From positions 186,001 to 250,000 of the forward strand of contig CALVIN010000001.1 in NCBI GenBank assembly GCA_944330115.1: a stretch of DNA of 64,000 nucleotides, read 5' to 3'. The position numbers were made by a program, and so were the translations under genes. The notes under the pieces are model-generated. The model worked only from the letters and a program-made list of their open reading frames with translations, made no database searches and was not told where the DNA came from. The stretch is from an uncultured Clostridia bacterium (GTDB lineage Bacteria; Bacillota; Clostridia; Christensenellales; Borkfalkiaceae). Positions 1-64,000 of the stretch are shown one piece after another; within the stretch, counting starts at the first letter, position 1; each line of letters opens with the position of its first letter.

Positions 1-201
1 GCCGGCGAAGAGGCAAAGGGCTCCGTTATGGCGTCCGACGCATTCTTCCCCTTCTCCGACTGCGTGGAGGAGTGCGCAAAGGCGGGCATCACCGCAATAA
101 TCCAGCCGGGCGGCTCCATTCGCGACAAAGAGTCTGTAGAGGCAGCCAACAAGGCGGGCATCGCCATGGTATTCGTAGGCGAGCGCCATTTCAAACACTA
201 A
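1..201 (+). CDS. purH: PurH C-terminus (AICAR transformylase / IMP cyclohydrolase), partial
   Basis: The window opens inside a reading frame whose last 66 residues match the end of bifunctional PurH, which catalyses the last two steps of IMP synthesis (formylation of AICAR, then ring closure). Visible signatures are [19 protein letters not shown] and the terminal [14 protein letters not shown], which form part of the AICAR transformylase active site. The 5' part lies outside the window. It is followed on the same strand by purD and purL, so it is the upstream part of a purine operon, separated from purD by 630 bases that carry structured repeats. Confidence 0.96.
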
Positions 202-279
202 AAGTATTTTAATATCGCACAATCTATCCCCCCGAGTTGAGGTAGCGTAAGATGCGGCAAATAATTGTCAAAACAAATA

Positions 280-620
280 GTGCGCAAGGCTGAATTTATT
301 TCAGCTGTAAGGTGCGCACCGAGTACCCGTTCATTGCCAAGCGGTGAAGCCCCTCCGTCGTGCTTCGTTGCACTTCGCACGCCACCTCCCGCTCAAAGGG
401 GATGTAAGCCGAAGGCGAAAGAGGGGTTGTTCTAAATAACTTACGTCGCAAGGCGGGTTTCCCGCCGCCGCAGGACTCAATTTGCGCCGGCAGGCGGCTC
501 ATCAAAGGGGGAATTGCCCCGATTATATGATATGTGAGCCCCTAAAATCGGGGCAAGGGGGAGCTGGCTCCCCAAAACTCACGGAAATTGTTCGGCGGCA
601 CCAGCCGAACAATTTCGTGA
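280..620 (+). repeat. Variable-stem structured repeat, copy 1 (full length)
   Basis: An intergenic element made of successive hairpins. It begins with a palindromic outer stem (GTGCGCA at 280-286 with TGCGCAC at 313-319) enclosing a GCTGAA/TTCAGC hairpin. Next come a stem GCCCCTC (349-355)/GAGGGGT (421-427), then GGCGGG-ttt-CCCGCC, then CAATTTGC, a small stem and GGCTCA. The 3' part has a stem at 514-523/547-556 with the loop motif GTGAGCCCC, a stem at 557-573, and a terminal stem at 579-620 opening with CTCACG and closing with CGTGA. Copies 2 (630-810) and 3 (50205-50522, minus) keep the linkers but change the stem sequences. Bases 202-279 before it hold nothing I recognise. Confidence 0.8.
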
Positions 621-629
621 ATTCAAATA

Positions 630-810
630 GCTTATGTCGCAAGGCGGGTTTCCCGCCGCCGCAGGACTCAATTTGCTGCGGTCAGCAGGCTCACTGGAGG
701 TGAATGGCGGCATTTCTAATAATCGTGGGCCCTAAAAAATGCCGCCAGAGGAACTTAGTTCCTCAAACTCACGAAATTTTTTGCGCGCGGCTCGCGCAAA
801 AAATTTGTGA
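630..810 (+). repeat. Variable-stem structured repeat, copy 2 (3' part only)
   Basis: This copy starts at the conserved linker TTATGTCGCAAGGCGGG and lacks the first ~160 bases of copies 1 and 3. Its small stem is GCTG-cggt-CAGC. The next stem is TGGCGGCATTT (705-715) with AAATGCCGCCA (737-747) around the loop motif GTGGGCCC. Then come GAGGAAC-tta-GTTCCTC (748-764) and a terminal stem at 769-810 opening with CTCACGAAA and closing with TTTGTGA. It ends 21 bases before the purD start codon, so the last hairpin would sit directly upstream of the purD ribosome-binding site if transcribed with purH. Confidence 0.78.
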
Positions 811-831
811 ACTATCACGTGGAGTATTTTT

Positions 832-2112
832 ATGAATGTATTGGTTATAGGTAACGGCGGCAGAGAGCACGCCATACTTCTCGCTCTCAAAAAGAGCAGC
901 CGCGTCGATAAGCTCTATTGCATGAAGGGCAACGCGGGCACGGCTCAGATCGCCGAAAACGTCGACGTCGACTACATGAACATTCCCGCAGTGGTGGAGT
1001 ACGCAAAGGCCCACCCCGAGATAGATTATTATGTTGTCGCTCCCGACGATCCCCTTGCGATAGGCCTTGTGGACGCGCTCGAAGATATAGGAAAGCGCTG
1101 CTTCGGCCCCCGCAAAAATGCCGCCATAATAGAGGCCAGCAAGGCCTTTTCTAAAAACCTCATGAAAAAGTACGGCATTCCCACGGCCGAGTCGGAGATT
1201 TTCGATAACTACGACGCCGCACTCTCCTACATAAGGGAAAAGGGAGCGCCCATAGTTTTAAAGGCCGACGGCCTGGCTCTCGGCAAGGGCGTGCTCGTAT
1301 GCTCCACTTTAAAAGAGGCGGAGGAGGGTTTGAAGAGCATCATGCTCGACAAGGCCTTCGGCTCCGCGGGCAACAAAGTTGTTATAGAGGAGTGCATGCG
1401 CGGCCTCAAATATACCCCCGGCGAGGAGGTCTCGGTACTCTCCTTCACCGACGGCAAGACGATAGTCCCCATGATAACCTCGTGCGACCACAAGCGCGCA
1501 TTGGACGGCGACAAGGGCCTCAACACGGGCGGCATGGGCACTTTCTCTCCCTGCCCCTTCTGGACGAAGGAGCTCGAGGAGGAGGTAATGAACACCATAA
1601 TGATCCCCACGATGAACGCCATGAATGCCGAGGGTCGCACCTTTAAGGGCTGCCTCTACTTCGGCCTCATGCGCACCGACAAGGGTATGAAGGTGGTGGA
1701 ATACAACTCCCGCTTCGGCGATCCCGAAACGCAGGTGGTGCTCCCCATGCTCAAGACCGACCTCATGGACATATTCGAGGCGGTAACCGACGGCAGGCTT
1801 TCCGATATAAAGATAGAGTGGGATAAGGGCGCATGCGTGTGCGTCGTGCTCGCCTCGGGCGGCTATCCCGCCCACTACGAAAAGGGCAAGGAGATAACCA
1901 TAGGCGACGTGGGCGACTGCCAGATAGTGCACGCCGGCACGGCCATAAAGGACGGCAAGCTGGTAACTAACGGCGGCAGGGTGCTCGGCGTTGTTGCAAA
2001 GGGCGCCGACGTCGACGAGGCCCGCGCCAAGGCATACGCCGCCGCCAAAAACATAAGCTGGGACGGCATGTATTACCGCAGCGACATAGGCATAAAGTAC
2101 CGCGAGGGCTGA
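832..2112 (+). CDS. purD: Phosphoribosylamine-glycine ligase (PurD)
   Basis: PurD joins phosphoribosylamine and glycine using ATP to give GAR, step 2 of purine synthesis. The 426-residue length is normal for the family. The N-terminus has the glycine-rich VIGNGGREHA, the central part is an ATP-grasp fold with KADGLALGKGV and the GGMGTFSP segment, and YNSRFGDPETQ near residue 295 is the usual metal/ATP site. A GTGGAG ribosome-binding site lies 6 bases upstream of the ATG. It sits between purH and purL and is probably cotranscribed with them. No internal promoter is obvious in the repeat-filled gap upstream. Confidence 0.97.
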   Translation: MNVLVIGNGGREHAILLALKKSSRVDKLYCMKGNAGTAQIAENVDVDYMNIPAVVEYAKAHPEIDYYVVAPDDPLAIGLVDALEDIGKRCFGPRKNAAIIEASKAFSKNLMKKYGIPTAESEIFDNYDAALSYIREKGAPIVLKADGLALGKGVLVCSTLKEAEEGLKSIMLDKAFGSAGNKVVIEECMRGLKYTPGEEVSVLSFTDGKTIVPMITSCDHKRALDGDKGLNTGGMGTFSPCPFWTKELEEEVMNTIMIPTMNAMNAEGRTFKGCLYFGLMRTDKGMKVVEYNSRFGDPETQVVLPMLKTDLMDIFEAVTDGRLSDIKIEWDKGACVCVVLASGGYPAHYEKGKEITIGDVGDCQIVHAGTAIKDGKLVTNGGRVLGVVAKGADVDEARAKAYAAAKNISWDGMYYRSDIGIKYREG

Positions 2113-2163
2113 TGCCTCACAATATTTCGGTTTTTTACGCTACTAAAAAATTTGGAGCGCCAG

Positions 2164-5100
2164 ATGATATACAGAGTTTTTGTTGAAAAGAAGGATAATT
2201 TACAGGCCAAAAAGGTGATGGACGAGGCCAAGAACCTCCTCGGCATCAATGACATAGAGGATGTCCGCCTGCTCATCCGCTACGACGCGGAGGGCATGAG
2301 CGAGGAGGAGTTCGAAGCCGCCATTCCGGGCGTATTCTCCGAGCCCCCCGTCGATAACGTATACCGCGAAGAGGTGACCTTCGGCGAGGGCTATTCGGTG
2401 TTTGCCATAGCCTACCTCACCGGCCAGTACGACCAGCGTGCCGACAGCGCCGCTCAGTGCGTTCAGCTGCTCACGCAGAAAGAGAGGCCGCTTATCAAGT
2501 GCGCCCGCGTATATGCGGTGAAGGGCGCTTCGGCCGAAGAGGTCGAAAAGCTCAAAAAGCACCTCATAAACCCCGTGGAGAGCGAGGAGGTAGGGCTCGA
2601 AAAGCCGGCCACCCTCGTGCACGAGCATATCGAGGCCCCCGACGTTGCAACGGTGGAGGGCTTTACCGCCATGACCGACGGGGATATCGCCGCATACCAC
2701 AAAAAGATGGGCTTTGCCATGTCGGTGGAGGACCTCGCCTTCGTGCGCGACTACTTCATCTCTGAAAAGCGCGACCCCACCGAGACCGAACTCAAAGTTA
2801 TAGATACATACTGGTCCGATCACTGCCGTCACACCACGTTTGCGACGGAGATAACGGACGTCGATATAGAGGGCAACAACCCCCGCGTGAAGGAGGCCTA
2901 CGAGCTGTACGGCAATCTCTTCAGGGAGTTGTATGCCGGCAGGACTGACAAATATCCCTGCCTTATGGACATCGCCACGATAGGCGCCAAAAAGCTCAAA
3001 AAAGACGGCAAACTTGCCAACCTCGACGAGAGCGAGGAGATAAACGCCTGCTCGATAAACGTCGACGTAGAGCTCGACGGCAAACCCGAAAAGTATACCG
3101 TGATGTTCAAAAACGAGACGCACAACCACCCCACCGAGATAGAGCCCTTCGGCGGCGCGGCGACCTGCCTCGGCGGCGCCATACGCGATCCCCTCTCGGG
3201 CAGGACGTACGTGCTACAGTCAATGAGGATCACGGGCGCGGCCGATCCCACCGTCCCGCTCGAAGATACCCTCCCCGGAAAGCTTCCCCAGCGCGTGATA
3301 ACCACCACGGCCGCGGCGGGCTTCTCGTCATACGGCAACCAGATAGGCCTCGCCACCGGCCAGGTAGACGAGGTGTATCACGACGGCTACAAGGCCAAGA
3401 GGCTCGAGACGGGCTTCGTCGTTGCGGGCGCAAAGTCTGATATGATCTACCGCGAGCGTCCCAAGGCGGGCGACGTGATAATTCTTCTGGGCGGCGAAAC
3501 GGGGCGCGACGGCTGCGGCGGCGCAACTGGCTCTTCCAAGGCGCACGATAAGCAGTCGGTGCAGACGTGCGGCGCAGAGGTGCAGAAGGGCAACGCCCTC
3601 ACCGAGCGCAAGCTGCAGAGGCTGTTTTTGAACAGGGAGGCCACCCGCAAGATAAAGAAGTGCAACGACTTCGGCGCGGGCGGCGTATCGGTAGCCATAG
3701 GCGAACTCTCCGACGGCGTTGAGATAGAGCTCGACCTCGTGCCCAAAAAGTACGAGGGTCTCTCGGGCACCGAGCTCGCCATCTCCGAATCGCAGGAGCG
3801 CATGGCGGTAGTGGTGGACGCAAAGGACGTCACCGAGTTCATAAGGCTGGCAGCCGAGGAGAACCTCGCCGCAACGCCTGTCGCAAAGGTGACCGATACA
3901 AGGCGCATGCGCATGTTCCACCGCGGCAGGGCGATAGTAGATATCTCGCGCGACTTCCTCGATACCAACGGCGTAAAGCAGCGCACCCCCGCAGAGATAG
4001 ACGAAAACGTAACCACATTCTTTGATAAAAAGGCAAGCGGCGGCTTTGCTGCCGACCTTGTAAATACACTCTCCGACCTTAACGTATGCTCCAAGAAGGG
4101 GCTTTCGGAGACCTTCGACTCGACCATAGGCGCAAAGTCGGTGTATATGCCCTTCGGCGGCAAAAACCAGCTCACTCCCGTCACCGCAATGGCGGCAAAG
4201 GTAGTGGGCGGCGAAACGGACGACTGCACCGTGTCGGCATACGGCTACAACCCCAACCTCATGTCGTCGTCGCCGTTCACGGGCGCCATATACTCAATAG
4301 TCACCTCCGTTGCAAAGGTAGTGGCGGCGGGCGCAAAGATGGAGGATATCCGCCTCACGCTGCAGGAATTTTTCATGCGTCTGAGGGAGGATAAAAAGCG
4401 CTGGGGCGTGCCCCTTTCGGCGCTGCTCGGCGCGCTGTATGCGCAGATAAATCTCGGCCTCGCGGCAATAGGCGGCAAGGACTCGATGAGCGGCAGCTTC
4501 GAAGATATCGACGTGCCTCCCACGCTCATCTCCTTTGCGATAGCTCCCGCCAAGGCCTCCGCGCTCATAACCAACGTTCCCGAGCGCGCGGGCGAAAAGC
4601 TGTGGCTGCTCCCCATGAAGAAGGACGCAAATTTCGTGCCCGACTTTGAATATCTCAAAAAGCTGTATGCCGCCGTCCACGCGGGCATAGCTTCGGGCGT
4701 CATAAAGCACGCCACCGTAATAGAGCAGGGCGGCATAGCTTCGGCTGTCGCAAAGTGCTGCTTCGGCAACGGCCTCGGCTTTGAATTTGCCCTTCCCGAA
4801 AGCGAGCTCTTCACCGAGCGCTACGGCGACATAATAGTGTGCGCCGACGATATCTCCTCTCTCGGCGTAGAGGGAGTGTATATCGGCAGCACGGCAAACG
4901 ACGCATTTGTATGCGGCGGCGAGAGCGTAAGCTATGAAAGCGCCCTCTCGGCATACACCTCAAAGCTCAACGGCGTGTTCCCCGCAACGGCTCCCGCCGA
5001 GGGTGATATTCCAAATTGCGACTATGCGGGCGAGGGCAGATATTCGGGCATAGCCATAAAGGCGGCAAAGCCGCGCGTATTCATCCCCGCCTTCCCCGGC

Positions 5101-5865
5101 ACCAACTGCGAGCTCGATACCGAGCGCAAGTTCAGGCTGGCGGGCGCCGATACCGAAATACTCGTAATACGCAACCGCACCCCCCAGGACATAGAGGAGA
5201 GCGTTCAGGCGATAATCAGGGCGATAGACCGCGCCAACATAATAGCCTTCCCCGGCGGCTTCTCGGGCGGCGACGAACCCGACGGTTCGGGCAAGTTCAT
5301 CGCAACGACCTTCAAAAACCCCGCCGTGTCAGAGCGCATAGCCGACCTTCTCGAGCACCGCGACGGCCTCATTCTCGGCATATGCAACGGCTTCCAGGCG
5401 CTCATCAAACTCGGCCTCGTGCCCTACGGCAGGGTGAGCCCCCTCACGGCGTCCTCGCCCACGCTCACCTACAACAACATCTCGCGCCACGTATCCACCC
5501 TCGTGGATATAAGGGTGGCCTCAGTAAAGAGCCCCTGGCTGGCGGCATGCAAGGTGGGCGAAGTTTACACCGTGCCCGTATCTCACGGCGAGGGCAAGCT
5601 CATCGCGCCCCTTGCCGAGCTTGAAAAGATGCGCGCAAACGGGCAGATCGCCACGCAGTACTGTGACGCAAACGGCAGGCCCACCATGGTCAGCCCCTTC
5701 AACCCCAACGGCAGCATGTGGGCGATAGAGGGCATAACCTCGCCCGACGGCAGGGTATTCGGCAAGATGGGTCACTCCGAGCGCACGGGCGAAAACCTGT
5801 ATAAAAACTGCCCCGGCAACTTCGATATGAAGATATTCGAAAGCGGCGTAAAGTACTTCAAATAA
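2164..5865 (+). CDS. purL: Phosphoribosylformylglycinamidine synthase, single-chain PurL
   Basis: This 1233-residue enzyme converts FGAR and glutamine to FGAM. It is the long form with PurS-like, synthetase and glutaminase parts in one chain. The N-terminal ~80 residues are PurS-like. SDHCRHTTF near residue 217 and ETHNHPTEIEPFGG near 317 mark the AIR synthase-like half. The C-terminal class I amidotransferase has AFPGGFSGGDEPDGSG near 1028, the nucleophile motif GICNGFQAL near 1071 and the histidine of VSHGEGK near 1140. I chose the ATG at 2164 because TTGGAG lies six bases upstream; a TTG at 2152 is part of that ribosome-binding site. It follows purD after 51 bases. Confidence 0.96.
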   Translation: MIYRVFVEKKDNLQAKKVMDEAKNLLGINDIEDVRLLIRYDAEGMSEEEFEAAIPGVFSEPPVDNVYREEVTFGEGYSVFAIAYLTGQYDQRADSAAQCVQLLTQKERPLIKCARVYAVKGASAEEVEKLKKHLINPVESEEVGLEKPATLVHEHIEAPDVATVEGFTAMTDGDIAAYHKKMGFAMSVEDLAFVRDYFISEKRDPTETELKVIDTYWSDHCRHTTFATEITDVDIEGNNPRVKEAYELYGNLFRELYAGRTDKYPCLMDIATIGAKKLKKDGKLANLDESEEINACSINVDVELDGKPEKYTVMFKNETHNHPTEIEPFGGAATCLGGAIRDPLSGRTYVLQSMRITGAADPTVPLEDTLPGKLPQRVITTTAAAGFSSYGNQIGLATGQVDEVYHDGYKAKRLETGFVVAGAKSDMIYRERPKAGDVIILLGGETGRDGCGGATGSSKAHDKQSVQTCGAEVQKGNALTERKLQRLFLNREATRKIKKCNDFGAGGVSVAIGELSDGVEIELDLVPKKYEGLSGTELAISESQERMAVVVDAKDVTEFIRLAAEENLAATPVAKVTDTRRMRMFHRGRAIVDISRDFLDTNGVKQRTPAEIDENVTTFFDKKASGGFAADLVNTLSDLNVCSKKGLSETFDSTIGAKSVYMPFGGKNQLTPVTAMAAKVVGGETDDCTVSAYGYNPNLMSSSPFTGAIYSIVTSVAKVVAAGAKMEDIRLTLQEFFMRLREDKKRWGVPLSALLGALYAQINLGLAAIGGKDSMSGSFEDIDVPPTLISFAIAPAKASALITNVPERAGEKLWLLPMKKDANFVPDFEYLKKLYAAVHAGIASGVIKHATVIEQGGIASAVAKCCFGNGLGFEFALPESELFTERYGDIIVCADDISSLGVEGVYIGSTANDAFVCGGESVSYESALSAYTSKLNGVFPATAPAEGDIPNCDYAGEGRYSGIAIKAAKPRVFIPAFPGTNCELDTERKFRLAGADTEILVIRNRTPQDIEESVQAIIRAIDRANIIAFPGGFSGGDEPDGSGKFIATTFKNPAVSERIADLLEHRDGLILGICNGFQALIKLGLVPYGRVSPLTASSPTLTYNNISRHVSTLVDIRVASVKSPWLAACKVGEVYTVPVSHGEGKLIAPLAELEKMRANGQIATQYCDANGRPTMVSPFNPNGSMWAIEGITSPDGRVFGKMGHSERTGENLYKNCPGNFDMKIFESGVKYFK

Positions 5866-5926
5866 ATAGCTCAATGCGGCAAAAACGGGCAAAATATCGC
5901 CAAAATGCCGCAAAATATGGTTATTC

Positions 5927-5962
5927 AACCGCAGGTTGTAAAAAACTCAACCTGCGGTTTTG
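5927..5962 (+). terminator. Hairpin after purL
   Basis: A 12-bp perfect stem, AACCGCAGGTTG (5927-5938) with CAACCTGCGGTT (5948-5959), followed by a short T run. It probably ends the purine operon transcript. The T tract is weak, so the termination role is inferred. Confidence 0.6.
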
Positions 5963-6101
5963 CCATTTCAACCTTTGGTATGTTGTAATTTTCCCCGCGG
6001 CGGGTTATATTTTAAGCGTAAACAAAAGCAGCGCAAAAGACGTCGTGCCTGCAACGTTTACAATATTTAAAATATAACGCAAAACATATACGGAGGCGAA
6101 C

Positions 6102-6278
6102 ATGAAACGCAAAAATTTCCCCGCCGAGCCGTTCCCCTATGACGGTGCCGACGGCGGCATACCGGCTGAAGAGGCTATATCGCAATACCAGAGCAAACAG
6201 GTCGAGCGCATGCTCAACGAAGCTCACCTGCGCCAGTGCGCAAATACATTTATGAAAAAAGGAGGCGGCTTATTATGA
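6102..6278 (+). CDS. Small 58-residue protein of unknown function, coupled to HTH regulator
   Basis: A 58-codon frame starts at an ATG preceded by CGGAGG at a good distance. Its stop overlaps the start of the next gene (ATGA), and its last codons contain the AAGGAGG that serves that gene. The product begins MKRKNFPAEPFPYDGADG and has a helical-looking middle (EEAISQYQSKQVERML) with no membrane segment or recognised domain. The clear ribosome-binding site and the translational coupling to the following HTH gene argue that it is real. Function unknown; it could be a ligand, partner or leader peptide of the regulator. Confidence 0.55.
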   Translation: MKRKNFPAEPFPYDGADGGIPAEEAISQYQSKQVERMLNEAHLRQCANTFMKKGGGLL

Positions 6279-6751
6279 CAACTTTAGGTCAGCGCATAGC
6301 ATACTATCGCAAGAGGGCAAAACTTACTCAGGAGGAACTCGCCGAAAGGTGCTCGGTCACCCCTCAGGCCGTCTCTAAGTGGGAGAACGACATCTCCGCG
6401 CCCGACATCTCTCTCTTTCCCGTGCTCGCAAAGCTCTTCAACGTCACCTGCGACGAGCTGATGGGCGTCGAGCGCGAAACTCCCCAGGTCGTGCCCGAGG
6501 AATTCGTCGATCTCTCAAAGATGCTTTTAAAAATAAAAGTACTTTCGTCCGACGGCGACATAGTAAAGCTGAATCTTCCCCTGCAGCTTGCCGAGGTATT
6601 CTTAAAAAGTTCAAACATAAACGTCGGAGGCGACGCGCTTAAAAATATCGACTTCGCGCAGATAGTGACTCTCGTAAAGAGCGGCGCCGTGGGAAAACTG
6701 ATGGAAGTCAAATCGGCCGATGGCGACATTGTGGAGATCTGGGTGGAATGA
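6275..6751 (+). CDS. XRE-family HTH regulator with C-terminal SHOCT-like domain
   Basis: The N-terminal ~65 residues are a helix-turn-helix of the XRE/Cro type (MTTLGQRIAYYRKRAKLTQ, then EELAERCSVTPQAVSKWE), expected to bind operator DNA. The C-terminal ~75 residues (KIKVLSSDGDIVKLNLPLQL onward) resemble the small SHOCT-like/DUF2089-type domain seen in anti-sigma-like and membrane-stress proteins. The start at 6275 has AAGGAGG just upstream and overlaps the stop of the small upstream frame by four bases. Its stop overlaps the start of the next gene in the same way. Length 158. The target genes are unknown; autoregulation is plausible. Confidence 0.82.
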   Translation: MTTLGQRIAYYRKRAKLTQEELAERCSVTPQAVSKWENDISAPDISLFPVLAKLFNVTCDELMGVERETPQVVPEEFVDLSKMLLKIKVLSSDGDIVKLNLPLQLAEVFLKSSNINVGGDALKNIDFAQIVTLVKSGAVGKLMEVKSADGDIVEIWVE

Positions 6752-7080
6752 GGATACATATAAAGACGTCCGAAGGCAAGGTTATCAATATTCCCGTGCC
6801 GCTGTCGCTCGCGCTCATGTTCATAAAAAAGGGCGCCCTCAATATCGGCAAGGAGCAGCTCAAAGACGCCGCGGCAGACCCGGCGGAAAATTACGCCGAT
6901 GAAGAGGTGAAGGCAGCAGAGGCAGAGGAGGATGACGGGAGCTCTTCAGACGACGCAGCCGACAAAGAGGACGCAAAAAAGCTTATAAAGGGGCTCAAAG
7001 ACGCAAAAAAGCAGTGGGGGCACCTTAAAATAGTAGAGGTGCTCTCCGCCGACGGCGAAGAAGTGGTAATAACGCTGTAA
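6748..7080 (+). CDS. Small acidic protein sharing the SHOCT-like domain of its neighbour
   Basis: A 110-residue protein starting MRIHIKTSEGKVINIPVPLS, with the same SDG..V...P..LA pattern as the end of the upstream regulator. An acidic, Ala/Glu/Asp-rich linker (about residues 45-75) follows, then a second short repeat of the pattern ending EVLSADGEEVVITL. It overlaps the HTH gene by four bases (ATGA), so the two are translated together. The shared domain suggests the two proteins bind each other or the same partner. No enzymatic motif is visible and the function is unknown. Confidence 0.7.
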   Translation: MRIHIKTSEGKVINIPVPLSLALMFIKKGALNIGKEQLKDAAADPAENYADEEVKAAEAEEDDGSSSDDAADKEDAKKLIKGLKDAKKQWGHLKIVEVLSADGEEVVITL

Positions 7081-7171
7081 CTGCAAAAATTTGCGGCATA
7101 TCGGCTGCGCGTCAGCTGTTTATTGTGGCGGCAGGCATATGACGGGCTATAAACATATTTTATATATGTAT

Positions 7172-7238
7172 GCAGCGCGCTTTGGCGCGCTGCAGGGCGG
7201 GCGGCGCATTGTCTGCGCCGCCCGCCCTGTAATATTTT
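7172..7238 (+). terminator. Double hairpin after the HTH operon
   Basis: Two adjacent perfect hairpins: GCAGCGCGC-ttt-GGCGCGCTGC (7172-7193), then a 15-bp stem AGGGCGGGCGGCGCA (7194-7208) with TGCGCCGCCCGCCCT (7214-7228), followed by GTAATATTTT. Likely a strong intrinsic terminator. The rest of the 311-base gap 7081-7391 holds only the nrdR promoter. Confidence 0.7.
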
Positions 7239-7300
7239 CAAGCCCGCAGGGTTGGCCGGTCTTTTGCGCATTTAAAATGATAAAATTGCGCGCCCTGCCC

Positions 7301-7329
7301 TTTACAACCACAATATTTTGTGGTATAAT
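7301..7329 (+). promoter_or_regulatory. nrdR promoter with an overlapping NrdR box
   Basis: TTTACA (7301-7306) and TATAAT (7324-7329) are 17 bases apart, a near-ideal sigma-A promoter. The spacer is occupied by the dyad ACCACAATATTTTGTGGT (7307-7324), which matches the known NrdR box pattern (ACACwATATaTwGTGT) well. A repressor bound here would cover the polymerase site, implying autoregulation of nrdR. Only one box is visible, whereas many targets have two spaced ~31 bases apart. Confidence 0.8.
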
Positions 7330-7391
7330 CATTGCATAACAGCTAAAATTACGGCATTAAATGCCGCGCCGTTCCAACAAGGAGGGTTTGT

Positions 7392-7862
7392 ATGAAATGT
7401 ATGTACTGCGGCTGTGAAGACAGCAAGGTTATCGACAGCCGTTCGGCCGACGAGGGCAGGACGATAAGGAGGAGAAGGGAGTGCCTCGCCTGCGGCCGCC
7501 GCTTCACCACCTACGAAACTATCGAAGATACTCCCGTGCTCGTAATAAAGGCCAGCGGCAACCGCCAGGCGTTCGACGCACAGAAGATCAAAAACGGCGT
7601 GATCAAGGCGTGCGAAAAGCGCCCCGTGCCCATGGCCAAGATAGACGAGCTCGTCGAAAACGTATCCAAGCAAATATACAACTCCATGGAGCAGGAGGTC
7701 TCCTCCAAGGCGATAGGCGAAATGGTGATGAGCGAGCTCAAAAAGATAGACGAGGTGGCGTATGTGCGCTATGCCTGCGTATACCGCTCCTTCAACGATA
7801 TCTCCAGCTTTATGGCAGAGCTCCAGTCGCTCATGGAGAACAAGAAGGGAGAGGGAAAGTAA
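7392..7862 (+). CDS. nrdR: Transcriptional repressor NrdR
   Basis: NrdR is the nucleotide-sensing repressor of ribonucleotide reductase genes. The 156-residue product has the N-terminal zinc ribbon (MKCMYCGCEDSKVIDSR, then CLACGRRFTTYE) and the ATP-cone that follows (VLVIKASGNRQAFDAQKI to roughly residue 140). AAGGAGG lies nine bases before the ATG. The gene has its own promoter, which contains a NrdR box, and is followed by a strong terminator, so it seems to be a single-gene unit. No ribonucleotide reductase gene is in the window. Confidence 0.96.
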   Translation: MKCMYCGCEDSKVIDSRSADEGRTIRRRRECLACGRRFTTYETIEDTPVLVIKASGNRQAFDAQKIKNGVIKACEKRPVPMAKIDELVENVSKQIYNSMEQEVSSKAIGEMVMSELKKIDEVAYVRYACVYRSFNDISSFMAELQSLMENKKGEGK

Positions 7863-7924
7863 TTTTCCGCCTGCACGGCATTGCGCCGCGCATCTTTAAG
7901 GCGGCCTCTGTTATGTTTATACTG

Positions 7925-7952
7925 CCGCCGCGGCACACCGCGGCGGTTTTTA
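7925..7952 (+). terminator. Intrinsic terminator after nrdR
   Basis: A perfect 9-bp GC stem, CCGCCGCGG-caca-CCGCGGCGG (7925-7946), followed by TTTTTAA. It lies just 13 bases before the ispG start, so ispG expression would depend on read-through or on an unseen start within it. Confidence 0.8.
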
Positions 7953-7964
7953 ACGGGTGTTTAT

Positions 7965-9008
7965 ATGACTAAAAAGGTGAATATAGGCGGCGTGCCCGTC
8001 GGCGGAGGCGAGCGCGTAAAAATACAGTCGATGTGCACGCTGAAAACTTCGCACATCGATGAAGTGGCCGCCCAGATGGCGGCACTCGAAAAGGCGGGGT
8101 GCGACATAGTGCGCGTCTCCGTGCTCGACGAAGAGGACGCCGCCGCCATAACAAAATTAAAGGTGCTCACGCGCATGCCGATAGTCGCCGACATACACTT
8201 TTCGGCAAAACTTGCCGTCGCCGCGATAGAGGCGGGGTGCGACAAGGTGCGCATCAACCCCGGCAATATCGGCGGGGAAGACAAGGTAAAGCTCGTTTCA
8301 GGCTGCATAAAGTCGCACGGCATAGCCGTGCGCGTAGGCTCAAACACGGGCAGCCTCGAGAAGGAGTTTTTAAATAAATACGGCGTAAGCGAGCGCGCCC
8401 TCGTCGAAAGCGCCCTGCACAGCGTGGCCATGCTCGAAAAGTACGGCGTTTCCGATATAGTGATATCTGTAAAGGCCTCTTCCGTGCCGCTCACCTTCGG
8501 GGCGTATAAGCTGCTCGCTTCAAAGACTGATTACCCCCTGCACATCGGCGTGACCGAGGCGGGCACTTACGAGAGCGCCCTTATAAAGTCGTCTGCGGCG
8601 CTCGGCGCCCTCCTTTTGGAGGGCATAGGCGACACTATGCGCGTATCCATAACGGGCGATCCCGTGCGCGAGATACACGCCGCCAAAAAGATATTGCAGG
8701 CCGTGGGCCTCGATAATAACTTTGTAAACGTCATCTCCTGCCCCACCTGCGGCAGGTGCATGTGGGACTCGGCGGGCCTGGCCGAGGAAATTTCGGATAA
8801 AGTAAAGGACTGCCAAAAGCCGCTCAAAATAGCCGTGATGGGGTGCGTGGTAAACGGCCCCGGCGAGGCGGCGGAGGCAGATATAGGAATAGCGGGCTCC
8901 CGCGAATACTGCGTAATTTTCAAAAAGGGGCAGGTCGTCCGCCGCATACCCGCGCAGGACGCACGGCGGGAGTTTTTAAAGGAGATAGAAGACCTCTTGT
9001 ATGACTGA
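7965..9008 (+). CDS. ispG: IspG, (E)-4-hydroxy-3-methylbut-2-enyl-diphosphate synthase
   Basis: IspG is the iron-sulfur enzyme that converts MEcPP to HMBPP in the non-mevalonate isoprenoid pathway. The 347-residue product shows the TIM-barrel start (QSMCTLKTSHIDEVAAQM), VADIHFSAKLAVAAI, VRINPGNIGG and the C-terminal [4Fe-4S] ligands in SCPTCGRCMWD and CVVNGPGEAAEADIGIAG. I chose the ATG at 7965 because the family starts close to this point; the ribosome-binding site is poor. The gene overlaps the following exonuclease gene by eight bases. In Bacillus this stretch of the chromosome also carries isoprenoid genes just before polC. Confidence 0.95.
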   Translation: MTKKVNIGGVPVGGGERVKIQSMCTLKTSHIDEVAAQMAALEKAGCDIVRVSVLDEEDAAAITKLKVLTRMPIVADIHFSAKLAVAAIEAGCDKVRINPGNIGGEDKVKLVSGCIKSHGIAVRVGSNTGSLEKEFLNKYGVSERALVESALHSVAMLEKYGVSDIVISVKASSVPLTFGAYKLLASKTDYPLHIGVTEAGTYESALIKSSAALGALLLEGIGDTMRVSITGDPVREIHAAKKILQAVGLDNNFVNVISCPTCGRCMWDSAGLAEEISDKVKDCQKPLKIAVMGCVVNGPGEAAEADIGIAGSREYCVIFKKGQVVRRIPAQDARREFLKEIEDLLYD

Positions 9009-10536
9009 AGACATACTGCGCGAAGTCCGCGCCGCAAGCGGGCTTAAAAATGCAATAATGGGCTCGGTGGAGCTGGAGTGGTCCAACTTTGCCGTCACCG
9101 TGCGGCTGATAACCGATACGCCCTACACCGACGACGACTATAACAGCGCCTATGCCGCGGTGCGCAAGTACGTGCCCGAAGTGTTCTCGCTCGAGCTCGC
9201 CATCTCAAAACTCACGCCCGACTGCGACATGGTAAAGAGGCGCATCGTTTCGGTAATTGCCGAAAAGTTCCCCGCCCTCGCCGCGGTACTCACCCCCGAG
9301 GACGACATAACCGTCAGCAAGGAAGACGACGGGTTCAGCTTCACCGTGGCCATATTCGGCGGCAAGGAGAGGGGAGATGCCGTCGTGCATACGATAGAGG
9401 CGGAGCTCAAAAAGTGCTATTGCGGCAACTTCCGCGGCTTTGTTGCGGACAACAGGCTGAATGCCGATAAAATAGTAATAGAGCGCGAGGCGGAGGAGGA
9501 GAAGTTCGAGGCCCCCGCGCGCACCTTCCCCGTTGAAAACTTTGTGCCGATAGAGAGCGCCGACGCGCCCAAGCGCGCGCTGTATATGGCCGACTTCAAC
9601 TTTGTGAGCGAAAAAGCTGTGGTGTGCGGCAAGATACTCGATATAACCGAGCGCTCCTACACACGCGCAAACGGCGAGGAGCGCCCCTACTTCAACATAA
9701 CAATGACCGACGGCACGGGAACCCTGCAGATAACCTCATTTACACGCAAAAAGAGCGAGGAGAAGATAAGGGCTTTAAAGCCGGAGGAGAGCATAGTTTG
9801 CAACTGCCGCAGCGAAATGCGCGGCTACGGTCTGCGCTACACGGCCACGGCCATAAACTACGGCACTCCGCCCAAGGACTTCGTGCCCGAGCGCCGCATG
9901 TCGCGCCCCGTGCCCAAGGCCTACCACACAATAAAGCCCGAGCCCTTCACCGACTATACTCAGACCGACTTCTTCACAGATACATCCCTTCCCGAGTGCT
10001 TCAAAAACACCTCGTTCGTCGTGTTCGACTTGGAGACGACCGGCCTTACGACCATGCCCGTCGCGGGGGAGATGGACGGCATAATAGAGATAGGCGCATA
10101 CAAGGTGATAGACGGCGAAATCAAGGAGAAGTTCTCCACCTTCGTAAATCCCGAGCGCACCGTGCCGCTCGAGCAACGCATAACCGAGCTCACCGGCATA
10201 ACCGACGCCATGGTAAAGGCTGCGCCCAGCTATAAGGACGTATTGCCCGACTTCGTAAAGTTCTGCGACGGCAGCGCCCTCGTCGGACACAACGCCATTA
10301 GCTTCGACTACAAGTTCATCAATTTCTACTGCACCGAGCTCGGCTTCTGCATAGACTATAAAGTGCTCGATACGCTCATACTCTCGCAGCAGCTTCTGCA
10401 CCTTTCAAACAACAAACTCAACACCATAGCCGACCATTTCGGCATAACGTTCAACCATCACAGGGCGGAGGACGACGCTCTCGCCACGGCAAAGATATTC
10501 ATAGAGCTCATAAAAATAAAAAAATCTCTGCCTTAA
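9001..10536 (+). CDS. PolC-like protein lacking the polymerase: N-terminal domain, OB fold and DEDDh exonuclease
   Basis: The 511-residue product resembles the front of the Gram-positive replicase PolC: an N-terminal domain (about 1-170), an OB-type domain (about 195-295, with FNITMTDGTGTLQITSF) and a 3'-5' exonuclease (about 335-505). The DEDDh residues are visible in VVFDLETTGL, LVGHNAISFDYKF and HHRAEDDALATA. The PHP halves and the whole polymerase and C-terminal parts are absent, and the frame ends cleanly in TAA with no continuation. It lies exactly where polC sits in Bacillus, just before rimP-nusA. It may be a proofreading or repair exonuclease, or half of a split PolC. Confidence 0.85.
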   Translation: MTEDILREVRAASGLKNAIMGSVELEWSNFAVTVRLITDTPYTDDDYNSAYAAVRKYVPEVFSLELAISKLTPDCDMVKRRIVSVIAEKFPALAAVLTPEDDITVSKEDDGFSFTVAIFGGKERGDAVVHTIEAELKKCYCGNFRGFVADNRLNADKIVIEREAEEEKFEAPARTFPVENFVPIESADAPKRALYMADFNFVSEKAVVCGKILDITERSYTRANGEERPYFNITMTDGTGTLQITSFTRKKSEEKIRALKPEESIVCNCRSEMRGYGLRYTATAINYGTPPKDFVPERRMSRPVPKAYHTIKPEPFTDYTQTDFFTDTSLPECFKNTSFVVFDLETTGLTTMPVAGEMDGIIEIGAYKVIDGEIKEKFSTFVNPERTVPLEQRITELTGITDAMVKAAPSYKDVLPDFVKFCDGSALVGHNAISFDYKFINFYCTELGFCIDYKVLDTLILSQQLLHLSNNKLNTIADHFGITFNHHRAEDDALATAKIFIELIKIKKSLP

Positions 10537-10548
10537 CGCTCATAAAGG

Positions 10549-10577
10549 TTGCAAAATTATTTTGTTGGTGTTATAAT
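10549..10577 (+). promoter_or_regulatory. Promoter of the rimP-nusA-infB operon
   Basis: TTGCAA (10549-10554) and TATAAT (10572-10577) with 17-base spacing. The predicted leader before rimP is ~160 bases and contains a perfect 12-bp hairpin, AGATTGAGTGCC (10601-10612) with GGCACTCAATCT (10620-10631). No T run follows, so a leader structure rather than a terminator is suggested. Confidence 0.72.
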
Positions 10578-10745
10578 GTATCTAAGCTTATATCTAAGTT
10601 AGATTGAGTGCCTGCGCAGGGCACTCAATCTTCGTATAAAGACCATTTTATAGAAATCCTTTTTGCCGTACCCTTCGTGGCGCTGCCTGCAATATCGGTA
10701 TGCCGCGGCGGGAGCAGGGCAAAAACAGCAGGTGCATTTTCATTT

Positions 10746-11198
10746 ATGAACTTTAAACCTACAGAGGAAATAAAGCAGTTCCTTTCAAACATAGCCGGAC
10801 CCATGGGTATAGAGGTCGTCGACGTTGAAACAAAGAGCGACGCTCTCACCGTGTTCATCGAAACGGAGGCGGGCGTCGATCTCGACACGTGCGAGAAGTT
10901 CCACAACGCCATAATGGACCCCATCGACGAGCTCGATCCCAGCTTCGGTGCGCCCTACACCTTAAACGTATCCAGCCCGGGGCTCGACAGGCCCTTCAAA
11001 ACGCCCCGCGACTTCGAGCGCAACCTCGGCAAGGAAGTGGAGGTAAAGCTGTACGCTCCATTAAAGGGCAAAAAGTTTTTGGAGGGCGTTCTTACCGCCT
11101 TCGACGAGCACTCGGTGACGCTCGATATCGGCGGAAAGGAAGAGAAGATAAATAAAACAAAAATAGCCAAAATAAACAAGGCGATAAAATTCGAATGA
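10746..11198 (+). CDS. rimP: Ribosome maturation factor RimP
   Basis: RimP assists 30S subunit maturation. The 150-residue product has the family signatures VFIETEAGVDLDTCEKF, YTLNVSSPGLDRPFKTPRDF and a C-terminal SH3-like domain ending in INKTKIAKINKAIKF. I chose the ATG at 10746 because the residues before it do not resemble the family and the length then fits. It is the first gene of the classical nusA operon and follows the promoter at 10549. Confidence 0.93.
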   Translation: MNFKPTEEIKQFLSNIAGPMGIEVVDVETKSDALTVFIETEAGVDLDTCEKFHNAIMDPIDELDPSFGAPYTLNVSSPGLDRPFKTPRDFERNLGKEVEVKLYAPLKGKKFLEGVLTAFDEHSVTLDIGGKEEKINKTKIAKINKAIKFE

Positions 11199-11294
11199 CT
11201 GCCGCGCGGCACAGTCTGCCGCGGCTTGCATACAACACAAAACACAGTTCTCCGCAGAAGGATGCGGCTTTCAATCAAAACAGGAGATTTTAAA

Positions 11295-12407
11295 ATGACT
11301 AACAAAGATTTTTTCTTGGCGCTCGATGACTTGGAAAAAGAAAAGGGTATTCCCAAGGAGGTTTTTCTCGAGGCTCTCGAAAACGCCCTCATCTCGGCGT
11401 GCAAAAAGCAGTATGCCGGCACAGTCGGCGCGGTGGAGATCAAGCTCAACCCCGATAAGGGCACGCTCGATTTTTACACGGTAAAAACGGTCGTTGACGA
11501 AGTTGTCGACCGCGAAAAGGAAATTTCTTTGGAAGACGCCCGCGCGATAAAAAAGAGTGTTAAGGTGGGCGACAAACTCACTGAAAAGTTCGTGCCCAAA
11601 GATTTTTCGCGCATCGCGGCGCAGACTGCAAAGCAGGTAATACTTCAGAAGATACACGAGACCGAGCGCGACGCCGCCATGAGCGAGTTTGCCGATAAAG
11701 AGGGCGAGCTCCTCGTGGGCGTGATACGCAAAAAGGACCTCAAAAACGTGTATATCGACCTTGGCAAGGGCCAGATAGAGGGCGTGCTTCTGCCCTCCGA
11801 CCAGGTTCCCGGCGAGGTTTACAACGTAAACGACAAAATAAAGGTGTTCGTCAAAAAGGTAAAGAGCGGATACAACGGCGCGCAGGTGCTCGTAAGCCGC
11901 TCCTCTCCCGGGCTGGTAAGAAAGCTCTTCGAGGAGGAGGTACCCGAAATCAAGCAGGGCACCGTGGTGATAAAGGAGATCAGCCGCGAGGCCGGCTCCC
12001 GCACCAAGATGGCGATATATTCCGAAGATCCCCGCGTCGACGCGATAGGCGCGTGCGTGGGCAACAAGGGCGCCAGGGTGAACGCGGTAGTTGCCGAGCT
12101 CGGCGGCGAAAAGATAGACATAGTTCCCTGGAGCGAGGATCCCCTCGAGTTCATAGCCAAGGCTCTCTCGCCCGCAAAGGTGCTCTCGGTAACTCAGCTC
12201 GACGGCGAAAAGACGGCCATGGCCGTCGTTCCCGACGATAAGCTTTCGCTTGCGATAGGCAAGGACGGCCAGAACGCCCGCCTCGCCGTAAGGCTCACCG
12301 GCTGGAAGATAGACGTAAAGAGCCGCAGCGCGGCCGAAAAGCTGGGGCTTGCCCCCGCCGAGGAGGGCGAAGGCGAAGAGCCCGCAGAGGAAGATGCCAA
12401 AGACTAA
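11295..12407 (+). CDS. nusA: Transcription termination/antitermination factor NusA
   Basis: NusA binds RNA polymerase and nascent RNA and modulates pausing, termination and antitermination. The 370-residue product has the N-terminal polymerase-binding domain ([20 protein letters not shown]), an S1 domain (about 130-200) and two KH domains, visible at [15 protein letters not shown] and [16 protein letters not shown]. The short acidic tail ([17 protein letters not shown]) replaces the repeat domains of proteobacterial NusA. The ATG at 11295 is preceded by AGGAG. The stop overlaps rnpM by 14 bases. Confidence 0.96.
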
Positions 12408-12669
12408 AAAACTGCCCCTTCGCATGTGCATAGCCTGCCGCGAGCTCAAAGACAAGCGCGACATGCTGCGCATAGTAAAGAACGCGCAGGGCGAAATATT
12501 CATCGACTTCACGTCTAAGGCTGCAGGCAGGGGAGCATACATCTGCAACAACCCCGACTGCGTTAAAAAATTAAAAAAACAGCGGCTCATCAACAAGGTC
12601 TTCTCCTGCGAGGTACCCGAAGAGGTGTATACGCGCATAGAGGAGGAGTATTTTGGAAAAGAGAGCTAA
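12394..12669 (+). CDS. rnpM: RnpM/YlxR, RNase P modulator
   Basis: A small basic protein of the YlxR family, recently described as an RNase P RNA-binding modulator. The 91-residue product shows [20 protein letters not shown] and the conserved [18 protein letters not shown]. It sits in the standard place between nusA and ylxQ, overlapping nusA by 14 bases and the next gene by 17. The start is the ATG within the end of nusA, with a GAGG just upstream. Confidence 0.9.
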
Positions 12670-12979
12670 GGCGGAAACATACATAAATTTCTGCCTGCGC
12701 GCCCGCAAGATAGCGCTCGGTTCGGGCGCCGTCGAATACCTCAAAAAGGGCGCGTACCTCATAATGGTATGTTCCACGGCGTCGCAAAACACATTCAAAC
12801 TTGCGCAAAAATTTGCGCGCAGGCACTCTTGCCCGCTCATGGTATGCAACTGCGGGCTGGAAAACGCCGTGCATAAGCCCGGCTGCAAGATCGCAGCGGT
12901 GACCGATCTTCAGCTTGCAAAGGCTATTTTAGCCGCCGCAGACGAAAATTATGAACTATATGCTGGAGGCATAAACTGA
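12653..12979 (+). CDS. ylxQ: YlxQ, L7Ae-family K-turn RNA-binding protein
   Basis: A 108-residue member of the L7Ae/L30e/Gadd45 family, expected to bind kink-turn RNA. Visible features are the N-terminal FCLRARKIALGSGAVEYLKK, LIMVCSTASQNT and a C-terminal AVTDLQLAKAILAA. The start is TTG at 12653 with GAGGAGGAG just upstream, within the 3' end of rnpM. This is the position the gene occupies in most Firmicute nusA operons. Confidence 0.88.
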   Translation: MEKRAKAETYINFCLRARKIALGSGAVEYLKKGAYLIMVCSTASQNTFKLAQKFARRHSCPLMVCNCGLENAVHKPGCKIAAVTDLQLAKAILAAADENYELYAGGIN

Positions 12980-12982
12980 TAT

Positions 12983-15691
12983 ATGGCAAACAAATACGAG
13001 AACGCTGAAAATATAGGAAAGCTGGTATCCGGCGGCACTCTGTCAGAGCTGGGTAAAAAGGTCAACGCGTCCGAAAAGAAGATGTCGGAGATCCTTAAAA
13101 AGCTGTCCGATATGGAGAGCGCCATTCAGGCCGCTAAAAAGCAGGAGGAAGAGCGCATAGCTTTGGAGCAGGCCGAAAGGGATAAGGCCGAAAAGGAGGC
13201 GGCAAAGGCCGCTCAGGCTGCGGAAGTTCCCGCACCCGAAGAAAAGCCGGCGGCTAAAGCGGAGCCCGAAAAAGCTCCCGCGCCCGCTCCCGCAAAAGAG
13301 CCTGCAGCCGAAAAGCCCGCCGAAAAAGCTCCTTCGGAAAAGGCTGCCCCCCAAAAGCAGGCCGTCGCTGAGCAGGCGCCCGAAAAGGCTCCCGCGCCCG
13401 AACAGAAGCCTGCCGAAAGGCCCGCTGCACCCGCAGCTTCGGCCTCGCCCGCGGCAAAGGCGCCTCAGCAGCCCGCAGGCCAGCCCGCCCGCAGGCAGGA
13501 TAACGCTCCCCGTTCTCCTCAGCCCCGCACAAACGGCGGGGCGCAGACCTCCGGCAGACCGAGACAGAACGACAACAGAACGTTCGTAAACAGAGATCAG
13601 CGCCCGCCCCGTCCCGGCCAGGGCCCCCGTCAGGGTTCGCCCCGCCCTCAAGGCGCTCAGGGCGCAGGCCGCGCATCCTTTGCACCCCGCCCCGCAGGCG
13701 GAGCAAGGCCGGCTGCACCGGCAGCTGCCGCAAAGCCCAATAAAAATTTCGGCCCCGATAAAAAGAAGGGGGGCGACAGAACATACGTCGAAAAGGAGAA
13801 GAGGCCTTTAAACAAGCGCTCCCTTCAGCGCCAGCAGGGCGCCAGCGTAGAGGACTTCGACGAGGACAGGGACGTTTACCGCAAGGTACGCACCAAAAAG
13901 GCGGTAAAACAGGCAGTCCAGTCGGTGAAGATCGACCACGCCGTCGTAACTACCGACAATATTCCCATCAAGGTGCTCTCCGAAAAATTGGGCGTCACCG
14001 CGGTAGAGATAACCAAGCGCCTCTTCAAAGACGGCATAGTCACCACGGTAAACGGCTCTATCGACTATGAGACGGCGTTCATGATAGCCGCCGATCTCGG
14101 CATAGAGCTCGAATACAAGCCCGAAAAGACTGCGGAGGAAAAGCTCATCGAAAAGCAGGCCGACACGGTTGAGGAGATCGAAAGCCTCGTTCCCCGCGCG
14201 CCCGTCGTAACCGTAATGGGCCACGTCGACCACGGCAAGACCTCCCTGCTTGACTATATAAGAAAGACCAAAGTCACCGAGGGCGAGGCGGGCGGCATAA
14301 CCCAGCACATAGGCGCCTACTCCGTTTCGGTGGGCGATAAAAAGATAACCTTCCTCGATACCCCCGGCCACGAGGCGTTCACGGCAATGCGTGCGCGCGG
14401 CGCCCAGGTGACGGATATCGTAGTTCTCGTCGTGGCCGCCGACGACGGCATAATGCCCCAGACGGTAGAGGCCATAAACCACGCAAAGGCGGCGGAAGTT
14501 CCCATCATCGTCGCCGTAAACAAGATGGATAAACCGGGCGCCGACCTCAACAAGGTGATGCAGGACCTCACCAACTACGGCCTTCTTCCCGAGGCGTGGG
14601 GCGGCGACACCATCGTATGCCCCGTCTCCGCAAAGACGGGCGAGGGCATCGACGCGCTGCTCGAAAACATACTCACCCTCGCCGAGATGAGGGATCTGCT
14701 CGCCAATCCCGAAAGGGAGGCGCGCGGCACCGTAATAGAGGCCAAACTCGATAAGGGCATGGGCCCCATGGCGAGCGTGCTCATTCAGAACGGCACCCTG
14801 CACACCGGCGACAACATAATCTCCGGCATGGTCACCGGCCGCGTGCGCGCCATGATAGACGACAAGGGCAGGCAGGTAAAATCTGCGGGTCCCTCCACGG
14901 CGGTATCCGTCCTCGGCTTCGAAGACGTGCCCAACGCGGGCGACGCCATCTACGCCGTATCGCAGGAGCTCATGAAGCAGGTCATCGAGGAGAGGAAGAG
15001 GAAGGAGAGCGAGTCGCGCATACAGCAGACCTCCAAGATCACCCTCGACGACGTGTTCGGCAAGATAGCCGAAGGCAACATGAAGACGCTCAACCTCATA
15101 ATAAAGGGCGACGTTCAGGGCTCGGTTGAGGCGGTAAAGCAGGCCGTCGTAAAGCTCTCCAACGACGAAGTGCAGGTTAAGGTAATACACAGCGGCGCGG
15201 GCGCGGTCACCGAGACCGACGTCATGCTCGCCGATTCCTCCAACGCCATAATACTTGCGTTCAACGTGCGTCCCGACGCCAAGGCCAAGGCGCTCGCCGA
15301 GCGCAGCAAGGTGGATGTGCGCACATACCGCATAATATACGACCTCCTCGACGACGTCGAGGGCGCGCTCAAGGGCATGATAGCTCCCAAGTATCAGGAG
15401 ATATACATGGGCAAGTGCGAAGTGCGCCAGGTATTCAAGATCACGGGCGTGGGCAATGTAGCCGGCTGCTACGTCACCGACGGCAAGATAGTCCGCGGCG
15501 GCAAGCTGCGCATCTACCGCGACAACGTGCTTGTGGTGGAGGGCAACGTGCAGCAGCTCAAGCGCTTTAAAGACGACGTAAAGGAAGTAAGCTACGGCTT
15601 TGAGTGCGGCTGCTCGATAGAGGGCTTCAAGGATATAAGGATAGGCGACATCATCGAGTGCTACATCATCCAGGAAGTTCCCGCAAAGTAA
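12983..15691 (+). CDS. infB: Translation initiation factor IF-2
   Basis: IF-2 is the GTPase that brings initiator tRNA to the 30S subunit. The 902-residue product starts with a short helical part. Residues ~55-290 are low-complexity (Ala, Pro, Lys, Glu, then Arg/Gly/Pro), typical of the IF-2 linker but long. The IF2_N domain follows ([20 protein letters not shown]). G motifs are [13 protein letters not shown] near residue 415, DTPGHEAF near 459 and NKMDKPGAD near 512. Domains II, III and IV follow to residue 902. The ATG at 12983 has GGAGG 14 bases upstream. Confidence 0.97.
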
Positions 15692-15757
15692 TAATAGCGG
15701 CAGCGCCCACGTGGGCAAAACTGCGGCTGCAATATAAATGATATCAACGGAGTTTAT

Positions 15758-16144
15758 ATGAAAGGTTTAAGGGGCGAAAGGCTGGCAAGCGAATTTCAGA
15801 AGGCGATCTACGAGATAATATCCCGCAAATTGCGCGACAGGGCGCCCGGCCTTTCGGCAATAATAAGCGTCACGGGCGCAGACGTCGCGCCCGACTTAAA
15901 GACGGCAAAGATATACGTGAGCATCTACGACACCTCCGAGGAGCGCAAGATAAGCTCATTCAACACCATAAAAGAGAACGCCGGCTTTATCCGCCACGAG
16001 CTTGCCGGAATGCTCCGCATACGCACCGTGCCCGCGCTCACATTCATTTTGGACGGCAGCATGGAGTACGGCGCGCATATCGACGAAATAATCAACAAAT
16101 TGGACGTAAAACCCGAGGACGATAAACCAGAAAATGACGACTGA
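15758..16144 (+). CDS. rbfA: Ribosome-binding factor A
   Basis: RbfA helps mature the 5' end of 16S rRNA in the 30S subunit. The 128-residue product shows the KH-like fold of the family: RLASEFQKAIYEIISRKL, APDLKTAKIYVSIY, then LRIRTVPALTFILDGSMEYG and HIDEIINKL. GGAG precedes the ATG. It lies downstream of infB, as usual, and overlaps nrnA by 11 bases. The short acidic tail (PEDDKPENDD) is not conserved. Confidence 0.94.
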   Translation: MKGLRGERLASEFQKAIYEIISRKLRDRAPGLSAIISVTGADVAPDLKTAKIYVSIYDTSEERKISSFNTIKENAGFIRHELAGMLRIRTVPALTFILDGSMEYGAHIDEIINKLDVKPEDDKPENDD

Positions 16145-17096
16145 AAATCCGGCGGCGGCCGTGGCCGCCCGCCTGAAAACGGCGCAGAGAGCGGTAATAT
16201 TCTGTCATGCCCGCCCCGACGGCGACGCACTGGGGAGCGGGCTTTCGCTCTGCCTTGCGATGCGCGCCGTGGGCAAGACGGCCGAATTTGTGTGCGAGGA
16301 CGCCCCTCCCGAAAAGTTCTTTTTCATAGAGGAGATGTCGGAGGTAAAAACTTCGGTCCCCGCGGGCGACTACGACCTGTTCGTGGCCGTCGACTGTGCC
16401 GACTGCGCCCGCATGGGCGTGTTTGCGCACGATTTTGCACGCTTCCGCGGCGACACGGTGTGCATAGACCACCACGTTTCCAACAAGGGGTTTGCAAAAT
16501 ACAACTGCGTGCGCGTGTGTTCGGCCACCTGCGAAATAATGCCCGAAATTCTCTCGGCGGCAGGTTTTGCCATAACCGCCCCCATAGCCAACGCGCTCAT
16601 GCTGGGGCTAATAACCGACAGCGGCACGTTCACCCACAGCGACGTGACCGAGCATACCTTTAACGTGGCGGCGGCCCTCCGCGCCGCGGGCGCCGACGTG
16701 AACAGAATAAATTATGAGATGTTCTCCCGCCAGAAAAAGGCGCGCGCCCTGCTCTTTTCAAAGGCGCTCTCAAACATGCGCTTTGCCCTCGACGACAAGC
16801 TGGTTTTCATCCTCGTAACGCAGGCCGCCCTCGAAGAGACGGGCGCCGTCCGCAGCATGACCGAGGGCTTTGTAGATTTCCCACTGTCGATCGACGGTGT
16901 GGAGGTGGCCATCGCCCTCATGGAGATGAAGAAGGGGCAGTATAAGGCGTCGCTCCGCAGCAAGCGCGCAGACGTAAACGCCGTTGCCTCCGTGTTCGGC
17001 GGCGGCGGGCACGTGCTCGCCAGCGGCTGCATGCTGTTCGGCGAGTATGAAGAGGTGATAGAGCGCCTCACCTACGCGGTGTATCAGCATCTATGA
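16134..17096 (+). CDS. nrnA: DHH-family oligoribonuclease / pAp phosphatase NrnA
   Basis: NrnA degrades very short RNA oligonucleotides and dephosphorylates pAp. The 320-residue product has the DHH motifs: CHARPDGDALGSGL, AVDCADCARMG, the DHH-type CIDHHVSNKGF, LGLITDSGTFTHS, and the DHHA1 glycine-rich FGGGGHVLASG near the C-terminus. This gene commonly sits between rbfA and truB in Firmicutes. It overlaps rbfA by 11 bases and truB by 4. Confidence 0.93.
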   Translation: MTTENPAAAVAARLKTAQRAVIFCHARPDGDALGSGLSLCLAMRAVGKTAEFVCEDAPPEKFFFIEEMSEVKTSVPAGDYDLFVAVDCADCARMGVFAHDFARFRGDTVCIDHHVSNKGFAKYNCVRVCSATCEIMPEILSAAGFAITAPIANALMLGLITDSGTFTHSDVTEHTFNVAAALRAAGADVNRINYEMFSRQKKARALLFSKALSNMRFALDDKLVFILVTQAALEETGAVRSMTEGFVDFPLSIDGVEVAIALMEMKKGQYKASLRSKRADVNAVASVFGGGGHVLASGCMLFGEYEEVIERLTYAVYQHL

Positions 17097-17962
17097 GCGG
17101 CACGGCTTTCCCCGTAACGGGCTTTATAAACGTAAACAAGGCAAGCGGCGCGTCCTCCGCAAGGGAAGTCGCCGTAATAAAGCGGCTCACGGGCGTGCCC
17201 TGCGGGCACCTCGGCACATTAGATCCCATGGCAAGCGGCGTGCTGCCGATAGCGGTGGGCAACGCCACCCGACTTTTCGACTATTTTTTAACCAAGCGCA
17301 AGCGCTATATTGCGGAATTTACCTTCGGCATCGCCACCGATACGCTCGACACTACGGGCACGGTGACCGCCGAGTGCGATAAAATACCGGGCGAAGAGGA
17401 GATATCAGCCGCCCTCCCGCAGTTCTGCGGCGAGATAATGCAGGTGCCGCCCAACTACAGCGCAAAAAACGTAAACGGCGTGCGCGGCTACATGCTCGCA
17501 AGGCAGGGCAGGGAATTTTCTCTCCCGCCCAAAAAGGTGAGCATCGGCGAGTTCAGGCTGCTCGGAAAGTCGGGTGAAAAGACTTTCCGTTTTGAGATAG
17601 AGTGCGGCGGCGGCACATACATACGCTCGCTAGCCCGCGATCTTGCTGCAGCTCTCTCCACGTATGCCGCCATGAGCGCGCTCTGCCGCACGGAGAGCGG
17701 CGGCTTTAAAATTGAAAATTCGATCGAAACGCAGGCGCTCACCTGCGATAATATATATAACTATCTGATACCCACATACAGCGTGCTGCCCTATCCCAAG
17801 GCGGTGCTCTCGGCAAGCGACGAGAGGAAGTATTTAAACGGCCTTTCCGTCGAAACGGCGCTTCCCGCTGGCGAATACTCAGTATTCCTTGCCGAAGGCT
17901 GCTTTTACGGAGTGGGCATATCCGACGGCAAAACTTTAAAATCGAGGTTAAAGCTATGTTAG
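17093..17962 (+). CDS. truB: tRNA pseudouridine-55 synthase TruB
   Basis: TruB makes pseudouridine 55 in the T loop of tRNAs. The 289-residue product has GFINVNKASGASSAREV, the catalytic region CGHLGTLDPMASGVLPIAVG with its aspartate, and RYIAEFTFGIATDTLDTTG. ATGA overlap with nrnA. The C-terminal ~60 residues are PUA-like. The order rbfA-nrnA-truB-ribF is standard. Confidence 0.95.
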   Translation: MSGTAFPVTGFINVNKASGASSAREVAVIKRLTGVPCGHLGTLDPMASGVLPIAVGNATRLFDYFLTKRKRYIAEFTFGIATDTLDTTGTVTAECDKIPGEEEISAALPQFCGEIMQVPPNYSAKNVNGVRGYMLARQGREFSLPPKKVSIGEFRLLGKSGEKTFRFEIECGGGTYIRSLARDLAAALSTYAAMSALCRTESGGFKIENSIETQALTCDNIYNYLIPTYSVLPYPKAVLSASDERKYLNGLSVETALPAGEYSVFLAEGCFYGVGISDGKTLKSRLKLC

Positions 17963-19275
17963 AGATCGTAAATTACAACAGGGACGAATATAATTTTCCC
18001 GCCCTCATAGTGCTCGGCTGCTTCGACGCGATACATATCGGCCACGCCGAGCTCTTGAAAAAGGCAAAATTGCAGGCCAAGATAAACGGCCTCGATATGG
18101 GCGTAATGATGTTTGCCGAAGGTAAGGGCGGCAGGCAGATATTTACTTTCGAAGAGCGCCTCGCTCTCTTGGAGCAGTACAAAACAAAGTTTGTGCTCAA
18201 AATCGACTATACCGAAGATTTTAAAAAGACTACGGCCGCCGAGTTTTTGAGCAACCTCGAAGAGCACATCAATGTAAAGGCCTATATGAGCGGCAAAGAT
18301 TTCCGCTTCGGCGCAGGGGCAAAGGGCAAGTCGTCCACACTCAAAAACTACGCCGAGGACGAGGAAAACGGCGTGTGGTATATGTCGGTAAAAGACGTCG
18401 CCGTCGACGGCGAAAAGGTATCCACCACGCTCATCAAGCAGTATATAGAGAGTGGCATGATACAAAAGGCCAACGCGCTCTTGGGGCGCGAATACTTCGT
18501 TTGCGGCGAGGTAAACAAGGGGCACGGCAGGGGCAGGACGCTCGGCTTCCCCACGGCCAACATCGTGTATCCCTCAGATAAGGTGCAGGTAAAGCCCGGC
18601 GTCTACGGCGTAGAGGCCGAGATCGACGGCACGGTATATAAGGGCGTTGCAAACTGCGGCCCCCGTCCCACGTTCGGCGAGGACGCCGTCGTGCTCGAAG
18701 TATTTTTCGAGGGCCTTTCTGAAGATCTTTACGGCAAGACCATAAAGGTAAAGTTCTTGAATTACATACGCGGCATAGTTAAATTCAACTCCGCCGAAGA
18801 ACTCTCCGCGCAGATAATGCGCGATAAAGATATGGTGGGCGCGCCCGATAACCTTTCGCAGGACGAGCCCTCGGAGGAGCCCGCTGCAAGTCAACCCGCA
18901 GCGGAGGAGGCCCCCGCAGAGCCCGCGGCAGCAGAAATTCCCGCAGAGGAACCCGCAACCGAACAAGCGGATGAGCCTGCCGCTGAACCTGCGGCGGAGG
19001 AGACGTCACAGCCCGTTTCTGCGGAAGAGGACGACGTGTGCGATCCCGAGGGGATAGCGGAGCCCGCCGAGGAACCCACGGAGGAGCAGAAGATAGTTTC
19101 GCTCGTGGAGGAGGTATTCGGCGGCGAACACGCAGACGACGAAGCCGAAGGCGACGAGCCCGAAATGATATTCGAGGACGAGCCCGAGGAAGATGACGCG
19201 GCGGAAGAAGAGACCGAAGACGGTGCGGTGCCCGCAGACGGATCCGCAGAGGAGAATACCCAAAACAATGATTAA
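17956..19275 (+). CDS. ribF: Bifunctional riboflavin kinase / FAD synthetase with long acidic tail
   Basis: RibF phosphorylates riboflavin to FMN and adenylates FMN to FAD. The N-terminal adenylyltransferase has LGCFDAIHIGHAELL, and the kinase domain has HGRGRTLGFPTANI and GVANCGPRPTFG. The catalytic part ends near residue 305, the normal family length. Residues ~310-439 are an extra Glu/Asp/Ala/Pro-rich tail (for example EEPAASQPAAEEAP) with no predicted fold. The gene overlaps truB by seven bases and the next gene by eight. The tail has the same composition bias throughout and no frameshift is needed to produce it. Confidence 0.93.
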   Translation: MLEIVNYNRDEYNFPALIVLGCFDAIHIGHAELLKKAKLQAKINGLDMGVMMFAEGKGGRQIFTFEERLALLEQYKTKFVLKIDYTEDFKKTTAAEFLSNLEEHINVKAYMSGKDFRFGAGAKGKSSTLKNYAEDEENGVWYMSVKDVAVDGEKVSTTLIKQYIESGMIQKANALLGREYFVCGEVNKGHGRGRTLGFPTANIVYPSDKVQVKPGVYGVEAEIDGTVYKGVANCGPRPTFGEDAVVLEVFFEGLSEDLYGKTIKVKFLNYIRGIVKFNSAEELSAQIMRDKDMVGAPDNLSQDEPSEEPAASQPAAEEAPAEPAAAEIPAEEPATEQADEPAAEPAAEETSQPVSAEEDDVCDPEGIAEPAEEPTEEQKIVSLVEEVFGGEHADDEAEGDEPEMIFEDEPEEDDAAEEETEDGAVPADGSAEENTQNND

Positions 19276-20113
19276 GTTCGGCCCCAGCGGCAACAGCCAG
19301 AGTTTTTACGACATGGGCTATAAACATACCGAGCAGGCGGCCAGGTATGTAAAGGACTTCGGCCTCGACTGCTTCGAGTATTCCTTCGGCAGGGGCGTGA
19401 ACATGTCGGAGGGCAAGGCAATTTCCATAGGCGAGGCCTTCGCCTCCGAAAATATCGAAATTTCCGTGCACGCACCCTACTTCATAAACTTTGCAAATCT
19501 CTCCGACGAGGCGGCGCAGAAGTCCTACGGCTACGTGCTCGACAGCGCAAAATTTTTAAAGCTGTTCGGCGGCACAAGGCTGGTATTTCACCCCGCCGCG
19601 CAGGGCAAGGCCACGAGGGAGGAGGCGATGGCGCGCACCGAGGACCGCATGAAGGTGCTGCGCGACTACATCTATCTGAACGGCTATGAAGACCTGATGT
19701 TCTGCCCCGAAGTGATGGGCAAGCTCGCCCAGATAGGCACGCTCGAAGAGATAGTAAGGCTTTGCAAGATAGACCGCGTATACACCCCCTGCGTTGACTT
19801 CGGTCACCTCAACTCGCGCGAGCAGGGCAGCCTGAAGACGGTGGACGACTATAAGTCGCGCCTCGAATATATGATATCCGAGCTCGGCTACGACAGGGTA
19901 AAAAACTTCCACGTGCATTTTTCAAAGATAATGTACGGCGGCAAAGGCGAGATAAAGCACCTCACTTTTGCCGACGAGGTATACGGCCCCGAGTTCGAGC
20001 CGCTGGCCGTCGCCTTAAAGGAGCTCAGGCTTGAGCCCTATATAGTCAGCGAGTCCGACGGCACCCAGGCCGAAGACGCCCGCACGATGAAAGATATTTA
20101 TAATAAGGTTTGA
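19268..20113 (+). CDS. Endonuclease IV / AP endonuclease-like TIM-barrel protein
   Basis: The 281-residue product is a xylose isomerase-like TIM barrel of the AP endonuclease 2 family, whose best-known member is the metal-dependent repair enzyme endonuclease IV. Candidate metal ligands can be followed along the chain: SVHAPYFINFAN, VFHPAAQG, FCPEVMGK, CVDFGHLNSR, FHVHFSK and VSESDGT. The ATG at 19268 has GGAG upstream and overlaps ribF by eight bases. A sugar-isomerase role cannot be excluded from sequence alone, but the HAPYFINFAN segment favours the nuclease group. Confidence 0.8.
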   Translation: MIKFGPSGNSQSFYDMGYKHTEQAARYVKDFGLDCFEYSFGRGVNMSEGKAISIGEAFASENIEISVHAPYFINFANLSDEAAQKSYGYVLDSAKFLKLFGGTRLVFHPAAQGKATREEAMARTEDRMKVLRDYIYLNGYEDLMFCPEVMGKLAQIGTLEEIVRLCKIDRVYTPCVDFGHLNSREQGSLKTVDDYKSRLEYMISELGYDRVKNFHVHFSKIMYGGKGEIKHLTFADEVYGPEFEPLAVALKELRLEPYIVSESDGTQAEDARTMKDIYNKV

Positions 20114-20138
20114 CATATCATACTAATTTTGGTAAAAT
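20110..20138 (+). promoter_or_regulatory. Promoter upstream of the M24 peptidase-efp genes
   Basis: TTGACA (20110-20115) and TAAAAT (20133-20138) with 17-base spacing, overlapping the stop codon of the preceding gene. It would give a leader of ~80 bases before the ATG at 20226. Confidence 0.7.
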
Positions 20139-20225
20139 AATATCAGTAAACGCGCCGCTGCTGCAAAAGGCGGCAAAAATGGCGCAACTGTGCGCATTAA
20201 ATGCGCAAAAGAAGGCAAATAACAT

Positions 20226-21278
20226 ATGATATCAGAGCGTTCTGAAAAAATTTTTAAAGCAGCGGGCGCCGATAAGCTCATAGTAACGGCTCCCGATCTC
20301 AGGTTTTATCTCACCGGGTTTGAAAGCTCTGACGGCATGGTGGTCGTCGACGGCAACGGCACCGCGTTCTACACCGACGCGCGCTATCTCGAGGCGGCAA
20401 ACGCCGCCCTCAATGGCAGCGGTATCGCCGTAAAAGAGCGCCCCCAGGGCGGCTATTCCACGCTTGCCGACGGCACGCAAAAGCTTGCCGTTGCGCTCTC
20501 CAAAATTACTGCGGTGGAATACCTCGATTTAAAGGGCAGGGCGGGAGAGATAGTTGACTGCACCCCCGCATTCACCGAGGCAATGGGCGTAAAGGAGGAG
20601 TGTGAGATAGAGGCCATAAAGCGCGCCTGCGAGATAACCGACCGTGCTTTCGAGGATATGCTCTCGGCTTTCAAAGAGGGCATGACCGAAAACGACGCTG
20701 CGGCGGAACTTGAATATCGCATGCGCAAGTTCGGCGCAAGCGGCACCTCGTTCGACACGATAATGGCGTTCGGCGAGGGGTCATCCGTTCCCCATCACGA
20801 GACCGGTTCGCGCAAGCTCAGGTTCGGCGACATAATACTTGTCGACTTCGGCTGCAAGTTCGGCGGCTATTGCTCCGACTGCACGCGCACCTTCCTCTTC
20901 GGCGACGACAAAAAGCACGAGGAGTTCAAAAAGGCATATGAAAAGGTGCTTGAGGCACACATGGCAGTAAAGCGCGAAGTTACTTCCGGCATGACGGGCA
21001 GCGAGGCCGACGCCGTTGCGCGCAACGTGCTCAAAGAGGCGGGACTCGATAAATACTTTACCCACTCTCTCGGCCACGGCATAGGCATAAACATTCACGA
21101 GTTCCCCTGGCTTGCACCCGGCAAAAACAATGTGCTCAAAGACGGCATGGTGTTTTCCGATGAGCCGGGCGTATACTTTGAAGGCGACTTCGGCATACGC
21201 ATAGAGGACAGCGTTACCTTAAAGGACGGCAAGGTGGTAAGTCTCACCGATTCAAACAAGCAGCTCATCATACTTTAA
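20226..21278 (+). CDS. M24 family aminopeptidase (Xaa-Pro type)
   Basis: The 350-residue product has a creatinase-like N-terminal domain (about 1-125) and a pita-bread metallopeptidase domain. The five metal ligands are visible: the two Asp in VDFGCKFGGYCSDCTRTF, His in HSLGHGIGINIHEFP, Glu in SDEPGVYFEG and Glu in GIRIEDSV. Members cleave N-terminal residues before proline or act as Xaa-Pro dipeptidases. It stands directly before efp, the same pairing as yqhT-efp in Bacillus. Confidence 0.92.
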   Translation: MISERSEKIFKAAGADKLIVTAPDLRFYLTGFESSDGMVVVDGNGTAFYTDARYLEAANAALNGSGIAVKERPQGGYSTLADGTQKLAVALSKITAVEYLDLKGRAGEIVDCTPAFTEAMGVKEECEIEAIKRACEITDRAFEDMLSAFKEGMTENDAAAELEYRMRKFGASGTSFDTIMAFGEGSSVPHHETGSRKLRFGDIILVDFGCKFGGYCSDCTRTFLFGDDKKHEEFKKAYEKVLEAHMAVKREVTSGMTGSEADAVARNVLKEAGLDKYFTHSLGHGIGINIHEFPWLAPGKNNVLKDGMVFSDEPGVYFEGDFGIRIEDSVTLKDGKVVSLTDSNKQLIIL

Positions 21279-21345
21279 TTTGCCTGCGCGCTCGGCGCGG
21301 CAGCTTAAAATCAAGAAAAAATAATTTATAAATTGGAGATATATT

Positions 21346-21921
21346 ATGGCATCTATGTTGGCAGGCGATATACGCAAAGGTTCAACCTTCGAATACAACG
21401 GCAAGGGCGTTTACACCGTTACCGAGTTCCAGCACGTTAAGCCCGGCAAGGGCGCGGCCTTCGTAAGGGCTACGCTTAAAAACGTGGTTACCGGCCAGGT
21501 TCTTTCCGACGTGACTTTCAACCCCACGGCCAAGCTCGAGACTGCTCAGGTCGAAACGCGCAAAATGACCTATTCCTACACCGACGGCGAGTTCTATTAC
21601 TTCATGGACCCCGATACCTTCGAAATGACTACCCTCAACTTAAGCCAGGTAGAGGAGGCCTTAAAGTATATCAAGGAGAACGACACCGTTACCATGAAGT
21701 TTCTCTCCGGCACGGCATTCTCCGTTGAGCCCGAAAACTTCGTTGAGCTCAAGATAATCGAGTGCGAGCCGGGCGTAAAAGGCAACACCGCCACCAACGC
21801 CATGAAGAACGCCAAGGTAGAGACGGGCGCCACCATAAAGGTACCTATGTTCGTCGAAGAGGGCGAAGTTATCCGCATCGATACGCGCACCGGCGAATAT
21901 ATGTCGCGCGTGGGCAAGTAA
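21346..21921 (+). CDS. efp: Elongation factor P
   Basis: EF-P relieves ribosome stalling at polyproline stretches. The 191-residue product has the three-domain family pattern. The KOW-like domain I carries the loop KPGKGAAF with Lys35 at the tip, the residue that is modified in other Firmicutes. The C-terminus shows the usual [19 protein letters not shown]. The ATG is preceded by GGAG. It lies 67 bases after the M24 peptidase, probably in one operon with dtd behind it. Confidence 0.97.
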
Positions 21922-21932
21922 TTTAAGGGCTC

Positions 21933-22370
21933 ATGAAGGCGGTAATTCAAAGGGTAAGGCATACGGCGCTCTCGGTCGAGGGTAAACTCATTTCCGAAAT
22001 ACCTTTCGGCCTTGCCGTGTACCTCGGCATAAAGTCGGGCGACGATAGCGCGCTGCCTGCCGCCATGGCAAAAAAGATAGCCGCGCTGCGCATCTTCGAG
22101 GACGCCAACGGCAAGATGAACCTTTCGGTAAGGGACGTCGGCGGCGAGGTGCTGCTCATCTCGCAGTTCACGCTGTATGGCGACTGCTCCCACGGCAACA
22201 GGCCGAGCTTTACTCTCGCCGAAAGGCCGGAGCGCGCAAACGAGCTCTACGAGCAGACTGCAGAGGAGCTCAAAGCCCTCGGCGTCACCGTAAAGACGGG
22301 CGTGTTCGGCGCAGATATGAAGATCGAGCAGTTCAACGACGGCCCGGTGACTATCATCTACGAGATATAA
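21933..22370 (+). CDS. dtd: D-aminoacyl-tRNA deacylase
   Basis: Dtd removes D-amino acids mischarged on tRNA. The 145-residue product has the N-terminal MKAVIQRV, the active-site motif SQFTLYGDCSHGNRPSF and the cross-subunit NDGPVTIIYE at the C-terminus. It starts 12 bases after the efp stop. The length is standard. A hairpin terminator follows at once. Confidence 0.96.
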   Translation: MKAVIQRVRHTALSVEGKLISEIPFGLAVYLGIKSGDDSALPAAMAKKIAALRIFEDANGKMNLSVRDVGGEVLLISQFTLYGDCSHGNRPSFTLAERPERANELYEQTAEELKALGVTVKTGVFGADMKIEQFNDGPVTIIYEI

Positions 22371-22376
22371 AAAATT

Positions 22377-22404
22377 CAGGGCGAGTCACAATTCGCCCTG
22401 TTTT
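22377..22404 (+). terminator. Intrinsic terminator after dtd
   Basis: CAGGGCGA (22377-22384) pairs with TCGCCCTG (22393-22400), followed by TTTTGCT. It lies 13 bases before the next start codon. Confidence 0.7.
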
Positions 22405-22417
22405 GCTGTTATTTGTT

Positions 22418-23254
22418 ATGAAAATAAAATTTTTGGGCACGGCAGCGGCGGAGGGAGTGCCCGCCATGTTCTGCAACTGCGAGAGCTGTAAAAACATACG
22501 CCTAATCGGCGGCAGGGAACTGCGCACGCGCACCCAGGTGCTCATCGACGGCGAGCTCTCCATAGATTTCCCGCCCGAGGCGTATGCCCATTCCTTGAAA
22601 TATGATTTTTGCCTCGCCGGTTTAAGGTATGTGTTCGTCACCCATTCCCACATGGATCACTTTTACGCGCACGACTTTATTCTGCGCGGCTACCGCTACG
22701 CGAGCGGCTTTGACGGTCCGCTCAACATATACGGCAACGGCGAGGTGGCGGCGGTTTTTGCCGAGTGTACGCGTAGGGAGATGAAGCCCTCGGTTGCGCC
22801 CAATGTAATTATCAATAAAATTTCCGCATGGCAGAGGTATGAGATAGGCGGTTACACTCTTATAACGCTGCCCGCGCGGCACAGCCAAACGGAGGAGGCG
22901 CTGCTCTTTTATGTGGAGCGCGGCGGCCGCGGCTATCTGCACATGCACGATACCGCCCTGCCCGATGAGGCTATATATTCATTTTTGCAGAAAAACGGCG
23001 CAAAGGCGGCGCTCGTCGCCCTCGACTGCACCTATGCCGACCGCACGGGGATGCCCCGTCCCAGGCACATGAACATCGAGGACTGTGCCGAGGTAATGCG
23101 CGCGTTAAAGGCGGCCGGCGTGTGCGACGAGGGCACAAAGTTCGTCATAACGCACTTTTCGCACAACAGCAACCCGCTCACTTCAAGGTTGAAAACGCTT
23201 GAAGAAAAATACGGCGTCATCGCCGCATACGACGGAATGGAATTTGATATCTGA
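22418..23254 (+). CDS. Metallo-beta-lactamase-fold hydrolase, PhnP-like
   Basis: The 278-residue product starts MKIKFLGTAAAEGVPAMFC and has the zinc motif THSHMDHF plus an N-terminal CNCESC, the structural zinc site seen in PhnP-type phosphodiesterases. Later conserved residues are LPARHSQTEEA, MHDTALP and the terminal VITHFSHNS. The substrate is unknown: PhnP relatives cleave cyclic phosphodiesters, but no phosphonate genes are near. The ATG at 22418 has no clear ribosome-binding site; an in-frame TTG lies 15 bases upstream. Confidence 0.82.
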   Translation: MKIKFLGTAAAEGVPAMFCNCESCKNIRLIGGRELRTRTQVLIDGELSIDFPPEAYAHSLKYDFCLAGLRYVFVTHSHMDHFYAHDFILRGYRYASGFDGPLNIYGNGEVAAVFAECTRREMKPSVAPNVIINKISAWQRYEIGGYTLITLPARHSQTEEALLFYVERGGRGYLHMHDTALPDEAIYSFLQKNGAKAALVALDCTYADRTGMPRPRHMNIEDCAEVMRALKAAGVCDEGTKFVITHFSHNSNPLTSRLKTLEEKYGVIAAYDGMEFDI

Positions 23255-23306
23255 CTGCGCCAAAGGCGGCAGCCCGCCGCGCGGCGCAAGGTAAGAGGTG
23301 TATTTC

Positions 23307-23891
23307 ATGAAGATTTTAAGGCATTTTTTCACGATCACGCACCACCGCATGATGGTGTGCAAATACTGCTTCAAGGCGGGGCTCTATCTTCAGGGACTCA
23401 CTCACGACCTCTCTAAATACAGCCCTTCGGAGTTCTTCGCGGGGGCAAGATTTTATCAGGGTAACATGAGCCCGCAGGTAAAGGAGAGGGTGGTCCTCGG
23501 CTATTCGGCGGCGTGGCTGCACCACAAGGGACGCAACAAGCACCACTTCGAGTATTGGCGCGACATCGACAAAACGGGCAAAAACGCGCCCGTAAAGATG
23601 CCTGCAAAATACTTCGGCGAAATGATATGCGACAGAGTGGCCGCAAGCCGCATCTATCTCAAGGATAAATACACCCAGCGCAGCGCGCTCGAATATTTTG
23701 AGAACCGCACCGACGTATCCTACATGCATCCCGAAACGGCCGCAGACCTCAGGCAGTTCCTCACCATGATAGCCGAAAAGGGGGAGAAGATCGCCTTCAA
23801 GGAGTTAAAGGCTTACATAAAGGACGAGCGCAAGCGCGAAAAGGCCGAAACAAAGGCAAAGATAAAGCAGTATAACAGCGAAAATAAGTAA
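23307..23891 (+). CDS. DUF5662 family protein
   Basis: The 194-residue product resembles small Firmicute proteins of the DUF5662 family, often mislabelled as catalase. It has MKILRHFFTITHHRMMVC, then LTHDLSKYSPSEF, which looks like a His-Asp metal-binding pair, HHKGRNKHHFEYW, and a lysine-rich C-terminus. This pattern suggests an HD-like metal site, but the activity is unknown. The ATG at 23307 has AGAGGTG just upstream; the in-frame GTG at 23298 is part of that site. Confidence 0.78.
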   Translation: MKILRHFFTITHHRMMVCKYCFKAGLYLQGLTHDLSKYSPSEFFAGARFYQGNMSPQVKERVVLGYSAAWLHHKGRNKHHFEYWRDIDKTGKNAPVKMPAKYFGEMICDRVAASRIYLKDKYTQRSALEYFENRTDVSYMHPETAADLRQFLTMIAEKGEKIAFKELKAYIKDERKREKAETKAKIKQYNSENK

Positions 23892-23900
23892 GATATGCGG

Positions 23901-23924
23901 CATAATGTCACGCATAGTACTATG
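23901..23924 (-). repeat. Palindrome-centred 24-bp motif, copy A
   Basis: On the minus strand this reads CATAGTACTATGCGTG followed by ACATTATG. Other copies are at 27304-27327, 32813-32831 and 45228-45250 on the + strand. It lies just after the stop of the DUF5662 gene. The core is the dyad GCATAGTACTATG(C). Confidence 0.75.
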
Positions 23925-23967
23925 TAAATCGGCTTATGTCGCTGATTTATATGATTTTATGTTTATG

Positions 23968-23995
23968 GGCGGCGCGGGCAAATGCCCGCGCCGCC
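23968..23995. terminator. GC-rich perfect hairpin upstream of tRNA-Ala
   Basis: GGCGGCGCGGGC-aaat-GCCCGCGCCGCC, a 12-bp perfect stem without a T run on either side. It probably ends transcription from the DUF5662 gene before the tRNA promoter. Confidence 0.5.
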
Positions 23996-24104
23996 TCTGC
24001 AATAAAAGAATATGGTTACACAAAAAATAATTTAAAAAAAGTATAATTCCGGTTAAAAATTGCTTGTGTAACCTGCCCGCTCTCTGTTATAATATACGGG
24101 CAAT

Positions 24105-24180
24105 GGGGTATTAGCTCAGTTGGTAGAGCGCTACACTGGCAGTGTAGAGGTCAGCAGTTCGAATCTGCTATGCTCCACCA
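24105..24180 (+). tRNA. tRNA-Ala (anticodon GGC)
   Basis: A complete 76-nt cloverleaf with encoded CCA. The acceptor stem contains the G3-U70 pair that is the alanine identity element. The D loop has AGCTCAGTTGGTAGAGC, the anticodon stem-loop is CTACA-CTGGCAG-TGTAG, and the T arm has AGCAGTTCGAATCTGCT. TATAAT at 24088-24093 with a weak TTGTGT (24064-24069) 18 bases upstream is a plausible promoter. It is a single tRNA, not a cluster. Confidence 0.96.
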
Positions 24181-24222
24181 AAAAGGCACCGCCACGGCAA
24201 AAGCCGTGGCGGTGCCTTTTTG
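24181..24222 (+). terminator. Intrinsic terminator of tRNA-Ala
   Basis: An 18-bp perfect stem (24181-24198 with 24203-24220, loop AAAA) begins at the base after the tRNA CCA end and finishes in a T run. Its right half is the first part of the 147-bp tandem repeat. Confidence 0.85.
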
Positions 24223-24515
24223 TGATCATAACAGTAAACAGAAATGCCTCGTTCGGGCTTCCGCCATAGGCGGAGCCCTGACAGGGGCCCTTGAAAGGGG
24301 TGTGTCAGTATCTGCATTGTTAAACGATCTGCAATGTAAAACGGCAAAAGCCGTGGCGGTGCCTTTTTGTGATCATAACAGTAAACAGAAATGCCTCGTT
24401 CGGGCTTCCGCCATAGGCGGAGCCCTGACAGGGGCCCTTGAAAGGTGTGTGTCAGTATCTGCATTGTTAAACGATCTGCAATGTTAAAAGGCAAAAGCCG
24501 TGGCGGTGCCTTTTT
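24196..24515 (+). repeat. 147-bp structured tandem repeat, two units plus a partial third
   Basis: Unit 1 is 24196-24342, unit 2 is 24343-24489, and a 26-base start of a third is at 24490-24515. The two full units differ at only about three positions. Each begins with the right half of the tRNA terminator (GGCAAAAGCCGTGGCGGTGC) and can fold into three further hairpins: GGGCTTCCGCC-ata-GGCGGAGCCC, CTGACA/TGTCAG enclosing CCCTT-gaa-AGGG, and CATTG/CAATG. Because 147 is a multiple of three, long spurious reading frames cross the region on both strands. The remaining bases up to 24683 hold a promoter. Confidence 0.9.
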
Positions 24516-24613
24516 CCGTCATGTTGTAAGTGCTCATTTGTTTGAGTTTAATATACAAATTGTGAAAATATTTACCTAAAACTGCTTATTTTTTGTAAAT
24601 ATTTCCCGAAATA

Positions 24614-24641
24614 TTGACATATCGCTAAAATTATTTATAAT
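24614..24641 (+). promoter_or_regulatory. Promoter of the AEC transporter gene
   Basis: TTGACA (24614-24619) and TATAAT (24636-24641) with 16-base spacing in an AT-rich stretch, ~43 bases before the GTG start. Confidence 0.75.
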
Positions 24642-24683
24642 AAAAAATGTGTAAAACAAACATTGGGTTTTGGAGGGTCAAAA

Positions 24684-25763
24684 GTGTTTAATATTTTCAT
24701 GACGGCGATAAACGCCATCGTGCCCATCGTGTTGCTCATCCTGCTCGGCTACATATTAAAGCGCATAAAGTTTTTGACGGGCGAGTTTTTAAAGATAGGC
24801 AACAAGCTGGTGTTCAATGTCTGCCTGCCGTGCATGCTGTTTTTGAACATCTACAATATCGAGGACTTAACGTCCGTCGATTGGGGGCTGGTTATATATT
24901 CGGTGGTCGCCGTAATGGTAATCTTCGGCCTCGGCCTTATAACCTGTATACTCACCACAAAGGATAACCGCCGCCGCGGCGTAATATTGCAGTGCTGCTA
25001 TCGCAGTAACTTTGCCATCATAGGCATATCGCTTGCCGCCGCGCTCGCTGGCGATGCGGTGGGCGCTGCCGAAACGGTAAACGGCGTTGTCGCTATAATT
25101 CAGGCGTTCACTATTCCCATCTTCAATATCCTCGCCGTGATCTCGCTCTCGGTGTTTGTGGGCAAGCCCGAAGCTCAGCTCGATGAAAACGGCATGCTCA
25201 TAAAGCAGTCGAGCCATACCGACGTAAAAAAGATACTTTTGAATATTGTAAAGAACCCTCTTATAATAGGTATAGTGGTTGGGCTCGTGTTCCTCGGCCT
25301 GCGCTATGCCGAAGTCGCCATTTGGGGCAGCCCCGCGCCCTTCACCATAAAGGACGACCTCACCTTTTTATACGACACTCTCGACGATCTCCGCTCGATA
25401 GCCACTCCGCTCGCGCTGATAGTGCTCGGCGGACAGTTCGAATTCTCCGCCGTAAAGGGCATGTCGAAGGAGATAATCGTGGGCACGGTGTTCCGTGTGG
25501 TAATAGCGCCCGTAATAGGCGTCGGCTGTGCGGTATTGCTCAGTCAGTTTACCGACCTTGTTTCCTTCGGCCAGACGGAATATCCCGCGCTCATCGCGCT
25601 CTTCGGAACGCCCGTTGCCGTATCCAGCGCCATCATGGCGGGGGAGATGGGCAACGACGAACAGCTCGCCGGTCAGCTCGTCGTGTGGACGAGCATCAGC
25701 TCGATAGTAACGCTGTTCATAACGGTATTCCTGCTTATGTCGTTCGGACTTTTGGCGGTGTGA
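24684..25763 (+). CDS. AEC family transporter
   Basis: A 359-residue integral membrane protein of the auxin efflux carrier (AEC) family, which in bacteria exports or imports small organic anions such as malate. About ten hydrophobic segments are visible in two halves. The first starts at AIVPIVLLILLGYILKRI, with the family's NKLVFNVCLPCMLFLNI. The second half has TPLALIVLGGQF and ALFGTPVAVSSAIMAGEMG. I chose GTG at 24684 because GGAGGG lies seven bases upstream; a TTG further upstream precedes that site. It is followed after one base by a GH28 gene, so its substrate may relate to sugar-acid metabolism. Confidence 0.88.
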   Translation: MFNIFMTAINAIVPIVLLILLGYILKRIKFLTGEFLKIGNKLVFNVCLPCMLFLNIYNIEDLTSVDWGLVIYSVVAVMVIFGLGLITCILTTKDNRRRGVILQCCYRSNFAIIGISLAAALAGDAVGAAETVNGVVAIIQAFTIPIFNILAVISLSVFVGKPEAQLDENGMLIKQSSHTDVKKILLNIVKNPLIIGIVVGLVFLGLRYAEVAIWGSPAPFTIKDDLTFLYDTLDDLRSIATPLALIVLGGQFEFSAVKGMSKEIIVGTVFRVVIAPVIGVGCAVLLSQFTDLVSFGQTEYPALIALFGTPVAVSSAIMAGEMGNDEQLAGQLVVWTSISSIVTLFITVFLLMSFGLLAV

Positions 25764-25764
25764 T

Positions 25765-27300
25765 ATGAAGTTGCTTGCGGTAACGGCGCGCAGCGCCTCA
25801 TTTGTAACAGAAAGTAACACTCCCTATTTTGCTCCGTCGCCATTTGATATAAAGCTCAACGGCGAAGTGGTGCGCGAGCGCGAGGAGAGAAACGTATTTT
25901 CGCTCTTTTCGCTGCTGCCGGATATGGAATATACCGTGGAGGCATGCGGGCAAAAATTGCAGTTTAAAACGGCTGCCGAAACCTCCTTTTTGAACGTAGC
26001 CGATTTCGGCGCCACGGGCGACCTTTCAAAGGACGACGCCCCCGCATTTTCGGCGGCAATGGCGTGCGCAGAGGAGGGCAGCACGGTGTATGTGCCCGCG
26101 GGCGATTACCTGCTAACGCCTGTGTTTTTAAAGAGCGGCGTAACGCTCTACCTTGAAAGGGGCGCACGCCTTGTCGGCGGGACCGACCGCACGCGCTACC
26201 CCATACTGCCCGGCGTCACTGGCGAGGGGGCGGGCCGCCGCAACTTCGGCACCTGGCAGGGGGAGGAGGCAAACTGCTTCGCCTCCGTGATAACGGCCAT
26301 AGATTGTAAAAATATCGCCGTTGTGGGCGAGGGCGAGATCGACGGCAACGCGCTCGCCTCCGATTGGTACCAAAATCACCGCGTGATGCGCATAGCCTGG
26401 CGGCCACGCGGGCTGTTCTTCAACCGCTGCAGCGGCATACTCGTGCAGGGTATCACCGTGCACGACACGCCCTCATGGAACGTGCATCCCTATTTTTGCC
26501 GCGATGTGAAGCTGTATGACCTCGGCCTGTTCAACACTCCGTCGATGCCCACCACCGACGGCATTGACCCCGATTGCTGCCAAAACGTCGATATCGCAGG
26601 TGTGCACATCTCGGTGGGCGACGACTGCATAGCCATAAAGTCGGGCACGCTCGAGCTCGCCCGCCGCTACAAAACGCCCTGCAAAAACATAAGCATAACC
26701 GACTGCCTTATGGAGAGCGGCCACGGCGGAGTTGTGTTCGGCTCTGAGAGTTCGGGCGGCATAGAAGACGTACGCGTGGAGCGCTGTCTGTTCCGCGGCA
26801 CCGAGCGCGGCTTCCGCATAAAGACGCGCCGCGGCAGGGGCAGAGTGGGAGAGATAAGCGGGGTTATCTTTAAGGATATCGTAATGCGCGACGTGGTCAC
26901 GCCGTTCGTTATAAATATGTATTACAACATGGGCGACAACACCGGCCACACCGAGTATGTGTGGACGACCGAAAAATTGCCCGTCGACGAGCTCACCCCG
27001 ATAGTGGGAGAGTTTGAGTTTGAAGATATGGAGTGCACGGGCGTGTGCTGCTGTGCGGGCGCCTTCTACGGCCTGCCCGAGGAGCCGATAAAGCGCATAA
27101 AGCTGAAGAACGTAAGTTTTTCGTTCAACCCCGACTGCAACCCTTCCTTTCCGGACATGAAAGAGAAGAATACCGCAGTAAAAAACGGCGGGCTGTATTT
27201 TCAGTTCACCGACAAGGTGGAGCTTGAAAATGTCACATTCAACGGCGTAGACGGCGAAGAGGTGGTTTGCGACGGCGTAAAAAGCCTGCACAGAAGCTGA
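25765..27300 (+). CDS. Glycoside hydrolase family 28 (polygalacturonase-like)
   Basis: The 511-residue product has a short FN3-like N-terminal domain (about 1-72) followed by a right-handed beta-helix typical of GH28, beginning at VADFGATGDLSKDDAPAF. Catalytic motifs are visible: TDGIDPDCCQNVDI, VGDDCIAIKSG, GHGGVVFGSESSG and RGFRIKTRRGRG. It has no signal peptide, so it likely acts inside the cell on imported pectic oligosaccharides. It starts two bases after the AEC transporter stop and is probably cotranscribed with it. Confidence 0.92.
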   Translation: MKLLAVTARSASFVTESNTPYFAPSPFDIKLNGEVVREREERNVFSLFSLLPDMEYTVEACGQKLQFKTAAETSFLNVADFGATGDLSKDDAPAFSAAMACAEEGSTVYVPAGDYLLTPVFLKSGVTLYLERGARLVGGTDRTRYPILPGVTGEGAGRRNFGTWQGEEANCFASVITAIDCKNIAVVGEGEIDGNALASDWYQNHRVMRIAWRPRGLFFNRCSGILVQGITVHDTPSWNVHPYFCRDVKLYDLGLFNTPSMPTTDGIDPDCCQNVDIAGVHISVGDDCIAIKSGTLELARRYKTPCKNISITDCLMESGHGGVVFGSESSGGIEDVRVERCLFRGTERGFRIKTRRGRGRVGEISGVIFKDIVMRDVVTPFVINMYYNMGDNTGHTEYVWTTEKLPVDELTPIVGEFEFEDMECTGVCCCAGAFYGLPEEPIKRIKLKNVSFSFNPDCNPSFPDMKEKNTAVKNGGLYFQFTDKVELENVTFNGVDGEEVVCDGVKSLHRS

Positions 27301-27303
27301 ATA

Positions 27304-27327
27304 CACAGTACTATGCGTGACATAATG
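27304..27327 (+). repeat. Palindrome-centred 24-bp motif, copy B
   Basis: CACAGTACTATGCGTG followed by ACATAATG, between the convergent ends of the GH28 gene and sigG. It matches copy A (23901-23924, minus strand) at all but two positions. Confidence 0.75.
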
Positions 27328-27367
27328 TGCTGTTTTTAACACGATTTTATATTATTTAATGCCAAAA

Positions 27368-27402
27368 AGCAGCGCCGCGGCAAAAACTGCCGCGGCGCTG
27401 CT
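27368..27402 (-). terminator. Intrinsic terminator of sigG
   Basis: A 15-bp perfect stem, AGCAGCGCCGCGGCA (27368-27382) with TGCCGCGGCGCTGCT (27388-27402). Read on the minus strand it is followed by TTTTTGGC, fitting an end for sigG. It may also stop the + strand GH28 transcript. Confidence 0.8.
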
Positions 27403-27418
27403 GCCATATTTTTAATTA

Positions 27419-28189
27419 TCAGCCGATCTCGGCCTTTATCCGCTTTAAAGCGTTCTTCTCGAGGCGCGATACCTGAGCCTGAGATATGCCCACCTGCCCC
27501 GATATCTCGGTCTGCGTCTTGCCCTCGAAATAGCGAAGGTAGAGTATGCTCTTTTCGCGCTCGTCCAGCTTTTGCATCGCCTCATAGAGCGCCACTTTCT
27601 CCGTCCACACTTCGTCGTTGTTCTTCTCGTCGCATATCTGGTCCATCAAAAGCAGCGTGTCGCCCGCCTTGTTATACACGGGGTCGTAGAGGGAAACCGG
27701 GTCGGAGATGGCGTCGAGAGCGTATGCCACTTCCGATACTGCTATGTGCATCTGTTCGGCTATTCTGTCGTATGTCACGCCGTCCTCTTTTTCCTCCAGC
27801 TCTTCGCGCACCTTTAAGATGCGGTAGGCCGTGTCGCGTATAGAGCGCGAAACGCGCAGTGAGTTGCCGTCGCGTATAAACCGCTTTATCTCGCCGAGTA
27901 TCATGGGCACGGCGTAGGTTGAAAATTTAACGCCCACCGAAAGGTCGAAGTTGTCTATCGCCTTTATAAGTCCCACGCAGCCCGCCTGGAATACGTCGTC
28001 GGCGTTGGCGTTCTTCGACCAAAACCGCTTTACCAGCGAGAGCACCAGCCTCATGTTGCCAATGATAAACTTGTCGCGCGCGGCGCTGTCGCCCGCCTTC
28101 AGCTTTACCATAAGTTCGGTCTGCTCCTTCGGCGTAAGCAGAGGAAGGCCTGCCGTGTTCACTCCGCAAATACTCACTTTCTGTAGCAA
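27419..28189 (-). CDS. sigG: Sporulation sigma factor SigG
   Basis: Sigma-G directs late forespore gene expression. The 256-residue product begins MLQKVSICGVNTAGLPLLTP, the characteristic SigG N-terminus. Region 2 follows (DKFIIGNMRLVLSLVKRF, VGLIKAIDNFDLSVGVKFST), then DPVSLYDPVYN and the region 4 helix-turn-helix (TQTEISGQVGISQAQVSRLE). The start is TTG with GGAGGTG six bases upstream. It stands alone, without sigE or spoIIGA beside it, and points to an endospore former. Confidence 0.93.
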   Translation of the reverse strand: MLQKVSICGVNTAGLPLLTPKEQTELMVKLKAGDSAARDKFIIGNMRLVLSLVKRFWSKNANADDVFQAGCVGLIKAIDNFDLSVGVKFSTYAVPMILGEIKRFIRDGNSLRVSRSIRDTAYRILKVREELEEKEDGVTYDRIAEQMHIAVSEVAYALDAISDPVSLYDPVYNKAGDTLLLMDQICDEKNNDEVWTEKVALYEAMQKLDEREKSILYLRYFEGKTQTEISGQVGISQAQVSRLEKNALKRIKAEIG

Positions 28190-28553
28190 ATTTCACCTCC
28201 GTACTATGTATCCCCGCGGCGCTTGTCCGGCATTTGCGCGTCGTGCCATATGCGGGCCACCTTTCTCGGGCGTATACGGCGCAGACCCTTTGCGGCCCGT
28301 TCAGTCCGTTAAATTTATACATGATCGCCTCAATTTTGCATACATCGTTTATTTTAAGTATGTATGATTGCCCCGCGTTTTATTCCTTTGCCGTCAAATA
28401 TTTTTCGGTGTGACTAAACTGCAGGTTTTAAGTCAATCATAATATAAGGCGTGCTTGCTACGCGGCTGTGCATGTTGCGGCAAACGCTGTGCCGCCGCTG
28501 CGCCTGAATTTTGTTTCGCATGTGCCTTATTTTTGTCAAAACTAAAATAGTGC
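28190..28553. other. Intergenic region between sigG and the CvpA-like gene
   Basis: No reading frame here looks real. An inverted repeat CATACAT (28340-28346) / ATGTATG (28360-28366), 13 bases apart, lies upstream of sigG and could be an operator. I searched the minus strand for a sigma-F or sigma-G promoter and saw GTATA-like -35 boxes but no convincing matching -10, so the sigG promoter remains unassigned. Confidence 0.4.
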
Positions 28554-28582
28554 TTGCAATTCTTGACGCGAGATGATATAAT
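28554..28582 (+). promoter_or_regulatory. Promoter of the CvpA-like gene
   Basis: TTGCAA (28554-28559) and TATAAT (28577-28582) with 17-base spacing, ~60 bases before the ATG at 28642. Confidence 0.72.
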
Positions 28583-28641
28583 GTTATCAGGTTATATTTT
28601 GCGTTGAATTAAAAAAATCAAAGTGGAGGTACTTAAACTTT

Positions 28642-29190
28642 ATGTTGACGGCGGACTATATCATTCTCGGCCTGCTCGTCTTGTTTGTGCTTGTCGGTTC
28701 CCTCGTCGGGTTCGGCAAGGGGCTCAAATTTTTTACGAGCGGCATATTCGGAATAATCATTTCAGTATTTGTAAGCTATGTCATCTTCGGCCTCGTCCTC
28801 AGTTGGGATATCGTCGCCGACCTGCTTGACAGGTTCACAAGCTGGCTGCGCGAGCAGGGCAGCGTGGGCACATTCTTTGCCGATATCCATATCGACATGG
28901 TGGTGCTCGCCGTAGTTCTCTTCCTCATCGTGCAGATAGTCAGGATGATAATAGTAAAGATTTTAAAGAGTATTTTCGAAATAAACAATATCTTTATAAA
29001 GGTGATAAACAAGATATTCGGCGCGGTATTCTTTGCGGCGGTATTTGTGGTATTGCTTCTGTTCGTATTCCAGATAGTAAGCTGGATAGGCGGCGACACG
29101 GCGGCAAACTTCCTCTCGTATTTCGACGGCAGCGCGTTGCTTCTCGATAAGCTGTATCTCAACAACCCGCTCAATTCTTTTTTATCGTAA
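28642..29190 (+). CDS. CvpA-like membrane protein
   Basis: A 182-residue membrane protein with four hydrophobic segments (around residues 5-25, 32-52, 83-105 and 127-150). Its glycine-rich N-terminus (DYIILGLLVLFVLVGSLVGF, then GKGLKFFTSGIFG) is like the CvpA family. CvpA proteins are linked to colicin V production in Escherichia coli and, in Firmicutes, often to envelope biogenesis; the role here is unknown. GGAGG precedes the ATG and the gene seems to be a single transcription unit, with a hairpin directly after. Confidence 0.7.
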   Translation: MLTADYIILGLLVLFVLVGSLVGFGKGLKFFTSGIFGIIISVFVSYVIFGLVLSWDIVADLLDRFTSWLREQGSVGTFFADIHIDMVVLAVVLFLIVQIVRMIIVKILKSIFEINNIFIKVINKIFGAVFFAAVFVVLLLFVFQIVSWIGGDTAANFLSYFDGSALLLDKLYLNNPLNSFLS

Positions 29191-29214
29191 AATGCAAAAT
29201 ATAGCATGAAGCTT

Positions 29215-29243
29215 GCGGCGGCGCACTTTTGCGCCGCCGCTTT
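29215..29243 (+). terminator. Intrinsic terminator after the CvpA-like gene
   Basis: GCGGCGGCGC (29215-29224) pairs with GCGCCGCCGC (29231-29240) and is followed by TTT. A TATAAT within CATATAAT at 29309-29316 downstream is the likely -10 of the next gene. It also fits a sigma-E -10, but no good -35 is visible. Confidence 0.65.
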
Positions 29244-29351
29244 ACTGTATTCAAACATATGTAAACGGCAAAAAGTTGTTTGCCGTGTAACAAAACTTGC
29301 CCCTTTTGCATATAATGGCAGTACGCGCTACAGGCGTGGCGGGAGGGGACA

Positions 29352-29702
29352 ATGGAATTTTCGTATGATCAGATAAGGCAGATGGATGTGGTCAGCGTCA
29401 CCGACGGCAAACACCTCGGCAGGGTGTGCGACCTCGTGTTCAGCTTTCCCGAGGGGAGGGTATGCGGCTTTAACGTTACGGGCGGCAAGGGGTTCAGGCT
29501 CACCCGCCCCGATTTTTTCATAGCGCTCAGCGCCATAGTGCGCATAGGCGAGGACGTGATAATAACGGATGCCGACCTCACTCCGCCGCCAAAGGATAAG
29601 TGCAAAAAGCCGCTCTGCCGCAGGCCGGGCGCCTGCCGCGCGGAGGACGTAAGGCAAAACGGCGCCCCAAAAGACAGAAGAAGTTACGACGAGTATGAGT
29701 AA
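29352..29702 (+). CDS. YlmC/YmxH-family PRC-barrel protein
   Basis: The 116-residue product starts with a PRC-barrel domain (MEFSYDQIRQMDVVSVTDGK, then HLGRVCDLVFSFPEGRVCGF), the pattern of the YlmC/YmxH proteins that occur in spore-forming Firmicutes and are often expressed during sporulation. The C-terminal ~40 residues are basic and Cys-rich (KCKKPLCRRPGAC) and look disordered. The partner or ligand is unknown. The gene is monocistronic and faces the DUF4363/DUF421 operon. Confidence 0.8.
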   Translation: MEFSYDQIRQMDVVSVTDGKHLGRVCDLVFSFPEGRVCGFNVTGGKGFRLTRPDFFIALSAIVRIGEDVIITDADLTPPPKDKCKKPLCRRPGACRAEDVRQNGAPKDRRSYDEYE

Positions 29703-29867
29703 GTCCGCGGCAAAGCGCCGTTATTTCGTACCCGTAAATTGCCGCTGCGGCTGCAACAAAGTGCAGCCGCGGCTCCTCTATATAGCTCGGTATTTTTACC
29801 TTGCCTGCGCGTTTAAACAAGGGGCCTCTTTTCAGCTTTCTTCGCGCGGGCAAGGTTGCAATCTTTG

Positions 29868-30245
29868 TCACAAAATATTCTCGGGCTTTAGGCGGTAGTT
29901 GTCGGGCAGGTTTTGCGCCATCTTTTTAACTATCTCCAAGTTGGCGAGCGCGAGGGGATAGTTTTGCGTGCGTATATACGAAAAGGCCTCGTTTAAGCGG
30001 TAGTCTACATAGGAAATGTCGTTGTGCGGAATAAACATCTGCAGTTTGCTTTTTTTGCCCGCCCACATGGTGCGCACGGCGTCGGCGTCGCCGCCCACGG
30101 CCGTGCCCTCTTCGACCTTTTCATACAGCGTGTCGACCGCGCCGTAAAATTCGTCGAACTCTTTGGTGAGGTACATATCTACAAATATGAAGAACCCGGC
30201 GCACAGCGCTATCGCCGCCAGCGTCAGGCATATCGACCTCACCAT
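29868..30245 (-). CDS. DUF4363 family protein
   Basis: The 125-residue product has an N-terminal hydrophobic segment (SICLTLAAIALCAGFFIFV) and a helical extracytoplasmic part ending LANLEIVKKMAQNLPDNYRL. This matches DUF4363, a family found next to DUF421 genes in Clostridia. Its start overlaps the end of the DUF421 gene by seven bases, so the two are cotranslated. The function is unknown; the pairing suggests a membrane complex. Confidence 0.8.
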   Translation of the reverse strand: MVRSICLTLAAIALCAGFFIFVDMYLTKEFDEFYGAVDTLYEKVEEGTAVGGDADAVRTMWAGKKSKLQMFIPHNDISYVDYRLNEAFSYIRTQNYPLALANLEIVKKMAQNLPDNYRLKPENIL

Positions 30246-30910
30246 CTCTCGCCCGCCTCGATAGAAAGTATTTTATATCTTTCGCCACGCTTCTGAAAGT
30301 ACACTCTGCCGTTTCCGTCCACAGTCATCACAAGCACCTTCTTCATCTTCACGCCCTGCTCCTTTAAAAAATCTTCGAGCTGCGCCCTCGTTATGCCGCA
30401 CACCGAAAGGTTGTGCCCGTTAAGCTTGCCGCTGTCGATGAGCGCCACGGCGAGCGAGTTGGTCTTTTGCTCGCGTTCGAGCGCCGAAAAGCCGCCGTTT
30501 GCCTCATACAGCCCGTAATACACGTCGTCGAGGTTAAAGTATCCCGCCGCGCGCATGCTCTCTATAAGGTCGCTCACGTCTAAATTATTTTTCTTCAGCT
30601 GATATTCGTCGATGCCCTCCTTAGTTATGACTATCGATGGCCTGCCGCATATCACCGCCTTCATCGGTTTGAACCACAGGTCGAGCAGCCATACCACCTG
30701 GTGCAGTATAAAAATCGCCACTATCGAAACCACTCCGTACAGCAGGGGAATGGTGGAGTCTGCCATTGGTATGCAGGCAAGCTCGGCTATCAGCAGGGTA
30801 ATTATAAATTCAAACGGCTGCATCTCGCCTATCTGGCTCTTGCCCATAAGGCGCATCACTACAAGCAGTGTTAAAAATATTATCGCCGTTCGCACAAAAA
30901 TAAGCGCCAT
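30239..30910 (-). CDS. DUF421 (YetF/YcaP-type) membrane protein
   Basis: The 223-residue product has three N-terminal membrane segments, with the family signatures RTAIIFLTLLVVMRLMGK and FEFIITLLIAELACIP. Two small soluble YetF repeats follow, visible at GRPSIVITKEGIDEYQLKKN and YGLYEANGGFSALEREQK. Relatives in Bacillus affect spore-membrane and germination properties. I chose the ATG at 30910; an in-frame TTG six bases upstream has no better ribosome-binding site. Confidence 0.88.
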   Translation of the reverse strand: MALIFVRTAIIFLTLLVVMRLMGKSQIGEMQPFEFIITLLIAELACIPMADSTIPLLYGVVSIVAIFILHQVVWLLDLWFKPMKAVICGRPSIVITKEGIDEYQLKKNNLDVSDLIESMRAAGYFNLDDVYYGLYEANGGFSALEREQKTNSLAVALIDSGKLNGHNLSVCGITRAQLEDFLKEQGVKMKKVLVMTVDGNGRVYFQKRGERYKILSIEAGERW

Positions 30911-30969
30911 ATACAATAAGTATCGCTCAATTGCGGCGCAATATTCCTTGCAAATGACTGCAATAATTC

Positions 30970-30998
30970 TTGCAAAATCGGGCGGGGTGTGATATACT
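30970..30998 (+). promoter_or_regulatory. Promoter of the folate operon
   Basis: TTGCAA (30970-30975) and TATACT (30993-30998), 17 bases apart. Transcription would start ~15 bases before the THF riboswitch. Confidence 0.72.
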
Positions 30999-31020
30999 AA
31001 CTCAAAGTATCAAAAAGTAA

Positions 31021-31094
31021 CTGCGCAGTCGCGTTAAGTGGTGCCGATAGGACAGTCGGCGCACGAAAGGTAGAACCTGCGGTGGCTGTGCGCG
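31021..31094 (+). promoter_or_regulatory. Tetrahydrofolate (THF) riboswitch aptamer
   Basis: The stretch carries the THF aptamer landmarks in order: GCGTTAAGTG (31031-31040), a stem GCCGA (31043-31047)/TCGGC (31056-31060) enclosing TAGGACAG, CACGAA, a small stem AGGT-aga-ACCT and GCGGTG (31079-31084). It is closed by a stem GCGCAG (31023-31028)/CTGTGCGC (31086-31093). An intrinsic terminator follows at 31155 and folC at 31219, which fits folate-dependent premature termination of the folate operon. The assignment rests on recalled consensus, not a covariance-model run. Confidence 0.85.
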
Positions 31095-31154
31095 TCCCTC
31101 ATTTAAGTAAACTTGGGCAGCGCCGTTTTTCGGCCTGTTTTGCTCAGTTAAATT

Positions 31155-31187
31155 GCGGGCGCATGTTTGTGCGCCCGTTGCTTTTTT
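31155..31187 (+). terminator. Riboswitch expression-platform terminator
   Basis: CGGGCGCA (31156-31163) pairs with the downstream TGCGCCCG and is followed by TTGCTTTTTT. It lies between the THF aptamer and folC and is the expected off-state structure. Confidence 0.8.
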
Positions 31188-31218
31188 AAGGACGCCTTTA
31201 AGGGAGTCTTTTTTATTT

Positions 31219-32427
31219 ATGTCACATTCGGCAGCAGATCAGATAGTGGACATGCGCCGCCTCGGCATGCGCTTCGGCACCGAGCGCACGCGCAAGCTTC
31301 TGGACCTTCTCAACTCTCCAGATAAAAAACTGAAGATAGTCCACGTTGCGGGCACAAACGGCAAGGGTTCGGTATGCGCCTATCTCACGGCCATACTGCT
31401 TGCCGCCGGCAAGAGTGTGGGCACATATACCACGCCCGAGGTGTTCAGCTTTGAAGAGCAGTTCGCGGTGAACGGCGTTCCTTTAAAAAATTGCGAAGAT
31501 TACCTTGCCAGCGTGCAACTTATTGCCGACGGCATGGAGGATAAGCCCACCGCCTACGAGCGGCAGACGGCCGCGGCATTTTTAATGTTTGCGGAGGAGG
31601 GGTGCGAATACGCCGTAATAGAGTGCTGCATGGGCGGCCTGCTCGATACTACCAACGCGGCCGAAGATAAGGCGCTCGCGGTGATAACCTCTATATCACT
31701 CGAGCATACCGAATACCTCGGCGGCACGCTCGAAAGCATAGCCCGCCAAAAGGCGGGCATAATAAAGGGCTGCCCCGCCGTGATATCGCAGTGCGTGCCG
31801 GAGGAGGTGCGCGGCATATTCTATGAGCTCGGCGCTCGCCTTGCCGATGCACCCTCCGATATGTGCGAAGGGGAGGACGGCACGTATTTTACCTGCGCGG
31901 GCACGCGCTACTTTACAAAGCTCGCCGGCTGCCGCCAGCCGTACAACGCCGCAACGGCCATAGCCGCGGCAAAGGTGCTCGGCATCGGAGGCGATGCGAT
32001 AGCACAAGGCGTCAAAAACGCGCAGATCTTCGGAAGATTGCAAACGATAGCGGCGGGCGGAAAAAGATATATTCTTGACGGCGCGCACAACCCCGAAAGT
32101 TTTATTCCGCTCGAAGAGCTCTTAAAGGGAAGGTATTCCGGTATGCGGTGCACGCTGATATACGGCTGCCTGAGCGATAAAGATATAACTTCGGCGCTCT
32201 CCCGCCTTGCGGGCTGTGCCGGGCAGGTGATAGCCGTGCAGCCGAAGAGCTACAGGGCGATGGGGTTCGATAAAATAATTTCCGAATGCCGCAGGGCGTT
32301 CGGCCATGCGGAGGGCGCTGCCGACGTGCGCGCCGCTCTCGATATGGCGAAGGGTGACATAGTCGCCGTGTGCGGCACGTTCACTATTTTAAAGGAGGCA
32401 AGAGATTGGATAGAGAAAGAGCAATAA
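31219..32427 (+). CDS. folC: Folylpolyglutamate synthase / dihydrofolate synthase
   Basis: FolC adds glutamate to dihydropteroate and to folates. The 402-residue product has the Mur-ligase-like ATP loop HVAGTNGKGSVCAYL, the family sequence GTYTTPEVFSFEEQF, and in the C-terminal half RLQTIAAGGKRYILDGAHNP. The ATG at 31219 fits the family N-terminus and has AGGGAG ~12 bases upstream. It is the first gene behind the THF riboswitch, and folE begins inside its last 22 bases. Confidence 0.93.
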   Translation: MSHSAADQIVDMRRLGMRFGTERTRKLLDLLNSPDKKLKIVHVAGTNGKGSVCAYLTAILLAAGKSVGTYTTPEVFSFEEQFAVNGVPLKNCEDYLASVQLIADGMEDKPTAYERQTAAAFLMFAEEGCEYAVIECCMGGLLDTTNAAEDKALAVITSISLEHTEYLGGTLESIARQKAGIIKGCPAVISQCVPEEVRGIFYELGARLADAPSDMCEGEDGTYFTCAGTRYFTKLAGCRQPYNAATAIAAAKVLGIGGDAIAQGVKNAQIFGRLQTIAAGGKRYILDGAHNPESFIPLEELLKGRYSGMRCTLIYGCLSDKDITSALSRLAGCAGQVIAVQPKSYRAMGFDKIISECRRAFGHAEGAADVRAALDMAKGDIVAVCGTFTILKEARDWIEKEQ

Positions 32428-32951
32428 AGGCGGTGGAGGAGTTCCTCACGGCCGTCGGCGAAGACGTAACGAGGGAGGGGCTCAAGGATACCCCTGCGCG
32501 CGTTGCCGATATGTTTGCCGAACTTCTCAGCGGAAATGCGGACGACGCTTCGCGCCACCTCTCAAAGGTGTTCGACGTTCCCTCGGGCGACATGGTTATC
32601 GAAAAGGACATAGCCTTTTCCTCCACATGCGAGCATCATCTCATGCCCTTCTTCGGCAAGATGGCCATAGCCTATATCCCCGATAAAAAGGTGGCGGGGC
32701 TCTCTAAGCTTGCCCGCACGGTGGAGGTGTATGCAAAGCGCCTGCAGCTCCAGGAGAGGCTCACTTCGCAGGTGGCAGAAGCGGTATATAAATACCTCGG
32801 CGCGCGCGGCGTCATAGTACTATGCGTGGCAGAGCACACCTGCATGACCTGCCGCGGGGTCAAAAAATTCGGCTCAAAGACGGTAACTTACAGCATCGCC
32901 GGCGACTTCCCCGCCGAAAAGGTGACAGAGGTAATGGCCCTCTTAAAGTGA
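32406..32951 (+). CDS. folE: GTP cyclohydrolase I
   Basis: FolE converts GTP to dihydroneopterin triphosphate, the first step of folate synthesis. The 181-residue product has GLKDTPARVADMF, the zinc and active-site segments STCEHHLMPFFGKMAIAYIP and CVAEHTCMTCRGV, and VYAKRLQLQERLT. The start is TTG at 32406, six bases after AAGGAGG, inside the end of folC. Curiously, codons at 32813-32831 contain a copy of the palindrome-centred repeat motif. Confidence 0.95.
   Translation: MDRERAIKAVEEFLTAVGEDVTREGLKDTPARVADMFAELLSGNADDASRHLSKVFDVPSGDMVIEKDIAFSSTCEHHLMPFFGKMAIAYIPDKKVAGLSKLARTVEVYAKRLQLQERLTSQVAEAVYKYLGARGVIVLCVAEHTCMTCRGVKKFGSKTVTYSIAGDFPAEKVTEVMALLK
32813..32831 (+). repeat. Palindrome-centred motif, copy C (inside folE)
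   Basis: CATAGTACTATGCGTGGCA is identical over 19 bases to the copy at 45228-45246 but lies in the folE coding sequence (codons for I-V-L-C-V-A). It lacks the CATAAT-like extension of the other copies, so it may be coincidence. Confidence 0.5.
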
Positions 32952-33044
32952 CCTTGTTTTAATGTTTCAAGCGACCATGTATGCGTTTTACGGCTGCCGC
33001 TCGGGCCGCCGCAGGCATAATATGGCATTTGTGTATTTATTTTT

Positions 33045-33818
33045 ATGATAATAGGCAACAAAAATTTCCCGTGCGGGACGCACGTCATGGCAATAATCAA
33101 CCTCACGCCCGACAGCTTTTTTGCGGGCAGCAGGCAGACGGCCGACAGCGCGCTGTTTGCGGCAGAGAGGGCGATAGAGGAGGGCGCAGAGGTGCTCGAT
33201 ATAGGCGCGCAGTCCACCCGCCCCGGCTACACCGAGGTGAGCGCCGAGGAGGAGATCTCCCGCTTTATCGGCCCGCTCACGCAAATAAAAAAGCGCTTCG
33301 ATATCCCCGTCTCGGTGGATACCTACTTTTCGCTCTCGGCGCGCGCCGCCCTCGACGCGGGCGCGGACATGATAAACGACGTGTGGGGACTCACGCACGA
33401 TGACGACATGGCCTCGGCGATAGCTTCCTACGGCGCGTCCGTCTGTATAATGCACAACGCGCGCACGCCCCTTTCGGGCGACATCTGGCCGCAGATAGAG
33501 GGCTTTTTAAGGCGCTCCGCCGCCCTCGCCGAAAGTGCTGGCATAGGCAAAGACAGGATATGTCTCGACGGCGGCATAGGCTTCGCCAAGTCGCGCGGGC
33601 AGAACTTTGAGCTGCTCAACAATTACGAGCGCCTCGCCTCTCTCGGCTATCCGCTGCTTCTGGGCGTCAGCCGCAAGTCGATGTTCGGCGGCCTTCCCGA
33701 GGAAAGGCTTGCGCTCACGGTAGAGGCCACCCGCCTCGCCTGCGAAAAGGGGGTGCTCTTCGTGCGGGTGCACGACGTAAAGGAAAATGTGGCCGCCATA
33801 CGCGGCGCAGGCAAGTAA
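33045..33818 (+). CDS. folP: Dihydropteroate synthase
   Basis: FolP condenses hydroxymethyl-dihydropterin diphosphate with p-aminobenzoate; it is the sulfonamide target. The 257-residue TIM barrel shows MAIINLTPDSFFAGSR, EVLDIGAQSTRPGYTEVS, IPVSVDTYF, DMINDVWG and the terminal FVRVHDVKEN. The ATG has no clear ribosome-binding site and lies 93 bases after folE. It is the third gene of the riboswitch operon. Confidence 0.95.
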   Translation: MIIGNKNFPCGTHVMAIINLTPDSFFAGSRQTADSALFAAERAIEEGAEVLDIGAQSTRPGYTEVSAEEEISRFIGPLTQIKKRFDIPVSVDTYFSLSARAALDAGADMINDVWGLTHDDDMASAIASYGASVCIMHNARTPLSGDIWPQIEGFLRRSAALAESAGIGKDRICLDGGIGFAKSRGQNFELLNNYERLASLGYPLLLGVSRKSMFGGLPEERLALTVEATRLACEKGVLFVRVHDVKENVAAIRGAGK

Positions 33819-33896
33819 CGCGCATGCCGCGCTCAAAAATAAATCATGCAATACTTTGCGGCCGCAGAAGCGCAGGCCGGCAATACGGAGAAAAAA

Positions 33897-34724
33897 ATGG
33901 GAAAGGTTATAATCAAAAAACTCAAAATAAAGACCTGCCACGGCGTCAACGACTTTGAAAAGCGCCAGCCGCAGCTCTTTGAATTTTCGGCAGAGGTGAC
34001 TTGCGACTTCTACGAGGCCGCCCAAAACGACGAGATCGCGCAGACGATAAACTACTCCACGGTATGCAAAATAATCACCGCTGTCGCCACGCAAAACGTG
34101 TTCAACCTCATCGAAACGCTGGCAAGCCGCTGCGCCGAGGCCATACTCGATAACTTCCCCAAGGCTACCGCCGTAAAGGTGCGCGTCGAAAAGCCCCAGG
34201 CCCCCGTAAGGGCAAAGTTCAAAACGATGGCGGCGGAGGCAGAGCTTAAGCGCGTCACCGCCTATCTCTCGCTCGGCTCGAGCATGGGCGACAGAAAGGC
34301 CTACCTCGATTTTGCCGTAAAGGAGCTCGCCGCAACGCGCGGTATAACTGTAAAAAAGGTTTCGTCATATATGGAGAGCGAGCCCTACGGCGGAGTGGCG
34401 CACAACAAATTTTTGAACGCCTGCGTGGAGGTAAACACATACCTTCCGCCCCGCGCGCTGCTGTTTGAAATACACCGCATAGAGGCGGCGGGCGAGCGCA
34501 GCCGCACCCTCCGCTGGGACGACAGAACGCTCGACATCGACATCATATTTTACGGCCGCGAGGTGATCTGCGAAGACGGCCTCACCGTCCCGCATGCCGA
34601 CTATGCAAACCGCCCGTTCGTAACAGAGCCGTTAAAAGAGATAGCCCCCGACTTCATCTGCCCCGCTACGGGTATGAGAGTTAAAGACATTTTGCCCTCT
34701 CCCTGCGGCGGGGAAGAGGCTTAA
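33897..34724 (+). CDS. folBK: FolB-FolK fusion: dihydroneopterin aldolase and HPPK
   Basis: Residues 1-118 are dihydroneopterin aldolase (KKLKIKTCHGVNDFEKRQPQ, INYSTVCKII, catalytic lysine region VRVEKPQAPVRAKF). Residues ~120-275 are the pyrophosphokinase (AYLSLGSSMGDRKAYLDFAV, EPYGGVAHNKFLNACVEV, RWDDRTLDIDIIFYG, VPHADYANRPFV). Two consecutive folate steps are thus joined in one 275-residue chain with no gap. The ATG at 33897 has CGGAG six bases upstream. It ends the operon; no dihydrofolate reductase gene is nearby. Confidence 0.93.
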   Translation: MGKVIIKKLKIKTCHGVNDFEKRQPQLFEFSAEVTCDFYEAAQNDEIAQTINYSTVCKIITAVATQNVFNLIETLASRCAEAILDNFPKATAVKVRVEKPQAPVRAKFKTMAAEAELKRVTAYLSLGSSMGDRKAYLDFAVKELAATRGITVKKVSSYMESEPYGGVAHNKFLNACVEVNTYLPPRALLFEIHRIEAAGERSRTLRWDDRTLDIDIIFYGREVICEDGLTVPHADYANRPFVTEPLKEIAPDFICPATGMRVKDILPSPCGGEEA

Positions 34725-35108
34725 AGAGGGCGCTCTGCGGCCTGCCGCGAATTTTGCTTTTGCTGATTTTTGATATTTTTTATCGTTTTGCCGTTCAAAG
34801 TTAAAAAAAATTTGCTTTTTTATAAAAACCTCTCATTTTATTTATGTGCAAACTGCATAAAAATTTTCAAAAAATCTATACAAAAAGCCGATGATATGAT
34901 ATAATTCGGTTAGCTTGGGGTGGTATTATAAAAGGCACAAAAAGCTTCGTCCGCACTTTAACGGACGCCGTGATCTGGCAGCGGCGTTCTTTTGTTTGCC
35001 GCTTCGGCTGAATTTATTACTGTTTTTAATTGTACCATCCAATATATGAGGAAACAATTACTCGTGTGGCAATGCGTGCGGTTAATCGGGTTTTAGGAGT
35101 GATTTGTT
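34725..35108. other. Intergenic region and leader before ppx
   Basis: AT-rich at first, then a promoter (TATACA 34877-34882, 17 bases, TATAAT 34900-34905), then a ~200-base leader with overlapping, mutually exclusive stems. CGTCCG (34948-34953) pairs with CGGACG (34962-34967), ACGCCG (34965-34970) with CGGCGT (34982-34987), and GCGGC (34981-34985) with GCCGC (34998-35002). No known RNA family is recognised. Confidence 0.45.
34877..34905 (+). promoter_or_regulatory. Promoter upstream of ppx
   Basis: TATACA (34877-34882) and TATAAT (34900-34905) spaced by 17 bases. The -10 is perfect and the -35 is weak. It would produce a ~195-base leader before the ppx start codon. Confidence 0.55.
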
Positions 35109-36623
35109 TTGGAAAAGATAGGAATTATTGATTTAGGATCCAATTCTGCCAGGCTCGTCATCGTCAACCTCTTTCAGGAGGGATATTTCATGGTCGTGGA
35201 CGAGCTCAAAGAGAGCGTCCGCCTCGGGCAGGATATGGAGCGCGACGGCTTTTTAAAGCCTCAGCGCGTTGCGGAAACTATAAAAACGCTCAAAATGTTC
35301 CGCAAGTTGTGCGACGCAAGCGGAGTGAGCAGAATAATAACGGTGGCTACCGAGGCTGTGCGCAAGGCAAAAAACCAGCGCAGCTTTCTCGATGAGATAC
35401 AGGCCAACTGCGGGCTTAAAATAAAGGTGCTCTCTGCAGAGGAAGAGGCCACTTTGGTGTATCGCGGCGTAATTAACACCATGGATATCCCCAAGGGCAT
35501 AATTTTGGAGATAGGCGGCGGATCCACCAAGATCGTATACTACAACAGGCGCAACATGCTCAACTATGCCACGCTGCCCTTCGGTTCGGTGACGCTCACC
35601 GATCTCTTCTCGCGCGACGGCTCGAAGCCCGAGGAGCAGGCAGCCAAGATAGAGGAATTTTTCACCGAAAAGCTCAAAGAGGTTGAGTGGCTCAAGGAGG
35701 TCGATCCCGACGTTCAGATGATAGGCGTGGGCGGTTCTTTCCGCAACCTCTTCAAGATAAACAAGATGGTGCATAAGTACCCTCTCGACACGGTGCACAA
35801 CTACAACATGCTCACCGAAGATTTCCTGCCCCTTTACGATATGATAAAGGTGCTCGATCTCGATAAAAAGAAGAAGATAAAGGGTCTCTCTGCCCAGCGT
35901 GCCGACATACTTCCCGCGGCTCTCGCCGTGATAAGGGCGTTCGTCGGCTATATGCATGTCGAAAACTTCACCATCTCGGGCGCAGGCCTGCGCGAGGGCA
36001 TAATGTTCAACCAGGCGCTGCCTTCTACGATCGAAAAGCCCATATCCGACGTGCTCACCTACTCTCTCACCACGCTCGTGAAGTGGTACGACTGCGACGA
36101 ACACCACGTCGAACACGTCGTAAATTTAAGCATACAGCTCTTCAAGCAGCTCCGCGTTCTGCACAAGTTCCCCCGCCAGTACCTCAAGGTGCTCAAAGTG
36201 GCGGCCACCCTGCACGACTGCGGCATGCGCATAAAGTATTACAACCATCAGCGCCACAGCTGGTACATGATCTTAAACGTCAACCTCTACGGCGTTACCC
36301 ACAGGGAGATAGTGCTTGCGGCGTTCACCGCGTGCTGCCACAAGAAGGAAGATATCAACCCGCTCGATTGGGCGCGCTTTAAGGATATCCTCCGCGAGGA
36401 CGATATCGAAATAGTAAAGCGCCTCGGCGTTATGCTCCGCATAGCCGAAAGCTTAGACAGAAGCATGTCGGGCTGCATAAAGGGCATAAACTGCGATATC
36501 CTCGGTGATTCCGTGATAATGAAGACGGAGGTGGAGGGCGACGCAAGCCTCGAAATACGCGACGCGATGGCCGCGGGCGCGGAATTCAAAAAGTCCTTCC
36601 ACAAAAATCTCGAAATTTTGTAA
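35109..36623 (+). CDS. ppx: Ppx/GppA phosphatase with C-terminal HD domain
   Basis: The 504-residue product belongs to the exopolyphosphatase / pppGpp phosphatase family. The ASKHA-type fold shows IGIIDLGSNSARLVIVN, VATEAVRKAKN, EEATLVYRGV and ILEIGGGSTKIVYY. The C-terminal HD-like domain has HVEHVVNLSIQLFKQL near residue 335 and AATLHDCGMRIKYYNH. It hydrolyses polyphosphate or pppGpp; sequence alone does not decide which. The start is TTG at 35109 with AGGAG ~10 bases upstream. Confidence 0.9.
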   Translation: MEKIGIIDLGSNSARLVIVNLFQEGYFMVVDELKESVRLGQDMERDGFLKPQRVAETIKTLKMFRKLCDASGVSRIITVATEAVRKAKNQRSFLDEIQANCGLKIKVLSAEEEATLVYRGVINTMDIPKGIILEIGGGSTKIVYYNRRNMLNYATLPFGSVTLTDLFSRDGSKPEEQAAKIEEFFTEKLKEVEWLKEVDPDVQMIGVGGSFRNLFKINKMVHKYPLDTVHNYNMLTEDFLPLYDMIKVLDLDKKKKIKGLSAQRADILPAALAVIRAFVGYMHVENFTISGAGLREGIMFNQALPSTIEKPISDVLTYSLTTLVKWYDCDEHHVEHVVNLSIQLFKQLRVLHKFPRQYLKVLKVAATLHDCGMRIKYYNHQRHSWYMILNVNLYGVTHREIVLAAFTACCHKKEDINPLDWARFKDILREDDIEIVKRLGVMLRIAESLDRSMSGCIKGINCDILGDSVIMKTEVEGDASLEIRDAMAAGAEFKKSFHKNLEIL

Positions 36624-36677
36624 TTATATCAGGTAAAGGGATAATGCCGCTGCTGGCGGCATTATTTGTTGAAGCGT

Positions 36678-37232
36678 ATGCAGTATGTTCTCGCAAGTGC
36701 CTCCCCGCGGCGCAGGGAGCTTCTGTCACAAATCGTTGACCAATTCATCGTCGATCCCGCCCGCTGCGGCGAGGAGGTGAACATTTCTCTCTTTCCCGAA
36801 GATATGGCCTGCGCCATCGCCGAAAGAAAGTGCGACGAGGTGTTTTACCGCCATACGGGCAGCACGGTGATAGGGTGCGACACGATAGTGGTGTTGGGGG
36901 GCGAAGTGCTCGGCAAGCCCAAAGATAAAGACGACGCCGCCGCTACGTTGAGGCGGCTCTCGGGCAAGACGCACTACGTCATCACGGGCGTATGCGTGCG
37001 CAACAAATATAAAAAACTTTTAAAGTATGATAAAACGGAGGTTAAGTTCAACTTGCTTTCCGAGGCTTTCATCAAGCTGTATGTCGACAGCGGCTCCCCG
37101 CTCGACAAGGCCGGAAGCTACGGGATCCAAGACGGCGGGCTGGTCCGCGAGTATTACGGAAGTTACAGCAACGTAGTGGGGCTGCCCGTTGCCCTTGTGA
37201 GCAACATGCTGAAAGAAGTACAGGAAATATGA
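36678..37232 (+). CDS. maf: Maf-family nucleotide pyrophosphatase
   Basis: Maf proteins hydrolyse non-canonical or modified nucleoside triphosphates and are linked to septum control in Bacillus. The 184-residue product has YVLASASPRRRELLSQI, STVIGCDTIVVLGGEVLGKP and SPLDKAGSYGIQDGG. I chose the ATG at 36678, which fits the family start; in-frame TTG codons lie 12 and 9 bases upstream. It overlaps the MreB-like gene by four bases, recalling the maf-mreB neighbourhood of Bacilli. Confidence 0.92.
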   Translation: MQYVLASASPRRRELLSQIVDQFIVDPARCGEEVNISLFPEDMACAIAERKCDEVFYRHTGSTVIGCDTIVVLGGEVLGKPKDKDDAAATLRRLSGKTHYVITGVCVRNKYKKLLKYDKTEVKFNLLSEAFIKLYVDSGSPLDKAGSYGIQDGGLVREYYGSYSNVVGLPVALVSNMLKEVQEI

Positions 37233-38239
37233 TAAAACTTGCTATCGATTTAGGTTCATGGGTAACTAAAATTTATAAGGCAGGGTGCGGCGTAGTGCTC
37301 GCCGAGCCTACCTGCGCTGCAATAGAGCAGCTCCCCGGCGCACAGAGATACAATATAAAATCTCTCGGCGAAAGGGCGCGCGCCCTCTCGGGGAAGGCGG
37401 CTCAGAACACCCACATAATCAATCCGGTGACCGACGGCGACATCGTGCATCCCGATATAGCCGCCGACCTTCTGAGCTATTTTCTTGCGGAGATAGAGAT
37501 AACTCCCCGCAAGGCGCGCAGCACCGAGGTGATATTCGTGCTCCCCTGCGGCTCCAAGCCCGATTTAAAGCGCAAATACCTGCGCCTTGCCGACGACTGC
37601 AACATTGGCAAGGTATACTTCACGCAGACGCCCATAGCCGCCGTGCTCGGCCACAATGTGCCCCTCGGCGACTCCACGCCCGTGTTCAGCGTCGATATAG
37701 GCTACGGCCTCACCAATATAGCCGCCTTCTCTCTCGACGGAGTGATTGCCGGCATGAGCATGAATCTGGGCGGCGGAAACATCGACGTGCACATAATCGA
37801 CTACATGGCCGAGAACTATAACCTCAACATAGGCGCGCTCACGGCCGAGCGAATCAAAAACACCGTGGGCAGTTTCTTCCCCGGCGACGACAAGGTGATG
37901 ATGGTGGACGGCAGGGACGCCTCTACCGGCGCTCCCGCGACGGTGATGGTGCGCACCTCAAACATATATGAGGTGTTGGCGCTCTATGTCGACAAGATAA
38001 TAGAGTATGTGTCGCTCATCATTTCAAAACTTCCCTCCGAGGTATCGTCGGCTATAATCCACAGCGGCGTGTTCCTCTCGGGCGGCCTCTGCAAGATGGA
38101 CGGCATAGCCGAGTATTTTTCGGAGAGGCTGGGCATAACCATAAACACCTTCGACGAGCCTCAGCTTGCCGCCGTCATTGGTGCGGGCACGATAATTTCG
38201 AGCGAACACTTTATAACCAAGGCCGCAACTCAGAACTGA
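37229..38239 (+). CDS. MreB/FtsA-like actin-family protein, divergent
   Basis: The 336-residue product has the actin-fold nucleotide motifs: phosphate 1 KLAIDLGSWVTKIYKAG, phosphate 2 VFSVDIGYGLTNIAAFS and the adenosine motif FLSGGLCKMDGIAEYF. The segment GVVLAEPTCAAIEQ resembles MreB/Mbl more than DnaK or FtsA, but the rest is divergent, and no mreC or mreD follows. It may act in cell shape or in a sporulation-specific filament. ATGA overlap couples it to maf. Confidence 0.75.
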   Translation: MIKLAIDLGSWVTKIYKAGCGVVLAEPTCAAIEQLPGAQRYNIKSLGERARALSGKAAQNTHIINPVTDGDIVHPDIAADLLSYFLAEIEITPRKARSTEVIFVLPCGSKPDLKRKYLRLADDCNIGKVYFTQTPIAAVLGHNVPLGDSTPVFSVDIGYGLTNIAAFSLDGVIAGMSMNLGGGNIDVHIIDYMAENYNLNIGALTAERIKNTVGSFFPGDDKVMMVDGRDASTGAPATVMVRTSNIYEVLALYVDKIIEYVSLIISKLPSEVSSAIIHSGVFLSGGLCKMDGIAEYFSERLGITINTFDEPQLAAVIGAGTIISSEHFITKAATQN

Positions 38240-38269
38240 CATGGCTTGCGGCGCAATAATGCGGTATTT

Positions 38270-38306
38270 TGCCGCGGAGAAGTTTTCTCCGCGGCATGAT
38301 TTTTGC
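38270..38306 (+). terminator. Intrinsic terminator after the MreB-like gene
   Basis: TGCCGCGGAGAA (38270-38281) pairs with TTCTCCGCGGCA (38285-38296) and is followed by TGATTTTT. The rest of the 335-base gap up to 38574 holds the promoter at 38418 and no convincing gene. Confidence 0.8.
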
Positions 38307-38417
38307 CATAATAAGATCTATATGGCAAGTTTTCGGGCGGATAATGCGTCCTTTTGCGCGTTATGCGGCGATATAAGCATATATATGCCGTTTGTAATAA
38401 TAAAACATGACAAATTA

Positions 38418-38446
38418 TTGACAAACGTGCCGCATAATGATAAAAT
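38418..38446 (+). promoter_or_regulatory. Promoter of the acyltransferase-like gene
   Basis: TTGACA (38418-38423) and TAAAAT (38441-38446) with 17-base spacing, ~130 bases before the ATG at 38575. Confidence 0.72.
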
Positions 38447-38574
38447 TATTGAGGTAGTGCATTTTATGACGCATGCGCGCGGCATAAATAAAAAAAGCGG
38501 CGCGGCGCGTACTGCCTGCGCACGGGGCGTTTCATGCCGCTGTGCATTGCTGCAATATATACGGAGACTATGAA

Positions 38575-39714
38575 ATGATAGAAGTAAAGGAGATAAGTTT
38601 AAGCGATAAAAGGGGCAAAAAGAAGTTTTTTAAATTTCTTATCGACCTGTATAAGGGCAACCAATACGCGGCGCCCAATTTCTATTTCGACGAATTTGCC
38701 GAATTCGATCCCGCCGTAAACGATGCCTTCCGCTTTGCCGACTGCAGGATGTTCCTTGCGTACAAAGACGGAAAGGTGGCGGGCAGGATAGCCGGCATAT
38801 GGCACCGCGGCGCCAACGAAAAGTTCGGCAAAAATGAGCTGCGCTTTACCCGCTTCGACGTGATAGACGACTTCGAGGTCACAAAGGCGCTGTTTGCCAA
38901 ACTCTTTGCCTGGGCAAAGGAGCTCGGCATGGAGGAGATAATAGGCCCCATCAGCTTTTCCGACCTCAACGAGGAGGGCATGCTGATAGACGGGTTCGAC
39001 AAGGAGGCCTCATACATAGAGCTCTACAACTACCCGTACTATGTAGAGCATATGGAAAAGCTTGGCGCATACAAGGTGGTCGACTGGACGAGTTACGAGA
39101 TAGAGGTGCCCAAGGAGCGCGACCCGCGCGCGCAGCGCATAGCCGATGCGCTCAAGGAAAAGTATAACTTCCGCACCATCGACATGGGCTACCTCTTCAA
39201 GCACGACAGGGCCGAGTTCGACAGGTACGCCATGAAGTGCCTCGATGTTTTAGACGAGGCCTTTGCGCCCCTCTTCGGCACCAGCCCCATAAACGAGAAG
39301 CAGAAGAGGAGGGAGCTCGAATCGATAAAACAGGTATTCGTTCCCGAGCTTGCCAGCGCCGTCGTGGACGAAAACGACGACGTGGTGGTATACGGCTTCA
39401 TGATGCCCCGCATAAGCGTGGCCATGCGCAAGGGCAAGGGGCACATCTTCCCGTTCGGGTTCATTCCCTTCATAAAGGCCATGAGCCATATCGAGCGCGC
39501 CGACATGATGAGCGTGGGCGTCACCGCAAAATACGCCAACACTGGCGCCGTAGCCATAATAATAGACAACTGCCTGCAGGGACTGATAAAGCTGGGCGTC
39601 AAATATCTCGAAACCGGTCCCGAGCTTGAGGAGAACAGGCACATCCAGCAGCTTTGGCAAAAGTGGAATCCCAAACTCATAAAAACGCGCCGCTGCTGGG
39701 GACTCAAAGTTTAA
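38575..39714 (+). CDS. GNAT-like acyltransferase family protein
   Basis: A 379-residue cytoplasmic protein resembling the large, poorly characterised GNAT-fold proteins of Clostridia. The N-terminal half carries FLIDLYKGNQYAAPNFYFDE and FLAYKDGKVAGRIAGIWH, as at the start of an acetyltransferase domain. The C-terminal half has MPRISVAMRKGKGHIFPFG and GVTAKYANTGAVAIIIDNCL. The substrate is unknown. The ATG at 38575 has CGGAG eight bases upstream. It is a single gene with its own promoter and terminators. Confidence 0.7.
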   Translation: MIEVKEISLSDKRGKKKFFKFLIDLYKGNQYAAPNFYFDEFAEFDPAVNDAFRFADCRMFLAYKDGKVAGRIAGIWHRGANEKFGKNELRFTRFDVIDDFEVTKALFAKLFAWAKELGMEEIIGPISFSDLNEEGMLIDGFDKEASYIELYNYPYYVEHMEKLGAYKVVDWTSYEIEVPKERDPRAQRIADALKEKYNFRTIDMGYLFKHDRAEFDRYAMKCLDVLDEAFAPLFGTSPINEKQKRRELESIKQVFVPELASAVVDENDDVVVYGFMMPRISVAMRKGKGHIFPFGFIPFIKAMSHIERADMMSVGVTAKYANTGAVAIIIDNCLQGLIKLGVKYLETGPELEENRHIQQLWQKWNPKLIKTRRCWGLKV

Positions 39715-39726
39715 AACATAAAAAAA

Positions 39727-39788
39727 GCGCCTTAAAGGCGCCCCGTAAAATTCAAAATTAAAGGGCCGGAGCTTGCCGCTCCGGCCCT
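39727..39788. terminator. Two hairpins between convergent genes
   Basis: GCGCCTT-AAAGGCGC (39727-39742), followed on the minus strand by a run of T, serves the minus-strand membrane-protein gene. AGGGCCGGAGC (39762-39772) with GCTCCGGCCCT (39778-39788), followed by CTTTGTCTTTT, serves the + strand gene. Confidence 0.75.
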
Positions 39789-39810
39789 CTTTGTCTTTTG
39801 TATATACTTT

Positions 39811-41073
39811 TTACTTGGCGTATTTGAGCTGCGCGTTGTATTTGCGTATCTGCTTCTTTATGGGGAACGCCCAGAATATTGACGTAAGCCAGAGCACTAT
39901 GTAGCATGCGCCGCTTATCCAGGTGAGGGTGGAGAGCGTCTGCAGTATGGGCACTACCGTCGCCGCAACGTCGGCCGCTACCGCCGTGAGTATTGCAGGC
40001 GCAACGAGGGGAACTATGCCGAAGATCAGGCAGGGCAGCCAGCCGAACAGCTTTACATACCACATTGCGAATGCCTTGTTCTTGGTGAAGATATGTACAA
40101 GTGCGAACAGCGCGAGTACTATCCACAGCGCCGCAAAGAACAGCATCACGACCGAGATGACTTTAAGCGAGATAACGGCTATGTCGATAACTCTGTTGAG
40201 CTCTTCCGAATCGCCCGATGTGGCCGAATCTAACAGATAGCCCACAAGGTCTTCATAGTTGGTGAATACCTGGTCGCCTTCCGTATTGCCCGTTTCGTCG
40301 CTCGCGGCAGCCGGCATGGCGCCCGTCCTTGCGGGAGCAGAGGCGGTAGGGGACGATGAGCTGCCGTTTACAAGATACTTGGAGGCCAGCACGCATATGC
40401 ACGATTCAAGCGAGAAGCTGCCGTCGCCGGTGTTGGCAACGGTGGTGTCGTAAGCGTCGCGTATCGCGTCGATTATCTGATCGCGCACGTCGTCGCTCAC
40501 AACGTCGGTGCCGAGCTGGTTCTGTATTTCGTCGGCAACGCCGGTAATCACGTTGTCGATGCTTGCGCTGTCGGTCGCCGTTTCAAGTTCCTTGAACTTG
40601 TCTACGATAACTTCGGGCTCCTCAACGTCGGGTATCTCGAGGTCGGGGTTGTTCTCCTTTATCGTTTCCATCATTACGGGCAGGCCCACGTCAACGATGA
40701 GCTCGTCCGAAGATTCGGAGAGAGCGCCTGCCACCGTTTCGGTGAGGTACTGCTTTACGTCGCCCGAAAATGACATTTCAAAGAGGCCTAACGTCGTCAC
40801 CGAAACTTCGGGGCCGAGGCTCTTTGCTACCGAGGTAACTACTTTGTTGTAGTCAAGTCCCGTATCGTCATCCGTGCCGTCGCTGTCGTCTGTAAATGCG
40901 CTTACGAATACGCTCGGGTCAGACATATCTATCGTGACCACGGGTGCAAATAGCAAAGACAGCGCCGCCACAAGCGATATTATCACCACAAATATGTTGA
41001 GCGGGATAAGACTTCTCTGTTTGCGTTTGATTTTGTCGAGAAGCTCGTCGCGGCTTCCTTCAAAACTACTCAT
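39811..41073 (-). CDS. Large membrane protein of unknown function
   Basis: The 420-residue product has a basic N-terminus, a first membrane segment at about 24-44 (IFVVIISLVAALSLLFAPV), then a ~245-residue acidic, Ser/Thr/Asp-rich part that should lie outside the membrane. At least three further segments follow after residue 295 (for example VISVVMLFFAALWIVLALFA), with a basic C-terminus. No catalytic motif is recognised. The ATG has GGAG upstream. It stands alone between convergent and divergent neighbours. Confidence 0.65.
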   Translation of the reverse strand: MSSFEGSRDELLDKIKRKQRSLIPLNIFVVIISLVAALSLLFAPVVTIDMSDPSVFVSAFTDDSDGTDDDTGLDYNKVVTSVAKSLGPEVSVTTLGLFEMSFSGDVKQYLTETVAGALSESSDELIVDVGLPVMMETIKENNPDLEIPDVEEPEVIVDKFKELETATDSASIDNVITGVADEIQNQLGTDVVSDDVRDQIIDAIRDAYDTTVANTGDGSFSLESCICVLASKYLVNGSSSSPTASAPARTGAMPAAASDETGNTEGDQVFTNYEDLVGYLLDSATSGDSEELNRVIDIAVISLKVISVVMLFFAALWIVLALFALVHIFTKNKAFAMWYVKLFGWLPCLIFGIVPLVAPAILTAVAADVAATVVPILQTLSTLTWISGACYIVLWLTSIFWAFPIKKQIRKYNAQLKYAK

Positions 41074-41271
41074 GAATAACTCCTTTATATAATTTGTACT
41101 GTTTTTTTGCTGCGGCCGTGTTCTTCCTTAGCAGCGAATATATAATAACTCAAACGGTAAAAGAAGTCAAGGTGACGACCCGTATTGTATACGACATTGC
41201 CTCATATTTTAAAAATTTGTCGCAAATTGAAAAAATCGTGCGCCCTGCCGCCTTCAGCGCCCTCTTTTTTC

Positions 41272-41300
41272 TTGCTAAACAGGGCGCAATTTTATATAAT
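41272..41300 (+). promoter_or_regulatory. Promoter of lepA
   Basis: TTGCTA (41272-41277) and TATAAT (41295-41300) with 17-base spacing, ~45 bases before the lepA ATG. Confidence 0.72.
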
Positions 41301-41345
41301 TATTGTTGAAAATCTATCATTCAAGGCAGTTTACGGCATAAAAGC

Positions 41346-43154
41346 ATGAAAGAACCCAGTAAATTTATCCGCAATTTTTGCATAATAGCCCATATCGACC
41401 ACGGCAAGAGCACGCTTGCCGACAGAATAATGGAGCTCACCGGCCAGGTATCCGAGCGCGACATGGAGGACCAGCTCCTCGACTCGATGGACATCGAGCG
41501 CGAGCGCGGCATAACCATAAAGCTCACCCCCGTGCGCATGTTCTATTCCGCCGACGACGGCAACGAATATATCTTCAACCTCATAGATACTCCGGGGCAC
41601 GTCGACTTTACTTACGAGGTGTCGCGTTCGCTCGCCGCGTGCGAGGGCGCCGTGCTCGTCGTCGACGCGTCGCAGGGCATAGAGGCGCAGACGCTTGCAA
41701 ACGTATATCTCGCATTGGAGAACGACCTCGAAATACTGCCCGTGATAAATAAGATAGACCTTCCATCCGCCCGTCCCGACGAGGCCAAAAAGGAGATAGA
41801 GGAGGTGATAGGCCTCGACGCCTCGTACGCTCCGCTCGTTTCGGCAAAGGAGGGCATCAACATAAAAGAAGTGCTCGAAGATATAGTAAAGTACTTCCCC
41901 GCGCCGCAGGGCGATGTCGACGCCCCCCTAAAGGCGCTCATATTCGACAGCTATTACGACAATTACAAGGGTGTAATTCTCTTCGTCCGCATGAAGGACG
42001 GCGCCGTGAAGGTGGGCGATAAAATAAAGACCTTCCGCTCCGACAAGGTGTATGAAGTCACCGAAGTGGGCGTGTTTGCTCCCGGACTCTATCCCAAGAG
42101 CGGCCTTGCCGCGGGGGAGGTAGGCTATATCGCCGCCTCCATAAAGAGCATACAGGACGTCGCCGTGGGTGATACCGTGATAAATGCCGATGATCCCGCC
42201 GCCGAGCCGCTGCCCGGTTATAAAAAGGTGCAGCCCGTGGTGTTCTGCGGCATTTACCCACTCGACGGCAGCAAGTTCAACGACCTGAAGGAGGCGCTCA
42301 TAAAGCTAAAGCTCAACGACGCCTCGCTCGTGTTCGAGCCCGACAATTCCGTGGCTCTCGGCTTCGGCTTCCGCTGCGGCTTTTTGGGGCTGCTGCACAT
42401 GGAGATAATACAGGAGCGCATAGAGCGCGAGTTCTCGCTCGACATAATAACCACCGCGCCCTCGGTAAGTTACAAGGTGGTAAAGACGGACGGCACCGAG
42501 CTGTTTATAGATAACCCCTCACACCTGCCGCCCCAGTCGGAGATAGACCACATGGAGGAGCCCATAGTAAAGGTGGATATATTCTCCCCGCCCGACTATC
42601 TCGGCCCCATAATGGACCTCTGCCGCGAAAAGCGCGGCGTGTTCAAAGAGATGAACTATCTCGACGCCAACCGCGTTCAGCTGATATATGAAATGCCGCT
42701 CAACGAGATCATTTTCGATTTCTTCGATTCTGTCAAGTCGCGCACGCGCGGCTATGCGAGCTTCGACTACGAGCTCATCGGCTACACTACGAGCAAGCTC
42801 GTAAAGCTCGATATCCTCTTGAACGGCGAGGCGTGCGACGCTCTCTCCATGATAGTGCACGAAGATTCGGCATACACGCGCGGAAGAACGCTCTGCGAAA
42901 ATCTGAAGGACGCCATTCCCCGCCAACTGTTTGAAATACCCGTTCAGGCGGCGATAGGCGGCAAGATAATCGCGCGCGAAACGGTAAAGGCGATGCGCAA
43001 AGACGTGCTCGCCAAGTGTTACGGCGGCGACATAACGCGCAAAAAGAAGCTGCTCGAAAAGCAGAAAGAGGGCAAAAAGCGCATGCGCACGATAGGCAGC
43101 GTAGAGGTGCCCTCCGAAGTATTCATGCAGATATTAAAGACAAATAAGGACTGA
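41346..43154 (+). CDS. lepA: Elongation factor 4 (LepA)
   Basis: LepA is a ribosome-associated GTPase that promotes back-translocation and efficient initiation. The 602-residue product has [20 protein letters not shown], the effector region [30 protein letters not shown] and [10 protein letters not shown]. The LepA-specific C-terminal domain follows ([17 protein letters not shown] in near-family form). The length is standard. The ATG at 41346 lacks a strong ribosome-binding site. It starts a cluster with the MGMT-family and hemW genes. Confidence 0.97.
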
Positions 43155-43205
43155 CGTGCGGGGCGTACCAAACCCGCATAGGGCGGCGCGCCGCCCGATA
43201 AAATT

Positions 43206-43517
43206 ATGGCCGAAGGTTTTTTTGAAAGAGTTTACGAAGTGGTAAAAAATGTTCCGCGCGGCAAGGTGACGACGTATGGCGACGTGGCCAGATTGTGCGG
43301 CAATCCGCGCATGGCCCGCCAGGTGGGCTGGGCGCTGCATACCAATCCGCAGCCGGGCGTGATACCCTGCCACAGGGTGGTGTTTGCAAACGGCTCGGTG
43401 TGTACGGGCTTCGCCTTCGGCGGAAAGGACGTCCAGCGCGCCATGCTGCGCGCCGAGGGCGTGGAAGTTTCCGACGATTATAAGGTAGACCTTAAAAAAT
43501 ACCGCTGGGAGATATGA
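43206..43517 (+). CDS. MGMT-family DNA alkyltransferase-like protein
   Basis: The 103-residue product corresponds to the C-terminal DNA-binding and active-site domain of O6-alkylguanine-DNA methyltransferase: KVTTYGDVARLCGNPRMARQ, VGWALHTNPQPGVIPCHRVV and TGFAFGGKDVQRAMLRAEGV. The acceptor cysteine of PCHRV is kept, unlike ATL proteins that have tryptophan there, but the N-terminal domain of true methyltransferases is absent. It may repair or flag alkylated bases. It overlaps hemW by four bases. Confidence 0.88.
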   Translation: MAEGFFERVYEVVKNVPRGKVTTYGDVARLCGNPRMARQVGWALHTNPQPGVIPCHRVVFANGSVCTGFAFGGKDVQRAMLRAEGVEVSDDYKVDLKKYRWEI

Positions 43518-44629
43518 TGGCAGGCATATACGTTCACATACCCTTTTGCAAGAGCAAGTGCTCATATTGCGACTTCACTTCCTTCCCCGATAAGCTGTGC
43601 TATGCAGAGAGCTACATGGCGTGCGTATACAGGGAGATGAGTTTCCGCTGCAAGGAGCTCAAGGACTACAATTTCGATACGCTTTATATAGGGGGCGGCA
43701 CGCCCTCGGTGATAGACGAGAGCTATATAGGCATGCTCGTCGCCTCGGCGCGCAAAAATTTCAATCTGTCAAAGAGCGCCGAGATAACTATCGAAATAAA
43801 CCCCGGCACGGTGACGCGCGACAAGATAGATTTCTATAAAAAGTGCGGCATAAACAGATTTTCCGTCGGCCTCCAGTCGGCGATTGACAGTCAGCTCGAG
43901 GATATAGGCAGAATACACACCGCCAAAGATTTTGCCGACTGCGCCGCACTTTTAAAGGGCGAAAATTTCAACGCCGACGTAATGATAGGCCTCAAAGGGC
44001 AGAAGGCGGAGGACGTTATATACACCATAGATTTTGCCGTAAAGGCGGGTGCCAGCCACATCTCAATGTATGCGCTCACGCCCGAGGACGGCACGCCCAT
44101 ATACACAGACTATCTCAACGGCGAGTTGCCCGACGGCGACGAGGTCGCAGCCCTCTATGACGCGGGCTATAAGCATTTAAAGGAGCTCGGCTTTATCCGC
44201 TACGAGGTGTCCAACTTCTGCAGGCGGGGAAAGGAGAGCAGGCACAATTTAAACTATTGGCACAGAGGGGAATACATAGGCTTCGGCGTATCGGCCTCAT
44301 CGTGCATAAATAACGTGCGCTTTACAAATACTTTCGACCTCGACGAATACTTCAAGTGCATATTCACCGAGCATCTCCCCGTGATAACTTCTGAGGAGAT
44401 AGACAAGGAGGGGCAGAAGTTTGAGTTCATCATGCTCGCCCTGCGCACCGCCGAGGGGCTGGATGCCTTCGAGTATAAAAAGCTGTTCGGCAGCGATTTC
44501 TTAGAAGAGCACAAAAACGCGCTCAAAAAAGTGGCGCGCTACCTCGATATCGATGGCGACAGCGTGAAGATAAAGGACGAGTATCTTTTTGTGCAGAACA
44601 GTATAATAATAGAGTTTTTGGAAAGCTGA
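43514..44629 (+). CDS. hemW: HemW-like radical SAM heme chaperone
   Basis: HemW binds heme and an iron-sulfur cluster and is often misnamed coproporphyrinogen oxidase. The 371-residue product has MAGIYVHIPFCKSKCSYCDF with the CxxxCxxC cluster motif, YIGGGTPSVI, EITIEINPGTV, FSVGLQSAIDSQLEDIGRIH and the C-terminal HemN domain (YEVSNFCRRGKESRHNLNYW). Two adjacent ATG codons at 43514 and 43517 are possible starts. lepA-hemW adjacency is common in Firmicutes; here the MGMT gene lies between them. Confidence 0.92.
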   Translation: MMAGIYVHIPFCKSKCSYCDFTSFPDKLCYAESYMACVYREMSFRCKELKDYNFDTLYIGGGTPSVIDESYIGMLVASARKNFNLSKSAEITIEINPGTVTRDKIDFYKKCGINRFSVGLQSAIDSQLEDIGRIHTAKDFADCAALLKGENFNADVMIGLKGQKAEDVIYTIDFAVKAGASHISMYALTPEDGTPIYTDYLNGELPDGDEVAALYDAGYKHLKELGFIRYEVSNFCRRGKESRHNLNYWHRGEYIGFGVSASSCINNVRFTNTFDLDEYFKCIFTEHLPVITSEEIDKEGQKFEFIMLALRTAEGLDAFEYKKLFGSDFLEEHKNALKKVARYLDIDGDSVKIKDEYLFVQNSIIIEFLES

Positions 44630-44630
44630 T

Positions 44631-45146
44631 ATGAGTGAAAAATATACCTTGCGCCGCGCAACTTCGGCCGATATTCCGGAGATAGAGAGCATATTTAATG
44701 CTGCACGCGCCTTTATGGCGTCGCAAAACAACCCGCAGTGGCAGGACGGCTATCCCTATGCCGACGTGGTGAAGAGCGCCGTGGATGGCGGCAATTTCAG
44801 GGTGCTCGAGATAGGAGGCAAGGCTGCCGCCGTGTTTTCGGTATTCGAGGGCGACGAGGAGTACGACGACATCTGTGGCGAGTGGCTCACGGGAAAAGAG
44901 CGCCGCTATATCGCCGCGCACACCCTCGCCGTATCGCCCGACTTCCGCGGAATGGGGCTTGCGCGCGCCGCCATAAGGGAGGCCGAAAGGGAGGCAAAAG
45001 AGCGCGGTTTTATCAGCGTCCGCATGGATACGCACACAAAAAATGCGCCGATGCGCAGCCTGCTGCTTTCCGAAGGCTTCACCCTCTGCGGCAACATGAC
45101 AGTCCCCGGGAGGGAGAGCTTTATCTGCTTTGAAAAGTTGGTATAA
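44631..45146 (+). CDS. GNAT family N-acetyltransferase
   Basis: The 171-residue product has the GNAT acetyl-CoA-binding motif A (HTLAVSPDFRGMGLARAAI, then REAEREAKERGF) and a typical C-terminal SLLLSEGFTLCGNM. The N-terminal RRATSADIPEIESIFNAA is the usual opening helix. It starts one base after the hemW stop. The acceptor is unknown. Confidence 0.88.
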   Translation: MSEKYTLRRATSADIPEIESIFNAARAFMASQNNPQWQDGYPYADVVKSAVDGGNFRVLEIGGKAAAVFSVFEGDEEYDDICGEWLTGKERRYIAAHTLAVSPDFRGMGLARAAIREAEREAKERGFISVRMDTHTKNAPMRSLLLSEGFTLCGNMTVPGRESFICFEKLV

Positions 45147-45164
45147 TTTTTATACGGTAAAAAG

Positions 45165-45200
45165 AGCAAGTGCCGCCGAGTCAACTCGGCGGCGCTTGCT
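45165..45200. terminator. Bidirectional hairpin terminator
   Basis: AGCAAGTGCCGCCGAG (45165-45180) pairs with CTCGGCGGCGCTTGCT (45185-45200). On the minus strand it is followed by CTTTTTACC, so it suits the lipoprotein gene; on the + strand it follows the GNAT gene. Confidence 0.75.
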
Positions 45201-45227
45201 GCTTAAAAAGCCAAATAAGGAGTTTTG

Positions 45228-45250
45228 CATAGTACTATGCGTGGCATAAT
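45228..45250 (+). repeat. Palindrome-centred motif, copy D
   Basis: CATAGTACTATGCGTG followed by GCATAAT, with the full perfect dyad GCATAGTACTATGC at 45227-45240. It lies between the convergent ends of the GNAT and lipoprotein genes. Confidence 0.75.
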
Positions 45251-45311
45251 CGTCGGTATTTTATATATTTTTCGGTAAAAATCTGCTCATCTGTGCATGA
45301 ATGCACGGCGC

Positions 45312-45968
45312 CTATATTCTATGCTCGCGTTCGGCTATTATCCTGCCCGAAGTCCCGTCTACAAGATAGGCGTGAATATTGCCGTCGCGGCCGCACACGC
45401 CCACATAGTAGTAGCAGCTTTCGTCGTATATCAGCCGCACGAATATCTCGCCCTCGAACACGCCGTTTACCGTCATGTTTTCAAACAGGGCGGCGTCGTG
45501 CTCGGTCACGCATTTCAGCGCCTGCTCGCAGGTTAGCGTGTTTTCGCCCGCAACTTTTATAAGGGTGTAGTCGTTGCTCTCTCCTCCGCGCGAAAGTGTG
45601 AGAGCTATTTCGTCGCCCTCGGCCTCGCCGCCGTAGCTCAGATACCAGTACCCCTTCACCGAAAGGTAGCTCATCTCCCCTCCGGAGATGTCCTCGCCCG
45701 AAACTTCCACCTTGTCGTAGCTCTGCGCAAGGGTGGCGTATATCTCCACAAGTCCGCCCGTCTGCCCCTTTATGCCGTCGGCTAAAAAGGGCGTTTCTTT
45801 CTGCGAGCAATATATCTTTATGCTCTCGCCGTCGTCCTCATACATATATATGGCATATCTCATCTCGGAAATGTAATCTGTATAGTCGGTCTGCCTTGAG
45901 CATCCGCCTGCCGTACCTGCAGCTATTGCCGCGGCGATCACCGCCGCTGCCGTTATCATTTTTCTCAT
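45312..45968 (-). CDS. Putative lipoprotein of unknown function
   Basis: The 218-residue product begins MRKMITAAAVIAAAIAAGTA followed by GGC, a signal peptide with a plausible lipobox cysteine near residue 24, so it is likely anchored to the outer face of the membrane. The mature part is mixed alpha/beta with no recognised domain; an internal segment is YVGVCGRDGNIHAYLVDG. I chose the ATG at 45968 because the residues upstream of it in frame do not look like coding sequence. Confidence 0.65.
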   Translation of the reverse strand: MRKMITAAAVIAAAIAAGTAGGCSRQTDYTDYISEMRYAIYMYEDDGESIKIYCSQKETPFLADGIKGQTGGLVEIYATLAQSYDKVEVSGEDISGGEMSYLSVKGYWYLSYGGEAEGDEIALTLSRGGESNDYTLIKVAGENTLTCEQALKCVTEHDAALFENMTVNGVFEGEIFVRLIYDESCYYYVGVCGRDGNIHAYLVDGTSGRIIAEREHRI

Positions 45969-46153
45969 ACTATAAAATATAATGGCACTTCGCCTTTTAT
46001 GAATGTTTTTCAAACACTTGCATTTTGCCGTACTCTGTGATAAAATAAAAAAAATAACAATCATAGCTCATAAAAGCGGTGCACGCGCACGGTTGGCGGT
46101 AGTCGCAAGCTCTTCGCGCGGCCTGCATTCTGTTTTATATAATTTTTAATAAT

Positions 46154-46846
46154 ATGTCTTTGGGAAAGATCATGATCAAATCGGCGCTCGTCACCCTCGC
46201 CGTGGTGGTGGGATGCGTTGTCGCCATTTTTGCAATACTCAGTCTCGGCTTCCCGCGCACGATGTGCGGCTGGTGTGAACAGTTCGGCAACTACGGCTTT
46301 GCGGTAAGGTACGCTTCGCTCTATTATTCATATACGGGCAACGTTGAAGACCTCGGCCGCTGCGTTGACGACAGCATCCTCTCGGAGTCGGACGGCGATA
46401 TAATCGAATACGCAGCTCAGCTCGTCGATCACGCGGAGTTTGCTTCCTATTGCGTTCAGCGCGACGAGGAGGTAAACGAAAGTATTTCGGGCGAAGAAAG
46501 TTTCGACGGTTTAGTCTTCAGCTACAGGCAGTATGTGTTCGGCGCGCTCGCGTCGTCGTATTATTACACGGGAGAGGAAGAGCTCGCCGTGGGAACGGCG
46601 GTAAGTGCTCTCGACCCGGGCGTCGACAGAGCGGCCTTTTCACCTTCGGCCTATAACGGCGATATTTCGGGCTTTCCCGTCAACAACGCCCTCGGTTCGC
46701 TCGCCTTGAAGGTGCTGAACAGCCGCGACAGTCAAACTGCGGCAATAGTGCTCGACGTGTTTGGCGACGTTACGCCTGAGAACATGGAAGAGGCGGAGTA
46801 TCTCATCACGCTCACGGCCGCCCTTCAGGTGCTTGTTGAGGCGTGA
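46154..46846 (+). CDS. Membrane-anchored protein of unknown function
   Basis: The 230-residue product has one N-terminal membrane segment (SALVTLAVVVGCVVAIFAIL) and a largely helical extracytoplasmic part with TPR-like alternation (AVRYASLYYSYTGNVEDL, VFGALASSYYYTGEEELA). TATAAT at 46138-46143 lies only ten bases before the ATG at 46154, so either the message is nearly leaderless or the true start is the ATG at 46172, which has GGGAAAG upstream. No function can be assigned. Confidence 0.6.
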   Translation: MSLGKIMIKSALVTLAVVVGCVVAIFAILSLGFPRTMCGWCEQFGNYGFAVRYASLYYSYTGNVEDLGRCVDDSILSESDGDIIEYAAQLVDHAEFASYCVQRDEEVNESISGEESFDGLVFSYRQYVFGALASSYYYTGEEELAVGTAVSALDPGVDRAAFSPSAYNGDISGFPVNNALGSLALKVLNSRDSQTAAIVLDVFGDVTPENMEEAEYLITLTAALQVLVEA

Positions 46847-46901
46847 TGTTTTAAGGCTTTTAAAAAAGCAAATATTAAAGGCAGAGACGCAAATTTTTAA
46901 T

Positions 46902-46938
46902 GCGGCGTTCGCCGCGGTATCGTGCGGCGGGCGCCGCG
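46902..46938 (+). terminator. Hairpin between the membrane-anchored protein gene and guaB
   Basis: GCGGCGTTCGCCGC (46902-46915) pairs with GCGGCGGGCGCCGC (46924-46937) and is followed by GCTTTACTT. TATAAT at 46991-46996 then marks the likely guaB promoter, although its -35 is poor. Confidence 0.55.
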
Positions 46939-47002
46939 CTTTACTTAGCTGAATTGTATAAGGTTATCAAGGTTTAAATTTACACATTTATATAATTTTT
47001 GA

Positions 47003-48472
<1,470 letters not shown>

Positions 48473-48495
48473 AGTTTAAAAAGAACAGTTTTTCA

Positions 48496-48522
48496 GGCGG
48501 AAGTAAATATTTTGCTTCCGCC
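48496..48522 (+). terminator. Weak hairpin between guaB and guaA
   Basis: GGCGGAAG (48496-48503) pairs with CTTCCGCC (48515-48522). No T run follows. It may be an attenuating or processing structure between guaB and guaA. Confidence 0.45.
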
Positions 48523-48665
48523 GTAAAATATTTAAAGCAAATTTTTTTGCAAAACTGCTCATTTTACCATATTCCCGCCCGTGCAGGCGATCAGGCTTTT
48601 AAGTTGCATTTCGGCTGCGGCAGCGGCGGCGCAAATACCATAAAAAAATATATAAGGACTTACAT

Positions 48666-50198
48666 ATGCAGCGCGAAAGAGTTTTGGTACTCGACTTCGG
48701 CGGTCAGTACAATCAGTTGATAGCAAGGCGCGTGCGCGAGCAGAACGTATACTGCGACCTCGTGCCGTGCGACATGACTATCGAAAAGATAAAGCAATAT
48801 GCCCCCATAGGCATAATTTTTACGGGCGGCCCCAACAGCGTATACGACGAGGAGAGCCCCAAGGTGGATAAGGCCATATTCGGGCTCGGCATACCCGTGC
48901 TCGGCATCTGCTACGGCTGCCAGCTCACAGCATACCTTTTGGGCGGCGTGGTAGAGCGCGCCTCAACTTCTGAATACGGCAAGGCGGAGGTATACACGAA
49001 GAGCAGCCCTCTCACCGAGGGCGTGCCCGAAACTTCGGTGTGCTGGATGAGCCATACCGACAGAATAACCCGCCTTCCCGATGGCTTCGACATGATAGCC
49101 CACTCCGATAACTGCCCGTTCGCCGCGTTCGGAAACGAGGAGCGCAAGATATACGGCGTGCAGTTCCACCCCGAGGTGCAGCACACCGAATACGGCACCC
49201 GTATGCTTCGCAACTTTCTCTACAACGTGTGCGGCGCTCACGGCGACTGGACTATGTCTGGCTTCGTTTCCGAAAAGGTGAAGGAGCTCAAAGAGAAGAT
49301 AGGCGATAAAAAGGTGCTCTGCGCCATGTCGGGCGGCGTCGATTCGGCCGTTGCGGCAACGCTCATACACAGGGCGGTTGGCGATCAGCTCACCTGCGTG
49401 TTCGTCGATCACGGCCTCCTCAGAAAGTACGAGGCCGACGAGGTAATGAAGGTATTTAAAGACGGCCTCGGCATGAACCTCATAAAGGTGGACGACGGCG
49501 CCATATTCCTCGAAAAGCTCAAGGGCGTCTCCGATCCCGAAACAAAGCGCAAAATAATAGGCGAGCAGTTCATCCGCTCGTTTGAAAAGATATCCAAGGA
49601 GATAGGCGCAGTCGACTACCTCGTGCAGGGCACGATATATCCCGACGTCATTGAGAGCGGCAAGGGCAAGTCGGCCGTAATAAAGAGCCACCACAACGTG
49701 GGCGGCCTTCCCTCGGTAGTTGACTTCAAAGAGATAATCGAGCCCCTCCGCGACCTCTTCAAAGACGAGGTGCGCAAAGTCGGCTTCGAGCTCGGCCTGC
49801 CCAAAAACGTGGTAATGCGCCAGCCATTCCCCGGTCCCGGCCTTGCCATACGCATAATGGGCGAAGTCACCGAAGAAAAGCTGGAAACGCTGCGCGATTC
49901 CGACTATATCCTGCGCGAAGAGATTGCCAAGGCCGGCCTTGACGACAAGATATGGCAGTATTTCACCGTTATAACCAACAGCAAAACGGTGGGCGTACAG
50001 GGCGACTTCCGCACATACGAAAACGTCATCGCCATCCGTGCCGTGACCTCCGTCGACGCCATGACTGCCGACTGGGCGCGCATCCCCTACGACGTCTTGG
50101 AGATAATTTCCAACCGCATAGTAAACGAGGTAAAACACGCCAACAGGATAGTGTATGATATAACTTCCAAGCCCCCCGCAACCATAGAGTGGGAATAA
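48666..50198 (+). CDS. guaA: GMP synthase (glutamine-hydrolysing)
   Basis: GuaA aminates XMP to GMP. The 510-residue product has the N-terminal class I glutaminase ([20 protein letters not shown], nucleophile GICYGCQL near residue 80, [13 protein letters not shown]). The ATP-pyrophosphatase loop is [16 protein letters not shown] near 221, and the C-terminal dimerisation domain ends [13 protein letters not shown] precedes the ATG. A structured repeat on the opposite strand starts seven bases after the stop. Confidence 0.97.
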
Positions 50199-50204
50199 AA
50201 AGGT

Positions 50205-50522
50205 TCACAAAAATTTAGCTCTGGCCGAGAGCTAAATTTTTCGTGAGTTTGAGGGGCCAGCCCCTCTTTGCGCAATTGTAAAGGCCCACAAAGTGTATAA
50301 TTGCGCAAATTCACCCTTGTTGAGCCCGCTTTTGCGGCAAATTGTGTCGCGCCGGCGCAGGGAAACCCTGCTTGCGCAAGTCATTCACTTAGAACTTCAG
50401 CTTCGTACTATTGCGTTTATAAAACAGTTCACGCAAATCTTTTTGCTTCGCAAAAATCTTTGCCGTGAGGGTAGCGGTCGTAAAATGGCTTAACGGCTGA
50501 ACTAAATTCAGCCTGCCATTTT
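50205..50522 (-). repeat. Variable-stem structured repeat, copy 3 (full length, minus strand)
   Basis: Read on the minus strand from 50522, it has the same order of parts as copy 1 (280-620). An outer stem AAAATGGC/GCCATTTT encloses the GGCTGAA/TTCAGCC hairpin. Then come a long hairpin at 50429-50468, GCAGGG-ttt-CCCTGC, ACAATTTG, CCGC-aaaa-GCGG and GGCTCA. Next are a stem at 50267-50277/50299-50309 with the loop motif GTGGGCC, a stem at 50251-50266, and a terminal stem at 50205-50246 opening with CTCACGAAA. Stem sequences differ from copies 1 and 2 while pairing is kept. It fills most of the 366-base gap before the next gene. Confidence 0.8.
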
Positions 50523-50564
50523 AAACGCAGATGGTATCTATTCTTATTAGTAGAATTATAATTT

Positions 50565-51191
50565 ATGTATAATGTACTTGTGCACGGACTTGGGCAGGAC
50601 GAAACTTCCTGGGATGAGGTCAAAAAAGCTCTCAATGATTTTGATTTTGAAACTCCAAGCCTCTACAAACTGCTTAAAGGTAAAAAGGCTGACTACATAA
50701 ATCTGTATGCGGCATTCAAAGATTACTTAAACGGCTTCGACGGAAAGCTCAATCTATGCGGGCTTTCGCTCGGCGGCATTCTGGCTTTGAATTATGCCAA
50801 GGAATATCCCCAAAAACTCAATTCCTTGATTTTGATAGGCACACCGCATAAGATCCCGAAATTTTTGTTTATGCTGCAGGGGTTGGCTTTCCGCATGGTA
50901 AAAAAGGAGGCGTTTGAAGAGCTTGGCACCAATAAAAAATCGTTTATCGGGCTGGTCAAATCGATGTCTTCGCTCGATATAATGAAAGGTGCTGAAAAAG
51001 TCTGCTGCCCGACGACTCTCTGTTGCGGTGAAAGTGATAAGGCCAATATAAACAGCCTTGAACCTCTGCATGCGGCGATAGAGGGCAGCGTGGTTACTCT
51101 CATCAAAGATTCCAGGCATGAGGTAAATATTGACAACCCCTCCGGGCTTGCCGAACTTATAAATAGCTTATGGTTCGCTGGCGGGAAATAA
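50565..51191 (+). CDS. Alpha/beta-hydrolase fold protein
   Basis: The 208-residue product has the oxyanion motif VLVHGLGQDETSW, the nucleophile elbow LCGLSLGGILAL with Ser68, an acidic CCGESDKAN and a final DSRHEVNIDNP that supplies the catalytic histidine. This is a small cytoplasmic esterase-type enzyme of unknown substrate. The coding sequence is visibly more AT-rich than its neighbours, which may mean later acquisition. TATAAT ends two bases before the ATG, and no ribosome-binding site is visible, so the start is uncertain. Confidence 0.8.
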   Translation: MYNVLVHGLGQDETSWDEVKKALNDFDFETPSLYKLLKGKKADYINLYAAFKDYLNGFDGKLNLCGLSLGGILALNYAKEYPQKLNSLILIGTPHKIPKFLFMLQGLAFRMVKKEAFEELGTNKKSFIGLVKSMSSLDIMKGAEKVCCPTTLCCGESDKANINSLEPLHAAIEGSVVTLIKDSRHEVNIDNPSGLAELINSLWFAGGK

Positions 51192-51200
51192 AGGTATAAT

Positions 51201-51647
51201 ATGACTGCTCAACGGATGTGGGAGGAGTTCCTTTCGCTCAAAAAAATTGATGACTGCGGGTATGAAGCCTGGCAGTTCGGCGATTCGCCCGACGAGCTCG
51301 CCGCACTTGTAAAAAGCGGTATAAAGCGCGCCACGGCGAGCGCATACGAGCTGTATGCCTTCGATGGCGAAGCTCTGCCGAAGCCTGGCGAATACAGTGT
51401 GATCTTAAATTCGCATGACGAGGCTGTGTGTGTTATAAAGACCACGGCCGTTGAGGTGGTGAGGTTTTGCGACGTTGCCGAGGAGTTCGCCTTTAAAGAG
51501 GGCGAGGGCGACAGGTCGCTCGCCTATTGGAAGAAGGTGCACGAGCGCTTTTTTACCGAACAGCTCAAAGAGGCCGGCCTTGAATTTTCGCCCGAAATGA
51601 AGGTGGATTGCGGGCAGTTCGAGCTAGTATATGCACCGCAGCTGTAG
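51201..51647 (+). CDS. ASCH domain protein
   Basis: The 148-residue product resembles ASCH-domain proteins (a PUA-like fold, several of which bind RNA or deaminate or hydrolyse modified nucleosides). It has EEFLSLKKIDDCGYEAWQFG, IKRATASAYELYAFDGEALP, then GEYSVILNSHDEAVCVIKTT and VRFCDVAEEFAFKEGEGDRS. It starts nine bases after the hydrolase stop with AAAGG upstream. The substrate is unknown. Confidence 0.85.
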   Translation: MTAQRMWEEFLSLKKIDDCGYEAWQFGDSPDELAALVKSGIKRATASAYELYAFDGEALPKPGEYSVILNSHDEAVCVIKTTAVEVVRFCDVAEEFAFKEGEGDRSLAYWKKVHERFFTEQLKEAGLEFSPEMKVDCGQFELVYAPQL

Positions 51648-51718
51648 GGCGAAAACTTAACAAAATATGCGCCGCAACGGCGCCGCAAATAACAAAATAA
51701 TATAATTATAGTAAGAGC

Positions 51719-51752
51719 GCCGCCCGCGCGGGTAATAGCCCGCGCGGGCGGC
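51719..51752 (+). other. Perfect 14-bp GC hairpin upstream of a GNAT gene
   Basis: GCCGCCCGCGCGGG (51719-51732) pairs with CCCGCGCGGGCGGC (51739-51752). A TATAAT at 51701-51706 lies just upstream, so the hairpin would be at the 5' end of the message, right before the ribosome-binding site AAAGGTGG. It may instead terminate transcription from the ASCH gene. Confidence 0.55.
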
Positions 51753-51773
51753 AAAATAGAAAGGTGGCAGTTT

Positions 51774-52325
51774 ATGACATATGAAACGATAAACTTTACT
51801 TTAAAGGACGGCCGCAGCGCCGTGCTTCGCAGCCCCAAAAAAGAAGATGCCGATGGGCTCCTTTCGTTTATCCGTGCCGCCGCGGGGCAGACGCCATACC
51901 TGTTGATGAGTTCAGAAGAGGCGTGGCGCATAACCAAAGAGAGGGAAGAGGCATTTATTGCAAATGCCATATCATCGCCCGATATGCTCATGCTCGTGTG
52001 CGAGGTCGGGGGTGAGATAGCGGGCAACTGCCAGATAACGTTCAAGAGTACGGCCAAGGTGCGCCACAGGGCGGAGATAGGCATAGGGCTGGTAAAAAAG
52101 TTCTGGAACCTCGGTATAGGCACCGCAATGATGAACGAACTTATCCGCGCGGCGCGCTCAAACCGCTGGACCGAGCAGGTGGAGCTTTCGTTCATCGAGG
52201 GCAATTCCCGCGCCCGCGCACTCTACGAAAAGGTGGGCTTCCGCATTACAGCCGTCCAGCCCGATGCCATAAAGCTCGCCGACGGCACCTATCTCAATGA
52301 ATATTTTATGACAAAAAAACTTTAA
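51774..52325 (+). CDS. GNAT family N-acetyltransferase
   Basis: The 183-residue product has the GNAT motif A (AEIGIGLVKKFWNLGIGTAM) and motif B (ARALYEKVGFRITAVQPDAI), with the N-terminal FTLKDGRSAVLRSPKKEDAD. The overall pattern is like the RimJ/RimL- and SpeG-related acetyltransferases. AAAGGTGG lies upstream of the ATG. A PPC-domain gene follows after 15 bases. Confidence 0.88.
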   Translation: MTYETINFTLKDGRSAVLRSPKKEDADGLLSFIRAAAGQTPYLLMSSEEAWRITKEREEAFIANAISSPDMLMLVCEVGGEIAGNCQITFKSTAKVRHRAEIGIGLVKKFWNLGIGTAMMNELIRAARSNRWTEQVELSFIEGNSRARALYEKVGFRITAVQPDAIKLADGTYLNEYFMTKKL

Positions 52326-52340
52326 CGCGGAGGTAACATT

Positions 52341-52760
52341 ATGGACTACAGAGTATTTTTTGACAAGATAATCGCCCGCATAGACAAGGGCGAGGAGATC
52401 TGCGCGCAGCTTAAAGTGATATGCGAGAGGGAGGGCATAGGCCTTGCCTCTGTTTCGGCGATAGGCGCCGTGGGGGCATTCACCGTGGGCGTATTCGAGC
52501 CGCACACCAAGCAGTACAAGGCAAACACCTTCGAGGGCGACTATGAGATAGTTTCTCTCTCGGGCACCGTGACCGAGCTCGACGGCAAGTTCTATTCGCA
52601 CCTGCACATGAGCGCAGGCGACAACGATGGCAAGGTGTTCGGCGGGCATCTCAATTCTGCCACGGTTTCGGCCACCTGCGAAATGGTGATAGAGGTGATA
52701 GACGGCCGCGTCGACAGAAAGTTTTCCGACGAGATTGGCCTCAATCTTCTGGAATTTTGA
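52341..52760 (+). CDS. PPC/DUF296 domain protein
   Basis: The 139-residue product is a single PPC (DUF296) domain, a trimeric fold related to the AT-hook-associated domain of plants. Signatures are GLASVSAIGAVGAFTVGVFE, VSLSGTVTELDGKFYSHLH and MSAGDNDGKVFGGHLNSATV, the last with the conserved metal-binding histidines. CGGAGGT lies upstream of the ATG. The function in bacteria is unclear. Confidence 0.9.
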   Translation: MDYRVFFDKIIARIDKGEEICAQLKVICEREGIGLASVSAIGAVGAFTVGVFEPHTKQYKANTFEGDYEIVSLSGTVTELDGKFYSHLHMSAGDNDGKVFGGHLNSATVSATCEMVIEVIDGRVDRKFSDEIGLNLLEF

Positions 52761-52853
52761 GCGCGCACCGTGAGTAAGTCAACTGCGTGCCAATTTTAAA
52801 ATGTCGGCCGCGCCGCTTTTAAAATATATATTAAAAAAACAGTATTATATAAT

Positions 52854-53693
52854 ATGGTAGATATCGAACAGCTTATGAGCGACCTCGGCTTTCGGCCGAT
52901 AGGCGAACAGAACGGAATAATCAAGCGGGTGAAGGGGGTGCTTTCAAACTCCAAACCCAACCCGCAGAAGCTCTTTGTTGCGGAGGGCATATGGCTCACC
53001 TCCATGTGCTATAAGTTCGGCACGCACATAGAGTGCCTTATTGTCTGCCCCGAGCACGTGCGCACGCCCGAAATTGCCGAGCTGATAAAAAACCTCTCCG
53101 GGCGCACGCCGGACAGGTTTTCCGTTTCGGCAAAGACATATGAAAAGATATCCGAAAAGGGCCAGCCCGACGGCATAATGGCGCTTGCCGCCCTCCCGCA
53201 GTGGGATATCGCAAAGTTCGCTCCGCCCCAAAAGGCGGTGATACTTGTGATAGACGGCGTGGAAATACCGGGCAATGCGGGCACCATGCTGCGCATGGCC
53301 GACGGCGCTGGTGCGGACGGCGTGTTTTTCTGCAACCGCAAGGTGCGCATGACCCACCCCAAGCTGATAAAGTCGAGCCAGGGCGCAATACTCACCGTGC
53401 CCACGTTCGAGTTTGCCTCCGTCGCCGAGTGCAGGGCGTGGCTGAAAAGGCACGGCTTCACCGTATATCTCGCCGATACGCGCGCTCCGCACTTCTATTA
53501 CGACGAGCCGTTCGGTAAAAATACCGCGCTCATCGTGGGCAGCGAACGCTATGGCATCGCGCGCGAGTGGTACGAGGAGGACTATGAGATGATAGCCATT
53601 CCCATGCTCGGCAAGTGCGACAGCCTGAATGTGGGCGTCGCCGCAACCGTGCTCACATACGAGGCCTGCGTCAAAAATAAGCTGAAGGGCTAA
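52854..53693 (+). CDS. TrmH/SpoU-family RNA 2'-O-methyltransferase
   Basis: The 279-residue product has a substrate-binding N-terminal domain (SNSKPNPQKLFVAEGIWLT) and the SPOUT methyltransferase fold with its three motifs: IDGVEIPGNAGTMLRMADGA, ALIVGSERYGIAREW and IPMLGKCDSLNVGVAATVL. It methylates a ribose in rRNA or tRNA; the target is not evident. TATAAT abuts the ATG, so transcription from it would start inside the frame, and the ATG at 52875 is an alternative start. Confidence 0.92.
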   Translation: MVDIEQLMSDLGFRPIGEQNGIIKRVKGVLSNSKPNPQKLFVAEGIWLTSMCYKFGTHIECLIVCPEHVRTPEIAELIKNLSGRTPDRFSVSAKTYEKISEKGQPDGIMALAALPQWDIAKFAPPQKAVILVIDGVEIPGNAGTMLRMADGAGADGVFFCNRKVRMTHPKLIKSSQGAILTVPTFEFASVAECRAWLKRHGFTVYLADTRAPHFYYDEPFGKNTALIVGSERYGIAREWYEEDYEMIAIPMLGKCDSLNVGVAATVLTYEACVKNKLKG

Positions 53694-53792
53694 AACAGTA
53701 TATTATAAGTTATATTTGCAAGAATTGCCAATTTTTCAAAGTTTTATTTGCGTATAATTTGATATATTGTAAAGTTATATTGTAATTTTATG

Positions 53793-53828
53793 GCGGCGGC
53801 GCGCAAGTTTGCGCGCCGCCGCTTTTTT
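53793..53828 (+). terminator. Intrinsic terminator after the methyltransferase gene
   Basis: GCGGCGGCGCGC (53793-53804) pairs with GCGCGCCGCCGC (53811-53822), followed by TTTTTT. The remaining ~260 bases before the helicase start hold only a promoter that I can support. Confidence 0.85.
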
Positions 53829-54019
53829 GCGCTTTCAGGCGCTTGATATAACCGTCGCTTCCTGTTTTTGGCTGATATATCCGCTGCATATGCACATATG
53901 AAATACAGCCGCACGTGGTCTTAATATTCTGCCGTTCATATCGTTTAAATTGCTTGGCGTATAACTTGCAATGGTGGGGCGTTTGTATTGCCGTTCGGAT
54001 GTCAAATAAAAATGGGGTA

Positions 54020-54048
54020 TTGATTTTTTTTTGCAGACGTGTTAAAAT
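54020..54048 (+). promoter_or_regulatory. Promoter of the HelD-like gene
   Basis: TTGATT (54020-54025) and TAAAAT (54043-54048), 17 bases apart, ~45 bases before the ATG at 54092. Confidence 0.6.
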
Positions 54049-54091
54049 AAAATATCTAAACTTTGCGGTAAGCGCAAAAAACGGGGCTGGC

Positions 54092-56464
54092 ATGGCAGAT
54101 ATTAAAAAAATTAAAAAGATCATAGACCCGCATAAAGAGCCTGATAAGCAGTTCTTTTTAGACCTTCTCGACGACGAAAAGCAGGAAGCCTACGAGCGCG
54201 AACACATCGACGCAGTCATGTTTATGCTGCGCTATATCTATATAAACAAGCTTAAATCGGCTATCAAAGAGGCGCAGGACGAAATTTCTGCGCTCGTCGC
54301 CGATCCCGATTATGACGCGGAGAGTTATAAGAGGGTAATGGCTTTGAAGGCTGAGATAGCGCGCCGCCGCGCGCAGATCGATACCTATAAACCGTATTTC
54401 GACGAGCCCTATTTTGCCCGTATGGACGTTGTGGACGACAAGGACGGCTACAACAGCTACTATATCGGCAAGCGCGGCGACGAGGGGCTGGAGATAGTAG
54501 ACTGGCGCGCGCCCCTTGCGCGCAGGTACTACCAGAAGAGCCGCGTTACATTCAAGATAAACGATTTCAACTACAAACTCGTTTTGCGCCGCGCGCTGCG
54601 TACCAAGAGCGGCAAGGTGGTGGACATGCAGAACGAGTATCTCTCGGTAAAGGACTACCTTTCAAAGGAGGAGATAGCAGGGCGCGACGAGGAGATAATC
54701 TTCGATCCCTTCTTGCGCGAGATAATAAAGAGCCGCAAGGAAAAGAGCGGCATAACCGACATAATCGACACCATCCAGGAGAGGCAGTACGAGATAATAA
54801 CCTTGCCCGAAGACAGCCGCTTTGTCGTTCAGGGCATTGCGGGCAGCGGCAAAACTATGATAATGCTGCACAGGCTGTCGTATATTATGTATAACAACGA
54901 GGGCGTGAAGCCGCGCGACGTGCTTGTGATAACGCCGTCCGATTCATTTAATGCCTTCATCGACGAGCTCTCCACCGTTTTGGAGCTCGAAAAGGTAAAG
55001 ACGAGCACTATAGAGAGGTATTTTGCCGCGCTGCTCTCCGGTCAGGGCATAGACGTGGAGGATAAGGTGGAGCGCACCGAGCGCCCGCCCGAGAGCTACC
55101 TTGCCTATATCTATTCCCCGTCGTTTATATCCGACGTCGATAAAAAGCTGGCGAAGATATACGACGGAGTGCACGGCATGTTCTCCTCGCCCGAGTGCGC
55201 CGAAATGACGCGCGAAATTCTTAAGAGGTGCGCCTCTCAGACGGCTCTCTATGAGCGCATAAAAAATGCCGGCCTCAGGGTGCGCCGCTGCGTTCTCGGC
55301 GAAATAAAGGAGAAGGCAGAGGGAGGCCTGTACTACACAAAGCCCTTCCGCAAGCTGTTCAACTGTGTATCCGACGTCGCCGAGTTTTTAAGCCTCGGAG
55401 AGAGCGACGAGCGCGTGAATTCCTACGGCTATTTCTATCGCCAGCTGCTCTCATTCTACAAGTCTGTGCGCCACATTCGCCGCCACGCCGAAAAGATATG
55501 TTCGGATGCCGTCGCCGACCTCACCACCCTCGACGGCATAGTCGACAAGGAGATCTCCGACCTCATGCGGTACAAGATGAACGTCGGCGGCAACGAGGTT
55601 CTCACCTATTCAGAGCGCATAGAAAAGCGCAGGGAATTAAAGCGCGAAATAGCTGCCAACATAGGCTATGTGCGCGAAATAGCCGACGATTTTTCGCCGC
55701 TATGCGATTTTGCCGACGTAATTCACGGCGAGAGCAACCTGGTTGCCATAGGCAAGTGCGAGGACGGTGTAGACGTCGCCCGCTTCTTCTACGGCGAAAC
55801 GGTAAAAAAGGCGCGCCGCAAATTCGGAGTGCCCGTCGGCAAGATGTATCCTTCGGATATATACGCGCTGTGCCTCATGCTTTGCAAGCTGGGGTACGAC
55901 CTCACACCCAAACACTCATTCATCTTCGTGGACGAGGGGCAGGATATCTCTGAGGGGGAGTACTACGTTTTAAAGCAGGTCAACAGCAGGGCGCGCTTCA
56001 ACGTGTTCGGCGATTTAAAGCAGAACATCACGCCATACAGGGGCATATCCGACTGGACTAAGGTGGAAAAGGACGTTTATACGCTCACGCAGAACTACCG
56101 CAACACCAATCAGATAGTGGACTTTGTTTCCAAAGAACTCAACATCGACATGCAGTCGATAGGCTGCGACGGCTCCGACATAGTATATCTTCAGCCGCGC
56201 AAGGTGACGAGCTGGCTCACGTCCTTCAAGGGATTAAAGGCGGTGATAACCACCGAGGCGCGCCTTGCCGATTTTGCGCGCAAGAACTACAACATAATAC
56301 GCGAAACGGGCAATATCTCCAAGACGAGGATAAACCTTATGACGGTCTACGAGAGCAAGGGGCTCGAGTTCACCGCCGTGGCCGTTGCCGATGCCGACAT
56401 GACCGACAACGAAAAGTATATTGCCTATACCCGCGCCTTAAAGGAGCTTGCGATAGTGCGGTGA
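54092..56464 (+). CDS. HelD-like RNA polymerase-recycling helicase (UvrD superfamily)
   Basis: The 790-residue product has the features of HelD, the SF1 ATPase that releases stalled RNA polymerase from nucleic acid in Firmicutes. It has a charged coiled-coil-like N-terminal arm (about 1-110), YIGKRGDEGLEIVDWRAPLA near residue 125, Walker A VVQGIAGSGKTMIMLHRL near 250, a DEGQD-type Walker B near 611, and the C-terminal helicase part VYESKGLEFTAVAVADADM. I chose the ATG at 54092 because the upstream in-frame residues do not resemble the family. A repair or defence role is an alternative. Confidence 0.85.
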   Translation: MADIKKIKKIIDPHKEPDKQFFLDLLDDEKQEAYEREHIDAVMFMLRYIYINKLKSAIKEAQDEISALVADPDYDAESYKRVMALKAEIARRRAQIDTYKPYFDEPYFARMDVVDDKDGYNSYYIGKRGDEGLEIVDWRAPLARRYYQKSRVTFKINDFNYKLVLRRALRTKSGKVVDMQNEYLSVKDYLSKEEIAGRDEEIIFDPFLREIIKSRKEKSGITDIIDTIQERQYEIITLPEDSRFVVQGIAGSGKTMIMLHRLSYIMYNNEGVKPRDVLVITPSDSFNAFIDELSTVLELEKVKTSTIERYFAALLSGQGIDVEDKVERTERPPESYLAYIYSPSFISDVDKKLAKIYDGVHGMFSSPECAEMTREILKRCASQTALYERIKNAGLRVRRCVLGEIKEKAEGGLYYTKPFRKLFNCVSDVAEFLSLGESDERVNSYGYFYRQLLSFYKSVRHIRRHAEKICSDAVADLTTLDGIVDKEISDLMRYKMNVGGNEVLTYSERIEKRRELKREIAANIGYVREIADDFSPLCDFADVIHGESNLVAIGKCEDGVDVARFFYGETVKKARRKFGVPVGKMYPSDIYALCLMLCKLGYDLTPKHSFIFVDEGQDISEGEYYVLKQVNSRARFNVFGDLKQNITPYRGISDWTKVEKDVYTLTQNYRNTNQIVDFVSKELNIDMQSIGCDGSDIVYLQPRKVTSWLTSFKGLKAVITTEARLADFARKNYNIIRETGNISKTRINLMTVYESKGLEFTAVAVADADMTDNEKYIAYTRALKELAIVR

Positions 56465-56495
56465 GTGGCGCCGCCTGTCAAAGCGACGGGTGCGT

Positions 56496-56544
56496 GCGGC
56501 CGCGGGGCGGCATAAAATAAATTTCGCCGGCGGCCGCTTTTTTT
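56496..56544 (+). terminator. Intrinsic terminator after the HelD-like gene
   Basis: GCGGCCGC (56496-56503) pairs with GCGGCCGC (56530-56537) at the base of a larger GC-rich stem, followed by seven T. It ends the HelD-like transcript, so the next helicase gene has its own promoter. Confidence 0.7.
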
Positions 56545-56556
56545 GAATGTATACCC

Positions 56557-56585
56557 TTGCCCGCTCGGGCAAAATGTAGTATAAT
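56557..56585 (+). promoter_or_regulatory. Promoter of the DUF4011 helicase gene
   Basis: TTGCCC (56557-56562) and TATAAT (56580-56585) with 17-base spacing. GCCCG-ct-CGGGC in the spacer forms a small dyad that might be an operator. Confidence 0.68.
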
Positions 56586-56604
56586 GAATTACAATAAGGG
56601 GTAA

Positions 56605-59600
56605 ATGTGTAATATTATGGCGACTGAAAAAAAGAAAACTCCAAATGTAAAAAAGACTGCTCCCGCCGCGGATGAAACTGTCGGAAAGGCAACGGTTCCC
56701 GCTGCAAATGCCGAAAGCGCGGCCCCTGCCGAAGCGGCTCCCGCCGAAAACAAGCAGGCGGGCGCAAAGAGCGCAAGCAAGGGCGCCGGCAAGAGCGCAA
56801 GCAAAAAGGCCAAGCAGCAGGCCGAGTCGATAGAGCTCGAAGGCGAACTTTTAAACACCGTAAGCTATGCGACTTACTACTGCCGCATGCCGCTTTTTAC
56901 CACGTTCAGACTGTATAACCGCGGGCAGGCCCCCGCGCAGAATGTCACCGTGACGGTGGGCGGCAATACCGATCTCATTCTCCCCCGCACGGTGGAGATA
57001 GCCGAGATACCTAACGAGAGCAGTATTCAGGTAGAGGTGGATAAGCTTCTCAATCCAAAATACCTCGCCGAGCTCGAATCGCCCGAAAACTGTACGGTAA
57101 ACATAGCCGTAACCTGCGGCAAAAACACCGTGTGCCAGCTCAAGGCAAACGTGGAGTGCCTCCCCATCGACTATTGGGGCGGTCTTTCGGGCAACGTTGA
57201 AATGCTCGCCTCTCTCGTGCGGCCCAAAGTCGCCGACTGCCAGAAGATACTCGCAGAGGCCGGCCTTCAGCTCAAAACGTGGGGCTATTCCGCCGAGTGG
57301 AGCGGCTATTCGGGCAACGACCGCAACGCCGTGCGCAGCGCCGCCGCGGCAATATTCTCCGCCCTGCGCGGACAGAATGTAGAGGCCAAGCCTCAACCCG
57401 CGCTCGACCAGGCCGTGAGCGCCGGCGGCATAACTACGGTAATTTCCTCAAAATCTGCCACCCCGCTCGAGATGGCCCTTCTGTACGCCTCCTGTCTGGA
57501 GGCGGCAAAACTCAACGCCGTGCTCGTTCTCGGAAAGGAGAGGGTGGGCGTCGGCCTCTGGCTGTATGAAAGCTGCTTTGCCACCACCACGCAGGACGAT
57601 ATGTCGGTGATAGGCAAATATATACTCGACGGCGTAAACAACCTCGCCGTGTTTGACGCAAACGACCTGTTCTCCCACAAAAACGCAAGTTTCACCACGA
57701 GCGCCTCGCACTTTGCCTCGCAGCTCAAGCGCGGGGAGTACGAGGTCTGCATAGATGTCAAGCGCTGCAGGATAGGCGGTGTGTTCCCCATTCCCATAAA
57801 GGTACGCTCGGGCGGCAGATACGAACTTCTCGGAGAGGCGCAGTTCTCCTACGACCAAAAGCCCGGCGAGCTCATCGACGCGGGCAAGTACTCGCTCGAA
57901 AAGGGCGCCTCCAAAGAGCAGACGTGGCAGCGCCGCCTTCTGGACCTCTCGCTCAAAAACAACCTCCTGAACTTCCGCTACCGCAGCGACTGCATACACG
58001 TCGTTTCGGCCAGCCTTACGGCATTTTTGCACGGGCTGGAGGGCAGCGATAAGTTCAGCGTTCTGCCAAACGTGCAGCCCATAAAGGACGCGGCCTTCTT
58101 CGGCGGCAGCTCGGGCGTTCGTGCGCTTGCGGAACTCATTGATATAGAGATGTCGTCGGGCACCATACGCTCGTACGACGGCCCCTCGGTGCTCAACGAG
58201 CACGCCTCGTCGCTCATGCGCAAGTCTAAGACGGCCGAAGAGGAGGCGGGCGCCAACACGCTCTGCCTTGCGCTCGGCTTCTTGAAGTGGAAGCACGACG
58301 AGGAGCGCGACTTCAAGTATGCGCCCATCGCCCTTCTGCCCGTCACGGTAAAGCGCACCAAGCAGCAGGGCGTCACCATGACCAAGGGCGAGGATATAAC
58401 GGTAAATACCACACTGCTCGAATTTTTAAAGCAGGAGTTCGGCATAGATATCCGCGGCATGGAGGACAAGGACCTCTCGGTAGACGAGATGATAGCCCTC
58501 TTCCGCGCAAAGACCGCCAACATGAAGGGTTGGGAGGTCACCGAGGACGTGTATATCGCGCAGTTCACATTCGCGCGGTATGCAATGTGGAGCGACGTAA
58601 AGAACAATATCTCGCGCTACAGGGATAATGCCCTCATCGCCAGCCTCATCACAAACTCGAACAAGCTCGCGGGCAACAAGCTCTCGGGCATAGACGAAGA
58701 CAGCGCCGACCCGTGCGACATTCTCGTGCCGCTTCCCTGTGACAGTTCGCAGTTCGAGGCGGTGGCAGAGTCGGCAAAGGGCGCCACGTTCGTATTGCAC
58801 GGCCCTCCCGGCACCGGCAAGAGCCAGACGATAACCAACATGATAGCCAACGCCGTTGACGCGGGCAAGCGCGTTCTGTTCGTCGCCGAAAAGCAGGCCG
58901 CCCTCTCGGTGGTAAAAAAGCGCCTTACCGAAATAGGCATAGGCGAGTTCTGCATGGAATTCTCCACCGGCAAGTCTACCGACAAGGCCGAGATAGTGCG
59001 CTCGATAGAGGCCACTCTCGCCCTGAAGGACGAGTATTCCGACGAGAAGTTCCGGGAGGAGGGCGAGGAGATACGCGAAACGCGCGCCGCGCTCGCCAAC
59101 CCCTACAACGCGCTGCATAAAAAGCGCAGGCTGGGCGTATCCATCTACGAGGGCATACTCTATTACCTTCAGAACAAAAACGCGCCCGAGCTTGTAAATA
59201 TAGAGAGCACTTTCTACGACAGCCTCACCAAGGAAAAGCTGGAACAGTGTGAAAAGATGCTGTTAAAGGCGCAGATAGCCGCAAAGGAGTGCGGCGGCGT
59301 GTACCGCTCGCCCTTTGAAAACGTAAACCTCACTGTGTGCGACGACTCCGTAAAGAACGGCGTGCAGTGCGCGGCAGAGGTGGTGCTCGCCGAGTTGAAG
59401 CATCTCAAAAACTATCTCGGCCTCTTCCTCGATACATTCAATCAGAAGATAAGCACGTTTACGGCGCGCAAGCTCGATAACTTCATAAAGATAGCCACCA
59501 CCTTGCGCGACGGCACGCTCGACCAGTTCTTCTCCTGCGACGAGGAGCAGTTCTATAAGTTCTATAATGCCAACGTGCTGTACGACAACGTGTCTAAGTT

Positions 59601-62421
59601 GTGGTTCACCCGCTTCTACACGCTGCCCGATATAGATAAACTTGCACCCGACCTCGAATCTGAGCTCGATAATTGGGGCGAGAATTACCGCTCCTCGCGC
59701 ACGGTGCTCGCCGTAATAAAGCGCCTCAACAGGTGCGCAAAGGAGCGCCTGCCCGAAAACGAGGAGCTCGAATGGGTGAAGCGCGCCTACGAGCTGTGGC
59801 AGGCAAAGGACAGGATATTAAAATATACCGACCTCTCGCAGAACTTCCTCGCCCTCGGCGGCGGAATAAACGATAAGAAGAGGGAGGTGTTCCTGCGCCC
59901 ACTCTACGAATTGCACACCCTATGCCAGCAGACCTTCATGGACTATAACGCAGACGCATTCAATAGTGTGTGCAACCACATAGTGTGCGGCTATGCAAAG
60001 CCCCTTTTAAACGGCGTTATAGCCGCCGCCAAGGCATTTATCGCGGCAAAGAACAACTTTATCGATATAACTGCCGCAGATAAGACCTTCTTCTCCGACG
60101 AAGATATCTTTGAGTACTATACCTCCAAGTGCGGCGCGCTGATAGACAATATCGATATGCTCCCCGGTTGGTGCGCATACAAGGCCACCGCCAAGGAGCT
60201 TGACGACATGGGCCTCACCTTCATGACCGACGCCATGGAGAGCGGCCTTATAAGCGGCGAGCAGATACTCGCCTCCTTCCGCAAGAACGTATACCGCAAC
60301 TTCGTGCAGACCAATATCCCCGCCGACGAAGATCTCTCGCGTTTCTCCGCGAGCATGCTCGACGAGAGCGCCGTAAAGTTTGCACAGCTCACAGAGGAGT
60401 TTGCCGCCACCACAAAGGCAAAGATAAGGCACGACCTCATTGCCCGCCTCCCCAACCAGGAGACGGAGGGCCCGCTCGCCCTCGAGCTGATGACGTTCAG
60501 GCGCCAGACGAGCGGCAACTTAAAGCGCATCAACCTGCGCTCGCTGCTCGCCGAAATACCTCAGCTCTTAAAGGTAGTCGCGCCCTGCATGATGATGAGC
60601 CCCTTCACCGTGTCGCAGTATCTCGCGCCCGAGCCCGACTTCTTCGACCTCGTCATCTTCGACGAGGCGTCGCAGATGCCCACCTGCGAGGCCGTTCCCT
60701 CGATAGCGCGCGCAAAGAACGCCATAATCGTCGGCGACCCCAAACAGCTTTCGCCCACTACATTCTTCATGGCGCTCGGCCAGGACGAGGACGAGATGGA
60801 GGCGGAGGACCTCGACAGCGTGCTCGACGACTGCCTCTCTCTCGGCATACCTCAAAAGCACCTCAACTGGCACTACCGCAGCAAGCATGAGAGCCTTATA
60901 GCTTTCTCAAACATAATGTACTATTCCTCCAAGCTGTGCACATTCCCCTCGCCCGACGCGCTCGACAGCAAGGTCAAACTTGTGTATATACCCGAAGGCG
61001 TGTACGACAGGGGCTTCACAAAGTGCAACAAGCAGGAGGCCGAGGCGCTCGTCGCCGAGGTCATCCGCAGGCTGAGCGACCCTAAGCTCCGCCGCTCAAG
61101 CTTAGGCATAGTGACCTTCTCCACCCCTCAGCAGGCGTATATCGAAAAGATGCTCTCCAAGGAGATAATAGCAAAGGGGCTCGAGGAGGCGGCATATGAG
61201 AGGGAGGAGCCGCTCTTCGTCAAAAACCTCGAGAGCGTTCAGGGCGACGAGCGCGACGTCATAATGTTCTCGGTATGCTACGGTCCCGATCGCATGGGCA
61301 AGATATCGCTCAACTTCGGCCCGCTCAACCAATACGGCGGCTGGCGCAGGCTGAACGTTGCCGTGTCGCGTGCAAGGGAGGAGATGGTCATATATTCCTC
61401 CATGCGCTACTCGATGATAGACCTCTCGCGCACCAATTCGCGCGGCGTGGCCGGCCTCAAGGCCTTCCTCGAATTTGCCGAAAAGGGCCGCACGAGCATA
61501 GCCGTAAAGAACGACGAAGTTATAATAAACAAGTCGGGCATAGGCAAGTACGTTGCCGAAGAACTCTCCACCTACGGGTACGAGTGCCGCTGCGACGTGG
61601 GCGTCTCCGACTTCAAGATAGACGTGGCCGTTGTCGATCCCAAAAACAAGCACAACTTCATTCTCGCCATTCTGTGCGACGGCGAGAGCCGCTTCTCGGT
61701 AAAGGACCGCAACGTCATGCAGATACAGACCTTAAAGCGCAACAACTGGAACGTAATAAGGCTGTATTCGATAAACTTCTTCAACAACCCCAAGAGGGAG
61801 ATAAAGAAGATAAAGGAATATCTCGACAAGCTGTGTTCGGGCGGCAAGCCGGTATCCAGCGGCTATAAAAAGCCCTACCGCGCGGCCAAGCTCGAGGTGC
61901 GCTCCGCCGACGCGCAGTATATCCTCTCGGGCGAACACGACGCCGAGGTCATAAAGGCCATAAAGGCGGTGGTCGCCGCCGAAGAGCCCATAAGCGCGCA
62001 GTTTTTATTGAAGCGCGTGCTCTCGGCCTACGGCATATACAAGCACGGCGTAAAGCTCGATTCCAAGTTAAATTCGCTCATAGAGGGCTGCAACTTCCAG
62101 TCCGCCGAAATTATGGGCACCAAGTACTATTTCAGGGCGGATAAATATTCGGCGTTCGACCGCTACCGCGTGGAGGAGGGTGCGCAGCTGCGCACTTCCG
62201 AGACCGACTACAGCCCCTACGACGTAATATCCCTCGTAAAGAGCATACTCTTCAGCAAGGTAAGCATGTATTCCGACGAGCTCATCGTGGCCGTTCAGCG
62301 CGAATTCAAGGTGCCCAGGCTCTCCGATAAGTTTGCGGCATACATCAATTCCTGCATAGATTACGGCGTTTCGAAGGGCATCTTCGTGCGCAGCATATCC
62401 GACAAGATATCTCTCGTTTAA
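56605..62421 (+). CDS. Giant DUF4011 helicase with REase-like and DUF3320 domains
   Basis: A 1938-residue multidomain protein. Residues ~1-75 are Ala/Lys-rich and disordered, ~80-190 beta-rich, and ~220-350 transglutaminase-like (PLEMALLYASCLEAAKLNAV) but without the catalytic Cys and His. DUF4011 starts near 450 (WQRRLLDLSLKNNLLNFRYR). SF1 helicase motifs are GPPGTGKSQTITNMI near 733, IFDEASQMPTCEAVP near 1353, SVQGDERDVIMFSV near 1547 and LNVAVSRAREEM near 1584. A nuclease-like fold (SDFKIDVAVVD, LCDGESRFSVKDR) and a DUF3320 part close it. The start is ATG 56605 or 56617. Relatives act in phage defence. Confidence 0.88.
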   Translation: MCNIMATEKKKTPNVKKTAPAADETVGKATVPAANAESAAPAEAAPAENKQAGAKSASKGAGKSASKKAKQQAESIELEGELLNTVSYATYYCRMPLFTTFRLYNRGQAPAQNVTVTVGGNTDLILPRTVEIAEIPNESSIQVEVDKLLNPKYLAELESPENCTVNIAVTCGKNTVCQLKANVECLPIDYWGGLSGNVEMLASLVRPKVADCQKILAEAGLQLKTWGYSAEWSGYSGNDRNAVRSAAAAIFSALRGQNVEAKPQPALDQAVSAGGITTVISSKSATPLEMALLYASCLEAAKLNAVLVLGKERVGVGLWLYESCFATTTQDDMSVIGKYILDGVNNLAVFDANDLFSHKNASFTTSASHFASQLKRGEYEVCIDVKRCRIGGVFPIPIKVRSGGRYELLGEAQFSYDQKPGELIDAGKYSLEKGASKEQTWQRRLLDLSLKNNLLNFRYRSDCIHVVSASLTAFLHGLEGSDKFSVLPNVQPIKDAAFFGGSSGVRALAELIDIEMSSGTIRSYDGPSVLNEHASSLMRKSKTAEEEAGANTLCLALGFLKWKHDEERDFKYAPIALLPVTVKRTKQQGVTMTKGEDITVNTTLLEFLKQEFGIDIRGMEDKDLSVDEMIALFRAKTANMKGWEVTEDVYIAQFTFARYAMWSDVKNNISRYRDNALIASLITNSNKLAGNKLSGIDEDSADPCDILVPLPCDSSQFEAVAESAKGATFVLHGPPGTGKSQTITNMIANAVDAGKRVLFVAEKQAALSVVKKRLTEIGIGEFCMEFSTGKSTDKAEIVRSIEATLALKDEYSDEKFREEGEEIRETRAALANPYNALHKKRRLGVSIYEGILYYLQNKNAPELVNIESTFYDSLTKEKLEQCEKMLLKAQIAAKECGGVYRSPFENVNLTVCDDSVKNGVQCAAEVVLAELKHLKNYLGLFLDTFNQKISTFTARKLDNFIKIATTLRDGTLDQFFSCDEEQFYKFYNANVLYDNVSKLWFTRFYTLPDIDKLAPDLESELDNWGENYRSSRTVLAVIKRLNRCAKERLPENEELEWVKRAYELWQAKDRILKYTDLSQNFLALGGGINDKKREVFLRPLYELHTLCQQTFMDYNADAFNSVCNHIVCGYAKPLLNGVIAAAKAFIAAKNNFIDITAADKTFFSDEDIFEYYTSKCGALIDNIDMLPGWCAYKATAKELDDMGLTFMTDAMESGLISGEQILASFRKNVYRNFVQTNIPADEDLSRFSASMLDESAVKFAQLTEEFAATTKAKIRHDLIARLPNQETEGPLALELMTFRRQTSGNLKRINLRSLLAEIPQLLKVVAPCMMMSPFTVSQYLAPEPDFFDLVIFDEASQMPTCEAVPSIARAKNAIIVGDPKQLSPTTFFMALGQDEDEMEAEDLDSVLDDCLSLGIPQKHLNWHYRSKHESLIAFSNIMYYSSKLCTFPSPDALDSKVKLVYIPEGVYDRGFTKCNKQEAEALVAEVIRRLSDPKLRRSSLGIVTFSTPQQAYIEKMLSKEIIAKGLEEAAYEREEPLFVKNLESVQGDERDVIMFSVCYGPDRMGKISLNFGPLNQYGGWRRLNVAVSRAREEMVIYSSMRYSMIDLSRTNSRGVAGLKAFLEFAEKGRTSIAVKNDEVIINKSGIGKYVAEELSTYGYECRCDVGVSDFKIDVAVVDPKNKHNFILAILCDGESRFSVKDRNVMQIQTLKRNNWNVIRLYSINFFNNPKREIKKIKEYLDKLCSGGKPVSSGYKKPYRAAKLEVRSADAQYILSGEHDAEVIKAIKAVVAAEEPISAQFLLKRVLSAYGIYKHGVKLDSKLNSLIEGCNFQSAEIMGTKYYFRADKYSAFDRYRVEEGAQLRTSETDYSPYDVISLVKSILFSKVSMYSDELIVAVQREFKVPRLSDKFAAYINSCIDYGVSKGIFVRSISDKISLV

Positions 62422-62440
62422 AATTTTATCTTATATGCGT

Positions 62441-62473
62441 GACCGAGGCTGCGTTGTTTTGCGCGCCTCGGTC
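62441..62473 (+). terminator. Hairpin after the DUF4011 helicase gene
   Basis: GACCGAGGC (62441-62449) pairs with GCCTCGGTC (62465-62473). No long T run follows, so termination efficiency is uncertain. Confidence 0.5.
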
Positions 62474-62529
62474 TCTCGGTATGGGCGCATTTTCGCGCCC
62501 CTAAAACTTTGCGGCTCTGAACACTTAAG

Positions 62530-64000
62530 ATGAAAAGATTTGTAAATTTCCGTCCCGCCGTGCTGTTCGCCTTGTGCATAGGCCTGGGCGCCGGGCTGGC
62601 ATACATATCTTCATATCATTCCTTTCCCATGTGGTGGCTTATCGCGGCGGTGCCCGTGACGGCGGCCTTTATAATAGTGTTCATAATCCGTCGCAGCGTA
62701 AAAAATATCATTATCACGGCAGTTTCGGTGGCCCTCTTTTTATACGGCGCGTGCGGAATATGCCTCAAACTCGGCGCATACAGCGATACCTCTCTTGCCG
62801 ACGGCGCAAATTATACCGTAAGCGGCGCGGTGTATGAAAAGTCGTTCACCGAAAACGGGGAGTACATAAAGATAGATTCCCTTGCCGCGGACGGCAAGCT
62901 GACCGACGGCTGCATGATTGTCTACCTTGATGATGATTACGGCGAATTCTGCGACGTCGGCTATACCGTCACCTTTTCGGCGCAGGTGTATGTTTCCTCG
63001 CCCTTCGCCTACGGCCACACGAGTTCTACACGTCTCTTGGAGGACGTGCGCTACACGGCGTACCCTTCGGGCGCGCTTTCGTCCGACTACGGCTTTTCGC
63101 TGTTCGGCAGCATAAACTCCTCGGTGCGTTCGCTATTTTTTGACAACCTCGATAAAGACAGCGCCGCCATATGCTACGCAATGTTCACGGGCAATACCGA
63201 GTATATAGAAGCCTCCACAATGGACAGCTTCCGCTACGGCGGCGTGGCACACATATTTGCCGTTTCCGGCCAGCATATCGCCCTCGTGTACGGCCTGCTG
63301 TCATTCTTTTTAAAAAAGTTGCGCACTCCGGCCGCCCTTTCGGCCGTGATATGCATAGCCGTGGTGTTCTTCTATACGGGCGTATGCGGCTTTGCGCTCT
63401 CCGCCGTGCGCTCGGCGATAATGTGCGCCGTCGCCTCGGTGGTGCAGCTCATGCGCGGCAAGTACGACGGCCTGTCTTCGGTGGCGATATCATTCACGGT
63501 GATAACGCTGGTTAATCCGCTCAATATAATTTCGATAGGTTTTCAACTCTCCGTCGCGGCGGTGGCGGGCATCGCCATACTCAACGGCCCGATTTGCCGC
63601 CTGCTCGGGCGGATAAAGATACCGCAAAAGGTGTCGTCGGCTGTTTCGGTCACGCTCTCCGCGCAAGTAGCTACCTTCCCGATACTGCTCTCGGGCTTCG
63701 GTTACGTAAGCTGGGCGTCGCTCGGGCTGAATATAATCTTTGTGCCCGTCATATCGGCGATATTTTTAATAATGTTCCCGTGCACGCTGCTCGCGCTGAT
63801 CATTCCGCCGCTTGCGCAGATACTGTTGCTCGTATTCTCCGTGCCGTTCGAGCTGGTAACTTCCATTCTCGTAACCATCCATGCCGAGGAGGCGCTCATC
63901 AGCGGGTTCAACTTCGGGCCGTTCGTCATTCTGTACTTTGTTGCCGTATTTATCATATCGGGCATGGTCAACTTAAAGTTCAGGTGGCGCGCGGTAGCTG
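62530..64000 (+). CDS. comEC: ComEC/Rec2 DNA-uptake channel, partial
   Basis: An open frame starts at the ATG at 62530 and runs off the window end after 490 codons. ComEC forms the inner-membrane channel for single-stranded DNA uptake in competence. The N-terminus has two hydrophobic segments and an OB-like DUF4131 region (about 95-180). It then enters the competence domain with FRYGGVAHIFAVSGQHIALV, the family hallmark, and many membrane segments (for example AVICIAVVFFYTGVCGFALS). The metallo-beta-lactamase-like end, if present, is outside the window. No strong ribosome-binding site is visible. Confidence 0.93.
   Translation, partial: MKRFVNFRPAVLFALCIGLGAGLAYISSYHSFPMWWLIAAVPVTAAFIIVFIIRRSVKNIIITAVSVALFLYGACGICLKLGAYSDTSLADGANYTVSGAVYEKSFTENGEYIKIDSLAADGKLTDGCMIVYLDDDYGEFCDVGYTVTFSAQVYVSSPFAYGHTSSTRLLEDVRYTAYPSGALSSDYGFSLFGSINSSVRSLFFDNLDKDSAAICYAMFTGNTEYIEASTMDSFRYGGVAHIFAVSGQHIALVYGLLSFFLKKLRTPAALSAVICIAVVFFYTGVCGFALSAVRSAIMCAVASVVQLMRGKYDGLSSVAISFTVITLVNPLNIISIGFQLSVAAVAGIAILNGPICRLLGRIKIPQKVSSAVSVTLSAQVATFPILLSGFGYVSWASLGLNIIFVPVISAIFLIMFPCTLLALIIPPLAQILLLVFSVPFELVTSILVTIHAEEALISGFNFGPFVILYFVAVFIISGMVNLKFRWRAVA

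Follow-up and report, generated by a model that had tools for sequence, protein, structure and literature searches.

The region between purH and purD in the genome of an uncultured Clostridia bacterium raises the question of what kind of repeat can change the letters of its stems and still keep them paired. We analyzed a stretch of 64,000 nucleotides containing this locus (the window) and found three full units of a noncoding repeat of ~190 bp, two on the plus strand and one on the minus strand, each running from TTC to GTGAA and comprising five hairpins, P1 to P5. With a probability of roughly one half, we consider the unit a piece of mobile DNA, small, nonautonomous, and broadly of the REP/MITE kind, that targets gene edges and depends on an enzyme acting in trans. 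On our best reading, two traits are unusual for that kind: the stems keep pairing as their letters change, and one end of the unit docks on gene edges.

Copy 1 occupies positions 430 to 621 of the plus strand (TTCTA...GTGAA; model match at 434 to 621, 173.4 bits, E = 6.3e-51), its 5' end having been extended to TTCTA by comparison of close copies. Copy 2 follows in tandem at 622 to 811 of the same strand with a gap of 0 nt (model match at 625 to 811, 204.8 bits, E = 2.3e-60; 5' TTC assigned by reading), and copy 3 lies on the minus strand at 50204 to 50394 (model match at 50204 to 50389, 180.6 bits, E = 4.3e-53). The GTGAA of copy 2 ends 20 nt upstream of the purD ATG, and 5 nt separate the guaA stop codon (50196 to 50198) from the P5 hairpin end of copy 3 behind it. 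The gene names used here (purH, purD, guaA, lysS, prfA, and gltB) were taken from the preliminary description of this locus or from reading of the translations. That description had already reported two tandem copies and one minus-strand copy, with stems that we found as quoted; it had begun copy 1 at 280, extended the third copy to 50522, and placed the end of copy 2 21 bases before purD, so that the copies stand where they were placed and their borders required trimming.

Positions 280 to 429 hold other repeats outside the unit, namely a P1-like hairpin remnant (GTGCGC...GCGCAC, plus strand, 280 to 319), which by reading is like P1 of the scored copy L008, and a CCTCC/GGAGG module. The stretch from 50395 to 50522 looks like what is left of an older copy on the minus strand, with a P5-like hairpin at 50428 to 50469 and a P1-like hairpin of the GGCTGAA/TTCAGCC type at 50484 to 50522, both assigned by reading; a near-identical P5-like hairpin lies directly behind the guaA stop in the related genome G029 (L275), where a remnant similar to the P1-like one also occurs. 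Furthermore, window positions 348 to 428 contain a second repeat family of the form CCCCTCC...CCTCCC..GGGGAGG...GAGGGGTT, with nested hairpins and variable content, which is often found directly upstream of the element (L017, L019, L021, L024, and L025).

The fold was analyzed in two alignments, A1 with 33 own-genome copies and 47 pairs, for which 500 shuffles and slid partners served as baselines, and A2 with 35 matches from 30 loci in 30 genomes, including four weak ones (<60 bits). From 5' to 3', the unit consists of a short A+T-rich leader, P1, CAATTTG, P2, a CTCA linker, P3 with a long loop, P4, CTCACG, P5, and GTGAA. In copy 2 (plus strand), P1 lies at 643 to 657 (643 to 648 pairing with 652 to 657) and covaries in A1, where pairs 20/33 and 21/32 read C-G/G-C and A-U/C-G, with 16 copies each way (n = 33). 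P2 (676 to 688; 676 to 679 with 685 to 688) reads CTGC/GCAG here and CGCA/TGCG, TCGC/GCGA, CGCC/GGCG, or CCGC/GCGG in other copies, and its misregistration in the alignments leads to low P2 pair counts. The long stem P3 (705 to 747; 705 to 715 with 737 to 747) encloses a 21-nt loop containing GTGGGCCC and shows double-sided changes in 8 of 11 pairs, with 99.4% of cells paired in A1, and P4 (748 to 764; 748 to 754 with 758 to 764) shows such changes in 4 of 7 pairs. The terminal hairpin P5 (769 to 811), which has an unpaired G at 773 and forms the end that docks on gene edges, is changed on both sides in 10 of 17 pairs (A1). Its CAC/GTG foot also changes on both sides in A2, where TCAC/GTGA is replaced by TAAC/GTTA, TCGTC/GACGA, or TCTC/GAGA. 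Across the genus, 111 of 115 copies have TCACG followed by A or G at this foot; the G is unpaired by our reading of the fold and, likewise by reading, missing in some distant copies (L091, L094, and L102).

That the stems alter and yet pair, as first described, was borne out by the statistics. In A1, 96.3% of cells were paired versus 79.3% in shuffles, 28 of the 47 pairs carried changes on both sides, and 261 cells had changed on both sides versus 93.6 in shuffles. The covariation score was 0.445, compared with 0.157 after shuffling and at most 0.138 for slid partners, and none of the 500 shuffles reached the paired fraction, the number of double-sided cells, or the score. Further pair types showed no excess over shuffles in A1 (339 of 500 as high) and were equalled by 10 of 500 shuffles in A2. 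In A2, which was fitted to the model and hence biased toward it, 39 of 46 pairs showed double-sided changes and the covariation score was 0.533 (shuffled, 0.161; slid, at most 0.103), the shuffles ignoring the relatedness of the copies.

The double-sided changes, attributed at first to compensation within each stem, are real, but in part they probably go back to wholesale swaps of hairpins between copies. Stem modules are mixed among copies: a four-gamete check of the six A1 stem modules found every combination of two alleles in 13 of 15 module pairs, some of these cases resting on single copies, and the exceptions were P3-P4 and the two parts of P1. Whole hairpins were probably exchanged between copies, and such exchange would account for double changes that lack intermediates, although for a new stem allele to arise in the first place both arms must still change together. 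A pseudoknot between GGCTCAC and GTGRGCC was not supported, since among the 77 of 115 copies in which both motifs could be parsed, GGCTCAC changes to GCCTCAG or GCCTGAG while its partner commonly stays GTGGGC.

A mobile noncoding element had been suspected from the three copies in the window, and this gained support from the number and dispersal of further copies. Blast searches of the own genome gave 72 and 45 DNA matches with two queries, including partial and self-complementary hits. At least 57 distinct copies were present (71 model rows in the loci analyzed, 14 of them the same copy in overlapping loci), with a few more elsewhere; 13 distinct copies that were interrupted, weak, or at a contig edge were omitted from docking and identity counts, leaving 44. 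With up to 43 places scored per genome and E ≤ 1e-3, 34 of 37 genus members, among them the own genome, carried the element, compared with 0 of 24 genomes from other families of the order. A scan of the order at E ≤ 1e-5 was positive for 14 of 297 genomes, all of the same family of gut bacteria, with 8 places per genome scored and misses therefore likely. Among the genomes listed by name, 23 belonged to this family, with 3 of 5 genera positive, and 11 from other families gave no match; a further 263 genomes, not listed by name, gave none either.

Judged by PurD, which is 95 to 96% identical in the nearest named contigs, the genus is probably Candidatus Coproplasma, and the element was present in 5 of the 10 named genomes tried. 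Candidatus Coproplasma stercoripullorum (G088, L107) gave 72 matches, as did a chicken metagenome-assembled genome with a 70% identical PurD (G085, L116). Stems are different again in G085 and G090, where P4 is often enlarged. At L340, L345, L350, and L335 (G090) and L352, L355, and L368 (G085), P4 has become a much larger arm, with the rest of the fold kept. Tandem pairs or triples were present in several genomes. Copy 2 had no blastn match in plasmid and phage collections and a 23-base P5 pattern no exact match in viral contigs; on this basis residence on plasmids or phages was rejected.

Within the own genome, an identity of 95% or more was reached by 25 of 946 pairs of copies (best, 99.5%), and the 60-nt downstream flanks are 55% identical. 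In the best pair, L019 and L021, the flanks resemble each other no more than in other pairs. Such near-identity between copies in unrelated surroundings indicates recent spread, in this genome only, since among the fetched copies of G029, G015, and G013 no pair reached 95% identity. Most copies within one genome are moderately alike, with medians of 74 to 82% identity. Among twelve close copies, 61 of 66 pairs had a single long match in common. For 35 pairs it began no more than 11 nt from the model start, and for 26 further upstream, in shared neighboring modules; 44 matches ran to GTGAA(C), 3 slightly past it, and 14 stopped before P5. The unit is therefore about 191 bp long, and its ends, though common, are not universal.

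The unit is polar with respect to genes. Of the P5 ends that face a stop codon, 69 of 95 are no more than 10 nt away from it (18/23 in the own genome, 31/43 in eight relatives, and 20/29 in G085 and G090), versus 0 of 66 leader ends facing one (0/23, 0/29, and 0/14). Start distances are rougher than stop distances with our home-made gene caller, which misplaces some starts and whose codon usage was trained on the window; by this measure, P5 lies within 35 nt of the facing start for 12 of the 21 own copies, often immediately in front of the ribosome-binding site, and for 8 of 26 copies of the eight relatives, where several starts are miscalled. The leader end is at least 79 nt from the facing start throughout all three sets, which comprised, besides the own copies, 71 of 86 rows from the eight relatives (15 contig ends, inner tandem members, and interrupted or weak rows omitted) and all 41 rows from G085 and G090. 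At L076, whose gene reads as prfA, a unit is docked at both ends, and at L228 two units lie leader to leader, each with its P5 end on a gene. Intrinsic terminator function was rejected because, by reading, no consistent T run follows the GC stem.

Docking at the edges of translated regions in several species, together with conserved linkers and a covarying multihelix fold, would also suit a structured RNA under selection, either a cis-acting 3'-UTR or 5'-UTR element for mRNA protection, processing, or translation control or a large noncoding RNA family. We regard this as possible but clearly less probable than a mobile DNA element. It draws some support from E. coli, where some REPs within 15 nt of stops are reported to affect translation (PMC12306157). 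In the own genome, however, the two orientations are about equally frequent (gene start ahead of P5 in 21 copies, gene stop in 23), so that the neighboring transcript would carry either strand. G-U pairs are also scarce, making up 45 of 3,730 standard pairs in alignment A3 and 25 of 1,378 in A2 (1.2 to 1.8%) versus 32 of 373 (8.6%) in the acceptor and T stems of 32 tRNAs of the own genome; this is about five to seven times rarer, a difference whose size is rough given model-fitted alignments, related copies, and the misregistered P2. Since G-U is rare, pairing as DNA or on both strands is favored, and the active form is probably DNA. G-U cells exceed A-C cells about two to one (70 versus 34), which leaves room for sense-strand folding and leans toward it. 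Selection on folded RNA or single-stranded DNA had been proposed at the outset; the RNA half of that proposal is weakened by the rare G-U pairs, and single-stranded or cruciform DNA fits better.

A resident RNA element is further disfavored by its patchy presence behind the same genes. No match at E ≤ 1e-4 was found in 27 of 30 guaA loci and 26 of 30 lysS loci, a few of which end early at contig ends. Full units lie 0 to 8 nt behind the lysS stop in 4 loci (30 loci of 60 matching genomes) and equally close behind the guaA stop in 3 (30 loci of 55 matching genomes), and other loci carry terminators or other repeats at the same position. Another long repeat, of the ..TCGCAATAC..GTCGCGC...CTCGCGC..CGTCTTGCTCGC type, was observed at the same edges in relatives that have no element there, behind lysS in L307, L314, L315, L316, L318, and L319 and behind guaA in L276, L281, and L284.

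Gene conversion, by which old resident repeats at ancient sites would be homogenized through their conserved linkers, is in our view unlikely. It would account for the mixed stem modules and for units that occur at the same genes across species and are no more alike than random ones: 14 copy pairs that share a downstream gene between two species (certain copies being counted repeatedly; flanking proteins 71 to 100% identical) had a mean identity of 72.6%, compared with 72.8% for random cross-genome pairs (n = 1,141) and 75.8% for within-genome pairs. The patchy occupancy of the lysS and guaA edges, the older remnant adjoining the guaA copy, the abutting tandem units, and the moderate identity within genomes, a poor substrate for ordinary conversion, all speak against it. 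Behind guaA, the unit sits between the stop and the older remnant, and in G029, by reading, the remnant is directly behind the stop, which, like the low identity of units at the same gene in two species, suggests that the same edge was docked repeatedly; where several species have copies at one edge, long residence combined with gene conversion is another possible reading. The near-identical copies L019, before a start, and L021, directly behind a stop, are both docked, which places docking at the time of insertion or conversion and speaks against a gradual disappearance of spacer DNA as its origin. Docking probably reflects an insertion preference rather than selection on, or conversion of, older copies.

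We searched for an enzyme that might drive the element. At E ≤ 1e-3, Y1 transposases were present in 18 of 61 genomes and absent from the own genome (G000), G013, G015, and G029, and the reverse transcriptase profile RVT_1 was present in 25 of 61 genomes and absent from the own genome, G015, and G029. The element did not occur at any of 24 Y1 or RVT_1 loci examined (12 of them Y1). TnpB gave no hit above the cutoff in 12 genomes, with two weak partial hits in G085 and G088. The tyrosine recombinase profile PF00589 had no match in the copy-rich G088 (72 element matches; genome completeness not given) and one, not typed further, in the own genome. Based on these profile absences and the element-free loci, IS200/RAYT transposases, reverse transcriptases of the retroelement or group II intron type, and TnpB were rejected as drivers, and tyrosine recombinases appear unlikely ones. 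The unit may have terminal inverted repeats, as by reading its ends TTCTAAAAT and the reverse complement TTCACAAAT agree at 7 of 9 positions; inspection by eye revealed no target-site duplication in the flanks considered, which often consist of other repeats.

Known families were searched as well. In the window, only tRNA and a THF riboswitch reached the gathering threshold of Rfam release 15, both elsewhere than the element, and the copies themselves gave six and three hits far below gathering at E ≤ 10, none of them HEARO (RF02033); a known RNA family was therefore rejected, and the repeat matched no family already described there. The riboswitch lies at 31014 to 31103 (39.9 bits), upstream of an open reading frame at 31153. 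No published account of the element family was recognized in the full-text literature searched, a weak negative given that subscription papers mostly fall outside it. GTGA is the target sequence of HEARO elements, and our unit ends at GTGA. The unit also resembles guide or bridge RNAs in size and multihelix fold, which could suggest a decayed or miniature RNA-guided transposon (IscB/HEARO, TnpB, or IS110 type) without its protein; the absence of HEARO and other Rfam matches, the lack of TnpB above the cutoff in 12 genomes, and the low G-U content make this highly improbable. HEARO and IscB omega RNAs share with the element a structured, mobile-element-associated nature (PMC9755519), and the available portion of that source contained neither GTGA nor a statement on insertion sites.

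Several other systems invite comparison with the mobile DNA element proposed here. Yeast GC clusters, double-hairpin elements, and sponge RHE are mitochondrial hairpin elements, for which no enzyme is known. Integron attC sites conserve structure over sequence, carry unpaired hairpin bases, and lie beside stop codons, all as in the element; they differ in that we saw no cassette array at the element, which occurs in both gene orientations, and no tyrosine recombinase in G088. The mitochondrial elements are likewise described as potentially mobile intergenic hairpin repeats, but they have one to three hairpins, and sponge RHE conserves its stems and varies its loops, the reverse of the element (PMC2800124). 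The stem-loop families of Firmicutes include bcr1 of the Bacillus cereus group (PMC2267715), which is similar to the element in size class and stem-loops and, judging by the title under which it was first described, is mobile in character; in the passages of PMC2267715 consulted, neither docking on gene edges nor an extreme replacement of stems is mentioned. REPs are described as palindromes of 20 to 40 bp, most of them tagged GTAG or CGTC, with CGTC types lacking a dedicated transposase (PMC3733652). Like them, the element is high copy, noncoding, hairpin forming, and intergenic, with many copies near stops. It differs in its length of ~190 bp, its five hairpins, its single docked end, the replacement of whole stems, its occurrence in one clostridial family, and the absence of a Y1 transposase from the own genome. 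That it is an ordinary REP/BIME-type repeat, palindromic and close to stops as such repeats are (PMC3733652, PMC12306157), is hardly credible given these differences and the lack of a consistent tag: within the last 60 nt and an adjoining 8 nt of flank, only 2 of 115 copies contain GTAG and 9 contain CGTC.

For the favored mobile DNA element, we propose that the ~190-bp unit would fold as single-stranded or cruciform DNA into P1 to P5 and that a trans-acting enzyme would read this fold rather than the letters of the stems. P5 with its unpaired G is the probable recognition site. Copies would insert with the P5 end facing the closest gene and settle at that gene's edge, just behind the stop or just before the ribosome-binding site. 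New copies docking between a gene and older repeats would leave intergenic regions layered, sometimes as head-to-tail tandems; such layering seems probable, with guaA as the one clear case. Stems could diverge freely provided both arms change together, and whole hairpins could swap between copies. By analogy with E. coli REPs beside stop codons, a resident unit may act on mRNA ends and translation. A bolder version, that the element represents a new class of mobile DNA that reads the edge of a translated gene from the stop or the ribosome-binding side, docks one end there, and is recognized by a protein sensing hairpin shape, is doubtful at present.

If docking is an insertion property, the element is able to multiply within a compact genome while leaving the genes intact, and the place where translation ends must then be sensed by a protein or process of some kind. 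With its many compensated stem changes, the family offers a natural laboratory for DNA hairpin evolution. The hairpin arrays adjoin the housekeeping genes purD, guaA, lysS, and prfA and may affect their mRNA ends.

Further repeats were noted along the way. Directly repeated DNA with a ~147-bp period occupies window positions 24203 to 24510 and contains, behind the tRNA-Ala gene, a terminator-like stretch. A third repeat (CTGCCGTTTCCC...GGCAGAGTGTCGTCGC) lies inside the unit in L015 and beside it in L006, L011, and L012. Units interrupted by other repeats were found in L013/L041, L015/L044, and L033 and could reveal the order of insertion.
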